Made by a program: the position numbers and the translations under genes | DNA from: Thelonectria olida | Lineage: Eukaryota; Ascomycota; Sordariomycetes; Hypocreales; Nectriaceae | Assembly: GCA_020736575.1 (NCBI GenBank) | Contig: JAGPYM010000053.1 | Span: 62,001 to 126,000 of the forward strand | Length of the DNA stretch: 64,000 bases | Direction: 5' to 3' | Shown: in pieces, positions 1 to 64,000 of the stretch | Position numbering within the stretch: the first letter of the stretch is position 1 | Layout: each line of letters opens with the position of its first letter | Notes under the pieces: generated by a model | Seen by the model: only the letters and a program-made list of their open reading frames with translations | The model's database searches: none | Told to the model about the DNA's origin: nothing

Positions 1-1
1 T

Positions 2-586
2 GCTGGAGTCATTCAAGATTACCAGGCAGCCGTATCTGATTCTCTGAAAAAGGTTTTGGATACTCCTGTGGCCGACGCTGGAGGCATCTACGAGCAGCTT
101 CAAGGAGGTCGATTTCTTGGCATTAGCCAGAACTTCACCCAGTCCGACCTTCAGCGCCAAATGATCGATTCTTTCAAGGTCTACTCCATTGGATTGGCGC
201 TTCAGGCACAGAAGATGTTCATCGTCGTTTGGCCAACCATTTATGCGGACAGTTGCACGGATGACGCCTCGTCCCTTTGCCAAGAAAACATCGACGGCAC
301 CTTCACCAAGTACATACTTACCAAGACCGATAGCTATGATAATCTGAAGTCGTTGAACGACATTGGGGAAACACTTACTAACAAATATGGCCTCTCTAAG
401 GAACGGTTCTTGGTCGATGTATACAAATGTTACAAGTCAAACGGCAAGAAGCAACTGACGGATAATTTCGGGGATTTCCTTCCAATTGAACCGACAACCC
501 AATGTCTACTCAACCTTATTGTCTGCGAAGACAATGCGGATCACACAATTGTCAAGGCATGCAGAGATGGTGGCGCAGATATCTGA
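2..586 (+). CDS. 3' end of an unrecognised protein gene
   Basis: The reading frame is open from base 2 to the stop at 584-586, so the gene begins outside the window. The visible ~194 residues are hydrophilic and contain a Cys-bearing C-terminal third (CYKSNG, TTQCLLN, IVCEDN, VKACRDGG). An ALQAQKMFIVVWPTIYAD stretch is the only hydrophobic segment. Even Cys spacing and the absence of a retention signal suggest a secreted or extracytoplasmic protein, but the N-terminus that would show a signal peptide is missing. I do not recognise the family. A TTG at position 56 can look like a start, but the frame continues upstream of it. Confidence 0.6.
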   Translation, partial: AGVIQDYQAAVSDSLKKVLDTPVADAGGIYEQLQGGRFLGISQNFTQSDLQRQMIDSFKVYSIGLALQAQKMFIVVWPTIYADSCTDDASSLCQENIDGTFTKYILTKTDSYDNLKSLNDIGETLTNKYGLSKERFLVDVYKCYKSNGKKQLTDNFGDFLPIEPTTQCLLNLIVCEDNADHTIVKACRDGGADI

Positions 587-1417
587 CGTGGCGGCCCAAT
601 GGCCTGATCTGGGTTCAGCATGTAACGCACCGGGAAGGAAGAGATGGGAGACTAAGTGCTTTTTGTTACTAGTTCTGATTGGTTTGGGGCTGTGTTTGAT
701 GCGCAGTGCGTACTTCCAAAACAGAGTACAATAAATTGTGTGAAGCGGAACCGAAGCTCTCATTGATTGAGGCTGGCGGCAGTTTCGTTCCTAAGGAAGT
801 TTACGTATCCCAAACCACGTCATTGCAACACGACCTACTCTCCAGTCTGTGTTAAGGGCAATTAACTGAGATGTCTTAATACGTAGATCTAGATAAATAA
901 ATAAATAAAGCCTACTATCATATTATTTATTTATGACCTCTGACGACGCCCAGACACAATTTTCCACAGATGTGTATTTTGGGGAGGGACCCCTAGAGGA
1001 CAAGAGAAACCCAGACGAATGAGAAACTCAATCCCGAAGACGGCGACTTTGGCGAAGATTGCGGCGGTGAGGCTGAAGGGGACCCTGATGTGTTCATCGA
1101 GGATGAGGTGGTGGACTCAGAAGAGCTCGGAGGGTTTTGCCGTCGACCAGAGCACTCCAGAAGATGACGACGAGCGAGTCGCGCGCATCGAAGCTTGAAC
1201 ACGCGCCCCTAGACTTTGACGCTGACGGTCTTACCGCACGTTAGAATGATGTCATACGCAGGACCTCATAGCAACATAATAAGGAATCATCTTTCTTCAG
1301 GAATGGCTCTCAGTGACATTTTAGATCACCTTTCTTTTGTGCTGTGTCCTGCTAACCTTCACTCTGCTTTTCCCGAACAATCCTGCGCTGTCATCATCAG
1401 TATTTGGCTACGACACA
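587..1417. other. Intergenic stretch, no supported gene
   Basis: No convincing coding frame was seen. A run of AAATA units (892-910) and an ATTATTTATTTATG tract (922-935) may belong to the 3' end of the upstream gene. Around 1010-1190 one plus frame is strongly acidic (EDGDFGEDCGG, FIEDEVVDSEELGG), but it lacks a start and is too short to call. Confidence 0.5.
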
Positions 1418-1890
1418 ATGTTAGGAGAGAGCAGCCACGTCTCGGAGCGGCTGATACTTTCATACTTTGCAGATTGGGCTGTCAAAATGTGGTGTATCCT
1501 CCAGTGACTCCTCGCGATCTGATCTAATCTTCCCCAGCGCAACAGCAGTTGCCGGCGGCGTCCTTTCCGTCATTCATCCTAATAAGCAACCCTTCTCCCT
1601 CGATGACCCGTCAATTTCCTTTCCGTTTAAAGAGCAAGGGACGGTCACCTTCGTAACGTTGTTGCTCGTGACGGTAGTAGCCCCTGCTATTATCATCATC
1701 GCTATCGTCTGTCTTCTCTTTGTTCCAGGTGCCTGAGTTGACAAGTACCATGGCAAAGCCTGCATCTAGCGCCGAAAGTTATGGGAGTTGAATACTAGTT
1801 GGATGCCTAATACAAGACCCGGCCGCGGTTGTTAAAGTTCCAGTTCCAAGATGCTGCCCTTGGAGATATATGCTTATGTAGGAGGATGAG
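1418..1890 (+). pseudogene. Truncated PAP2-type lipid phosphatase relic
   Basis: An ATG at 1418 opens a frame through LILSYFADWAV. An intron at about 1480-1539 (GTGTAT...TCTAAT...CCCCAG) leads to ATAVAGGVLSVI, PFSLDDPSISFPF and a membrane segment ending in LLFVPG. This matches the N-terminus of fungal diacylglycerol-pyrophosphate/lipid-phosphate phosphatases (PAP2 superfamily), whose two first membrane spans flank a PFSL-D-P-ISFPF motif. The frame stops at 1734-1736. Past it, one further frame still reads RRKLWELNTSW, matching the family after a linker with stop codons. The catalytic motifs are absent. It is best read as a degraded 5' fragment. Confidence 0.6.
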
Positions 1891-1948
1891 GTTATGTTTC
1901 TAAAGCGCAACCTGCCGGATTATCTTCCCGCTCTCTATGAAGAAGATT

Positions 1949-2565
1949 TCATTTCATGAAACTCTTCCAGCATCTATAAAATTTTGTCTCTACCCACCTC
2001 TTTGCCCCATTTATTGTCATCAGTATCAAGCTCATCAAGTCCAATTCTTGCACCCGCTGCTTCCTCGCAATCTTCTCATTGCTGTTCCGGAGCGCCCAAT
2101 ACAGGGGAGTCCTGCCGTTCTCATCTGGGGCGCTGACCGGGCAGTTGCTACTGGCAAGGAGTACTTCAGCAGTCTCGAATTTGTGTGATTGCACGGCGTT
2201 GCACAGCGGCGTATCGCTGTCCTCGTTCGCAATAGACTGGTCGGCGCCATGATTGAGCAAGGCTCGGGCTACGTCGGCCTCAGCGTGAATTAATGGCGTG
2301 GGCCGCCTCCCAGAGAAGTGCTTTCTGAGGCGGATCATCAGGGTCATCTCTGTCTGCCCGGAGCTGATATCAAGAGGTCGCGCGTCCAAGAGTAGGCGCG
2401 CCATGGCTACGTTGCCGTTGTAAGCCGCGTAGCCGCGAGCTGGGGCTGGAGTGAAGGTGTATTCCCTGTCGATGATGTGGTTGAGGTTTACCGAATTCGT
2501 ACTTAAGAGGAGTCGGAGGGCGGAGTGGTTGTCATTATGGACCGTGATTCGTTTAAAAGTTTCTC
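1949..2565 (-). pseudogene. Decayed ankyrin-repeat gene fragment
   Basis: The minus strand encodes ankyrin-like units: ALRLLLSTNSVNLN, GYAAYNGNVAMARLLLD, DVARALLNHGAD, ETAEVLLASSNCPV and GRTPLYWALRNSNEKIARK. Between units 2 and 3 a one-base-shifted frame reads DDPPQKALLWEAAHA, and after IARK another frame reads AAGARIGLDELDTDDN. Both look more ankyrin-like than the open frame, which points to at least three frameshifts. The frame has a stop near 2566 and no plausible start. Ankyrin repeats mediate protein binding. In fungi they are usually the C-terminal part of NLR-like or effector-like proteins, but no partner domain is left here. Confidence 0.6.
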
Positions 2566-2614
2566 AATTAATATACCGGTCGACACCGCCGTCAGGTTTC
2601 TGCTTGTATTCTAC

Positions 2615-5600
2615 CTAAGGCGTGAAGAACTGCCTTCGCTGGTGCTGCTCTTGATGCGCTGGAAACATGGTCGCATAAAACTCGGTCCATCCACCCATCC
2701 TAACTCTCAACAAATTGTATTTTTCCGGATCCTTGACTGCTTCTTGATAGGTCTTGACATTTGCACAGGTCAAAGTGATCAAGTTTCCTCCCACACGGCC
2801 CTGGGCATAGTCTTTGACGAACTTCTTCAAGTCCTCCAAGGGGAATGCTTCGTCAATGTTCATGTCCACGGGCGATGCGTTGGAAAGCCCGCAAGTCACG
2901 GAATCGGCTTCATAGCTCTTCATGGCTTGATAGATGTTCCTGAATGCCGGGTGTGGTGGCAAATCTTGCGCGGCCGGCGTGGGAGATAGGTCAGAGGCGA
3001 TGGGCATTCCGTTGCGGCGCCCATCAGCTGAGGCTCCGCAGGGTTCGCCGTCGCCGACGTAGCCTTCAAAGGTCCCAATGCCAGGAGTGATGACAAACTT
3101 GAGGTCTTCGCCGTGGGCTTTGGCGATGGCATCGAATTGCGGCTTCAGGGCAGGAGAGTTGATCTTGTCGACGCAGAGCTTCACCAAATGGTCGATGAGC
3201 CATGTCCCCAGATCGTTCACTTCTTGGTCTCCGCTTCCCCATTTAGGCAGTGCAAGAGCCATCTGTCGGAGCTGTTGATACCGAACGCTATACTGCGCAG
3301 CACTGGCAGCGCCTAGATGGCGGTCCTGGAAAGGCTCGATCATTTTGAACCCCCAGTCGTTGATCAGGCAGTCGACTAGCTCGGGGAGGGTTGTCATGGC
3401 AGTGTCGGGGTCATAAACCAGCTTTTGAATTGCGTAGAGTGAATCGATTGTATTGGAGACGCCGATGCACAGCGGTGCCATGATGTGAAAGCGGGAGCCC
3501 CCATTTGTCAAGTCGAGGCCTTTCTCTACGCACCCGTCGATGAGAACAGAGAGCAATGGACTGGGACATATGTCGGCGAGGTTGCCGTAGTTCTCAAGCA
3601 TCACGTTGTAGCACTGGATGACAAGCCACTCGAGTTGCTCCAGGAAGATGCCCTGCAATTGCTCAAACGTCTTGATCTTGGAGGCCGGCACTGAGCGAAA
3701 CGTCTGCTTCAATCCTCGCAAGCTCTCTGGTCCAGCAGCGCCGTACGTAGCTCCCTGATTGATGGTCTGCTCCAGAGCGAGGAGAGGTTGGACGTTGTTG
3801 AAGGTGAACTCTGAGGCACCCGCGAACATGGGCTCGTAACAACCGTCGGCGGCATAGTCTCTTGACCACGCCCGGCTAACGAGGCCATTGCCGGAGTCGA
3901 ACAAGCCCTTGCACAGCTTGTCGTCGTTGTACAGGATTGGCTGCGCACCGCCTGCAAGGATTGCCTTGGCAGCCTCGTCCAGGAGCTCTTCGGGCATGTC
4001 CTTGTACACTCGAAGGGAGAGAGTCGGAGCGTTGACTGGGATGCGTCGTGCAGCCTTGAGGCACAACATGGTAACCTCGTTCGCACCACCTTCTCCGACA
4101 TTCCCCTCCAGTGCCTTGTATCCTCCAACGGTGACCTGTTGCACCCACTGATTGATACCACCGCCCTGCGGGAAGTTTCCTCCAACGCCACAAACAGCGG
4201 TCGTTCCATATGACACATAGTCATAAATGAAAGCACGGTTCACAAAGGCGTTCTCTCCAATCTTGATCCATAGACAATCCACAATCTCTTGCGCGCGTTC
4301 TCGCGTGATCTTGTCCTTCTCCAAGAATGGCCAGAGGATTTGGTCCAGACGGCCAAGGGCGGTCAACTCGCCAACAAGGTGCAGACAACAGTGCATAGAA
4401 AAGATCAGCTGCACGGCGTCTTGAAAATCTCGAGGTGGCTGATCCACGAGGCGAGCGAGTCGTTGCGAGACATCGTGCATGTTAGCCTTGTCCTCTGGAT
4501 CCGTAGCTGTAGCCGCGGACTCTTCAGCAATGATCTTCCAGTTACGTAGATAGCCCTGTACACCCTGGATAGACAAGAGGGCAGAACGGAAGAAGGTTGC
4601 TTTGGGGTCCTTGGCCGTGTTGGCATTGTCAAGCTCAGTTTGCAAGTCCTGGCGAAGCTTGCCGAGGCCGCGCCGAACCAAGCGCTCGTAGTCGGGAACC
4701 ACATGACCCATTGCGGACCACTCATTGAGTGTTCCCTTCAGCCAAGCTGCCATTGTCTCATCTGGTGACAAGTAGGGCACTACCTCTTTGCCACGGCCGA
4801 GGGTGAAGTCCGGGATCACGCCAACAATCAGTTCCTTCGGGTCGATGCGGAGTAGGCCGTTGTGGCGGGCCAGCTTTGAATCTGGAGCCGAGAGAGACAA
4901 TGTGAGAGCCTTGAGATTTGCAAGTGCCTTGCGAACTGGGACGGGCTCTTTCATAATCTTCTTCTCTTCGCCTTTGAAAAACTTGGTCAAAGGAGGCAGT
5001 CGTGGGAAGTTCTGTCTGTCCATCCACCCATCGCGCCAATGCGAGAAAGTCCTCGCCAACAAGCTGAGCAGGCGATCGCTGGGAGGATCTCCTCCAACAT
5101 AGCGACCCTCGGACATTTGGTGAAGATAGTCCTGAGAGTTATAGAAGAGATAGCCATTGGGGCTCCTCACACTCCAGTGCGGGTCCTCAACAACATCGTC
5201 GAGGCTTGAGACGGCGGGGACTTTCAATTCTGCCGCCGCGGGAACATACCAGTAGCCTCCGCTGTGGGCTTTGACGACATCCATCAGTCTGTCCAATGGG
5301 TTCTCGGGCTCTGGGCCCAAGAGGTGCTTGAGTATATGCTCGAAACGTGGCTGCTCATTGCAGAAGGCGACAAACATGAGCCCCTTCTCACGTCCAGCAT
5401 GACCCCCGCTGTTGCCAAAGGACAGTGCTTGGCGTAGGATCTTGAGTTGATCTTGGTTCTTGTCCCTGATATGAGCGCGGTGGATATGCGAATGGGTGGC
5501 ATGTTGTGGAAGCGAGGCGCCATCCGGATTGCGACCGACCATCTCATCCTCTGCGTCTGCGCCCTGAGACGTGATTCGAGGCCAGTCGAATGTGAACTTC

Positions 5601-6136
5601 TGGGTGAAAGCAAAGCTTGCGCCCCGGTAAGCCGCGGGAGCACTGATGAGGATATCTTCGGCCAGACTGATAGGGTCATTGGGATTGGTAATGCCGTCGA
5701 CGTAGCGTCCGCCACCGACGCGGAAGTCTTTTCGTTTGCCCGCCTCGACCTTGTCGATGGGCGTCTTGGCCACGGCATCCAATCGTTTCTGAACGCTCGC
5801 CACGAGCTCGGCTGCCAACCCCTTGGAAGGGGCCTTGACGTAGAGAAGTACGTCGCCGCCCGTGTTGCGGAACTTGATCTTGCGGTCAAGGATCTCCGTC
5901 TTGATGGGGATCTCGCGTCCATGCCACGAACCCCAAAGGCGGGGGCAGAAAGCGGCCACGAGGCCACAATTGGGGTAGTTGTCGGCAATATTGTGAGCCA
6001 AGTCGCGTATGATGGCGGTGATGGACTCCTTTGCAGCATCGTTGTGGTGTTTGAGATGGATGGTCAAGACTTGGCCAAAGACGGCCGGGCGGGGCAGCCC
6101 ACGTTGGGCACCAAAGAGAGTCTCTTTGATTGGCAT
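2615..6136 (-). CDS. DyP-type peroxidase fused to a glycyl radical enzyme (PFL/choline-lyase-like)
   Basis: One intron-free frame of 1173 aa. Residues ~1-300 look like a dye-decolorising peroxidase: a ferredoxin-like segment with GGDVLLYVKAPS (93-104), the GxxDG-type motif GGRYVDG (Asp147), the proximal-His region HSHIHRAH (His217) and ILRQ (Arg235), then GLMFVAFCNEQPRFE. Residues ~440-1173 are a glycyl radical enzyme: DPKELIVG and GHVVPDYERLVRRGL at the N-terminal side, then DGCYEP with the thiyl Cys766 and Glu768. RMGGWTEFY near the C-terminus gives the candidate radical Gly1149. The Cys-x-Glu pair is typical of eliminating or dehydratase members (CutC, glycerol and propanediol dehydratases) rather than true pyruvate formate-lyase. 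DyP domains use haem and H2O2, whereas glycyl radicals are destroyed by O2. No signal peptide is evident, so it is probably cytosolic. No radical-SAM activase lies in the window. The substrate is unknown. Confidence 0.85.
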   Translation of the reverse strand: MPIKETLFGAQRGLPRPAVFGQVLTIHLKHHNDAAKESITAIIRDLAHNIADNYPNCGLVAAFCPRLWGSWHGREIPIKTEILDRKIKFRNTGGDVLLYVKAPSKGLAAELVASVQKRLDAVAKTPIDKVEAGKRKDFRVGGGRYVDGITNPNDPISLAEDILISAPAAYRGASFAFTQKFTFDWPRITSQGADAEDEMVGRNPDGASLPQHATHSHIHRAHIRDKNQDQLKILRQALSFGNSGGHAGREKGLMFVAFCNEQPRFEHILKHLLGPEPENPLDRLMDVVKAHSGGYWYVPAAAELKVPAVSSLDDVVEDPHWSVRSPNGYLFYNSQDYLHQMSEGRYVGGDPPSDRLLSLLARTFSHWRDGWMDRQNFPRLPPLTKFFKGEEKKIMKEPVPVRKALANLKALTLSLSAPDSKLARHNGLLRIDPKELIVGVIPDFTLGRGKEVVPYLSPDETMAAWLKGTLNEWSAMGHVVPDYERLVRRGLGKLRQDLQTELDNANTAKDPKATFFRSALLSIQGVQGYLRNWKIIAEESAATATDPEDKANMHDVSQRLARLVDQPPRDFQDAVQLIFSMHCCLHLVGELTALGRLDQILWPFLEKDKITRERAQEIVDCLWIKIGENAFVNRAFIYDYVSYGTTAVCGVGGNFPQGGGINQWVQQVTVGGYKALEGNVGEGGANEVTMLCLKAARRIPVNAPTLSLRVYKDMPEELLDEAAKAILAGGAQPILYNDDKLCKGLFDSGNGLVSRAWSRDYAADGCYEPMFAGASEFTFNNVQPLLALEQTINQGATYGAAGPESLRGLKQTFRSVPASKIKTFEQLQGIFLEQLEWLVIQCYNVMLENYGNLADICPSPLLSVLIDGCVEKGLDLTNGGSRFHIMAPLCIGVSNTIDSLYAIQKLVYDPDTAMTTLPELVDCLINDWGFKMIEPFQDRHLGAASAAQYSVRYQQLRQMALALPKWGSGDQEVNDLGTWLIDHLVKLCVDKINSPALKPQFDAIAKAHGEDLKFVITPGIGTFEGYVGDGEPCGASADGRRNGMPIASDLSPTPAAQDLPPHPAFRNIYQAMKSYEADSVTCGLSNASPVDMNIDEAFPLEDLKKFVKDYAQGRVGGNLITLTCANVKTYQEAVKDPEKYNLLRVRMGGWTEFYATMFPAHQEQHQRRQFFTP

Positions 6137-7938
6137 GATGTTTTTCTTTAGAAAGAGATGTCAGAGTGCAGTCTGAGCACTTGGGGGTAATCATGTTCTC
6201 TTTTATTCGCCCGTAGATTAGCTCGGGGAGCCACATTTGCACCATATTCGAATCAATATGTTTGCTACGTACCATCATGCGGGACGCTATTATAAGCTAG
6301 CTAAGTTTGCTCCGACCTTGACAGAAGAGCCAAGTATGGAATGCCTCTGACGACACCATTGCTTGTTTGGAACGTATTGTGAGGAGACACTAGTCTAACT
6401 GTTCTAAATTTGTCCTGAATGCAGCACTAAGCCCAAGAATGGTACATTCATAGCGGGGTGACTGTGGTCTCGACTCGTGAATCTGTCCACCTGGCAGCTT
6501 GTGTGCAAGACCATCACCCTGCTGTCCCCACGGCTGAATCCAAGTCCTCGCCGTGGCTGGCTGGGTTCCTGTTCTCGCCCGGCTAGCTTCCTCGGCTGGC
6601 TGGCCCGGGCCGCCCCTTACCCCACACGCTAGTCACCAGACCATTGTTTACCAATCCATATCCAGCGTATATGAACGTCCCTCTTGCGTCGTTCTCCGGT
6701 TTAGCCTAGCTGAAGCGGCCTTGGCCATGAAAACTGTCCGAGGTGGCTGGCTGAAAGATCAATAGCGTGAGGAGGTCGGCATTACCGTCTTAACGCCTAT
6801 TCAGTACGTTAGGCTAGTAGCTCCAACGCATATTTGTCTCATATCCGCATGAATGAATTGTCAGCCAGGCACAGTAATAGCAAAAGGTTCCAAGCAACAG
6901 GCCGGGCCATGTGTCCACTGATCCCAAATAGGGTGCCTGGGCGTAGTGGGTAGCACACGCACACAGGTGCTTGACCAGTCGGGTGGCGCGGGTTGTAAAA
7001 TTGAGTCCGTAGCAACATGCATAAGTTTGGCTTGATCTGCTTTACTTTATCTCTCTCCATCATACTTGGATTACTCGCATGAGCAAGAATAAACCCCTCA
7101 TACGTCTCTCGCTAGTTTGCAAGTATTGTCCGCCCTGAAATTCTACCTACATCCCTTGCGAACCTATAGCACCGTTTCCCCCTTCTTTGGCAAACTCCTT
7201 GTTTGACCCGCTGTTATTCTGCTACAACTATAATGGCAACTCGCAACAGAGTCTTATCACATGATTATCCGAACCACAATGGTGGTGAGCTTCCAACCTT
7301 GATCAAGGCATGGGCCAACGACAGACAACAGGCGATTTCCGACGCATATTGGCAGGGGGTGGGGTGGGAGCTTTGGGCTCAGGTTGATCTAGCGATCTAT
7401 ATCAATAGGTTTCTGGGTGGGAATGCCATATTATCTTGAGCGTCAGACAGGCCGGCGGTAATCACACTCCACATGCCGAAGGGACATGAATACCACATGG
7501 GCAACGTTGGATGATACAACGGCTAGAAGAGTCTGCTGTATAGGTCGAGCCTTCGTATCAGTCGAGATATTTAATATTGACGACCAGCGGTTAGTCCGCA
7601 TCTTACACCGCCAGCGAGGATAAGTGGAACATCAACATCATCGTCCCCTCTAGGGTAAGTAGAAATTAAACTATACATTTCTCACTACGCAGTAGTCGCA
7701 CGAGGATCATCGTTTCGGCAGATTTTCGAGTATTGATAATGAACAAGTTTCTAAAGAGAATAGCTCACCCTCTGTCTCTATCGAGCTCCTTTCACCTTTT
7801 CGTGAGGGTTCCTTCGATGTTGCTCTTGTCATCACGAGTGCGGTTGGTAAGACAGTTCGCGCGCATTTTGCGAGTGGGTTCACGACTTTCCAAGTCAGTC
7901 TTCCAGCCTGGTATGCATTATCTATCGCGGTTTCTCAA
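6137..7938. other. Intergenic stretch between divergently functioning genes
   Basis: This holds the 5' flank of the DyP-GRE gene, and downstream sequence of the lectin gene. The only frame of note is 7203-7439 (+), listed separately. I saw no transposase, tRNA or repeat array. Confidence 0.4.
7203..7439 (+). CDS. Possible small or truncated gene, unrecognised
   Basis: A 78-codon frame; an internal ATG gives MATRNRVLSHDY. The peptide is rich in Trp and acidic residues (IKAWANDRQQ, WQGVGWELWAQVDLAIYINR) and does not look like random translation. It may be the first exon of a lost longer gene, because nothing convincing continues after the stop. No signal peptide or domain is recognised. Confidence 0.3.
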   Translation: MTRCYSATTIMATRNRVLSHDYPNHNGGELPTLIKAWANDRQQAISDAYWQGVGWELWAQVDLAIYINRFLGGNAILS

Positions 7939-10627
7939 CTACTCAACACCAATATAAACTATACCTATCTTTCGCTTAGGCTCTTTCCCCCCAAGATAAC
8001 TACTCCAAAAGACTAACTCAGCATTCGAGGGCCTTAGCACAGCAGCCACAGACAACTTGTTGTTATTCGCTGGGACGTCGAGCTCGTTGATGGCGGCAAA
8101 AGTCTTCGGGTCTTTGCTAAAGCGCCCCGTATCAAAATTTCTCGAGTAAGTGCAATCGTCCATGTCAAGAGTTTCATTCCCGACCTTGACTACGCCGTCA
8201 TACTCACGCGACCATGCCACCCAAGCGACACGAGCGTCTTCGAACTGACAACCATCCCACGTCTCAATACAGATCTTCATCCCTGTTTGTGAGATCTCTG
8301 AAATATATGTTTTGAGCTTACGGTGGCCGTGTGGCTGGGAAATCTCAGTGAACCAAACACCTGCCCTGGGACTAGTGGGGAAGGGCTTGTCGAACGTAAC
8401 AGAGATTGTTGCGTTCTGGGTCGCCACACGGCCCCCAGGGTTCTGGCTGGCGGTAACGAATCCGTGCTGGAATGGAACTTTGCCGTTAGGTAGTACTAAG
8501 ATGCTGGCCTCGAGGTTCCAAGTGTGGTGAAGGATGGATTTGAAGGATAACTTAAATCCCGTTTTAGAAACAGACGAAAGGTCAAGAGCGATACGGGGAG
8601 AATCGCTAGCTGCAACTTCGATGGCTCGGAAGCCGTAGAGAATGGTTGGGACGATGGGAAGAGGCTTGGCAAAGCTTTTCTCAACCGAGGCGACGCGGCC
8701 GGGGACGTCATCTTTCCATCCAAATTCGTCTCGGCAACTGATGTACATGGATTCCGGCTCGGTGATAATGGTCGAGGGGTCTGGTTCGGCAGGTTTGGTT
8801 ACGGTACCGGAGGTTCCCTGAGCAATGTTAGCAAGAAGGCTTCTGATGTTGAGGACGGGCAATGATTGAACCTGTTTGTTATCCACCACCGCAGCTTTCG
8901 GGTCCTCGTGGCCTGCTGTGTCTGTGTCTTTGCCCTTACTTTTACCCCAATTCAGGTCGTCCGAAGGCGGTGGGATTGCAAGCATCACGTCGCCCCCAGG
9001 GAGCTTTGGCTGTGTTCCGGGAGATGGTGTGTCAACAACAGGGGCGGGGATGGGTTTTGGTACTGGCAGCCAACTCCTCCAAAACTCCGCAGGAATCAAG
9101 CTAGAAAAGTCGAATTCTAGCAACGGTGCTGGGGTTTTGTGAGCTGGGTGTGGGCCTGCCCCAACAGCTCGAGAAAAACTTGACGTCTCCTTTGCTGCTG
9201 GGTGCATCGCGGGAGGAACTTTCACATAGGTAGACGGCGGCTTGGCTTCGTCTGCTGAAGTTCCTATGGCTCGCTTGATGAGTCTGCTCACGATATCGGT
9301 GCAGCGACCATTTCCCCATTCCCTTTGGCGCGTAAGAATATCTGGATCACGGCTGAGAACGCCAATGGCCTCAATGATCTTTGCCTGCTCTTTCCGCATC
9401 GCAAAGCGAACACTCAAGAGTGTAGCAACAGACGTGTCAAGTGCATCGGGGTCCTCGACAGCCTGGTAACTTGCTGGATCGTCGATGACTTGCTGGACAT
9501 ACTTGAGAAGAACTTTGTAGTCCATGTAGCTATCGAAGAGCTCAGCGGTGTAGCTGCCGACTTGATCATACTCGAGGAACTTGAACAGCTTGTAGCTGGA
9601 CCACTCGATGAACGATCTGTTTGACTTGTACTTTGTCAGGATTGCCCAAGTTCGTTGGGGGCGCTCAGAAACCCTCTGGGGAAACGCAGCAGCAGCCGCG
9701 AATACGGAGTCAATGTCCCATGATGTCTTCTCTATTACCAGAGTTAGTAAGGCGCATTCGACACGAGACACGGTAAATACAAACCATTTTTGATCTGACC
9801 ACCGCCCATCCAAGCGACATGGATATGACTCTCAGTATTTTCGAATGTGGATGCGGAGCCGTTGGATGAGAGTGAATCGTAGGTGTTAAGGGTGAACTCT
9901 GTGGAAGGCTTGTCGTTTGTACTGTCAACATTGGCCTTGATTTTGTTGACAGTCAGCTCAACATTGCTTCGATCAAGCACCTTGATCGAAATGATGCCGG
10001 TGAACTCGCCACCCTGGATGAAGCCCGAGATGTAAGAGTCACCGTAGGCATCGTTGAGCATTTGTGATCCAGGTTCGATGCCGTCCATCGCGATGAATTT
10101 AGCATTACTCTTGATCAGAGTCGTTTGGTTGGTTACTTTGACTGTAACAACAATGTTGACGTCGGCAGACTTGAACGTGGCCTCGTCAACAGTCGAGTTT
10201 GAGCCGCTGACAGTGACGTTGCCTTTCTTGATGGAAGAACAATACGAAATGTTCATGCTTTCGACAACATCACTGAGCTTCTCAACAACTCTGGCCGAGT
10301 ATGAAACCACCTGGTGCCTGTTAGTTATTTCTTGTCGACCGCTGATCACTCTTGAACGTACCTGCGAGGGCCTCTCGATTGTCCGAGTCGAGCTTTTCCC
10401 ATCGCCTTCTCCATTAGTTTCAACGGCAACAGCTCCATCAATACAAAGTTCATGGGCTGCACGATGAGGTTAGCATGCGATGCACTGCGTTACTACAACT
10501 TGGTGTTGCATACTGTACGAGTTGAAACTGTCAAGCACGTTAGTGACGATCAGGTAGACAGGCGATACGAAACGTACCCTTGCCCGAGGCGCATGGCATC
10601 ATTGTACGGCGCAAGGAGCATACTCAT
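7939..10627 (-). CDS. MACPF-like protein with three C-terminal H-type lectin domains
   Basis: Five exons: 10627-10578, 10527-10514, 10456-10362, 10310-9785 and 9731-7939. They total 2478 nt, an exact 825-codon frame plus stop. The start was chosen because exon 1 and a 14-nt exon 2 give an uninterrupted N-terminus, all with GT-AG splice sites. Residues ~54-200 form a beta-rich domain with YGDSYISGFIQGG (142-154), resembling the Y-G-x-x-Y-x6-GG signature of perforin-like folds. A helical middle and a Pro-rich linker follow. Three repeats at ~576-643, 666-739 and 761-823 carry the F-x-KPFP/LPxxP start and the VAWVAWS/VFWSS end typical of H-type lectins, which bind GalNAc-like sugars. No signal peptide. 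The next gene upstream is divergent and encodes a MACPF protein, so a joint membrane-targeting or pore-forming role is plausible but inferred. Confidence 0.75.
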
Positions 10628-10746
10628 GTTTGCAGGGGACGTGAGTAATTCTTCCTATGTGCAAATCAAGGTAGAACTACTCAGGGAAAGAATATGAAGT
10701 TGTTGATTTGCTTGGGACGTGTAAGCTTGAGGTTAATGAGGAGCCT

Positions 10747-10753
10747 GATATAT
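10747..10753 (-). promoter_or_regulatory. Possible TATA element of the lectin/MACPF-like gene
   Basis: A TATATAT run lies about 120 bp upstream of the ATG at 10627 in the minus orientation. Position and sequence fit a core promoter, but the match is short. Confidence 0.3.
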
Positions 10754-11637
10754 ACCGATCTTGCAAGTGTTTAATCGAAGCAACTGGGCGACAGAGGCCG
10801 TGGTAGTAGGGTTGCCCAGACACAGCTATGCCGCATACCCGGGACGGAGCAAGATGTGAATGGTGGCGTATTCCACTCTCCCTGAGAGATGCATGGCCGG
10901 CGTCATAGGCGTGGTCTGATAATTGTGTTTCTCGCCTTGCTGAGGAAACAAATACGGAAAGGTTCGCGTCATGACACGAAGCGGTCGATCTAGCTTCAGA
11001 CTTGGAGCGTCTCGGCTCGGGCCTGGCCCGACCCAGAGCGCCACGAGGCTGGACCTAGCTCTAAACCCACAACATTAATGTAAGTTAGAGATAGATGGTC
11101 TCACATAGCTCTTCCACCGAACTCACCCCAATACTGAGTAAGACAAATATTGGATTACTATTCCCAATAGTTCAGGTAGACCATTCCAGCTCATAACTGA
11201 GTCACAGATCAGCCAGCCACATGTTACCCGCTCAGCTCCCCAGGCCTCGCTGGCTATCTGGCGGCCCAATAGTTCTTCCTTTAGCCTCTAGATGCCGTTC
11301 TAGATTTGTAACTATTTAGTTTCTGGGACCTGGTAAATACTTCTCGGCCAACTATACGCCCTAAGGAGAGAGACTACCCATGGCAGGAATGTTCGAGACC
11401 ACCGCCTTGCCGTGAGTCCCGCACTCCACGTATTCATGCACTCTCGATGCATTAGCGGGGTGACGTTGGTCTGGACAATTCAAAACCAGACCTTGGTTGG
11501 AACATCGTTGAAGACGTTGATGTCGTTCCCGCCTTATTAACTACCATCATTCTACATTACCCAACTTCCTGTCAAGAAAAATCTCACAACATCTTTGTTT
11601 CGGTTCCGTCACCAACAAACTTCTAATTCTTTCTACC
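10754..11637. other. Shared divergent upstream region
   Basis: About 0.9 kb separates the TATA-like element of the minus-strand lectin gene from the plus-strand MACPF gene. No coding frame is supported. Both promoters must lie here or just inside it, so coordinated expression is possible. I did not find a convincing inverted repeat or regulator site. Confidence 0.4.
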
Positions 11638-14600
11638 ATGTCGTCAAAGGAGGAAGAAGGCCCTCTACACTTGGCGGAGTCAGATGCTCCCAGAGCGCGA
11701 TCCTCAGCCAAAGTCTTTGCGGCTTCGGGCACAGCTTCGAGGTTTGCATCGGGCCATTCTAAAGTCTCCAGCTCCTCGGCGCTTTCCAATGCAAAATCCA
11801 AGGCTGAAGATCAAGAAGAGGAGCTAGAGGCTGAGGAACAAGAGAGGAAGGCAGAGGCTGAGGAACAAAAGAAGAAGGCAGAGACTGAGGAGCAAGCAAA
11901 GAAGACAGAGGCTGAGAATGAAGAAAAGAAGCCAGGGGTTGAGACAACTGAACCCGAAGTGCCGTCGTTGCATTCAGGTTCCCAGCAGTTGCATGGGTCT
12001 GCACCGCGTCCAGAATCTCACAAAGACGCTGCGACGGAGGGCTTGGACAGTGGCAATGAAAATGACGACAAGAATACTGACGCCAAGGACGATGGCAACA
12101 AGGGCGGTGATGTTGACAACAAGGATGTCGATGCCACTGACAACGACAAAAAGGATGATGATGCTGATGCAAAGACGAAAGCGGACACCGACCCATCCGA
12201 CAACGTCGAAAACAAAGATGCAAAGACAGGTGACAACGACCCAGATGGAGGGAATCCCAAACCGAAGAAGCTTCGTTACAAAAAGAAACTGGTCAGTTCT
12301 TCCTTGCACGTCATGTCATGTCGATGCCGCTGACGTGGGTTTCTCAGGGCGTTGACGACTTTCTCAATGCGCCACCCAAAAAGGCCAGGAGGTGGAGAGA
12401 GAAGCAAAGGAATTGGGAAGCAGACCCAGATGACTACACTGTCCAGAAGGGGCTGAGTTGGTACGATAAGTGAGTCGCTCCTTCAAGCAACACTGACTAG
12501 GCCACCACTGACCAGCCCAGACAAGCCTCTCAGCTGGGCGAGGACGAATGGGAAGAAGTTCTCGAGAACTGCGGAGCCATGTACGGTTGGTGTATCGACC
12601 GCACAAGTAAACGAATTGTTCGCGCACCAAAGCCTGGTGAGTTGTCTGAGCGAGTTCCTCCGAAGAGTTCCGTTGACCTTTATGAAGCATTTCAATTGAA
12701 AACGATTCCTCCGCCGGCAAACGCCCCAGCAACAGCATCAGCAGCGTCGACTGATGACGAGAGTGACGGGGACGACAGTGGAAGTGACACGGAGTCGTCA
12801 AACAAAGCTGCAGGGCAATCCAGCACGGCACCGTCATCTCCAACATCTCCGACAACTCCAACAACCTCTTCTTCGTCAAATGCCACGCCAAGCACAACCA
12901 ACTCGAGTGGGAGTGTGAGCGTCGATGCGCTGGGGTCGTCAATCACTGTGTCCGTCAGCGGCAAAGATGCCCATGTTTCCATTGTTCCAGCTTCCGCACA
13001 AACCAGTTCTCAGTCGGGTAACGGGAATGCTGGGACAACCTCTGCTGCCGCCTCCAATGCGTCAGGGTCGGATACCGAAGACAGCTCAGGTGACGAGCAG
13101 CAGCCTCCACAGCCAACAAAGATGCTGCCTAGTTTCAGCGTCAACGACAATTCGAACATCGATGTCATCGTTAGCTCCCATGAGTTCCAGACCAGCATGG
13201 CAACCAACGACTTCAGTGCCTCGTCCACCGAGGCCTCCCTCTCGGGCAGTTACGGGCCCATCTCCGCAAGCGTCAGCTACTCGCATGACAGCACGAGTAG
13301 TTCTTCGGCTTCGAACACATCTGATCAATACCACAAGACCATGATCGCCAAGTATTCGGTATGTGTCATCCCTTGATTTCGCGTAGGTGCGGTGCTAACT
13401 CTACTAGTTCCCTCGCGTGGACTTATTCCTCGATTCATCGTGCCTGGAGCCGACACTGGAACTCCAGCAAGCCATTACAAAGGTTCAAACCAGCAAGAAT
13501 ATCAAAGACCTGCGTCAACTTCGTCGCGACTTTGGGTATCTGTTTTGCAAACAGCTCACGCTTGGAGGCCGGCTTCAAACGTTGCAACTGATGGATCAAA
13601 GCTTGAAAACATCGGAACAGGAGCAAAAGCAATCCTTGAAAACCTCCGTTGGCCTCGCCATATCCTCTCCCCAGGCTTCCGCATCGGCCAGCCACACGCA
13701 GGAATCAGGCTCTGCCAACTCCAGCTCCCAAACCCAATCAGATAAATCTGAACAGCACGCGTTTGACGCAATGGGCGGCGATACTCTGCTGGCATCTAAC
13801 CCCACCGCCTGGGTTCATACAGTCGGAAGATACAGGAACTGGCGTGTGATCAATGTGAGTTCCCCCCTGCAAATCACCATGTTTTCATCAACATTCTTAC
13901 CATTCAACAGCGAGATGCCTTGATTCTCATGTCCGATGCCATTTCCGACATGGCCGGCTTCGAACATACAAGGTCTTGGTTCTCACAAGCCGTTCCGGCA
14001 CTCAGCAAGTACATTGAGTTCACTGATAATCCCACCAAAAAGATTCGTCTCAGGCTCATGTCTCCCAACCACCATCTCTGTCTCTCATACAAGATGAATT
14101 CCCAGGATCCCGATTATGCTCTTCCGCCGAATTATTATTTCGGCCATAGACCGCTCTCAACAGTGATGCCTATAGCTTTGGACAAACAAGATTCTCAAGT
14201 ATGGGGTTCTCTCATCTTGCCTGGCCCTCGACCAGAGTTCTTATTCAGCCCAGGAAGGTATGAAGAGCTCAACACATGGCATATTTGCTGCAATCAATAA
14301 CACCGTCGTCTAGTTATCGTGCTCCAGCAATCTATGGATACGCCGCCAACAAGGTAGGCCAGTCTCTATACGGCACAACATACGATGCAGAGTTTATGAG
14401 CACAGTTTGGAGTATCACGTCGCCATTTGACGATGCTCTGTGCCATGGATCACGAGTGACCATCCAATCCAACTCAGTTAGAACTGGGCCATCACCTGTC
14501 AATGCTGTAGGGAACTCAAAGTCTCAAAATGTCCGCTATATCTTGCTAACACGTAAAAGCAATCTGCACCCGCAGCACAAAATGAACTCTCAATATCATC

Positions 14601-15370
14601 CTCTATTCCTTTGGTATCGTCTCTCGTCGTATTCCGCAATCAACAAGGAGTCTTTTTGCCCGGCATGTCGGACAGCAAGGACGTCCATATTTGGCGCATC
14701 TTGAAGAAAGGAGCCCCTCCCGAAAGCAAAGCCAATATCTCCGAGGGCGATGAGATACTACTTTCTTGGTGTTTCCAGGATCAGTACTGTGGCTATCGGG
14801 ATTTCACCGAAGACGTATTTGGACGACGTCGAACTTCTGCGCCCCCTGAGACGAAAAGCTCGGTACTGTACATGAAACTTCCATGGCCTCGATTCGAACC
14901 CGTCGAAAGTCTGCCTGATCAACAGGATCCTCTCCCAAACAGCCTGATGATGAGCGAAGTATCGCTGCCACCGGACAACCCCAACTTCGTCACACAAGAT
15001 CAAATACGGGTCATCGCAGGGGACAAGGATCAGATGAAAGACATTCTAGTGGAAGACTGCATCTTCCGACTGGATCTTGTCAAGAACCACGGCCGTGGTG
15101 ACGTGGATGATTATTTGTTGCAGGGAGTCAGCCAAGTAGCAATTTTTGCTTCTACCATCGCAAATGAAGAAAAAGCGAAGCTCGAGCGCATCCAGCAAGA
15201 GCAACGAGAGCGTGATGAGGAGATGAGACAGCGAGAAGAAGATAAAGAGAGGGAAGCACACGAGACGGACTTTGCAACTGGAGTTTCAGATGCTGTAAGT
15301 GGTTCAACAAGGGCGTGGTTTTCTTTACTAACATGATGAATAGGTCGGGGGCTTCCTTTCATTTTTTTAG
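11638..15370 (+). CDS. Large MACPF (perforin-like) domain protein
   Basis: Eight exons: 11638-12291, 12348-12469, 12521-13358, 13408-13854, 13911-14257, 14314-14476, 14560-15294 and 15344-15370. They sum to 3333 nt (1110 aa) in one frame. Residues ~50-215 are a charged Glu/Lys-rich then Asp/Asn/Lys-rich segment. The next ~230 residues are Ser/Thr-rich low complexity. The MACPF region starts near ISASVSYSHDSTSSSS, continues with FPRVDLFLD (539 on) and holds FGYLFCKQLTLGG (580-592), the perforin signature pattern. A C-terminal globular part (FLPGMSDSKDVHIW) ends in a Lys/Glu/Arg coiled coil and a short hydrophobic GGFLSFF tail. No signal peptide is seen. MACPF proteins oligomerise into membrane pores. 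The divergent neighbour carries lectin domains. Confidence 0.75.
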
Positions 15371-16390
15371 AGGACAGGAGGGTATTCTAGGATGTGTCAC
15401 TCGTGTGGTATTGAAACAATTCTATCATTCAAAATCCCAGTCTCTAGGTCTAGTGTTTTCATCACCTGTCTTTGGAGCTACCACACGTATATTTCAAGTC
15501 GTGAGGCATGTTCTTGACTCTATGAGGCTTCTCTCACTACGTGGCAAGACCTCCTAGCCTCGAATTAATGCCATCAATGTGTTCTTATCTAAGAGAAAGT
15601 CAGAAGATATAACTTCACTCCTCATACACGAGACTTGAATGTAGGTTTTCCGAATGATAGAAATGAACCCGCTTTCCACTCAAGTCTGGCAGAGGTCCTT
15701 TTTACTTAGAAAGAGAGCCAGGCTCTTTAACAATAACAATCCCATTAAGGGCCTTGACCTCTCACTGATAAAGTAGACAGAACACCTCGCCAAATTTAAA
15801 ATAGAGTACGGAATTCATCTCCACGCCATCAGTCAGAGCGTTAGATTGAAATGGCGAACCACTGGTCTCATTCGTCTTTCCCCAGCCCCTCAACGAGGCA
15901 GGAAAAAGCAGTCAACGTTCCAACTGAACTGCAGAGCATGTCGTTGCGAGTACATTATAAATCAATAGTTCCTAAGCTAAGGCATGTCCTGTCAATAGTT
16001 AAGTAAACACGAGATATGTGTGGGCTAGGCGTTTTCAGCTCGACGGCTTGTGATCCATCAAGCCGCAATCAGATGAGGATTCAGTGATCTAGAATTCCTG
16101 TCAGCCTGAGCCAGTGGCAAAAAAATCGACTAATACTAGACTATTGACATGTGGCGACCTGAATCTTCCAGTTGGAATATGGGCTTGGAGCCATTAGGCC
16201 ATAAACCAGCCACATTATCAAACGGGGGTTCAGCTTTCCATGGGACAAGCTACCTTCAGTACGGGGTTGAGAAACTAGCGAACCGCTAATTCGATCGAGA
16301 CCGACCTACCCTTGTCGGAAGTTATCTCATGGCGGCCTGAGCAAAAAGTGATCTTGTTGTGACTGAGGTTTCTAAAGCGGGTAACAAAGG
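15371..16390. other. Intergenic stretch, nothing supported
   Basis: No coding frame, repeat or RNA gene could be supported between the MACPF stop and the TATA element of the small His-rich gene. Confidence 0.4.
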
Positions 16391-16397
16391 TATAAAT
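16391..16397 (+). promoter_or_regulatory. TATA box of the small His-rich gene
   Basis: TATAAAT lies 102 bp upstream of the ATG at 16493, followed by a C-rich tract and a GCCATGG start context. Together these support the gene model. Confidence 0.55.
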
Positions 16398-16492
16398 TCC
16401 CCCCTCCCAGAATCACTTCGATAACTTGATCATTCGCAAGTGCCCCGTAACATTCTGAACCTACCCTTGATTTAACTTTCGAAATATTCGCC

Positions 16493-17165
16493 ATGGAAAA
16501 AAGTGAGTGAGCTCTACTATCCGACTAGGGTATTATTTGTGACTCCCATGAACTCTCTTCTCACTGTCGATTTCAATATAGAACAGCCGAGTCACCAAGG
16601 TCACACTCAATCGAGTCTCAATCATGTTCGGCCTAAGCGTAAGTGAATCCTAGTCCGTTGGGATTGAAACATTGCCAGAGAAAATGCTATAAGCTTCTCT
16701 ATTAAACTCACCACCCTTGCTTTAGCTCAAACCGAAAACCACCCCAACAATAAGAAACATCCTGACCTAACTATTAAAGGCAAGGCAGCTACACTACACG
16801 AACGTAAGTAAAGACAAGTCCATGAGGATCGGACTATCTCCTCAGAAACCACTGTGTGCTTCTGTACTAAATTCACAACTCTAGCTATCCATCAGGACGA
16901 AAACGAGCATCCAAACAAGCATGGGGCTGAACCCAAACTGGGTAACACCGACACCAAAGGATCACAGCATCCCGGGGGGGAGCATGACGCGGGGGACGAG
17001 CATAAGGCCGATGGTGAAAAACCTAAACCGGAGGCCCATGGCACTGAGAACCACGAACAGCATCAGATCGAGGGAGTCCACCACGGAACTGCTAGTGTTC
17101 CTAAAACTAGTCACACGGCCCCTCATCCTCCACCAGGTGCTGCAACTTCTGCGCACAAGAAGTGA
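16493..17165 (+). CDS. Small His-rich disordered protein with phase-1 mini-exons
   Basis: Four exons: 16493-16502, 16582-16638, 16726-16803 and 16885-17165. They total 426 nt (141 aa). The introns are 79, 87 and 81 nt, all phase 1, with near-perfect donors (GTGAGT, GTAAGT, GTAAGT). The second and third junctions each split a CCT proline codon identically (C|CT), so the internal exons are symmetric and could be duplicated or skipped without changing frame. The product is very hydrophilic, about 14% His, rich in Glu, Lys, Gly and Pro, with no membrane segment or signal peptide and no predicted fold. Motifs such as EHPNKHG, EHDAGDEHK and GVHHG might bind metal, but that is speculation. The family is not recognised. 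Confidence 0.65.
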
Positions 17166-17308
17166 GAACTTGACATGCTTGTGCTAGGAGGTCAGATTTG
17201 CTAAACCGGTCAACATTGGTGCAGATCTTAGTGTCTGTAGCAATTACACCAACTAAACGAACACCCCTCGTTAGCAATGGTTATCTGTTTTCCGCTCAAT
17301 TACATTAC

Positions 17309-17910
17309 TTATGCCAGACTCTGAGGAATCATGTTCTTCGGGGAAAGAAAATACACTGCGCTTTCTGTCCGAGATAACAAACACCGCCTACAGTATGATC
17401 CAACCGTCACTATCCCATCTGTGCCACTTTTAAACCCCTGTAGATGACTCCCAGACGTCCATGTAACTGAAAAGCTACTGAAGTATAATACTTTCGTATC
17501 ACAGGCAAAGTCACCGTCGAAAAAACCGGCTGAGGTTGTGCCAATGTAGATGGTATGCGACACCGAATCCCCGATATGTCTACGTTGTCGCCGGCGGCAA
17601 TAGAGGCATCGGCCTTGGTCTTGTTATACTGACGTTGGGCATTCTGCCTGTTCCTCTTCCATTGTCCATCAGCCTGTTTGTACCATGCTGAACAGAACTC
17701 GCGAGGAAGGGCGCAACCGGAACAGCCCCCGCGCGCATGGAAATGGTCTAGATGTATCATCTCACCAAGACCCCTCCCCAGCGTCCTTTTGCCCCAAAAC
17801 ATACACTGACGCAGAGGATGGTGGAGATGCTCCCCTCTCAGCCCTTGCCCTGCACAGAAGCTGCACTTATCGAGCCACCACTCTATGGCGACTTTCCACC
17901 CGGCAACTTC
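17309..17910 (-). pseudogene. Cys-rich domain relic of a repeat-type element
   Basis: The minus strand reads EWWLDKCSFCAGQG, then after ~40 residues HARGGCSGCALPREFCSAWYK and QWKRNRQNAQRQYN. The W-x3-C-x2-C ... C-x2-C-x4-E-x-C-x2-W arrangement resembles the Cys-rich zinc-binding domain found next to RecQ-like helicase or OrsD-type (DUF3505) proteins of fungal subtelomeric and repeat elements. It has no start, no helicase motifs and decayed flanks. The family assignment comes from memory of the pattern and is tentative. Confidence 0.4.
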
Positions 17911-18189
17911 ATTCTCTGTACCCTAGCACATTTGTATTGGAAGGACTTGACCAGTCAAGACCTCGTCGACCCGACGCCTTTTGCGGTCGTTCGTTGTTTG
18001 CGTTGGGACAAGATCGCTTGGGCGATTCAGGGGCGGCTCGATTCGCGCATCATTAGGAACTAAGGTTCATATAAAGTCAGACACCGAAGTTTGCGCTTTG
18101 TCAGGGCCTAAGGCTTTGCTCTCTAATGGTTCGCTTCGACCCATGAGTCTCTAGCTTTTAACGAGGGTCCGATCTGCGGATGGACCTAT

Positions 18190-18720
18190 GGAGGCTGTTT
18201 ATATTGTAAATAGGTTAAGATTGACTTAGTTTAAGTATAATAAATATAGTTTTAAAAACGAATTAGTACAAATCTTAAATAAGTAAAAATAATAAAACTA
18301 GGAGAAATAGTATTATAATAATTAAAATTAAATAAATTAAATAAAAATATAATTAATTAATTATATATTTACTTATTTAAATATTTATTATTTATTAAAA
18401 TAAGTTTAGTACTAGCATATAATAAAAGTTAATATAAGTAAAACCCAGCCTTGTATCTTTTATAATAAGCTTTTCTATAAAGTTTATTATTAATTTTTAT
18501 ATAAAAATTCTTATTTAGTAAATTTTTCTTATAAGTAGAAAAATATATAAAAGAGTTAATATAATAATAAAAATTACTAATTGTAAAGATTTAAATATTT
18601 ATATAATATTAAAAATTAATAACTATTAAAAAAATCTTAATATATATATATATATATATATATTATCTATTTTTAAATCTAACTACTCTTTCATTTATAG
18701 CAGTTTTTACAACTAATATT
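18190..18720. repeat. AT-rich island with a (TA)n tract
   Basis: About 500 bp are composed almost only of A and T, with stop codons in every frame and an uninterrupted TA dinucleotide run near 18639-18662. Both flanks return sharply to balanced composition. Such islands usually mark old repeats mutated by repeat-induced point mutation (C to T). No coding remnant can be read inside. Confidence 0.6.
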
Positions 18721-18782
18721 AATCGAGTGTGCGAGCCGAGATGTAATAGCCGAGTCCGTTACATGTGCAAATTCGTACAGCG

Positions 18783-19561
18783 CTACAGGCGCGATCGCAA
18801 GTAGTTGAGGAATTGTCTCAATGGCTTCTCCTGCAGGTCCTCGTCGCAGCTACAACTCTCAACGTGCTGGAAGAAACCGCTCATATACACAAATTGCATA
18901 TCGCAAGTTGGGCATTGAAAGTCGAAGTCGGGGTCGTCGCACGTGTACGAGTCGGACTGATGGCAGTCGAATGCTACATCAACGACAAAGTCAAGATCCG
19001 CGCCGGATTCACAAGTCCCGGCTTCTAGATGCAACATCATTGCCGAATGTGAGACGAACTTTCTTGGGCACCCGAAGCACTCGACTCTCTTTTCAAGATG
19101 GGTCTTGTTGTGCTGACAGAATGAGTCAAAGACTGAACCGGCTAGTAAGATTTCACTTGACTTACATTTTCAAGATTTGAAAAGCTACTGAAGTACCGGT
19201 CACACAATTCACATTTGTTGTGCGTGTCAACGTCGTGCTGGGCTAGCTCGCCTGCGTTACTGAAGCGAAGATCACACGGAACGCAAATGTTATGGACCGC
19301 CTCCAAATGATCATTTAGCTGTTCCTCAGAATCGAAATCAGACTCATGAGAACAGTTGTAGCAGACATGGTGCCGGGGAGAGTCGATGATGTGTTGCTGT
19401 TTTGCGTGGGCACGGGGGAAGTGTTTCTGACAGCGCATACAGTACGTCAGCGAGTGCTGACTTTGCAAATGCTGCTGCAGGGAGTCCCAAAAAGAGAAGG
19501 ATATGTTGCAAGGCTTGCAGTTCTCCATCCCGGTTCTAGTTGGATGCAATAAAACCGTCAA
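18783..19561 (-). CDS. C2H2-type zinc-finger protein
   Basis: Two exons, 19561-19166 and 19112-18783, joined by a 53-nt intron (GTAAGT...CTGTCAG), give 241 aa. Finger-like units follow in order: C-KPC-x12-H-x4-H, YCMRC-x12-H, VCYNC...H-x4-H, ICVPC-x12-H-x4-H, KCELC-x12-H-x3-H, ECFGC...H-x-H, and FQCPTCDMQF...H. Spacing varies as in fungal multi-finger proteins of unknown function. The start could be the ATG at 19561 or the internal MENCKPC at 19528. It is likely a nucleic-acid or protein-binding protein. The acidic C-terminal part (DPDFDF, ESCSCDEDL) is unusual. Confidence 0.65.
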
Positions 19562-20934
19562 GCTACGGTCGACCGAGGATTGTGAAGTCGAGTGAGGTCA
19601 AAATGCGGGGAAGCCTGCGGCAGCCCACGGAGGAGCCTTTCAAAAGTGTTGTCCCAATCTCAAGCCACACGTTTCAATCAGCCAATCAGAGAAAGAGGCA
19701 CATAAGATACAGCAGAGTCGCGGTTTGCGCAACGGAGCCTTGAGGAACGAAGTTGGCCATAACCCATTTCCTTTTCTTGTTCGACTCCGACTATATCCTC
19801 TTGTTTCAATCTTAAGTGTTATACAGGCTGCCGCATTAGTCTGGGCTATTAAAGCTTGATCCGGAGCTATAGTAAAGTGAAGAAAACCTTTCGTCTTTAG
19901 CTAGGTAGTCATTACCGTTCACTCGACTGATGATGTCTCGTCAGAGTAAGTTCGAGACATGGAACGTTCTTGTTCCTCCTCCTAGCAGATTCCTTTCCTG
20001 AAACCTGGAGAGGCCACACAACGTAAAAGCATGGCGTATAATCAACTCAACGTGTCAGCACCATCTTTGGTGAGTTGAAGGGCGGCAGCTCACTTCACGA
20101 GATCCTCTAACCGACAAACATAGCTTGCGAAGGAGGCCGCTCTATCAGAGATATGAAGTAGCCTGCCTTTCTCGCTGCGTGCCAACAACACGAGTGTGCC
20201 CTTTACCAAGACACCCAGTCTACAACAGCAGCTTGAAGTTGGCTGTTTGGCACTTCCATGCTCGACTGTCTCACCACGACGACTGGTGCGACTCATCCAG
20301 CAGCAAGGTTCAAAAGGATCTAGCCTGAGATAAAAGCTTCCTGAAGCGCTTCACAACGCTTGGTCGAAAGTCGGCACCCCCTTTGGTCCCTCGGTTGACG
20401 CAGAACAGAGTGAAGAAACCTTCAGTGGCTGGGGCTTCCAGAAGTTGACGACGAGGAGAAGTAGCGTAGGGGTTATGGGGATGTGCCTAGAAACGTGGTC
20501 GGGGTCTTAGAGACACTTTCCCCAACTGAGCACGACTTGGCCCGGTTCTCCTCGCTCAGCTATAAGTGCACTCTCAAAGCATCTGATATATCACTTAACG
20601 AAAACAAACCGCCTCACCCTGGCGCACGGAGGGTACTCGAACTCTAAGATCACGGGGTCTAATGGTAGTATTAGGGATCATTAACTCGCCTGGAACGGGC
20701 TGCTTATACGATGGGTAATTATTTGATCAGTAGGGGCAGTACAAGCGACCACGATATGGTCTGAGCCTTCTCTCTGACAATCCCTGTCGAGGCGCCATGT
20801 GCATTGAAATGAAGTTGCGACTCATTTGCCGTGTCAAATCTCTCTAGACTCCGTGTACACAACATTGCAGGGATGTGACTCAAGTGCAGTGAGCTGGGAC
20901 ACGAGGCGAAACGGGACGCATACGGATGTCAACA
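19562..20934. other. Intergenic stretch, nothing supported
   Basis: No coding frame with family character was found. A tRNA-like string near 20610-20690 was examined and rejected. Confidence 0.4.
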
Positions 20935-22125
20935 TCAGCTCTCCTCAACGGAAAGCTTGTAGTTTTTCTCTACTATGTTGGTAACAGCACGATTGGTGAC
21001 CCTCTGGACGATGGACTGTTCAACGTCACTGTCCAATCCATTCTTCATGATAAAATCGACTTGACCTGACAGCTCATTGAGATGATCTTCCATTTCGAGT
21101 AGCTCAACCTCATTGGTATTTACACCATCAGCAGCCCGGTCGCAGCTGGCACGCAAGGCATCAAGTTCTTCGCTCAGCTCCTTATTCTTCTTCTCAAGCT
21201 GCTCAACTCTCTTCGCCAGCTTATCCATCTCCTCCCTCCTCGCAAGCTTGTCCGTCTCCCCCCTCTTCGCCATCTCATCCATCTGCGCACGCATATCGAC
21301 TAACATGGCCAAGGCGAGGTCAAGACGGTTGTTCTCGTCCAAGCTGCTAGAGTCCCCCAGTCGGCGTCTCTTCTTGTCATTGCGCACGGTAGACTGAGCT
21401 GCAGGCGGCGGGTATTCGGATTTGTCGGGGGAGGTGGGCTCGATTACGCTGGGAGGCGGAGGCTCGAGTTCGTCGTACGCTGGTGGTTCGTTGCTTGGAA
21501 GTATCGACAGGTTGTTTCGGAGTATGGACGGATCGATGAGCTTGCCACCGCGGCCGTTGAAGAGCGAAGCTAAAGTTTTTGGGAAATCGGCATCGAATGG
21601 CTTCAAACGAGCTTGAGCAACAGCGTCGCGAATAGCATTCAATTTGATATGAGGCAGGTCTCTATCCGAGACATAAATGTCGATTATTGTAACGCTGGCG
21701 AGGGAGCATAGAGTATCACACACTTCGCCCGAGAGGCGCTTCCTTGGCAGTACTGGCTCTGTCGCTTCGACTGGCACGATAAGGTGGAGTGGTTGATTGA
21801 GGCTGAATCGTAGGCGAATGGTGGTACAGTTGAGTCTCTTTCGGATAGCTTCTGGCGGATTGGGATACGGCTTGAACGTAAATGAAGTGATTGCGTCGGG
21901 GGGGATCGAGCCGAGAATGAACGAGTGAGACTCGATACCCTTCAGCCTGATGGGGCAGTGAATCGTAAAGGATGCCAATGAGGTTTCGCTGTCAAACCGG
22001 ATCTCGAGCGACAAATGGCGTGATGGCGGGTCGGGTTCGACAAGGCTTTGTGTCGTGCTGTCTGAGTCCCAAAGGACGCAAGCGGGCGTCATCAAGTTGA
22101 TGTCGAGGCATGGTAATGTCGGCAT
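20935..22125 (-). CDS. Fungal protein with beta-rich N-terminus and C-terminal coiled coil
   Basis: A single 396-aa frame. Residues ~1-180 alternate hydrophobic and polar residues (LSLEIRFDSETS, TTIRLRFSLNQPLHLIV) and end in a SVTIIDIYVSD strand, suggesting a compact beta domain. Residues ~215-250 are a Pro/Ser-rich linker with PPAYDELEPPPPS, and KKRRR could be a nuclear signal. Residues ~270-345 form a heptad-type coiled coil rich in Glu, Lys and Leu with repeated KRxEEMDKLAKR-like units. A short helical tail follows. The layout suggests a scaffold or dimerising protein. No enzymatic motif is seen and the function is unknown. Its upstream flank holds the 198-bp tandem repeats. Confidence 0.7.
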   Translation of the reverse strand: MPTLPCLDINLMTPACVLWDSDSTTQSLVEPDPPSRHLSLEIRFDSETSLASFTIHCPIRLKGIESHSFILGSIPPDAITSFTFKPYPNPPEAIRKRLNCTTIRLRFSLNQPLHLIVPVEATEPVLPRKRLSGEVCDTLCSLASVTIIDIYVSDRDLPHIKLNAIRDAVAQARLKPFDADFPKTLASLFNGRGGKLIDPSILRNNLSILPSNEPPAYDELEPPPPSVIEPTSPDKSEYPPPAAQSTVRNDKKRRRLGDSSSLDENNRLDLALAMLVDMRAQMDEMAKRGETDKLARREEMDKLAKRVEQLEKKNKELSEELDALRASCDRAADGVNTNEVELLEMEDHLNELSGQVDFIMKNGLDSDVEQSIVQRVTNRAVTNIVEKNYKLSVEES

Positions 22126-22235
22126 GATTCGGTCGGTCGGAGCTGTAATGTGCCTGCATCGGTAGGTAAGGTGAGCAACAGGTCGAGGAATAACGCACCG
22201 AGGCTAACGGATTCGCAAACCACGAGCGCCAGACG

Positions 22236-22800
22236 AGTCAGTTCACAGACAGGTAACCTGTCTAGCCCCCAGAAAACCTGTGAGGCCAAACAAGTCCCTT
22301 CCCCAGGTTCCGGATCTTCCAAAGGAGGAGTCAACTCCTCCAGTGGGTAGAAGCGGACAGCTAACTTGGGGCGTGAAAAGCCCGAAATAGCACGCGATTC
22401 GATGTGAAGAAGAAGAAAAGATAACAAAAGGAACGAGCTTCACAGACAGGTAACTGTCCGACTTCCAGAAAACCTGCAAAGACAGACAAGTCCCTTCCCC
22501 GGGCCCCAGATCTTCCAAAGAAGGAGTCAACTCGTTCAAAGGGTAGAGGCTGGAGAGCTGGCCCAGAGCGCGAGGCTCGCGAGAAAACGTAGGTTGGTGA
22601 AAATGATCAGAAAAACACAACCAAAGGAGCGAACGTTGCAGACAAGTAATCTACGTGACCTCCAGAAAAACCTGCAAGGCCGCGCAGATCCTTTCTCTAG
22701 ACCCCAGGTCTTCCAACGAAGGAGTCAACTCGCTCGTTGGGTAGAGGCTGGAATGTTGGCTAGAGCGCGTGTTCGAGATCGTTTGATGGTGGGAATGATG
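22236..22800. repeat. Three diverged ~198-bp tandem repeats
   Basis: Three head-to-tail units share the cores CAGACAGGTAA (copy 3: CAGACAAGTAA), CCAGAAAACCTG and GGAGTCAACTC. The last core recurs at about 22325, 22523 and 22721, a spacing of ~198 bp. The array sits directly upstream of the coiled-coil gene. On the minus strand each unit also reads a conserved peptide (ELTPxLEDLGxGEG), interrupted by stops between units, so it may be a decayed coding repeat. Confidence 0.65.
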
Positions 22801-23518
22801 AGAAGTCATGGTGGTGATGGATGCGGCGGAATTGCCCCACACCGGCATTCGAGGCGTGGAGTCACATGATCACCGCCACAGGACTTATGCGTGGTGGCGC
22901 GTGCGCACAGCCACATATCACCCGCCACAACACCAAGTGTGACGATACAGGCAAAGGAAGAAAGCCAAGAGCCCGCAAAACAACAAAGTGCAATAGAATA
23001 TATCATGGTTGCTTGAGGATGTTCATTTCCTATACACTTAAGAGTAATTTAACGACTGTAATGTGATGCGAAAGCCAGCTGCGTCTTGCGATCAAGGAGA
23101 TAAGCCAGGGAGCAGCAGGATAGGGTGACAAGGGCCATCGTCGACGTTATTTGGGACCTGAGCAAAAGCCGGAGTTCTCTCTCCGTCTGTAGTTTTGCTC
23201 ATCGACCGACCCGTTACGCATCCCCAAAGCAAACAGCAGCCTGATCTAACAGTGCGCAACTTGGAGTAGAATTAAGCGCGAGCCATAAGATCAGTAACTT
23301 GGTATGAAGTTGGTGCTTACTACTTCATGGCTCGGGTCCTCTCCTCATCTCGCACCTCTGAAACTTTGCTATCCTCTTCCCCCCAATGAAACGGTTAAAA
23401 CGAGGTCCCTAACCTAGTCGATCCCTTTTATTGCACCCATTTCCCGGAAATTCCCATGTTCCAGCTCCCGATATGATGGTTGTGCCTTAAAATTAATCTT
23501 CCGTCCCCTTTCCAGCTT
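22801..23518. other. Intergenic stretch, nothing supported
   Basis: No frame with coding character, no terminal inverted repeats and no RNA gene was seen. Confidence 0.4.
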
Positions 23519-24455
23519 TTACTCTCGATCCTCTTCTCTCACTCTCACTCGTGCCCCCCTCCTCCCCTCTCTCAAAGTACTCACTTCCCAGTCCACGTTT
23601 GAGGTGATCTTAGCTCGTGTTCTCAAAAGACTCTCTGCGCGCACCGATCCACGGCCAAGGTTAGCAAGACGCTTGGCCACGGTGCCAGCATTATTGTTAT
23701 CAGGCGCGAAGACCGGTGAAGGAGGCGATAGAGACATGGAAGCCGAGAAGGAATCGACCGCCCATAAACTGACCCATGCCGTTGGAAGTTCCCTGAACGA
23801 CGATTGCTGAATGATACTTTCGGAAATTGCCCTTTCATCTTTCTTTGCCTCGTCGAGAACTTGGTCAAGCTCTGCCTCTGATCCACCACCCTCAACAATC
23901 GTGTTGATGTTGTCCAATGCCGTGTTGACCTTGTAGTAATTTCCACGTACATCATTCGACAGTCTCTCTCTGGTCCTGGTGCGTATCCTCACTGAGTGGG
24001 GGTCTCCATCTTGTAGGATATCGTAGGCTTTCAGCTTGTGATCGATGAACAAACGCATGTCTTCCTTGTTCTTCTCCTCTATTTCCAGACTGAAGAATAC
24101 CGACGGTGTGAGGATTCCAAGGCTCTCACAGCTTCACACCTAGGCGTGGATAGAGACACAACTCACCAGACCGGCCCCTTGGGCTGCTACACCACCGGGC
24201 AGTTTCAAACACTGCAGAATACCAAGACCAAAGTGTTGGCTTTCCTGACGCCGGAATTCTCCTTTGATGAGCCGTCCGAGGTTGCGAGCTGTTGAAGCTT
24301 CGCAATGGCGCGAGCACAGTTGTTCTGTGATTGTGCTGGCTTGATGTCAAGCGAGATGCCGGTACGATCTTGGAATCTGTTGGCAGCGCGTTGCCACATT
24401 TACCGCAAAGGCAGGGTGCCATCGTGGTTACACTGGTTGTTCTCCATCGGAACAA
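23519..24455 (-). pseudogene. Relic resembling the N-terminal domain of a STAND/NLR protein
   Basis: On the minus strand a frame reads WQRAANRFQDRTGISLDI. After a frame change comes LGILQCLKLPGGVAAQGAGLV, then (probably after an intron) KNKEDMRLFIDHKLKAYDIL and a helical segment to about 23519. The order W-x2-A-x2-F-x3-T-G ... LKL-GGVAAQGA resembles N-terminal helical regions of fungal NACHT/STAND proteins (Goodbye-like). An in-frame stop before WQRAAN and the frame change argue for decay. No NACHT or repeat domain follows. Its position beside the gasdermin-like gene suits a remnant of a cell-death locus, but the family call is weak. Confidence 0.35.
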
Positions 24456-25009
24456 TTCCTAGCTAAATGGTACCAGTTATAGCCAACACTTCCATCTGTT
24501 GTGCAATACCTGCTTGAGTTCGGGGGCTTGCATTTCACTACTCGGGGTTAAAGTGAAGCAAGGATCCTTTTTGTGTGGAGAACGACTCAGGCGGGTGCAC
24601 TTTTCCGTTGGCTCAACGGGTGAGAATCGCTCCAACCCCTCCTGCCTGGTTGCGAATAGCTGAATGCAGGGGGACCTGCATGTACGTTCGACAGCTGGTT
24701 GGTTCTGGCTGGCGGGTTAAGCGGTACGTGTAGATATATACCAATTCGTAGGCAGGTACTTCGGAAGCCTCAAAATCGGCGGGCTCCTGAATTCACTTTG
24801 CGCGTGCCGGGCTGCGAGGAAAGGTCTGGATCTAGTCCTGTCCAATCTTACCGTCCCACGTAAGAGTCGCCAAATGCCTCGAGGCCCTATCCAACTAGCT
24901 CCTGCTGGGTCGCCTCACAGTGCGAGATCATGGAAATGCATCCGTCCAGCATCTGCATGAGGACGACTTTACGACGGCAAAGACCGCGTGTGATTACAGA
25001 GATGAATTG
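24456..25009. other. Upstream region of the gasdermin-like gene
   Basis: No supported gene. It contains the promoter of the gasdermin-like gene at its right end. Confidence 0.4.
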
Positions 25010-25016
25010 TATAAAA
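25010..25016 (+). promoter_or_regulatory. TATA box of the gasdermin-like gene
   Basis: TATAAAA lies 80 bp before the ATG at 25096, a suitable distance if the transcript starts about 30 bp downstream of it. Confidence 0.5.
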
Positions 25017-25095
25017 TGCAACGAGACCCCGTTCCGGCCGGAAAGCAACAACCTACCTACATACCCGTGCCCTCACCTGGCACTCTTTCAACAGG

Positions 25096-25968
25096 ATGTC
25101 GAGCAGGAACACCTACATCCTCGTTCCCGATCTCACGACACCGCCACCGCCCGGCGGGCCCATCTCGCTCGGCCACATTCTTGAGGACCCAATGATGTTG
25201 GAACCTCTGAATGTCGGAGCGGAGCAACGCCTGGAGATCTCCTCAAACGAGATCTACGGCCCGCACAAGATGGACGGTTTCACGGCCACACGCAGGGACC
25301 TGCTCCGAGGCAAATTCGGCATCTGGGCCAAATTCCTGGCCACCGTCTTCGGTGTGGGCGCGCACGCCAACGTCAGCTACGAGCGTGACGATGACACTGT
25401 TTACAAATTTGACTACCTAGAGACGACGTTTTTCAACCCCTCCAAAGACTACCTCCGATCGAGCATGACGGTGCCGGTGGTGCGGGCCTACATGCGTGCC
25501 GCCAAGTTTGCCCTGCCCGTCTACATGGTTACAGGCATCAAGGTTGGCCGGGGTGTCGCCGTCCAGTCGTCACACGAGGTCGGCGGTGGTGTCAATGTGG
25601 CTGTCGGCATCGGACACCCCGGCGCGCCGGCCGCGGGCGGTCCCGAGATGGAGCTGACGTCGAAAACCGCGAGGGGTTTTGCCTTCACCCGGGGAGATGA
25701 CTGCCTCGTGGCATTGCGACTGAAGAAAATCACATACAAGAGTCGTATCGTAAAGTACAAGACGGAGACCAGGGGTGCGACCATGCAAGACGGCTCAGGC
25801 ACCGTGGAGGAGGACGAGGTGCCTGAGCTAGAGTTGGGTGATGGTGCAGCTGGTGATGTTACTCTGGACGACTTTGATGATGAGATGAAGATGGCCGACG
25901 GGACCGCTTTCGACGACGAAGGCGAGTCCATTTGGATTGTTCCTGCCTCGGAGGAAGAAACGTCTTGA
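25096..25968 (+). CDS. Fungal gasdermin-like pore-forming protein (HET-Q1/RCD-1 type)
   Basis: An intact intron-free 290-aa frame. The N-terminus (YILVPDLTTPPP) leads to GKFGIWAKFL (72-81), amphipathic strands YKFDYLETTFFNPS (103-116) and PVYMVTGIKVGRG (141-153). It then has a Gly/Ala/Pro loop and KKITYKSRIVKYKTE (210-224). Length, motif order and the missing signal peptide fit fungal gasdermin-like proteins. Those proteins insert into the plasma membrane after proteolysis removes a short C-terminal inhibitory tail. Here the last ~54 residues (237-290) are strongly acidic and could be that tail. The S8 protease gene lies tail to tail 57 bp away and a CHAT protease gene 4.2 kb further, the arrangement known for gasdermin-protease incompatibility loci. 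Family membership is by motif and context. Confidence 0.75.
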   Translation: MSSRNTYILVPDLTTPPPPGGPISLGHILEDPMMLEPLNVGAEQRLEISSNEIYGPHKMDGFTATRRDLLRGKFGIWAKFLATVFGVGAHANVSYERDDDTVYKFDYLETTFFNPSKDYLRSSMTVPVVRAYMRAAKFALPVYMVTGIKVGRGVAVQSSHEVGGGVNVAVGIGHPGAPAAGGPEMELTSKTARGFAFTRGDDCLVALRLKKITYKSRIVKYKTETRGATMQDGSGTVEEDEVPELELGDGAAGDVTLDDFDDEMKMADGTAFDDEGESIWIVPASEEETS

Positions 25969-26025
25969 GAATTGCTAAGTTTCAACCATGGCTCACATGT
26001 AGGTAGCTAGGTTTCTACCACGGCG

Positions 26026-29000
26026 CTATAGTCTTTCTTTAATCTTACCCCAGATTGTCCTCTCGTCTGCCTTCCCATTCCATAGATTCCATGGCGCAAC
26101 ATAATCATAGTCTTGTCGTTGTTGCGGCGCCATGAGTCTAAAGACACCTTTCATCCCTTCGTATGAACGCAGCTTGTTGCGCTGAGCTAACGTGAGTTCT
26201 TCTTCGCTCTGCAGCCAGTCAGCTAGGTCCATAATGTTGGCCGCGATGCCGGCTGCAATGGGGGTTGAGTAAGATGTTCCCGTCTTGAAGACCTCCTCGT
26301 CGCCCGAGAAGCCACATGGCACAGCGACTCCAAGCGTGCTGAAATTGTCACAGTTCCGTAGCGGCGTAGGGTCGACCTCGCTCTCGTTTCCGTTTCCATC
26401 AGTGGCGTGGATACAAAAGACGGTTTCTGCCTTGGCGGGATACGTCCTCTCCTTGTTTCCTCCGTAGTTTGAAGCCGCAGCAAATACCGCTTTTTTCATG
26501 GCGTACGCATCCGTGACGGCCTTTTGCATCTCATCATCCCAATCTGAGTCATCATCCAACCCGAATGACATGGATATGATGTCTGCTTCAACTTCATTGA
26601 GAGCCCATCGAAGGGCCTGGACTGACAACAACGCTGGTTAACAAGCCGTGGCACCAGCCAGAAGCGACAAGAATACTCACCGCGGAAATCTTCTGGTCTT
26701 GGATAGTAACCGTCTTCTCGCTTGATATCTTCCCCACGTAGACGTCAGCTTCAGGGGCTACGGTGAGAAGCAGTCCGACAACATGCGTTCCGTGGCCATC
26801 GTCATCATGATCAGAACCCTGAGTGAAGTTCTTTTTCTCTCGGATGGGATCTTTATAGCCCCTATTCTCCCCCTTTCTGGAATTCTCTCGTATCTTGCGT
26901 TTCAGCAACCGGATGTTCGCATCGCTATCGTTCAGGCCCGTATCCAAGACCGCAATCTTTACTCTTGGGCCTCCTTTCACCCGATGAATGTAGTCTTTTC
27001 GAAAATTGTCGAGACTCGCCAAGAATGTTTTCGCAAATTGTTTCCTGATACCTTGTTAGATAGGACTGATCGAAACTTGAGCATTGACAGATGGTGGGAG
27101 TCTAACTTTTGGTCCGGAACGTGAAGATGGCAGTCGCTAAACATGACAATACCCCGTGAGGCTGCAAACCCTGAACTTGGCCTGGGATGACAATGTCTCA
27201 CAGGCTTGGTTAGGCGGTTTCGAGAAGGGCCTCTGGATGGGCTTCGAGGAGGTCGACTTGTAGTATCAGGCTGTGCACACAGCAGTCGGGTACTTGGCAG
27301 CGAGTTCCGACCTGAAGTGGGATAGACGGCTGCACGGGGTCGGCTTGTCGTGGCGGTCCTTGCATCTCGTGTGTTTGGATGACGGCCGAGAGAGCTCGAG
27401 GGTTTTGAAAGCCCTGATGAAGGCCTTGCACGGTTACCTTGTGCCGATAGGCTGCTTGTTTTCGAATCATTTGTCCTGGACCGTCCTAAACTAGTAGTGG
27501 TAATCCGGCAAGTCTCTTTCAGTAGAACCTGTCCCATGGCGCTGGAGTTCTGCGAAAGAGATTGATGCACAGGCTGTGCATGCGCATCTGCCGAGGGCAG
27601 AGAAGCTTTTTTCTTCAAGTCCAAGTCTCGTGTTCCGAAAGCTGTTTCTGGGAAATTTCTCACTTCAAGCTCTAAAGGGTACAAGATTTTCTCGAGAATG
27701 ACTTTCCGACATGCAGCCTCCTGGCTATCTCCCGGGTGGTTTAACGTGTGCTCCCGCATCCATTGCGGAAATTTCAAGCATCCGTTAACTGCGTCGGCGT
27801 AATGCAGAGTGAGCTGCTCCTTCTTCCACTCGTCAAAGTGAGATTTGAGAGTTTTATAGAGACTGGGCCTTTTGTTGATCTCTTTGGTTATGTTGATGCT
27901 TTCCCCTTTCTCCATCTCCATTAGTAGCCTTCCAAAGGATAGAATCAACGGATAGTTGTGTTTGGGATCACGAATGTCCGACTGGTACCCAGCTTCCGAC
28001 GATAGAAAGCATGAGAGATACGGTTGGTGAATGTTGTACACCTTGTCGGTCTCGTACATGAAAAACAGATGTTTTGAAGCCCAATCCCTCTGTATCCAGG
28101 GGCCTTGATACAGCTGTAGAAGACTCTGGGCGAGTGTGACGGCTAAGATTCTCTTATGAACATCCGGGAATGTGTAACGGTCCTTTAGGAGCCCCTCCTC
28201 TAGAAGAAAGGAGAGTGAAATTGTGGGATCTGCTTCGGGATGATCTGGTTCATCTTCAAAGTTCGATTTATCCAGAAGTTGATTTCCACGGACAAATATC
28301 TTGATGACTTGCTGACAGTCGTAGGCTTTCTTTGCGAGCTTACAGATGTCGTTGATGATACAATCGGGCGATTCTTGCTTTGCTGGAAGGGAAACTCTGG
28401 AGATGGTGAGCCACTAGTTCAGCGGCCTAACACTTGGCTAGGGTAAATGATGCTACTCACTCGGGATCCGGGATATTGTAATGGACTTCTCGGGATCCGG
28501 GATATTGTAATGGACTTCTTGCCAATCGCTTGCATCCGGACAAGTCCCCAAGAGCATGTTTAGTTCCACATGACGACCGATTTTCCCCAGTTCGGGATAA
28601 TTCTTCAGATGCAAAAGTGACTTGTGTTTCGAGCTCTTTGCCGTGCAAGTTGTTAGGTGATGTTCTAAGGCGTGGAATAAGACGTTAGAGCAGTTCCAGA
28701 AGGGAGCACTGAACTGAGTCCGAAGGACTGATTTCGAGGCTGTTTTGGACAGTGGCTCTTTCGTTGACGGAATATGGTGCTGCAAGATCTTCCCAACCTC
28801 TTTGATGAAGGTCTCGACCGAACGCCGGGTGGCTTTGAACGCGACACGTGTCTGGGTGAGGCAAAGGAAGCGAAAATGATCGTTGATAGACAAGCCCGAA
28901 TTCTTCATTGAAAAGCTCAATGCTGTGAGCTTGGGATACGTCTCGTTGAGTTCAACGAGCGGTGTAAAGGTCTGAAAGAGGGTCAACTTTCTGGGCATGA

Positions 29001-29495
29001 TATGCTCAATACAGACAAGAGACATGCATATTAGAGGTTGGTTAGTGTAGGGGGTTTCATGACGGCTGAGATGAGACGGAATGGGGGCAGGGAAAGAGCT
29101 CATTCAGCACTAGAATGATGGGGAGTTGGCGGAGATGATTTCTGTGTTCCACTGACCTCATCGAGAAGAATAGTCTCATCGTTGATCTTTTGACTGGTGA
29201 GGTCCTCAAGAGCTTGAAGGAGAAACTCGAGTTGCTCCGTGAGCTTGTCGAAGATATCGTCAGAGAGAACAAGGTCCTGGTTGATGTGCAACGGGATCTC
29301 GTTGATGTATTCCCTTAAGAGTGCACCGGTTTCTTGGACCGCAATCCGTTCCGCGTCATTCGAACTTGCAGGCGACCAGGGGAGTTCGGATGCAAACAAG
29401 GGAAAGATGGCCGTGAAAAGCTGCCAGTGGCTTGATTTCAACATGACGTCTGGGGCGCCGAGGAAGGATGCTCTACAATCGGGAGAGCATTCCAA
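26026..29495 (-). CDS. DUF7580-subtilisin (S8) protease, HET-Q2-like, with a frame-shifting duplication
   Basis: Five exons on the minus strand: 29495-29157, 28971-28461, 28396-~27070, ~27022-26691 and ~26627-26026. Exons 1-3 encode a helical DUF7580-type region (FWNCSNVLFHALEHHL; DICKLAKKAYD; ILAVTLAQSLLQLYQGPW; LILSFGRLLMEM). A long Ser/Arg/Pro-rich linker follows. The C-terminal ~290 aa are a subtilisin domain with AVLDTG (Asp codon 26944-26942), GHGTHVVG (His 26794-26792) and GTSYSTP (Ser 26274-26272), so the triad is complete. DUF7580-S8 proteins include the activators of fungal gasdermins. Exon 2 carries a 29-bp tandem duplication (28462-28519) that shifts the frame into exon 3. Use of an AG two bases after the normal acceptor would rescue it. 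Function is therefore uncertain although the protease domain is intact. Confidence 0.7.
28462..28519. repeat. 29-bp perfect tandem duplication in the S8 gene
   Basis: Two identical adjacent 29-bp copies (starting CGGGATCCGGGATATTG) lie at the 3' end of exon 2, right at its splice donor. One copy gives a phase-2 donor that matches exon 3. Two copies change the phase, because 29 is not a multiple of 3. Confidence 0.85.
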
Positions 29496-30159
29496 GAGTG
29501 ACTACTGGCTGAGGCAACTCGGCAAGGATACGTCTGAAGAGCGGCGAGAGGGGGGGAAATGCGGGAACTCAAGACCGCCTCGGAGCCTTGGCGGGTCGAG
29601 CGCGACAACAGCCAAGTTGACAGTTGATGGATGGGGTTCTTGGATGAGAACGGGGTGCAATAGCCGGCATCCAGCCAATCCCTTAGATTCCGGCACGCCA
29701 CGCCGATGCGGACGATAAGCTGAGGCCGAAAACGGTTATCCGGTCGAGCCAAAGGTAACGATCTGACGCATCCTTTCGCGCTGTCCAATTCATGCATGCT
29801 ACGTCACTGCGGTTGCGGCTTCAAAGACGAATGGGCCACAGTGTGTTTTATTTCTTTCACACTGAGGGGGGTAAGCTGCGTTGGTCTCGAAGATCAAGAG
29901 TGATTTTTGGTGGCCACACAACACCCCGACTGACTGAGTCCCAGCCGTCTGATCACTTCTCACTGCCCAGGGGCAGCACTTCGCAGCCTACCCAATATTC
30001 TATTTATCCGCTTGTGCATGGCGACATACTGCCGCGACTCGTGAGAATCTTGCAACAGGATTCCAGTAGCTTCAGAAAGAAGCAATCGCATTATCGTGAG
30101 TCCGATCTAGATTGCATGGCGCAAAGTTGCGTACTGACTGGCATTTAGCTAAGGCAGTC
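29496..30159. other. Divergent upstream region between S8 and CHAT genes
   Basis: About 0.66 kb between the 5' ends of the minus-strand S8 gene and the plus-strand CHAT gene. No coding frame is supported. A shared bidirectional promoter is likely from position alone. Confidence 0.4.
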
Positions 30160-33100
30160 ATGGCTGCTACCACTGAAATATACGATCTTTCCAGGCAATG
30201 TGAGAAGACATTCCTTGGCATGTTTGATATTCCAAAGGCGAGCAGTTTCGTTGTCATCGAAGTTTTGTATCAACAATTCGCACAATGGGCATCCTACCTA
30301 GGAGTATTCGCCCACGAGGCCATGTCCTTGGATGCCAGGCTAATACACAGTGACTCACTGCGGAATTTGGTTTTACAATTGCTAGCGATAACAAATAGAA
30401 ATCTTACTCGAGGTGAGTCCAGCATAAAGCACCGAGCCTTGCTATCTACTTCAAGTCACTCATCGCTTTACTCTACCCAGTCATGAAACTTGAGCGGGAG
30501 CAACCCGACCTCACAAAGGAAACGCATCCAAGCTCTATCCAGGATCAAATGGATGAACAAACCGGTGAAGGGGTATCCTCTCCTCTGATCGAATCTTTGC
30601 ATGCCCTGGAAGCCGCCGTAGATGGTCTGCATCGCCTAGGTGTGGCGATACGTCAATCATCATCTTCCAACTTGACCCAGAGAATTAGCTCCTTCATTGA
30701 GAAGAATGACGACGGCGTGTTTGAAAACCTCGTTCTTTTTCGAATTAAGCATGAACTCATTGATCGGGCTAAGGAAGGAGGCGGAGAGGGAGCGCCATTG
30801 TCACTTTGCAAACAACTGGCCGTGTCCATTTCCTCCAGGTATTTTGGGCTCATGTACCGTCGAAGTCACCAGAGGAAGTTAGAGACGAACCGTGAGGTGA
30901 CACCTGTTGCAGTGGATGTGAATCAGCTGGCAATCCCGAGCCCGAGTACCCCCAGTCAAAGACTCAGTCCTGGTCCGCGACCCAAACACACAACACCGTC
31001 TCCAATCTCGCCACTTATCAATCACCTCATCGCCGACCACTCCGTGTCTGCTCCAACTATGCCGAATTCAAAAAAGGCGTTGCGAAAGTACGCATCTTCT
31101 AGGCAATCCACCGCGGGAGGGGCCTCGCTGGTTTCCGTTCAGTTGAGAGACGTCAAATATCCCGAGCCTCCGAAAGTCAATTCTGCAACCAATAGGGCGG
31201 TCTGTCCATATTGCACCCATCCTCTAACGAACTCAACCTTGGCAGACAAGAGATTATGGGAGTAAGTCGTGGATCGGATTCTATAGACTATCCTCCTGTG
31301 GCAGGTCTAACATTGTCTAGGCGCCACGTCAGTAACGATCTCCAGCTTTATGCGTGTATTTCGGAGGAATGTCTCGAGCCATCTCGATTATTTGCTCGCT
31401 TTGACGACTGGGCCAAGCATATGGAAGAGCATTCTTCACGGTGGGCGGAAGAGATTCACAAGCCCCTCCGCTGGTATTGCGATACGGATCACGAGGAAAT
31501 CTACTTCGATAGTGAAGGCGAAATCGATCAACACATCATGGATAAACACCCTGACTATGACACTGAGTCCGAAGTTGCTGAACTCAAAGAGTGGTGCGAA
31601 ATCAAGCGGACGAGGCCGCCGTACACATGCCCTATTTGCAACTGCATACCCCAGGAAATAGCATTGATCGCACCGGAGCTCGTTCAGGATCCTTCGACCA
31701 GGTCGTCCATGGAGCCGAGTGTTGAACTGTCGTCTCAGACAGGAGATGATCGTGAAAAAGAACTCCGAACGAAGTTATCTCATCACGTAGCCTCTCACCT
31801 CAAACAGCTTGGTTTATGTCAATAACCTATCTGGACGATGAAGAGGATGGGTCCCTCATCAGCAGACATGCCTCAAATGGTGCTGACGAGGGAAGATTCC
31901 TACTAAGCGAATGGGGGGAAGATCTGGATCCGGATTTCAAAGACTATACAGTCCCACGGGCTCCAACACCCATGGATGAGAAATTCAACCTAGACTGGAA
32001 CAGGGTCAAGGATTTCTCCCTCGGTCTAAGCCATGACCAAGAGCTGAGCGACATTGGCCGTGCCATCGAAATTGCTCATACCGAACTGAGCGTTACGCCT
32101 CTCGACAGTCCACATAGGGTTTTTCTCTTGATAGAATCTGGTTCCTTGCTCAGCAAACGATACGAACAGACCGGCATGATAGAGGATCTTGATGACGCTA
32201 TCAAGGTCGTGAATATGGCAGTAGATGATATGTCTCCAGACCACCCCGCCCTAGCTGGTGCCTTGGGCGACCTTGCAAAGCAGCGTCACATGCGGTTTGA
32301 GCTGACCGGCTTGACAGAGGATCTTGATCACGCTATCGAGATTGCGGCCAAGGCAGTGAAGGATTTACCTCAGGATCACCCTGATTTTGCCAGTCTGCTG
32401 GGTAACTTTGGATACTGGCACATGGAGCGATATGAACACATTGGTTCCATGGCTGATCTTGCAGATGCTATTAAGCTTATTAGGATGGTGCTAGACCGGG
32501 CACCAATGTATCATCCTGACCGAGCGCGCTGGCTGGGGCATCTTGGAAACTGCTTTGGCAGACGATTTCAGGTAACAGGGTCGTATCCAGACCTCGATCG
32601 GGCTATTGAGGTTACCAGAGAAGCATTAGGGGAAGCTCCAAGCGATCATCCTAGCCGAGGAGCTTGGCTGGTGGCTCTTGGAAATCAGCTTGGTATGAGA
32701 TTTGAACGAAGAACCGAGTTACAAGATCTCGAGGAGGCAATTCAGATGACTGCTCAAAGTCTCGACGCAACGCCGAACAACCACCCCGATCTAGCGTATC
32801 GATTAGAGAATTTTGGAAGTCGACTCGGGCAGAGGTTTGAGCGAATGGGAGAGATGCATGACATCGATCGAGCAATTGACCTTGCCAGCTTGGCCTTGGA
32901 CAAAACGCCGCGTGACCACTCCGATCGAGCCTGTCGATTGGAGAGTCTTTCGAACAAGCTCGGGCAGAGATTTAAGAAAACAGGAGAGAAAGGCGATATC
33001 GATCGAGCAATTGAGCTTGCCGGCTTGGCTTTGGACACAACGCCGCGTGACCACTCCGATCGAGCCTGTCGATTGGAGAGTCTTTCGAACAAGCTCGGGC

Positions 33101-35091
33101 AGAGATTTAAGAAAACAGGGGAGAAAGGCGATATCGATCAAGCTATTGAGTTTGCTGCTTTAGCCGTAGAAGCAACGCCAAAAGACCACCCCGATCTAGC
33201 CCGTCGATTAGAGAGTCTCGGAAATCAATGCGGCCGGAGATTTGCTGACGCTCTCTGTCTCGAAAAGGATCCCATGAAACACCGATTCTTCAGAGTCTTC
33301 AGTCAGATGGAGTGGATAGGAAAACTTCATTGGGCGGGTGATGAAATCAGCTGGCAATCTGAAGCCACCGGGCAGAATGAAGACCTCCAGCGGTCCCTTT
33401 CCTGCTTCGAGGAAGGATGGATGTGCCAGAATGCTCCTCCAATTTTACGGATCCGTCTGGCTTGGTGTGCTGCCAGCCTTCTCGCCCTGCTATCAAAGTG
33501 GGAAGAGGCAAGCCATCTTTTGTCGGCCGCCGTGCATCTTCTCCCAACTATTTGCCCGCCGTCGTTACAATATGAGGATAGAGAACACATCCTCTCGCAG
33601 TTTACTGGGATTTGCTCCATAGCCGCGGCCGCTGCTCTCAATGCAGGTAAGGGCACCGAGCATGCACTCCAGTTACTCGAAGCAGGCCGCGGCATCATCG
33701 TCGACCAACTGTTCCAGGCTCGGAAGTCTCAGAAAGACCTGTCTGAACTCCGACTACACCACCGTGACTTGGTGGAAGCATTCGAAAACATTCGAGAAGA
33801 CGTGGATTCTTTTTCTGCTGAGAGACGGCTTCCACCTTCAGCTACACGAGGGGAATCGCTAGATAAGCAACGGCGGCTCGCGGACCCCCCGGACCTCCTC
33901 GATATTGTGCAAAAGATCCGCCGCCTACCCGGGTTTGACGACTTCCTCCTTCCTGCCCAAGATGACTTTGCGCTAGCCGCAGATCCAGATCCAGCGATCG
34001 TCTTGAATGCAAGCCCTTATCGGTGTGATGCATTCATCGTTGAGCCTCACCAGACTACGGCCGTGGAGTTACCTCAAGCATCTCTGGAAATACTCGAGAA
34101 ATACCACGAGTCAGGTGCGAATGTACTCGAAGAGCTCTGGAACAGCGTCGCGAGCCCCTGCTTGCAAGCATTGGGCTTTGAACAGAGTCCTGCTGATGGG
34201 AACTGGCCTCACGTGTGGTGGATTCCAACGGGACCGTTTAGCAACGTGCCGATCCATGCTGCAGGACGACATGCCGAGGGGTCGACAGACACAGTACTTG
34301 ACAAAGTCATGTCCTCCTACAGCATTTCCCTCCGAGCCCTGATATGTGCGCGCAGACAGAGTGCTCAGATGTCTCCATCTCAGGATCCAAGTCAGGAGTC
34401 TGGGCGTGCCTTAATCATCGCTGCCGACGAGGTGCCTGGTATGCAACGCCTTCCATTCGCATCGAGCGAAACGCACTTGGTGAAACAAATTTGCCCGCTG
34501 CTGAATTTGAGCACTGTCGAGCTACCGCATGGCAATCGGGCGGAAGTGCTTACCCAGCTACCCCAGTGCCAAATATTCCATTTTGCTGGCGTTGCAAGGA
34601 CTCGTCAAAGCAATCCTTGGAGAAGCAGCATATATCTGGCGAATGGGCCGGCCGATCCACTAACTGTAGCAGATATCTGCAACTTGAGACTCGATGCTCA
34701 GGGGAGCTCGCCGTTCCTTAGCTATCTCTCGACCTGCGATGCTGCTGGGATGAATCTGAACAGCTCAGTTGATGAGCAAATCCATTTGGCTAGCGCTTGT
34801 CAAGTAGCTGGATTTCGACATGTCATCGGAACGTTCGGGTCGGTGCATGATGAAACTTGTGCTGACGTGGCGAGGGGGTTTTACCAAGCAATCCTAAGTG
34901 AAGGCATGACAGACCGCGGAGTGTACCGAGGACTGCACCGAGCTACTATGATGCTTCGAGACAAGGAGGTAGCAGAGGGAAGTTTCCGCACTGGATCTTC
35001 CAAGCCTCATCGTAAGGTGATAGCTTTGGGCGAGGATGAGGATCCTACGTATCCCAGCACATGGATTTCCTTTGTTCACTTTGGAGTTTAA
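30160..35091 (+). CDS. C2H2-type/TPR/CHAT protease protein with an apparent one-base frameshift
   Basis: Exons 30160-~30413, ~30481-31261 and ~31321-35091. The N-terminal helical part is followed by an AcuF-like C2H2-type region (CPYC...H-x-C; YACISEEC...H-x3-H; YTCPIC). At 31816 the frame ends (LGLCQ stop) and an ATG overlapping that stop opens a 1091-aa frame that continues the same protein type. It carries about eight TPR-like repeats of ~45 aa (DHPDxAxxLxxLGNxLGxRFExTG) and a CHAT domain: WWIPTGPFSNVPIHAAG, IFHFAG (His922 of the second frame) and LSTCDAAG (Cys974). CHAT is a caspase-like protease fold, and TPR-CHAT genes linked to gasdermins are known activators. The ten-base overlap of the two frames could be a mutation, an unrecognised intron, an assembly error, or truly two genes. 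Confidence 0.7.
32776..33180 (+). repeat. Near-identical 135-bp TPR-coding repeats
   Basis: Within the CHAT gene, units starting at 32911 and 33046 are almost identical over their first ~100 bp (starting CGTGACCACTCCGATCGAGC). A more diverged unit precedes them at 32776. The 135-bp period equals 45 codons, one TPR module. Confidence 0.75.
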
Positions 35092-35719
35092 TATTTTAAA
35101 AATTAGAAAAATAATATTTAAGTTTTTATTAAAATATTTTAACTTGATCAAATTATTTCCATTCAAAAGAGATCTAATCAGGTGTTAAATACAAAATAGT
35201 ATATATATACTGCCCAATTGTGAGCCCTATTAAAAAGCTTATTGTGACCGATACAAACGCCAGAGTTTGGCCTGTATTGACCTCTATTGTGTGCCTTGAA
35301 TATCGGCTTTTTGACCCGACACTAATACTCCGTATATATACTGCAAATGGAGCACTGTTTTGTTTCACTTCCTCGGAGCTTAGATTAAAGTCTGAAGCAG
35401 CGGGTGTGGCCTTGGTAATTCTCAAGCAGCAGCAGTATGGAAAAAGCTTATCGGACACTTCCAAGCTTGCATTGCAAGAAGTGCAGCAGCAAAAAGTCCA
35501 TGACTATTGCAACATTATTTCATTACTCTCACGCGCTTCAGAGTAAGCTTGCAAGTTTTTAGGACTTATCGTTCGAGGATGTACTAACTTACCAGCCTAT
35601 TATCAATGCAACACCACGCTTTCTATTCCCGCTGCAGATTTCTATAGCAATTCCAACAGCCTGCACTAAATTCCACGAGCTTATAGAAGATGGCTATTTC
35701 CTTAATTCTTGTGACAGGA
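35092..35719. other. AT-rich downstream flank, no supported gene
   Basis: The CHAT stop is followed by ~130 bp of AT-rich sequence. A 108-codon frame at 35220-35546 (+) has no recognisable features, and its composition suits chance. Confidence 0.35.
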
Positions 35720-36015
35720 ATAAGAGAAAAAGAAGGACGAGGAAGATGGGGATTGAGGAACAAAGAGGCAAGGAGTGAACGAAAGAATCGAGGGGAACGA
35801 AGAGAATAATAGAAAGCCGAGTAACAATAAGCATCGAGAGAGTTGAGGAATCGAGTAACAATGGGAGTCGAGTAACAATGGGAATCGAGGATCAAAGAGA
35901 ATTAACGGTACAAGGAGAACAAAATAGACAAGAGGAACGATTAAAATGAAGGGAGCAAGGCGACTCAAGGTAACAATGGAAGCAAAGGAAACAGGTGAAG
36001 CAAGGGGAACAAGGG
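35720..36015 (+). repeat. Purine-rich degenerate minisatellite
   Basis: About 300 bp of nearly pure A/G on the plus strand, built from short units such as GAGTAACAATGGGA (twice in tandem near 35852-35880), GAGGAACAAAG and GCAAGGGGAACA. Strand asymmetry is extreme; the minus strand is C/T-rich. No protein is supported. Confidence 0.55.
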
Positions 36016-38114
36016 GTCATAGATCGGGGAGTCTAATTTGGGGAAGTTTGGCAGATATATACTGTCTTTAGTAGCAGCCATGACGACGTATTGGCATCAA
36101 ATCATAGCAAATGATGGAAATCTACAATTAAGGAACTAGCCTTTAGGATCTCCAACAGTCAATTGCAAAAAAAGTAAACTGTAAAAGGGTAATATCTGGC
36201 TAGATAGCTACCTAGTCAAGACTACCTACCTAGGCGAGTAGCCTCGAGATGCAGCGAAAAGCAATGCCTCAGTGATAAGACTTGAACATCCTACCAGACT
36301 CTAGATACTGTGACGGCACAGCTTGGGCATAGATATGGAATTGTCGCACACGCAGCGGCTACACCACTTAGAGATCAGGTAGCCCTGCCTGAGGAGACTA
36401 CAACAGCCGTCGTAGTAATTCTTCAGGGTTTAGAAACTAATATTCGATGGCGGCGGTTAGAGTACCTGAAGATAAATGGGCCGGGCCAGAAGATATCGTC
36501 AGCACCGTGGCAATATCGCATGAATGTTAGGATAAGTATATCAGATGGATGGCAGTTGAAGTACTCGTGAGTTAGGCGACCTTGTCTAGAGAGATACCAT
36601 AGGTCATGGATGCCTTGACATACCAATTGCGGAGCGTTCCTCAGCTATCCATCTTTCGAACATTCTTCTTACAACACCATCCCCGGTGACTGATAGTACA
36701 ACTTCCATGCAAGGAAAAGGGGTTGCGCCTCAAGATCACTCAATCTCTGCAACTTTAAGTTAGGGTGCGTCCAGCTGTTCGCGTGCTCTTTCTACCTTGA
36801 GGTTGAGGTTAGCTAGTGCAACTAATAAAGCAACGTCCGTCTCAGTTTTCATCTTGAACTGTGGGCAATGATAGGCCCTGGCAGGCCAATATTCGGGAGT
36901 TTTGGGCAGCACCGCAAGGGCAGACAGGGCGGCGGGAACAATAGGGTGTCAAACAGACGTAGAACAAAACCAGGCAACCTCGGGCTTGACTGAGCCATGA
37001 GCACTCGCCTCCGCCTTTCTTAGGAGATAATGTGGCAAGAAGTGTGCCCACTGCTGTCTCAGTGAAGGTTGCCATTGTGTCGCATTGAAATAGCTTCTCA
37101 ACTTCGACTGTTTGCTAGTGGGCTGGCCACGAGGTTCTCCCGCTCCTGCCCTCATTAAAACGGGTTGGGGTAGCATGTGAAAGGCCCCCGAAGCAGATTT
37201 CGGTAAGTACATTATCAACAATAAACTGATTTGCCTGTGCCTCTATCCTAGAGTTGTACGGGTCAAGGGAGAGCGTTACTCCGGGCACTGCGACCTTCGG
37301 CGCTAACAAATATCTACAGTGACGAACGTTTCGATATCGTGATGCGCAGATATTAAGCGTAGTTCCTTGGGGTGTGACATGTATAGTACGCTATTGTCAA
37401 TCTTCTGCTCTTTTGGTATATATTTCTTTAAATATTTGTATTCTCCGGATGAATCGCTGCCATGAAGTCTAATGGCCCTGAGAGTGACGGACTTCGGGCG
37501 TGGCTTTGGCTAGTTGGTGTCGAATGATTGAAGGAATGCGTGGAAATCATCTCTGGTCTCCGTCGAGCGCAGTGATCATGCCCTCAATGCGCGCTGTCGG
37601 ATGGAACGTGCACTTTACGATCGGACAAGAAGAGGACCCGGGGGCATTTGCAGGCATCTACCAAGTCCCAGGGAGCAACCTCGTGACGTTTCGCCAAGTC
37701 TGAGACGAAGTGAGCCTCTGCTTCGAGTTCCCAGATGGAAGCAACCGTGACCATCACAACGACCCGTGGGCTAATGCCGCATTCGCTCTGGCTGACAACT
37801 CGGACGTATCCGAACGGCCATCTCTCGTGATAGAATAAGACCTACATCAACCCATACCGAGTCTCCCGCCACTCCGCCCCAAGGAACAGAACGTGCTAAG
37901 ATATCATGTTGTGCGCCATAGAAACTGTCAGCTTCCTTCTAGTCCACGACTCGAAGCCCATCTACGAGGGTTGTTGGTTCCCTCAGTTCGTCTTCACGCT
38001 TGTACTAACTCGTCAGTAGCTAAATGCGCCCACCATCTTCCGAACCCTGTCCGCCGTCGCGATCCTCGATATCTACCGCCGAATAAAAACCGCTTCGATG
38101 CAAGACTCACCGCC
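36016..38114. other. Gene-poor stretch with faint relics
   Basis: No intact gene. Around 37600-37830 (+) consecutive frames read GQEEDPGAFAGIYQVPGSN and FPDGSNRDHHNDPWANAAFALAD, which look like pieces of one decayed protein broken by stops. I could not identify it. Confidence 0.35.
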
Positions 38115-38730
38115 ATGCCGCTCCGACGAAAACTAATTGCCCGCGCTCAATCTCCCCCGGAACGATCCGCATCCGGGTCCGTGTCGCCCAGGAAGGACGG
38201 CCCGGACGATATAGACGATGACGAGTTCGACAACATGCTTGCGCCTGCCAGCATGAGGATAGACCTCGAGGAAGCAAAGAGAGTCACCAGCTATTTCAGG
38301 TCTTCGTGTCTCAATAGAGCCACCTGCTGCGCCGTCTCGGGGGAAGGCGAGCCATGGCGTCCAGGTCCGCCTATAGGTCCTGCGGTACAAGCCTGTCATG
38401 TGGTTCCCCAACAACATTATCAGCTCTACCCTAGCGCAGCGAGCGGGCAGGACGCTAAGGTTAGGAGAGCCGGCGACCCTGCCAAGAGACCGCAGCCCGC
38501 TCAGTTCGACCACAGTCAGGGAGGCGCTGCTGGGGAGGATAAGACGGAGAAGGGGGTTGTGGGAAGAGGAGAGAGGCTTCAAACGGAAACGGTTGGATGC
38601 AGATGACGAGTCCCCTCGACAGCATAACGACTACTTTTAACAGGATATGCTGGAGGGTTACATCACGCCCCGGAATAACCGCGAGTTTTTGGCACATGTG
38701 AACAAGAAGCTACAAAGGTATAAAGGATAG
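38115..38730 (+). pseudogene. HNH-nuclease-type fungal gene with deleted core
   Basis: An ATG at 38115 opens PLRRKLIARAQSPPERSASG. The acidic helix IDDDEFDNMLAP follows, then SCLNRATCCAVSGEGEPW and ACHVVPQQHYQLYP, which resembles the first half of fungal HNH-type proteins (Cys-Ala-Val-Ser-Gly ... Ala-Cys-His-Ile-Val-Pro). The next expected block, containing the second His of the HNH fold, is missing. The sequence jumps to a Lys/Arg-rich KRKRLDADDES and, after an acceptor at about 38642, to DMLEGYITPRNNREFLAHVN, which suits the family's C-terminus, ending at 38728-38730. The frames of the two ends do not join simply. An internal deletion is the likeliest reading. Confidence 0.5.
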
Positions 38731-40239
38731 CCTCGTTTGCGAAGGTAGCAGCCCTTCGGGTGGCTTTGGGAAGAATAACGACGGGTGCTTCAGTCTTAGC
38801 AAAGTTGACATCGCCTACTGGTGACTGTGCTTTTTTGTACTTATCGTAATGGTATTACACGAGCGAATAGACATTACTCTCTGGGGCTGGTCCGGATGTT
38901 CCCTAGTCCAAGTCAACGCCAGGACGCCGTAGACCACAGAATGGCAGGTCGGCTTATACTGCGGAACAATCCCGTTATCATCCACTGATCTGCTGATTGA
39001 CTCTTTCCTCGAGATGTTTACACGGAAAGCGGCAACGCAGCTTGCACGTCTGGTAACTGATGGCAAACGAGATCAGTTGTTGAGGGGATAGTCACGCAAA
39101 CCGGTCAGTCATTGTTGGCTCTCGTGACCATGCAGTGGAATAAGACATCAAGAGTGGGAAAGGGGCCGAATCATATTGCAAGACGGGAGTCTCAAGCAAT
39201 GAGCGCCCCCGCCTCGCTCGAGGGTAGAGGCATTGTGCCGAGGATCAGTCACGTTGGCCGATGGGCTTATTCCCCGCCCTTAGTTCTAGACGACTGTCTC
39301 CCGCATCATGGCGATCGAGTATAATTATTGCCGAGTGTGAGGCCGAACGCGCGCGATTGTTGCTGTCGACTCGGACCCAGCTGTCAGAAAAGGAAGAACG
39401 GCGATTACAAGCAGCTAGCAGTTTCGCAACAGCCGATGGAACTTTGGCCTCCGCAACGTAGATACCTAGACCATCGTGAGGGCGCGACTGACTGGCCGAG
39501 TTGAGACACGTTCGAAGGGGCGTGACAAAAGTCAACGAGCACTCACTCTACTCATCCTGTGCCTCTCTTGCGTCCGTCTAAGAAGAGTATATGAATAGCC
39601 ATCTGAGACACGCCCATTTCTTGATTCTTTCTCGTCATCTCAATCTTGCTATTCAAGATGACAAATAAGTCATCTCAGCGACAGATCGAGCCCATCTCTC
39701 TTTTGAGGAGATGCTTGCCTATTTCGAGCGCCAATATCTGGCTGCCATAAGGAAGAGAGGCGTGATAAGGGCTAAAGATTCCCGTAAAGATCCCCGAATA
39801 GATGAATGTGCACAGAAGGATGCTTGTCTACTGAGGATAGGAGGACTACGAAGCTAGATCCCATGATAAATATATACTTCGGTTACTCCATATGCAGAAG
39901 AGAGATATCTGGGGACCCCGGAATCGTTCACACTTCTTGACGCTATCCGTAGTGAACTAGCCAGTCTGGAGTAGATAAAGGAAGAAGAGCAGGCCAGGTG
40001 GGACGAGGCTTAGACTCTCGATTTAAGCCTGGGGACGGCGTTAACCCTACTTAAGCGTTATGCCTTTGTTGTAGCTTGCTTGCTTATAAAAGGAAAGGTT
40101 TTAACCAGAAGTGAGATCATTTAATCCTATTATTTGTTAGCTCAGCCTCGGTTTATGTACTTAGTACGCTTACTCATCCCTCCGATTGATTGCTATGGCC
40201 ATAACACGTCCAAATCTAAATGGGGAGTAAGACTATGAC
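38731..40239. other. Intergenic stretch, possible repeat debris
   Basis: No coding frame is supported. The 39660-40020 part has short Lys/Arg/Glu-rich frames broken by stops that might be transposon debris, but nothing can be named. Confidence 0.3.
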
Positions 40240-41194
40240 ATGTATGATGTTGCTGTTGTTGGTGGTGATGCTGCTGGGATTAGTGCTGCTGTAGGAGCTC
40301 GTCAAGCGAACCCATCCGCGTAAGTTCTCCTCGTTGAGTTAGAAAGCTGTCTTGGTGGCGTGGCAACTATCGGAACGTAATTTCATACTATAGTCTCTTC
40401 ATCTTAGAGAAGCGTCCCCGGAAAGTGTCCTCGGAAGCGGTGGGAGGGCATCTTGAGGAGACTCTAAGAGCTCCGAGGGGCCTCGGAGTGACCTAACCGA
40501 CATCGTGGCATCTTCCATGTACGAGTCCTCGGGATTTCTTGCAACACCTGTATCATTAACAACGCATTTCAGATGGTGGAACCTGATTGTTTGAAACTGG
40601 TCCTCGACAAAGGACGTCAACGGTCCATATTCGCCAAGGCCTTTGTCGACTGCTCGGGAGACTGCGACCTCCTACCATGCCCGCGTGCCTACACGTTACG
40701 AAAACCACGGCACGATTAATCTCGGGTCTTTGGCTACACGCTTCGGTGGCCTTGCCAAGGATGCAAACCCAACAGCTGCGACCTGGCGCGCTGCCATCGC
40801 CGAAGAAAGGCAAATAACCCCTCGCTACGGAGCATGTGCCGGAAGAACGGCTCCGTGCTGCTCAAGCTCCCCCAGTCCGGCAATGTTGTGGCCTTGTTAC
40901 AAAACTCAACGTTTGAGGATACAATTGCATTGGGCGCCTGGGGAATGGAGTCCCACGACGAAAGAGACAACAATCGGGAGAGCACATTCAAGTTTTCCCC
41001 ACAAGGAAGTTTTGAGACCACTCCGCTGTTTACAGAGTATCTATACGAGGAATCTATTCGTCTCTAGAAGGTGCGTCGATGGTGATCAGTACGCTAGAAG
41101 TGCAGTCGGGGTCATGGAGACCTTGCTCGCCACAGGACAAGCAGCTGGGGTAGCTGCTGCGATGTACGCTCGAGGCGATGGCAATATACACTGA
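40240..41194 (+). pseudogene. Decayed FAD-dependent oxidoreductase
   Basis: MYDVAVVGGDAAGISAAVGARQ is a Rossmann FAD-binding start, with Asp replacing a Gly of the GxGxxG loop. After it come a stop, ELESCLGGVATIGT, another stop, and then matching segments in different frames. These include FVDCSGDCDLL, VPTRYENHGTINLGSLATRFGG, EDTIALGAWGMES, RRCVDGDQYARSAVGVM and LATGQAAGVAAAMYARG, which is the FAD-contacting C-terminal motif of the FAD_oxidored family. Stops and several frame changes rule out a working enzyme. The middle of the protein is shortened. Confidence 0.7.
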
Positions 41195-42224
41195 ATGCCA
41201 GGGACGTTTGGGCTTGCAATAGAACATGATATATATCGACTTGTGATGACACCTCATACATACTAGTCTTCTGCGTCACAAGGAGTCGAGGGCAGGAGCT
41301 GTAACCTGGAACTAAGTTGTATTATATGGATCTGACAAGTTGAAATCCAGCATACACTCTGGACCCAAGTCCTGATACATATCCAAGTCAGACGTCCTAA
41401 GTAGTATCGAGTGTTAGGGGAAGAGCTCGTGCGAAGAGCTTAGTAATAGAGCCTTGATGATTTACAGTCCCGAACGGTGGCGGCAAGAGAAATGTCTTTG
41501 CAAGTGTTAGTCTTCCAACGGCGGGAGTCATTCAGCTAATAGAGGCTTATCTAGTATACCGTACAGCCGGGATGGCTTATGACCCGAAGCAGCCGCGGTA
41601 GTCATGTGATTATTTATGGCCTCCATCATTTCAATGGCCTTCTTGACGCCGAGCATTGAGCACTAAAGAGCTGTCCGGTAAGCGAGAGTTTCAGCGCACT
41701 TCTTGTGACTGTATGTGTCGTCATTTTGGGCGTGTAGGTCTCGAGCTGCGATGCGCGTCTTGCTAGACGGGCCTCAAGAGACAGATCCAGGCCTGCAAGA
41801 ACCCGTGCAGAGTTAGAAAGACTTTGGTAATGAGTCGTTCAAGTTCCTGATCAACAACACGACAGCCTGCCTTCGGAGTGTGCGTGTGTGTCCTAGCTCC
41901 TCAGTTATAGACAGGCTGTAACTATCAAAGTCAGATATACGCTAGAATTACCCCAAGTCATTTCACCATCTGAGAGCCAATCTCAAAGATTGACGTCCCA
42001 ACCTCCAATCTTGAGCATTGATATATATGTCAGCAAGTCGAACTTGGAAGGGGGTGGGCGAGTAGAGGCTTCATGCCCATTGAAACGGCCAGATGACTGC
42101 AGTTGCAACAAGTTATGGAAGCTAGCAAGTCTCGGGTTCTCATTTGCTTCTATTGTTATGCCATCTAGTGTCTCATCGTTTATTGATCCACCGGAAAAGG
42201 AGCGATAAGATCCAATGTCGCGCA
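41195..42224. other. Intergenic stretch, nothing supported
   Basis: No frame with coding character was found between the FAD oxidoreductase relic and the large unknown gene. Confidence 0.4.
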
Positions 42225-45200
42225 TCAACGCATTCCCCCATTGTTCGCCTCTAAATCCTGCTGCACCAATTGGCCCCAGATATCATCCTTGCCGAGCTTT
42301 ATGTCATTTATCTTCACGAAAGTGCCAGGGTTCAACTTGATCTTCTTAATAATAGACACATCAGAGTACACCTTCTCCCACTCCTGCTGGGCAGATTTCG
42401 GACTCTGTGGACCCGTATCCTTCTTGCGGAGTCTGTCGGCCAGGTCATACTTTTTCAGTTTCGCATTTTTGGCTACCTCGTGCGCGTCGTAGGGCGACAT
42501 CTCCTCCTCGGCGGGGTTGGCTAGCTTGTTGAAGTCGGCCTGGACGGATCGGAGCGTTTGGCCCGAGACGGTCAGATTCCCCATTGCTTGGAATGGCAAG
42601 GCTACCGATTTCGGCTGAGCCTGGGTAGTCGGATTGGCGACAGGACTAGCATGGTTGTTGAAGAAGCCTCCCAACGTTCCTCTGTTGTTGTTGTTGGTGT
42701 TGTTGCTAGTTTGGGGAGCGTCTTTCATGGTGGTGTACTCTGACCCTAAATCACTCGGGACCGTGCTGCCTTTCTGACTCTTGCCATTGGGGTTCATCAT
42801 GCTCTGATCTCGCAGGCCCTGTATCTGCCCGTCCCAGGACTGCAGACTCCTAAATGGACGGCCCACGTTGATCTTGAACGGGGGCATTTGGGTCACATTG
42901 CGCGTGGCCTTCAGAGGATCCGCCACATTGGCCAGGGACTCGCCCAAGACCTCAGTCGCATCCTCTTCCCCTTTCGTGACACCCGCCTCAGAGTAAATCC
43001 CATCCAGGATAGCAGCATCCAGACTCTGCTCAAACTTGGTGAAGAAGGGCCTTTCAAAGGGATAAAAGGTCGTTGTAAAGGGGCCATATTTGTGCAGAGC
43101 CTTCATCAGTGGATCGGCAAATTTGTCAATGTGAATTGAATACTCGATCTTGTGGCACATCCAGGATGGATACTTGAGGTCGGGGACCTGGCCGATGTCA
43201 CCTCTGTAGTTCACGCGGTGGTTGCCGTCACGGACGATTTGAGAGACGAGGAAGGCCTGCAGCTCAGGGCCGAGTCCGTTCTTGCGACGATATGCGTTTT
43301 CCTTCATGATGAGGCTCTGCCATGCTTTCTCGTACCTGCAAATGTCAGTTAGCTATGCTTGCCTTGGTACATGTACAGACTCTCGTATACTTTGTAGTCG
43401 TTGGCGAAAATGTAGGTCTTGTAGTGATTGAACGGCGATGTTCCGATCTAAAACTCGAGTGTTCGTTAGCATGAGACAATTCTCGCAATGTTTGCATTAT
43501 GAAGTAGCACTTGCATGAAGGAGATCCTTTTGCATTTTCTCCAAATGCTTTAGCTGGATGACCGTAACCTCTCGGTTGCCCGCCATTTTCTTGCGGACAT
43601 CCTCAACGAGCTCTTTGAAAGCTTTCCTCGTCTCGTCGGGGTTGGCAGTGGGAAAGTCTTTGGCGACTCGAGTTCTAAACTCTGCCGTATCCTCCGTGTG
43701 AAGCAGGAGCAGGGGGATGACCGGATCAATATACCGGTTCCAACCCTTGTCTACTTCGAGGCTTCTGATGGCCTCCATACGAAGGGCGTACCACGAGTCG
43801 GGGGACAGGCCCCAGGTAGACTTCAACATGTCTAACCTGAACGGCCGTCCGACGGCATTCCTCGCCCAGAACGACTGCCGGTCTGTAAAAGCAGCGTTTC
43901 TCCTACTCGCGCCACCATCCATGGGCTTTTTCTCCCACGACTGTATGTTCTTTGCTTTATCTGCCGTGGAATTCCTTTCCTTCGCCGTCTTGTAGAGCTC
44001 GACGTCCATGTTGGCCCATTTCCAGACGGTGTTGTGCCAGATGTACACCTCATCGCATCCTTCCGGGAGCGGCGCGCATTTCGCCAGTATGCCCGACACG
44101 GCGGCGGGCTTGAGCTTGATATAGAGGCCGTCTGCGGGCGAGAACGCGTCCTTGAAGGGCTCGTCGAAATGGAACGCGTAGCCCAGGTGGTCCTGGTCCC
44201 CGTAGCTGATCTTCTCGTATTTCCCAAACGGCGTGCCATCCACTGTCGTGCCATCCGCCGTCGTGAGTTGTCTCTTCACAAACTCGGCAAAGTCCTTGTC
44301 GGGCACGTACCTGTCCATCATGTCGTAGAGGATGTTGACGTTTCCGTTGACCGGGATCGGCAAGTCGACCTTCTCCATGGGCACCACGGTCTGCTGCGTC
44401 TTGGTGCCAGTGCCGGTGGGCTTGGTCTGGGTCTTGGACGATGGGAGATTTTGAATGCCATACGCCATGACATCCTTTTGGTACCCTTCCAGCAGGCATG
44501 CCTGCGGCGGATTGTCAAACTTGGCAGCCCCTTCTAGGTGAAGCAGCTGCATCCACCACTTCTCCGGCACGAAGCGCAGCTCGACCTTTTCGCCCTGCAA
44601 GAACTGCACTGCGACGAAGCGCTGCGGTAAGGGCGTGTGCGCCTCGACCGACGTCGGGTCGGCGAGCCTCCAAAAGTAGTGCGTCTTTTTATCCTCTACC
44701 GCGCCCCATCCCTCAGGTTTGAGGTCGTCTTGCTTTTGTGTGACGCGGGCGGGTTCTTCGATTCCTGGAGGAAGTTGGCTAGCGTCGCACTCTTCGACTT
44801 TCCATGATGGCGGTGGCTCGGTGTCGACCAAGCCTTCTTCGTCTTCGTCGATGATCTTATTTTTGTTTTTGGCATGGCCTTCTTTATCTGGGATGACCTC
44901 TCGCTGGCTAAGAAAGTTCATGCTGGCTGTGGTAGGAGAAGAATTCGTTGTAGATGAGGAGACTACAGTCAAGCATTGCTCAGATGGCCCAGGGAAGGAT
45001 TGGCCGTGGCTTAAATCACTTGTCATCGGAGCAACTATCTCTTGTCGGTCTGCATGCTCAAATCAGATAGATTAGTGTCCACGTCCATCTTTTGAAAGCC
45101 GAGGAACGCGTCCATGATTTCCTGACATTTGCGCGCGCCGCTCCGGTCGCCCATGGCGGCCTTGACTCTTCCCGTATTGACCAGCTTCATGTCAGAGCCC

Positions 45201-45499
45201 GCATCGGGCTTTTCTGGCTTTCCACCCGGGTCTGCAGAGCCTGGTTTCTTCGAGTTTTTTGGCTGATGACCAAAGATGTGATCAACCCATACCTGAGAAT
45301 CGCCAACTAAGCGGATGTGGTAGCCCTTCAGGAGCTTTTCCCTCTTTGATGAGGTTTGAATGGGCTTCTCCTTGAAAAACTCGATGCTGCTATTTACGGC
45401 CGCGAGATCTTGGTCTGCGAATTCCGAGCTGAGCCAGAGAAATTGCATTTGATCAAACGGCAGCTTCAAGGGACCGACAACTGGCATCTCACCCCCCAT
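42225..45499 (-). CDS. Large unrecognised multi-exon protein
   Basis: Main coding blocks on the minus strand are 45499-~45035, ~45050-43497 and ~43307-42225, with a small exon near 43440-43360 coding SPFNHYKTYIFANDYKVYESL. The product is about 1000 aa. The first block (LPFDQMQFLWLSSEFADQDL) and the second (THYFWRLADPTSVEAHTPLPQRFVAVQFL, WWMQLLHLEGAAKF, LPEGCDEVYIWHNTVWKWANM) are Trp- and aromatic-rich globular regions. The third holds YPSWMCHKIEYSIHIDKFAD, then an Asn/Gln-rich disordered stretch and a charged C-terminus. One donor appears to be GC (GCAAGT at ~43510) and one intron is only ~41 nt, so the model needs transcript support. No signal peptide, membrane span or catalytic motif is recognised. 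The clean frames argue that it is expressed. Confidence 0.55.
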
Positions 45500-45818
45500 C
45501 GGAAGAGGCCTAGAGACACGCGGATGAGTTTCTTAACGAGAACATTACATCCTTTGCTTTGCATGTGAGACATTGAAAAACACAAATGCAGTCCAAAATC
45601 ATGTTGCCCCTCCTTTGGAGTTTTGAACTCGCAGGAGGCCCGAAATGGCCCCTGTCCCTGTAGGTCCTAGGTTATGAACGAATACATGACGGGAGTCAAA
45701 GGGTCAACTCTTAGGATAGCGCTAGTTGAGGCCTGGACCCCGAATGGTGGTGCCATCCAAGCTGGCAAATAACATGGATGCGCTTTAATAGTCTTATGAG
45801 ATCCAGGTGCGAGTACAC

Positions 45819-47813
45819 CTAACACACCAAGGCCATAAAGGCTGTAATTCCAACAGCCGTTGTCAGCGCCCAGCTGGGCCTCACCATCGCAATGCCTGCA
45901 CTATCTTTTGCCTCCTGGCTCTCTCCGATGATATACCCAGGATTGTAGCTCTCAACAGCAGTATTATTGCTCGTTCCGTCCCAACAGTACCGAGTGAAGC
46001 AACGCTCGCACGCCTCAGGAACTGTCTCGTTGGCTTTCCACCAGCTCCGACTCAGTATCGCACAGGCAACGCAGACGGGCCACTGCTCATCTACGGTGCC
46101 ATTTCCCTGCGTGGCAGCGTCCAAACCGTTTTGGATAATGGCGTCACGTTGGTCAATGGGATACGACATGTCAAACGTCGAGACATTGCTATGCGCCGTA
46201 TAGGGCGCGTTGGGGATGTAGAAGATGAGGGGAGGCACAGATTGATCGTCAGACAAGGTGAAGTTGTCGGCATCGCAGCCGAAGAGCGTGGGGCGCTGGT
46301 TGAGACGCTGGTTGATAAACGTCTCGGCCGAGGGAACTGACGGAAAGAGCGTGCCGTTGCCAATGCTCGTACCAACGCGGTCGTACGTGGCACGAAGCGC
46401 TGTGCCATTGGGCCAATGCGTGTCCGTGTCGGCCGACGAGTCGACAGCAAAGATGATGTCGACGTGGCGCACCGGCTGGATGAGCGGATGCAGGGGGATG
46501 TTCTGCAGGTCCTCACCACCGTCGACAAGGGTAAGCTGAGACTCGTTGGCGTTGACGCTTCTGCGAGTAGGGTTCCAGGCGAAGAACGGGTTGGGCGTGT
46601 ACTGGGCAATGTCCTCGTCATCTTCGTCCAGCCCATTCAAGATGGCCTCGAGGGCTCTGGTCACAAAGGACGGGATGTTGTCCAGGGACGTGATGTTCTG
46701 TAGGAGGAACTGGTTGAACAGCGATGAAGACGTGCCCATGACGAAGCCTATCTGGTCGAAGCCGCGTACGCAGTTGGCGCCAGAACGGACAGTGCCGTTT
46801 GAAAAGTTGGACGCCAGGTAGCGAAGGGGCGCGAAGCCATATGTCGTCGGGTCCCATGTCCCGAGCTCATAGGGGTTGAACTCGTAGACAGTTGCGTTGA
46901 GGGAGATGACGCGCTCACCAGGGGCGCGACCGTCGGCGACGAGGATGGGGAACGGAGTCGAAGAGTCCTTGAAGTTGGGCGTGTCGGCGATGGACGAGAA
47001 TGTGTAGGCCGGGCCGCCTTCGGAAGCGTTGACGAGATGGTACGACAGGCCGCGACCCCAGTAGTCGGTAATCGAGGTATTCCAGCCCGAGGCCTTTTTG
47101 GCGACGGCCTCGCCGATTTGGGTCCAGTAGTCAACCGTGTTCAAGACGCCAATGCCTGATTCCTTGGGCCCCTCAAAGATGGAGCGGTCGAATCGCCAAA
47201 TGGCCGAGTCTTTGTCGCCCTGCTGTAGATCCGGGACCGTGGTGAAATTATTCGCAAACATGGACCCGACGAGCCAACCGCCGCCAGAAAGACCAGCAAG
47301 GTAGGTAGAGGCCTGCAGCAGGCCACTGATGGGGCCGGACTCGTTGTTGCGCGAGTCTGCGGCTGAGAGGAAGCCCGCGCCGTTCATAAGCGCGCGGTAG
47401 CCGCCGCCCGAGACGGCCACGGCGACATTGGGTAGGGCTGAGGAGTTGTCTTGGACGAGACCGATGTAGGCCTTGGCGTCGAAGTTGGGAATGTTGGCGC
47501 GAGAGAGGAGAGTGCGAAGCGGATCAACCGTCTTGTTCCGGCGGAGGCGGAGCCAGGCCACTTCTTGATCTGAGAGCCCATCGGACAGCCGGATCTCAGG
47601 ACGCGTTGAGGGGCAATCGACTACCTTGGGAGCATAGTCACCACTGGGTGAGTCGGGCAAGGCCCGGATGTCGACGGCGACGGCGGCCGGAGGGGCCGGA
47701 GGGGCCGGAGGGGCCGGAGCAGCGAGTGGGGCCGGAGCTAGAGATGAATGCGCTAGCCCCGGCGTCGCAGCCCAAAAAGCAAAGCATAATATGCAATGGG
47801 AGAGCCTAGACAT
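45819..47813 (-). CDS. Lysophospholipase (phospholipase B), probably GPI-anchored
   Basis: A single 664-aa frame. It begins with a signal peptide ([17 protein letters not shown]) and then an Ala/Pro tract. The PLA2_B/cPLA2-type catalytic domain shows SGGGYRA (135-141; oxyanion/Arg140), GLSGGGW with nucleophile Ser176, and [13 protein letters not shown] with catalytic Asp431. Many Asn-x-Ser/Thr sites and a Cys-rich C-terminal part ([22 protein letters not shown]) match secreted fungal phospholipase B. The last ~20 residues are hydrophobic ([17 protein letters not shown]), as in GPI-anchored forms. It hydrolyses acyl chains from phospholipids and lysophospholipids at the wall or membrane. The Ala/Pro tract comes from a GGCCGGAGG repeat at ~47690-47720. 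Confidence 0.92.
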
Positions 47814-49265
47814 TCTAAGCGATTAGATATTTGGTATTGATATGAGATGAAACGGGAAGTCGAGTTGAATATGTAGTCTAGTAATCATTCAATAATGTGA
47901 AGGAAGTTCTCAATGACGACATATAAGTTATCCTTGTTTATGAGTCTCGGATGCGTCGGTAACGTTACCTAGTGCACACCTCGGTTTCACATTGGTGTGA
48001 TCGTAGAGGTACCCGAGCCGATGACCCGAGAGACTAAAAATGATTCGCCAATAAAGGTGGGCTGACTGATGACAACACCCAGGACGACAGTAACTGGACG
48101 CTGAGACGGGCTATTATTAGTATTATCTTTTTTTGCAAGGGTTAGTGATAGCGCCAATGACGTATTGGTTGGTTGCCGCCGGGCAGTCTAGGATTGAACT
48201 TATGGATATGAAGGTTCAGCAAACCGTGACTGACATGGCTCACTCAATATGGTCGGCACCGTCGGCAGTGGCTGCTCGTGATAATGAAGTTGCACGTATC
48301 GCTCCATGGGGGCAAAACTTTCAGTCAGGACAGATATTATGCTCTTATAACTGATGTAGAGGACGACGGGATAAGGACTGGGGAAACTATGACCTAGCAG
48401 TAACATGTTAGCAAACCAGCATAGAAGTTTCTAAGAAGATGGTCTAGGCAGTTGGGCGAGTCGTCTGGAAGTTAGGCCTAGTAGTTGCGGGAGTTGGGGT
48501 AAGCAAGAGCGAGTAGCACGTAGTATTGTCACAAAAGGCGAACGTCCCTTGTGAGACCTAGGGATGCCCCCTAAGGGCTCTCATTGCACAGATGCAAATT
48601 ATCCAGATGAGGTATAAGCATGATAGAGACCAGTTGAACAAGAAGGTCGAGCCAGAACGTCACGAGTGGAAAACGTACAGTTGTACCTGAATTAGAAGAG
48701 CTAATATTTGCCCATCAGACACCCGATTAAAGTCCTCAAACATCAATAGATGGTGCCATTTCTACAAAGAAACGAGCATGATCCCCGAGCAGATCCAGCC
48801 TACCATGACACCCCGTCTGCACATGCAGGGCTTCTTTCGCCTTCTGGAAGCCAACACCCTTCTACTGGAATCTCTTATGATCCCAGCGATGACGTCTCAC
48901 ATGTTGATGCAGCGAGCTCTAGAATGACTCAATAACGGATCATCACTCGACTTTTCAACCCCAAACCGTGCTATGGAAGAATGACTTGCACAGGACTCAT
49001 AGAAGAATACAGAGTTATAAATAGCTTGTGAGAAGCTGCTCCTCAAGACTGCAAATGCATACTATGATTATTATCGTGGTTATATGAGCTAGCCTAAGTA
49101 AGACTGAGATTGGTATTTCTGTCTTGTTAAAGTCTATCTTACAAATCGCTGCATTATCTAGGTTCGTGGCGCAGGTAAAAAATTTGCTGCATTCTGTTTT
49201 CAAAACTTAGCCAGGTGGCAGCCTTGGAACTATGACTCACGAGAGATTAAAATTTTCAGTGGCAT
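47814..49265. other. Intergenic stretch, nothing supported
   Basis: About 1.4 kb without a convincing frame, repeat array or RNA gene. Confidence 0.4.
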
Positions 49266-49273
49266 TATATAAA
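49266..49273 (+). promoter_or_regulatory. TATA box of the F-box-like gene
   Basis: TATATAAA lies about 150 bp upstream of the ATG at 49424. It argues for that start rather than the earlier in-frame ATG at 49232, which lies upstream of the TATA element. Confidence 0.5.
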
Positions 49274-49423
49274 TGCAGTCTTGTTCGTCCACCCCGCCCT
49301 GGCCATCTTTTCTCAATATCACACACATCAAAGTCACCGACACACCTCAGCCCACCAGCGGATCTGCTTCAACTACGATATACATTCGACGAAGCCAGAA
49401 GCCAGCCTTCAAAATACGACAAC

Positions 49424-50965
49424 ATGGACCCCTTTGCCAAGCTTGCGCCAGAGATCCGGGTTGAAATCATCATCAAAATCGAGTCGCAGACAAGCATCAT
49501 GGATCTCATCCGCGCATCCCCAGTAATGTGCTCACAGTACGTCAGCTGCAAGAAGAGTATCACACGACAAATATTGACAAACATCATCTCAGGTCCCCTC
49601 CATGAAGATCTTTTGCAGGATGCTCTAGGAATTCTACACTTTCCTTCCAATGACAATGTTTCTATACGTCGTCATATTGCACAGTGGACAGCCAAGGGAA
49701 TCCCAGATCCCTTCAGACAATCATGCCACGACCACGATACGATCTTGAAGCTCCATCGCATCTTCTCACGGATCATCATGTTCATCGAGGACTACGTTTC
49801 AAAGGCAACAGACCCATTCCCGCCTCGAGCGTACCTTGCGCTTCCACCGATTGCGTCGGGGAGCGACAGGCTTTTCAAGGGCCATACGGTTGGCATCAAG
49901 CCAGTCTCTTTCAATGCTTTGACCGCCTCGGAAAGGGATCGCTTCCTTGGAACCTTTCTTAGGTATGAAATGCTCTGCAAGGTGTATAACCCACCAGTCT
50001 GGAACATTATCAAGGATACCCACTATGCCCATCTGCTTTCAGAAGCACACGAGAAGTTGCTTCCTACGGAGCTCAAGGCATTGCAATGCGTTCGTGAATA
50101 CGTAAAAGCTGTTTACGGCGCGGTCTTCTCTCATTTACAGGACGCTTGGCTGCCAGATCGACCTGTCGCCTCTCCCTCAGAGCCCTTCAGCACGAAAGGG
50201 TTGTTGCCTCGTACCAAATATGGATTACTCTATCCTGACACTGTGTACTTCAGTGCAGTCGATTACTTCAAAACTGTGAATGACACATCCTCGTATCGAC
50301 TGGCAGACATCCTCCCCTGTCTTGGATTTGACCTTCTCACACACATACTCGTATCATTCAACAAAGATGGTAGATATGGCCAATACCTCAAGACTTGGTT
50401 ATATGCCTTCACAAAACAACTCGGTTCGTACTGTAGTCCTTGGAGTTTCGGAGAACATTTCTTCTCACGGTATGAGAAGTCGATTGCTTTCGATTCGGCC
50501 ATCTTCTTTAGGGGACTGCAGCAAGAATCATGTCGAAATCGGTCCGCGACCCTTCAGCTGCATAGGCATAGGCAATCTTACTGGCAAGCCATAAACGATC
50601 GGGATCCGTGGGCACGTCAGCAAAATCAGCACGAGCTTCAGCTTATGATATACCGTCAGCGAGCGTGGGGCTTTTTCGACGACACGAGACTGTATCCCGA
50701 CACGGCAAAACACTTCCCGACAATAGATGATCTGGACGAACAGGAACGGATTGCAGGCAAGTCAATGGCTCCATGCTATGAACGCAGCCGACGAAGATCA
50801 CAACGGTGGCAGGACTGGTACTCGGGACGATGTATTGAGAGTCCCCTGGATGAGGAAAGACAAGAACCCCTTCGAGAAGTAGAGGCGGTGGAAGATAACT
50901 ACGATGACCTTCCACGGTTCTTTGGGAAGCCGAGCCCTGGTAAGATAAGTACATTTTGGCGATGA
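49424..50965 (+). CDS. F-box-like fungal protein
   Basis: 513 aa from the ATG at 49424, chosen because of the TATA element and the family-like start. FAKLAPEIRVEIIIKIESQTSIMDLIRASP (about 3-33) has the Leu-Pro-x-E-Ile ... L..L..AS pattern of a degenerate F-box, the Skp1-binding domain of SCF ubiquitin ligases. The rest is helical with many aromatics (LGTFLRYEMLCKVY, LADILPCLGFDLLTHILVSFNKDGRYGQYL, RQRAWGFFDDTRLYP) and lacks WD40 or LRR repeats. Such F-box proteins form large lineage-specific families in filamentous ascomycetes. Targets are unknown. Confidence 0.65.
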   Translation: MDPFAKLAPEIRVEIIIKIESQTSIMDLIRASPVMCSQYVSCKKSITRQILTNIISGPLHEDLLQDALGILHFPSNDNVSIRRHIAQWTAKGIPDPFRQSCHDHDTILKLHRIFSRIIMFIEDYVSKATDPFPPRAYLALPPIASGSDRLFKGHTVGIKPVSFNALTASERDRFLGTFLRYEMLCKVYNPPVWNIIKDTHYAHLLSEAHEKLLPTELKALQCVREYVKAVYGAVFSHLQDAWLPDRPVASPSEPFSTKGLLPRTKYGLLYPDTVYFSAVDYFKTVNDTSSYRLADILPCLGFDLLTHILVSFNKDGRYGQYLKTWLYAFTKQLGSYCSPWSFGEHFFSRYEKSIAFDSAIFFRGLQQESCRNRSATLQLHRHRQSYWQAINDRDPWARQQNQHELQLMIYRQRAWGFFDDTRLYPDTAKHFPTIDDLDEQERIAGKSMAPCYERSRRRSQRWQDWYSGRCIESPLDEERQEPLREVEAVEDNYDDLPRFFGKPSPGKISTFWR

Positions 50966-51580
50966 GACCGCGCTGCATGAGCAGGAACGGAAACAGGATT
51001 TGGTAGGAGCAGAGTCGAGTACTTGAGTTCGTGCTTCCCAGTCGCCAACGTGTTCCGGTTAACAAAACCTGTTTAGAGTTCTCCGTTCTCCATCCCAGCT
51101 AGTCGAGCACGAGAGCAGCATGCCCTGCCGCTGTGCCCGCTCCACCACCAGCTCGTGCTGCCCGGTCGGGAGATCTTCGCCACGGAGCGTATGACCTTGA
51201 TCTCGTCTGGCCAATGGGCAGATATTCCTCAAGCCCTTCTAACCCTTTCCGCCTCAGCTAAGCGACCACCACGGCTCTAACAGTCGGTCAACCGGGCTTT
51301 CTGCCTCACAACTCCGACTATGACCACAATCCGACAATACCGCAAAAGCACCAACATGGTCCTCTTCGGAGGGCCCGAGAAGGCGTTGGCAGCAAAGCTA
51401 GCGCCCTGTATTAAAAGTCATGAGAGTGCTCCGAAGTCAATGATGGGAAACCTGAAGGCAAACTGCAACACCGTGAGATTAGGGACTCAGGATTAAGAAG
51501 GGCTCTCTGGATGTAAAGTCAGGCTGGGATTTATATTGGTACTCACGATGTGATATGCAACTATAGCAAAACGCGCGAAA
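50966..51580. other. Intergenic stretch, nothing supported
   Basis: Convergent 3' flanks of the F-box-like gene and the next minus-strand gene. No further frame is supported. Confidence 0.4.
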
Positions 51581-52606
51581 TTATAACCCTATTCTCACAG
51601 CCTCTCGTTCCAGAGCTGCCCTCATCCTTTCGTGATCAGCCATCATTTTATCCATTACCTTGTCATACACAACCTTTGCCTTCTTGGATATTTCTCTAAC
51701 TGTTCCGTCATAGTCAACATCATCATGCCAGATTTCCCAGAACTCCATCATATTCCCGGTAATCACATCTTCTATTTCATCACGCTGCTCCCTGAATTCC
51801 TCATAGTCCAAGAAAAAGCGATCATCTGCAAGCCACCGATCATACAAAACAGTGTCAACTCCATCATCCAATTCGCAAAAGAAGTCAAAGTTAACACATT
51901 CGGGACGTCCATCCAGATAGTTGACTCTTACCACATCGTCGTCAACAATCGTTGTATGTATGCAATCATAGAAAAGTGTATGCGCAATCCAGTCGAGGGG
52001 AGCTCTCGCTCCAAAGGTTCGTGCAAAAGATGCCAAGTAGACGCCAACTTCCCACGAGCCAGAAGAATGACCGATAGCTTTGAGTTCCGTCCCGATGTCG
52101 CGTCTTAACTGTGCAGTTGATTTGGATTGAGGTTCAGGGCCAAAGTGTTCTCCGCGTTGAAGCCCACGGGAGATCAACGTCTGCAACGAGACTTCATGAA
52201 TCACAAACTCCTTGGGTATAGCCCATTCAAAGACAATTTCGTGACGAAACTTATTGGCTTCCAGGATTCCGCACTCCTCTGCCAAGGGAATTGCAGCATG
52301 GATCTGAGTAGGTGTCTCATCTCTCCTCTCGAGAACCTCGATAAACGCGACCCAAATGTCTGCCGGGGAGTCGCCGTTCACATAGCATTTGTCAAAGGCA
52401 CGCTTGACTGTGTCGATGATGCGATTGCTGACCGAGACCAAGGCCGTGGGCTCCCGATTCCAGCTTTTTGAATGGTTTCGGAACTCAGCGAGAAGCTCTG
52501 TGCGGGTTAATGGATCTCCTATTGGCCCCTTGGCTGAGGTGAGTGGTCCAGCGCTGCTGGGAGAATATGCTCGGGTATAAATCGTATGTTCAGCCATGGA
52601 GCTCAA
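51581..52606 (-). CDS. DUF7587-like fungal protein
   Basis: A single 341-aa frame. The N-terminal half has LVSVSNRIIDTVKRAF, DIWVAFIEVLE, HAAIPLAEECGI, FEWAIPKEFVIHEVSLQTLISRG, a layout I associate with the fungal DUF7587 family. In it a substrate-like fold follows LVSVS...DIW(V/I)AFI and FEWAIP-EFV. The C-terminal half is strongly acidic (FFCELDDGVDTV, EIWHDDVDYD) and ends in a basic/acidic helix. No signal peptide or membrane span. Function unknown. The name is recalled rather than searched. Confidence 0.5.
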   Translation of the reverse strand: MSSMAEHTIYTRAYSPSSAGPLTSAKGPIGDPLTRTELLAEFRNHSKSWNREPTALVSVSNRIIDTVKRAFDKCYVNGDSPADIWVAFIEVLERRDETPTQIHAAIPLAEECGILEANKFRHEIVFEWAIPKEFVIHEVSLQTLISRGLQRGEHFGPEPQSKSTAQLRRDIGTELKAIGHSSGSWEVGVYLASFARTFGARAPLDWIAHTLFYDCIHTTIVDDDVVRVNYLDGRPECVNFDFFCELDDGVDTVLYDRWLADDRFFLDYEEFREQRDEIEDVITGNMMEFWEIWHDDVDYDGTVREISKKAKVVYDKVMDKMMADHERMRAALEREAVRIGL

Positions 52607-53008
52607 CTATCTGGCACACTATAGGCAGTACTCGAGCTGTTGTGATATGTTGCGGTATGTTTACTCTGGAGTTCTTGTGCCAGAAGCGGGTAAAGATTCG
52701 TCGCAGCGCCAGGTGCTTGTATTCTAAATGAGTAATGCTAGGGGCATATATATTTGTCGGACGTACGAGGGATTTGCGTGTGGTCCGATTCGGTTATAAT
52801 GATCGTGAGGTCAGATAGATGATGCCATGGACCTAATGAGAGGCTAGTCAATTGATCAGAAGGATATTTGATTATCCCGTTCAAAGCGATGATGGTGATG
52901 ATGATGTGTTTGAGGAAGCGGATTTCCCAGATTTCCCCTCTTTTCTACGTCACATGCAGGCTCTAGCCTATTTCGTCCTCACAGCCTGACAATATTAATT
53001 ATTTTCCC
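52607..53008. other. Intergenic stretch, nothing supported
   Basis: Upstream flank of the DUF7587-like gene and 3' flank of the transporter gene. No frame is supported. Confidence 0.4.
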
Positions 53009-54786
53009 TTATCGAACTTCGACATGAATCCCAGTCGCCGTCTTCTCGCCAGGCGTCTCCATTCCCTTCTCCTTCATATCCGCAGCCGCGACCTCGCCGA
53101 CATCTACAGCCTCGTCGCCATCGAAATATTTGGCAATCTCTTCCATTGGCGTGTACCGGGTCTCGACCAGGAAAAAGTAGATGACGAAGACTTCCCCACC
53201 GAGGAAAACACAGTATACGAGGTAGTACTTCCACTCGATAGCTTCGAGCGCAATGGCGTTGATATACTGGTTGAAGAACAGGGCGGCCGTGACGCAGAAG
53301 TTCAACCAGGTGAAACCCTTTGCTCGGAGGCCATAGGGGAGGATTTCGGTCGTGTAGGTAGCCATCGTGCCAGCCCTAGACGGTTCGTGTCAGACGATGT
53401 GGCCCTTTGCTTGCCCGACTCCATTATTGTACTCACTTGATATCATAACAGACGCCGTAGAGGAACGTGAACACCACAAAGGCGTACCCGAGAGCCTTAT
53501 TTGGGTCAATTGCATATCTTGCCGAGACGACAGTCCAGACGTTAAAAATCACGCAGGTACCGACAGTCGAAAAGATGTAAATGGGGCGACGGCCGAAACG
53601 ATCAACAAAGAACGAGAAGGCAATGTTGACCAAGAGGCCCTCCGTCTTCATACCGGCGTTGATACCAAGCTGTGTCTTGGGATTTGTGATTCCGACGTTA
53701 TCCATGACATACTTGAGATAATAGGAAATGAGGCCGTTTCCAGACCACTGGCTGAACAGACCAATAGCGGTGATTAGTCCGATCCTCTTGCGGTTACCCT
53801 TGGTCTTGAGGAAGTCAACCCAGTGAGTCTGGTTAGCTACCTTGTCGAGCGCGATGGCTGCCCTGATTTCGTTGTACTCGAGCTGGACAAACTCGTCGTC
53901 TTCATCGTCTTCTGCATGATAGTGAATAAGGACACGGAGTGCCTTTTCGTGCTTGTCCTTGTTAATAAGCCAACGTGGACTCTCGGGCATCCAGTAGATC
54001 CCCCCAAGAATAACAACCGTGCAGATTGCCTGCAGAAGACTAGGAAGTCTCCACGACCAATCACTCTGGAAGCAGATCAGATATCTGCACCAAAACGTTC
54101 GAAGACTAGCGTCTGCTTACCTTTATCTTGAGGGTTCCATAAGTCACCCAGCTGGCGAGGAAAGCTCCAGAGTGATACTGGACCAGCGTTAGCAATTCCT
54201 TTTGGTCGCTACCAAACAACAAAGTAACCATGGCACTTACAGAAGCCCCGCTAAGCGTCACGAGAATTGCTCGGTCTTGCGGATGGGCAATCTCAGCAAT
54301 GAGCAGTGGAGCCGAGCCCAGGACGATGGAGTCACCGAAGCCGATGATCAGACGAGCAGCAAGGAACATTCCAAAGTTCTGCGCACCAGACTGCAAACCC
54401 ACGGCAAGCAGCATGAAGAGACATCCGATAACTAGACCCATTTTTCGGCCGTACCAATCAATCAAGTAGGGCACAATGAATAGCCCGCAAAGCGAACCCA
54501 GGCTCATGGAGGCATTGAAGAGCCCCAGGATCGACCCGCGAGGATGATTGAAGTAATCTTGCCAGTACGATAATGTCTGAAGCCCATTCATCATCGAGCC
54601 GTCAAAGCCGTTGGCAGTGTTTGTGAGGATTAGGATAATAATGTAAATGTATAGAGTGCGGAGGTTGCGCCGCTTCCACCAGGGCACGCGCTTGAACTCA
54701 CGGCCAGCAAAGAAGAAGTGGCCATCTTTGGGCTTGACTGGGATTACCTTCTGGGTGTGCTTGGGCGGCCTGAATCGGAAACCCAT
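53009..54786 (-). CDS. MFS sugar transporter
   Basis: Four exons (54786-54241, 54177-54121, 54065-53437, 53375-53009) give 532 aa. Twelve membrane spans are expected. Signature motifs of the sugar-porter family are present: NGFDGSMMNGLQ in helix 1, DWYGRKMG (the G-R-x-G-R loop motif), PESPRWL after helix 6, DRFGRRP and, at the end, VETRYTPMEEIAKYFDG (the PETKGRTLEE-like tail). It is close in layout to fungal lactose/hexose permeases. It moves sugars across the plasma membrane by proton symport. The gene precedes GH43, broken GH11 and GH115 genes, suggesting uptake of hemicellulose-derived sugars. Confidence 0.9.
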
Positions 54787-55675
54787 ATTGGTGGTGTTAT
54801 CGACGTGAGACGTTTCGCGGATATCGGGGAACCGTAGATGTAGGAACTAGGAAGACGTAGATCGAGGTGGAGTTGACTCTAGGGAACGGAGTGAGTGAGG
54901 GCATCTGCGGTCTATTTAAACTAGAAAACTATCGAGTGGTGTTTACCGAGGAGTACGTTTCTAACACCGAGGAATCAAGGATTGTTGACCAGCCCAGAAG
55001 CCACGCGTGCAGTCCCATGACAGCTGCGAGCAGTGGCTCCACGCCTTTGGAGGTAGTTGGTATTGCCATGGATTTTGATGAGGATGGAGTCAATCACACC
55101 TCCATCGCATCGACTTGATGGAGTCTTGCGAGTCAGCTCCAGCCCCAGTAGGGCTCCCCGCATCGCAGTTGTATCCGGTCGAATCCGCTTGCGTGGGTAA
55201 ATGGGTACGCCGCGCTTGAATCATGGGGTTATCTGGTCTCCCATGCCACAAGACTGGCCTGTGGAGATACGATACCTGTACGAAGCAGGCAAGGTGACCG
55301 GTTAAACTAACGAAGCGGTGGCATCGCGCGGGGGTGTCTTGGCGATATGGCTAATTTGATCCGCTCTGACGACACCTTACCCCACGGCTGAAGATCACCC
55401 CGGAGATTTGGGAATACAAAATTTCCAAGGGGGATATTTGCAGTTCAAACAACTACTCGTGCCATCTCCAAGCTACGGTTGGTGGCTGCACGATAAAGGA
55501 GGAAACCATCGGATCTTCAATGTTAACCGGCTAAATGTACTTTTGTACGACCGCGCACTGCATCTCCAGCAGTAGTCCCAATGCTGTGCCCCTACAACTT
55601 GCGCCTGAAACACGTGGGAGGTCGTATCGACAGTTGTACATTTGCATGGTTCTTCAACCTGTCGTCAAAACAGGG
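54787..55675. other. Intergenic stretch, nothing supported
   Basis: Upstream flank of the transporter gene and 3' flank of the GH43 gene. No supported frame. Confidence 0.4.
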
Positions 55676-58306
<2,631 letters not shown>

Positions 58307-59147
58307 ATGATGCCGTCGTGTGCTCAAATTGTGTCTTTGTTTCTTTCCGTTGCTGGAGTATTGGCCGCCCCGGCCCCCGCTCCGGTCAATCAGTTGTCCC
58401 ATCCCAGAGCATCTGAGTTCGATAAAAATCAGATCTCTGATTGCAAACGTAACGCTGGAATCGGGCTTTTAGAAGCGCTCTACCGTTTTCAGCTCCAGCC
58501 AGGACGGTGTAGATTCGGCTGGCTTCTATTATTCGCCTTATAACGATAACGGTGCCGCAGCCACTTATACTGAATTCAACAGCGGCCAGTTTCAGCTCGG
58601 ATGGAACTTGCCCAGCAGCACCGAATTCCTCGGTGGAAAAGGCTGTAAAATCCAAACGCCCAAGCAAGTAAGAAAGAGTTTCTTCTAGTCTCTCTTCCTT
58701 CCTGAGTAGTCCGAACGAATAATCATCTGACTCACTAAACCTAGAACCCTGACTTGGTCTGGCTATTTCAGTGCCACTGGCGATTATACGCTGGCCGTTT
58801 ATTGGTGGACTACCAATCCTGTTACCGAATAGTATATTGTCGAGCAGCATGGTACCGGTACTCCAGGTAACGGAAACATTCTTGGCCAGGTTTATAGTGA
58901 TGGCGGGACTTTTGATGTGTACGACTTGTACTACCCCAACGTGCCCGAGGTTTATGGTGCTACCAGTTTCCATCAATACTGGTCTGTCCGACGATCCTCC
59001 CGAGCCACCGGCACGGCGACTACTGGTAACCATTTCCAAGGCTGGAAGAATCTTGGACTTAACCCCGGTTATACTGTGTTTCAGATGGTTACTGCAGAGG
59101 GTTTTAAAGGCACAGGTTACCTCGATTTCGCGGTTAGCTATTCATGA
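58307..59147 (+). pseudogene. Broken GH11 endo-xylanase
   Basis: A signal peptide (SLFLSVAGVLAAPAPAP) opens the gene at 58307. After a frameshift near 58480 the GH11 jelly-roll reads AGFYYSPYNDNGAAATYTEF and EFLGGKG. An intron at about 58671-58743 leads to TLTWSGYFSATGDYTLAVYWW. In the highly conserved strand NPVTE-x-YIVE a TAG replaces the codon just before YIVE, so the catalytic nucleophile Glu lies beyond a stop. The rest is intact: FHQYWSVRRSS, TGNHFQGWKNLG and MVTAEGF with the acid/base Glu. Two lesions make it non-functional as sequenced. Intact GH11 enzymes cut the xylan backbone; the loss would remove the endo-acting member of this group. Confidence 0.85.
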
Positions 59148-60064
59148 GTACTAGCTACTACATATGTTAAAGATGCCACCAAAGCCAGCAAATTCCCGTG
59201 TCAAACCAGCTGAGAACCCACATTGGCCACCTGAAGACTTGAAAGCATGGCTTCATCATGCTTTAGTATCACACATCCGTGTCCCGACGTCGATTGAGAA
59301 TAACCTCTGCGTCAGGGTAGTAGGATCAAACCTCATGGGAACATACAGTGACGGGTCCGTCTGCGACCGCCTCGCAGCTTGCAAGGACTGAGTCAAAATA
59401 GATGGTATTACTAGCCTCCTCCTTAGAAAATGTGCGGCGTATTCATGAACCCAGAATGCACAATCCTCCCGCTGATGCGCTGTAAGGACAAAACCATATT
59501 ATACGTCGGTATAACCAAGGATTAATAGCGCAAAGCATAATGAATCTGTGCTGCTCCGTCGGGGCCCCGGCCGAGAACCTGCATTTCTTTGCCCGTAGGA
59601 CAACAACGTGCCAGCGGCTTCAAAGGATGAAATAGTTTACTCATCTTGATGTTTCGACGTCAATATAGATTATATGGAGCTCTTTGAGTGATTTGGTCAC
59701 ATATTAGAGACGCACGCAGTTATATGGTTACGATACATTCTGAAAACTATTAACAGATCACATATCTGACGTCACCATTATTCCAGTTACCTACCACATC
59801 TGACTCGCTACGGGGCTAGAGGCGGGATCGGGAAATAGAATTCTGCAGGGACCATCGTCGAATGCCAGGTAAAGGCTGGGCCACGATAGCTAAACTACTT
59901 CTTAAAAGGGAAATTGACAGCAAAGAAGCGGATCTAAACATGACGAGTGACGTAGTCGTGACATTTTGGAGCCAGTCCACGTGCCCTAGGTGAGAAACTG
60001 CGATAAAAGTTAGCGTTAACACTAGTTATGAAAATACCTTGGCACCAGAACTAGATACTACATA
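59148..60064. other. Intergenic stretch with one short unrecognised frame
   Basis: A 75-codon frame at 59164-59391 (+) ends in SNLMGTYSDGSVCDRLAACKD, which looks like a genuine protein end, but it has no recognisable family and no upstream exons. The rest is empty. Confidence 0.3.
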
Positions 60065-60445
60065 ATGTCTATTACTCTTTTAACCGAAGCCAAAGCGACG
60101 CCTTCGCAACCAATAAACAAGTCTTATTCACTTCCGGTGGGACAGGTACTATAAACGCTCCGGCGAATGTGGTATTCAATGTGATCACTGGATTCTCAAA
60201 CTACCACAAATGGAACACATAGATGTCTGCCTTAATCTTTAAAGAGGAGAACCGAAACATCCAGACGGGATGTCAAGGATTGTTACAGACAGTGACGAAA
60301 GACCAAGGGAGAGAATATGACATTCCCGCGCAGGTAAAATGCCCCGTCCTGAGCCCCTGTTTGGCAACTTCACACACAGCTGACACGTTGAACGTGGTAT
60401 TACTATGCGAATCCACCGTTCATATCTTGATACCGGGCAAATGAT
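60065..60445 (+). pseudogene. Decayed SRPBCC (polyketide-cyclase-like) gene
   Basis: From 60121 a frame reads VLFTSGGTGTINAPANVVFN, VITGFSNYHKWNT, a TAG stop, then MSALIFKEENR and LLQTVTKDQGREYDIP. This follows the start of SRPBCC/START-like small-molecule-binding proteins (G-x-I-x-A-P-x-x-V-F-x-V-I-x-D-F-x-x-Y-x-x-W-N). The TAG stands where the family usually has a Trp. The ATG at 60065 is in another frame. Later parts are lost. Confidence 0.5.
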
Positions 60446-60719
60446 GATCGACTATGCAAGCCTGAGCCATAGCAGTCCGATGAGTCACACTAACTCGAAA
60501 AATAGCACACTGCTTCGTCGTTTGCGTTAGAAGAACTCTTGAAATTATGCAGACAATTGATCTACTAATCGTGAAAGCATTTACTCCTTTGATGGCGTCA
60601 ATATTGAATGGAATTATCCCAAGGAGAAGGTTTATACACTTAAAGAAAGCCAGAAAGCAAGGCTTCTTTACGTTTAAATTACTCTCAACTACTATATATG
60701 ATACTAACAGACTTACTTC
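60446..60719. other. Short intergenic stretch, nothing supported
   Basis: 3' flank of the GH115 gene. No feature seen. Confidence 0.4.
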
Positions 60720-63700
60720 TCACACTTTCTGACTTTCAGGAGGGCCCAGGGAACTTGACTTAAAGCCGCCTAGGTCAATGACAAGCTTCTGAACGACAAC
60801 GCCGGGCTCGAGAAGCCACAGAGACAATTCATGTGAGCCTTTCGGGATGTTGACTGTAGTCGTTGGCGTCCATCCCCCAGCAATCACTGCTTCCGTCCAA
60901 CCTGATGGCTGACTGCCCATTGGCGTCGTAGGTACGGGCTGGACGATGACAGGATCTCCACCATCGATAGAGAATGCATATTTCAGGGGGCGGCTCGGAT
61001 CATGGTTCAGCGTCGCCCCCAAGAAAACCATGACTCTAGCTTCGCTGCGAGAGTTGAAAGTATGGAATGAGTACGTCAGCTTGGGCCCAGAGGTAGTGGT
61101 TTGACTCTTCGCGGTGACGGGCCAGAGCTTCACGCCGGAAAGGGTGCGACCGTAGTGCGGAATCTTGACGTAGGATAGGTCATTCCTCTTCTCAGCGCTG
61201 GCGAAGTGTTCTGCTTCAATAGACACAAGGCCTCCAGACTCAAGGTAGCCATCAAAACCGTCGGGCGCAGACGTTTTGTTGACGGGAAGCATTGCTGTGA
61301 TGGGCCAACTGCCGGGTGCGTTCTTGGCCTGCACTTTAAGCCCGACCCAGCTTAGACCCAAGGGCGCAGCGTCCCAGTCTACAGAGACAACGCATCGGGT
61401 GTCACTATCGTTGCCCGGAGCCGTTAATGTTCCGTTCTTGTTTGAGATGGTGACGTATGAAGCGTTGGAGTTGATATTGTAGAAGAAGGTGCCGTTGTCC
61501 CGAGCAAACACGTCTAGATACCGAGTCTCTGAGGCCGGCATATGCGGATCCATGGGCAACAGAGTTGGTTCGGGGTCTCCGGGCGAGCTCCCATCGCTCC
61601 CTTGAACTGCAACACCCATGATTCCGGCACGAGGAACGTTGGTTGGGGCATGATAGCTGACCGACGGCATGACATTTGATGCTGGCTCGGTCCAAATCGA
61701 GTACCCGATGTGCGCTTCTTGGAGTATGGGATCCCATTTTCCGTTGTTGAGCGAATGGTATTGATCGGTGATGGCTTCGTCCTGCGCGAATAATTCATGA
61801 ACGTCCTTCGCCAAGCTGTCGGTGCTTACCCTTCGTTGCTTGGAGCGCCAAGCATTCAGAGCAGCCTTGATGTACATCTCGACAACGGTCCCGCCAGCTA
61901 GGACAGGATGTAGCACCATTTGAAAGAACGATGTCCTTGTAGCTTGCGGCAGAGAGTCGTAAGTGCCCTGGGCCAGGTCCAGAAGTTCAGACCACTCCTT
62001 CATCACGCGTTCGGCTTCGTCGTAATGAGCGACGCTGTACGCAAAAGGCTGTTGGCTTAGAAGTTGGTACTTTCTGCGAATGAGAAGCTTGCCGTAACTA
62101 TTGAGGATGTTCGCGGTTTGGTCAGCGACGGCCGCGCCAAATTCTCGGGTTGCCCATCTCTTGATCCAGTTGGTTGTGCTGTCAGGCGTCGCGTGCTTGG
62201 ACATGTCATATGCCATGTCGAGGAAATGGGTCATGGGAATTTCCTTTGACCCGCGTTAGTCAAGAGTATCGCACTTTCAAGAGGGAATAGCTTACTAGGG
62301 GCTTAATGTCTCCCACGTTGGCAATCCAGATCTCCCTGGCGCCTTTCTCGTAGGCCAAATGCATCTGTTCCCATGTCTTGACTAGTTGAATAGTATTGAT
62401 CCACTTGTAGTTGCGTGGAGACCCGACATAATCAAAATGGTAGTAAACACCGGCGGTGTGATTCGTTTCATTTGCCAGGGGCGTCCTAAGCAGATTCCCA
62501 ACATTGTCGTCTGTCCACAGGAGGGTGACACTTTCTGGTACCTGCATCCCAGCTTGGTAGTAAGACCCTACCTCCTATTCAGGGGCGAAATCATGGTCAG
62601 CCCAGCCAAGTTTGTCGAGTGACAACCTGCAAAGAGCACTGACCTTGTACAAGACCCAGGTCTGCGGGACTCGGTCAATGTCGGTGACATTCAAAACATC
62701 CTTCAACAGGGACTGCTGGACCTTGATAATCTCTTCAAGCTGTTCCGAAGTTAGTGTTGGGGACGCAGCGTCTCCTGAGCCTCGCATGCCCATCGTATAC
62801 ATTGTCTCCCAGTCTCGGGCGCGCTCCACCCCATCCCTAAAGAACTTTGTAATATTGTCTTTGTTCTTTCCCCAGTCCCAAGGACCCTGTACATTGTTGA
62901 TCTGCTCGGTCTCTGACCTTGCCATCGGTTCGTGATGACTGGTACCTATAACCACGCCGTAATCGCCTGCGATGGGCCCGTTGTCACTATCATCAACATA
63001 GAAACTACTACCCCACATGGCAGGCCAGATATAGTTGGACCGGAGACGAAGGCAGAGTTCAAACACAAGCTTGTAGAACTCGCTGTTGAATGGTCTTCCG
63101 CTCGGGGTGAGTCCGAAATTCATTTCCGCCCATCCTGTGAGATTGGGCGCCTCGTCATTGATGAAAAAACCGCGGTATTTGACCGATGGTGACCCTTGGA
63201 CTTTTCGTGTGTTCTGAACCCAGATCTCAGACTTGCGCTTTGGGGGGACGTCTGCCCACCAATACCACGGCGAGACACCAATTTGTTCCGAGATGTCGTA
63301 CAGACCGTAGATAGCTCCACGCTGGTCGCTACCGGCAACAACCAATGCCCAGGACACATCTCTGAACGGGGCCTTCACAAAAGCTGTGGTATATGCTTCC
63401 CACTTGTCCTTGATTTTCGAAACATCAAGCTTGCCTTTGGAGACGAGGTCATCAACTAGCCTAGACTTGCCAACAGACCCAACAATAATGAGAGACTTGG
63501 ACTTGTCGGCGTTCGAGTTTCCAGGCAAAGACTTTTTGAGCTGTACTGTGCCGTTAACCCCGATAACCCGACCAAAGTCGACTGACAAGTCAACCGCGGC
63601 TCGCTGGATGCCTTTGAAGTCCCGAGAGTCGACCCAGATTTGAGGGGCATGCTTGCTGCTCGCAAGTTGGTAGTCGCTAACACCCTTTTGAAAAACGAAT

Positions 63701-63777
63701 AGACCCTCTTGAGCCAATGAAGCGCAGGTCGTCATACAGAGCATGACGACTGCTGAAATGGTAAACGAAGGGAGCAT
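60720..63777 (-). CDS. GH115 xylan alpha-glucuronidase
   Basis: Three exons (63777-62644, 62574-62296, 62243-60720) give 978 aa. A signal peptide (ISAVVMLCMTTCASLA) indicates secretion. The order of family-115 blocks is clear: SLIIVGSVGKSRLVDDL, DQRGAIYGLYDISEQIGVSPWYWWADV, YRGFFINDEAPNLTGW, LRSNYIWPAMW, GTSHHEPMARSETE, VTLLWTDDNVGN, YYHFDYVGSPRNYKWINT, and a C-terminal beta-rich domain (LVSIEAEHFAS). GH115 enzymes remove (4-O-methyl)-glucuronic acid side groups from intact xylan, which helps xylanases and GH43 enzymes. It is intact, unlike the GH11 next to it. Confidence 0.92.
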
Positions 63778-64000
63778 TGTGGAAGAAGCTCAAAGTCACG
63801 ATTATCCATGAATGTTGGAGTTACGCCAGACTACCTCGGCTTCAGACGAATGTAAAACTCTTATACTTTTCTCATGGTATGACTCAAGGCTGAAATCGTC
63901 CAAGCTGTCAGGTCCATTGCAACATGAGTGATGAGAGCGGGGATGTCCAAGTCACTCAAGGTTTTTGCTCCCAATGATTGAGTCTCCAGAGCCGCGGAAG
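63778..64000. other. 5' flank of the GH115 gene
   Basis: Upstream, probably promoter, sequence of the minus-strand GH115 gene reaching the window end. No clear TATA box was assigned. Confidence 0.35.

What the first reader, a model, noticed from the sequence alone, without database searches (positions are those of the whole stretch)
25096..35091. Gasdermin-like pore former linked to both an S8 and a CHAT protease
A gasdermin-like gene lies tail to tail with a DUF7580-subtilisin gene, which is divergent to a C2H2-TPR-CHAT gene. Known fungal gasdermin loci pair the pore former with one S8 or CHAT protease, which removes an inhibitory tail and triggers regulated cell death (het-Q1/het-Q2). Having both protease types in one 10-kb block suggests two inputs to one executioner, or a locus undergoing protease turnover.
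Basis: partly seen in the sequence, partly recalled or inferred. Interest (0 to 1): 0.9.

Follow-up and report, generated by a model that had tools for sequence, protein, structure and literature searches.

The report
Fungal gasdermin cassette with dead CHAT
In a fungus, a gene for a pore-forming cell-death protein sits beside the enzyme gene that probably switches it on; the supposed second switch enzyme next door has lost a key active-site residue and lies behind a zinc-finger-like partner gene that may be the sensor.

Summary
The locus is real and lies in Thelonectria olida. 25096-25968 encodes a fungal gasdermin (profile match to the RCD-1 pore, E 1e-17). Tail to tail with it lies a DUF7580-S8 protease gene with an intact catalytic triad; this pair is also adjacent in Fusarium decemcellulare. 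A second protease input through CHAT is not supported here: the CHAT domain has Val where 116 of 120 listed homologs have the catalytic His, and its frame is broken off from the C2H2 part upstream. What recurs is the C2H2 gene. Of 16 C2H2-family hits in this genome (window included), 13 lie within 10 kb of a DUF7580 domain (expected 0.15), 10 of these head to head; 6 of 9 gasdermin loci have one. At C24, splices that join C2H2, DUF7580 and S8 in frame are possible. In two loci DUF7580 carries PNP_UDP instead of S8. I read the locus as gasdermin + S8 activator + C2H2 sensor with an exchangeable C-terminus, here TPR plus dead CHAT. A gasdermin between intact CHAT and S8 domains exists elsewhere in this genome (contig C80).

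The parts
25096..25968 (+). fungal gasdermin, 290 aa, intronless; pore domain about residues 10-225, then a 65-residue acidic tail (net charge -20)
26026..29444 (-). DUF7580-S8 serine protease gene, 1009 aa in a five-exon model (29444-29157, 28971-28461, 28382-27107, 27044-26681, 26616-26026); likely gasdermin activator
27655..28713 (-). DUF7580 domain match (read across an intron)
26942..26944 (-). S8 catalytic Asp codon (D726 of the model)
   Evidence: Asp in 72 of 72 listed homologs (own NCBI copy included); codon place worked out from the exons
26792..26794 (-). S8 catalytic His codon (H776)
   Evidence: His in 72 of 72
26272..26274 (-). S8 catalytic Ser codon (S928)
   Evidence: Ser in 71 of 72, one gap
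28460..28519 (-). perfect tandem duplication of 29 bp across the end of exon 2; makes that splice junction uncertain
   Evidence: NCBI's protein (P0137, 'partial') starts just downstream
30160..31825 (+). C2H2-family gene, 512 aa, three exons (30160-30412, 30481-31261, 31321-31825), divergent from the S8 gene
31756..35091 (+). TPR-CHAT open frame, 1111 codons, out of frame with the last C2H2 exon
32863..33218 (+). 135-bp TPR units, 88% matches over the array; one neighbouring pair 93% identical
34591..34593 (+). Val codon at the CHAT catalytic His position
34735..34737 (+). CHAT catalytic Cys codon, retained
   Evidence: Cys in 117 of 120

Best explanation
This is a fungal gasdermin cell-death cassette with one working protease. 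The gasdermin is the executioner, held off by its short acidic C-terminal tail. The neighbouring DUF7580-S8 protease is the activator that removes this tail; membrane pores and cell death follow. The head-to-head C2H2 gene is the third component, a sensor or regulator of the DUF7580-S8 protein, whose C-terminal part differs between loci (TPR frame; kinase-like; here TPR plus CHAT). The CHAT domain here has lost its catalytic His and its frame link to the C2H2 part, so it is not a second gasdermin protease but a degenerate or non-catalytic module. Shown: gene order, homologies, active-site state, recurrence of the pairs. Inferred: cleavage, pore formation, sensing by the C2H2 protein, order of action.
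For: Gasdermin: phmmer to RCD-1-2 E 2e-9; profile A1 E 1e-17; profile A2 matches RCD-1, the HET-Q1 pore and bacterial gasdermins. S8: triad kept, as in listed homologs. CHAT: His replaced, against His+Cys in 5 of 5 other non-remnant own-genome CHAT loci checked; no joining splice found. C2H2: 13 of 16 hits within 10 kb of DUF7580, 10 head to head, 15 of 16 next to DUF7580 or S8; possible in-frame fusion C2H2-DUF7580-S8 at C24 with strong donors at each junction; conserved C/C/H/H positions in 10 of 10 aligned pieces.
Against: No expression, cleavage or killing data. AlphaFold gave a useless model (pLDDT 40). A perfect 29-bp duplication at the end of S8 exon 2 could impair splicing: with the strong donor, only one of three acceptors tried keeps the frame, so the S8 gene might itself be damaged. 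Linkage in other species rests on one of 14 non-self gasdermin relatives, some of them on contigs too short to tell. At C80 and C77 no C2H2 hit was found, and C57:273895 has a C2H2 hit but no S8, so the trio is not universal. Some C2H2 hits carry in-frame stops (introns or decay). The window C2H2 pieces match no Pfam family. At C24 the two later junctions have several possible donors or acceptors, so fusion is possible, not shown.
Confidence: 0.66

Rival explanations
1. Two protease inputs to one executioner: both S8 and CHAT cleave the window gasdermin in response to different signals.
For: Both domains lie within 10 kb. S8 and CHAT are each associated with fungal gasdermins, and a TPR-CHAT protease activates one in P. 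anserina (review passages). At C80 intact CHAT and S8 frames flank one gasdermin.
Against: The window CHAT lacks the catalytic His, its frame is cut off from the C2H2 part, and no CHAT homolog above 43% identity other than itself was listed while the gasdermin has 57-67% relatives.
Confidence: 0.07
2. Protease turnover: an older or failed CHAT partner is decaying while S8 stays; the TPR-CHAT frame is a pseudogene in progress with no present role. (Overlaps with the best explanation, which leaves the state of the CHAT open.)
For: Lost His, frame break; a more decayed TPR-CHAT remnant 17 kb from another gasdermin at C57 (Cys position Arg, in-frame stops).
Against: 1111 codons remain open; the active-site Cys and TPR units are kept; the CHAT frame overlaps the end of the C2H2 gene, which is a recurrent partner.
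Confidence: 0.3
3. The pseudo-CHAT is an active non-catalytic part of the sensor (pseudoprotease or decoy) in a C2H2-TPR-CHAT receptor; the frame break is a base-calling error or a strain-specific lesion. (Overlaps with the best explanation.)
For: The catalytic Cys and a long open frame are kept; by eye the end of the C2H2 frame and the start of the CHAT frame line up with the uninterrupted ends of paralogs.
Against: Only one assembly was seen; nothing shows expression; the frame is broken in it.
Confidence: 0.2
4. The CHAT neighbourhood is chance; only gasdermin and S8 belong together.
For: CHAT genes are common here (37 loci); across 9 gasdermin loci 0.13 chance neighbours are expected.
Against: 2 of 9 observed (P 0.007); the TPR-CHAT frame overlaps the end of the C2H2 gene, itself linked to DUF7580 far beyond chance.
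Confidence: 0.1

Closest known systems
HET-Q1 / HET-Q2 (Podospora anserina)
   Same: Fungal gasdermin with a short C-terminal tail plus an S8 protease (278-aa gasdermin, cut at F238, 40 residues removed; passages of PMC10989679).
   Different: HET-Q2 is 388 aa, the window S8 about 1009 aa with DUF7580; het-Q1 and het-Q2 are alternative genes at one locus (PMC12881547), here both are side by side; a C2H2 gene is added.
P. anserina gasdermin with TPR-CHAT protease, two-gene cluster
   Same: Gasdermin next to a TPR-CHAT gene (PMC12881547); C80 in this genome looks like it, with an S8 added.
   Different: In the window the CHAT catalytic His is missing, and the CHAT frame follows a C2H2 gene, not the gasdermin.
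RCD-1-1 / RCD-1-2 (Neurospora crassa)
   Same: Closest solved structures of the pore domain (8jyz).
   Different: RCD-1 acts by two alleles without proteolysis; the window protein has a longer tail and a protease neighbour.
Bacterial gasdermin-protease operons
   Same: Pore former encoded beside a protease; profile A2 matches 7n51/8sl0 at E 6e-6.
   Different: Separate fungal genes, other sensor domains.
Fungal NLRs with S8, CHAT or PNP_UDP effector domains (PNP_UDP as an NLR effector is recalled)
   Same: Same effector repertoire joined to repeat-bearing sensors (S8 and CHAT: PMC10197012).
   Different: No NB-ARC/NACHT appeared in the frames scanned; effector (DUF7580 gene) and repeats (C2H2 gene) sit in two paired genes.

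Membership tests
Fungal gasdermin | Homology to the gasdermin pore domain | tested here: met
   RCD-1 E 2e-9 single sequence, 1e-17 profile; HET-Q1 pore 2e-14 and bacterial gasdermins 6e-6 with a wider profile
Fungal gasdermin | Predicted gasdermin fold | tested here: inconclusive
   AlphaFold pLDDT 40 with 15 sequences; not used, no fold search run
Fungal gasdermin | Short removable C-terminal tail | tested here: met
   65 residues after residue 225, 22 acidic; removal itself not tested
Fungal gasdermin | Membrane pores and killing | not testable with these tools
   needs bench work
Gasdermin-linked S8 protease (HET-Q2-like) | S8 domain with Asp/His/Ser triad | tested here: met
Gasdermin-linked S8 protease (HET-Q2-like) | Neighbour of a gasdermin, also in a relative | tested here: met
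   8 of 9 own loci; one other species, F. decemcellulare, out of 14 non-self gasdermin relatives
Gasdermin-linked S8 protease (HET-Q2-like) | Uninterrupted gene | tested here: inconclusive
   an in-frame model exists, but the exon 2/3 junction is disturbed by a 29-bp duplication
Gasdermin-linked CHAT protease | CHAT domain | tested here: met
   Pfam E 6e-26
Gasdermin-linked CHAT protease | Catalytic His-Cys dyad | tested here: not met
   His position is Val; His in 116 of 120 listed homologs (of 206 found), one of the four others being this gene itself; His and Cys in 5 of 5 other non-remnant own-genome CHAT loci checked; that these residues are the dyad is recalled
Gasdermin-linked CHAT protease | Linkage conserved in relatives | tested here: inconclusive
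   120 of 206 hits listed, best non-self 43% identity, none with a contig length equal to one of the 14 gasdermin relatives' (compared by eye)
C2H2-DUF7580 gene pair (named here) | C2H2-family gene within 10 kb of DUF7580 | tested here: met
   13 of 16; a further hit at E 0.004 without a DUF7580 neighbour was dropped, with it 13 of 17

The most novel reading that the evidence does not exclude
Fungi use a modular two-gene receptor without an NLR: a C2H2-family sensor with an exchangeable C-terminus, encoded head to head with a DUF7580 adaptor carrying an exchangeable effector (S8 or PNP_UDP). S8 versions often bring a gasdermin as third gene, giving a protease-gasdermin death cassette. In the window the sensor's C-terminus is a dead CHAT protease, perhaps kept as a decoy or pseudoenzyme.
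Probability: 0.45. Interest if true: 0.72.

Novelty: new variant of a known kind. Interest (0 to 1): 0.57.

Why it matters
Which stimuli activate the fungal death sensors is called a major open question in a 2025 review (PMC12881547, passage). A third gene that recurs with the DUF7580 effectors gives a concrete candidate sensor to test. The locus also warns that a CHAT hit beside a gasdermin need not be a working protease, while C80 offers a case of two intact protease types around one gasdermin.

Tried and rejected
AlphaFold of the gasdermin with 15 sequences: pLDDT 40, rejected, so no fold search was run. A reading of the 29-bp duplication as a certain gene break was rejected after an in-frame splice was found. 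A reading of the RS-rich linker of the S8 protein as non-coding was dropped when P0139 showed a similar linker. Pfam naming of the C2H2 pieces failed: no family for the window pieces, only weak DUF7565 at C57. A motif scan meant as a control matched neither CHAT site in four own-genome CHAT loci (L016-L019); it was replaced by an alignment, which shows His and Cys in all four. Paper searches, of which I saw listings: DUF7580 (0 papers); gasdermin+DUF7580+C2H2+fungi; HET-Q1/HET-Q2; fungal gasdermin+zinc finger+cluster+protease; CHAT+gasdermin+three-gene+fungi; fGSDM/HET-Q1. Neither these listings nor the passages read (section) describe a C2H2 partner or an S8+CHAT gasdermin locus. The key primary paper (Clave 2022, PNAS) is not held, so absence from print is not shown. 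C155 and C132 gasdermins gave no gasdermin hit in the PDB on their own; C155 is joined through C24, C132 through a small profile; C132 was found by looking beside an S8 gene and was left out of all counts. Beside the S8 at C57:839072 no gasdermin was found in the 3 kb read.

Full report
Setting. The window is part of contig C115 (168,679 bp) of a 52.5-Mb genome. The CHAT and S8 frames match NCBI proteins of Thelonectria olida at 98% and 96%, each on a contig of exactly 168,679 bp, so the organism is T. olida.

The gasdermin. 25096-25968 is one 290-codon frame. It has no Pfam family, but phmmer finds the RCD-1-2 pore subunit at E 2e-9. A profile of 15 sequences finds RCD-1-2 at 1e-17. A profile that includes own-genome paralogs finds RCD-1 at 4e-20, the HET-Q1 pore at 2e-14 and bacterial gasdermins at 6e-6. 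Beyond residue 225 lies a tail of 65 residues with net charge -20, which fits a removable inhibitory tail; a review reports that HET-Q2 removes 40 residues of HET-Q1 (PMC10989679, passages). The AlphaFold model was useless. Fifteen proteins were found, one of them the window's own; twelve of the other fourteen are 57-67% identical.

The S8 gene. Minus-strand exons give a 1009-aa protein with DUF7580 and S8. Asp726 and His776 and the oxyanion Asn are kept in 72 of 72 listed homologs and Ser928 in 71 of 72, with one gap (the gene's own NCBI copy is among them). Its Fusarium decemcellulare relative, FDECE_13548, sits on a contig of the same length, and with the neighbouring locus tag, as the gasdermin relative FDECE_13549. 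This is the only such match among 14 non-self gasdermin relatives; tags and contig lengths were compared by eye, and some of those contigs are too short to tell. A perfect 29-bp duplication (28460-28519) overlaps the end of exon 2. With the strong donor, one of three acceptors tried keeps the frame, and NCBI's protein is marked partial and begins just after this place. So the gene is probably, not certainly, intact.

The CHAT. The TPR-CHAT frame (31756-35091) scores well as CHAT. In an alignment with the 120 listed of 206 homologs, the His of the dyad is present in 116 of 120; the window has Val, and one of the four exceptions is this same gene in NCBI. The Cys is present in 117 of 120 and in the window. 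In the own genome, five CHAT loci aligned as a control (four of the best Pfam hits and C80) all have His and Cys; the C57 remnant has His and Arg. The C2H2 frame ends at 31825, after the CHAT frame has opened at 31756; a strict splice-site scan of 31700-31960 gave no joining intron. By eye the end of the C2H2 frame continues in the CHAT frame in the way paralogs continue uninterrupted, which suggests a former fusion broken by a frame shift, or an assembly error. No CHAT homolog above 43% identity other than itself was listed.

Own-genome comparison. Whole-genome searches gave nine gasdermin loci, two of them from weak hits (E 0.003-0.004): the one at C57:636356 was confirmed by RCD-1 at E 4e-29, the one at C77 only by eye. 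A tenth (C132) was found by looking beside an S8 gene and is not counted. Eight of nine have S8 within 10 kb (expected 0.12), two of nine CHAT (expected 0.13) (uniform placement, so clustering is ignored). The two CHAT loci are the window and C80. At C80 a TPR-CHAT frame (267081-269249, +), a gasdermin (269370-270242, -; HET-Q1 E 3.5e-12), an ankyrin-repeat frame (270625-271944, +) and an S8 frame (272010-273125, +) are packed together. CHAT His and Cys are present, and the S8 triad motifs are present by eye. The ankyrin and S8 frames can be joined in frame only with weak donors, so they may be one gene or two. This is a better two-protease locus than the window.

The third gene. The window C2H2 piece found eight other pieces; two more queries brought the family to 17 hits, of which one at E 0.004 was dropped. 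Of the 16 left, window included, 13 are within 10 kb of DUF7580 (expected 0.15, P 3e-24), 10 of these head to head with 2.1-3.8 kb between the matched domains; two more are next to S8 and one next to a gasdermin. Some hits contain in-frame stops. Six of nine gasdermin loci have a C2H2 hit within 10 kb; at C9 a frame matching the N-terminal part of such genes lies at the contig end. None was found at C80 or C77. In ten aligned pieces nine positions are invariant, among them two Cys and two His spaced as in a C2H2 finger (the spacing rule is recalled). C-terminal parts differ: a TPR frame follows at C94 (joins possible only with weak donors), a weak kinase-like match at C155 (E 0.002, below the curated cut-off), TPR-CHAT in the window. 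At C24 a 49-nt intron with good signals joins the C2H2 frame in phase to the next exon; strong donors then allow in-frame joins into DUF7580 (several acceptors) and on into S8. A fused gene is thus possible, not shown. At C89 and C90 the DUF7580 frame carries PNP_UDP_1 instead of S8.

Mechanism. Most likely the C2H2 protein senses or regulates, the DUF7580-S8 protein is the activated effector, and the gasdermin is its substrate. Order of action, cleavage and pore formation are inferred. The CHAT in the window sits where the sensor's variable end would be and cannot be expected to act as a His-Cys protease.

Known versus new. Reviews (passages of PMC12881547, of PMC10197012, and of PMC10989679; section 15 of PMC10197012) give about 60-63% of fungal gasdermin genes beside S8 and 17-19% beside CHAT, call them two-gene clusters, mention kinase-like fusions to the proteases, and once two- or three-gene clusters. 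I saw no mention there of a C2H2 partner or of S8 plus CHAT at one gasdermin; the primary paper was not available. The gasdermin-S8 pair is a new member of a known kind; the C2H2-DUF7580 module makes it a new variant.

Noticed in passing
L028 (G000 C80:267081-273125): Gasdermin flanked by an intact TPR-CHAT frame and an intact S8 frame preceded by ankyrin repeats: the clearest two-protease gasdermin locus seen.
   Followed up: partly
L049 (G000 C57:652355-654601): Decayed TPR-CHAT with in-frame stops and Arg at the Cys position, 17 kb from a gasdermin and downstream of a DUF7580-S8/C2H2 pair.
   Followed up: partly
L020 and L022 (G000 C89, C90): DUF7580 in one frame with PNP_UDP_1 instead of S8, head to head with the same C2H2 gene family.
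   Followed up: partly
L032/L033 (G000 C24:150116-160067): One gasdermin between two DUF7580-S8 genes; for one of them an in-frame fusion with the C2H2 gene is possible.
   Followed up: partly
L050 717-1553 (G000 C132): Divergent gasdermin-like frame beside a DUF7580-S8 gene with a divergent C2H2 gene; too distant for a PDB match on its own.
   Followed up: partly
window 28460-28519: Perfect 29-bp tandem duplication across an exon end of the S8 gene, apparently recent.
   Followed up: partly
window 32863-33218: Nearly identical 135-bp TPR units, as in fast-evolving repeat receptors (comparison recalled).
   Followed up: no
L030 (G000 C57:273805-277079): Gasdermin piece next to a HET-like gene (motif recalled), with a C2H2 gene 4 kb away and no S8.
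   Followed up: no
window 18001-19000 and 35001-36000: AT-rich dips (GC 0.31 and 0.40) on either side of the locus.
   Followed up: no
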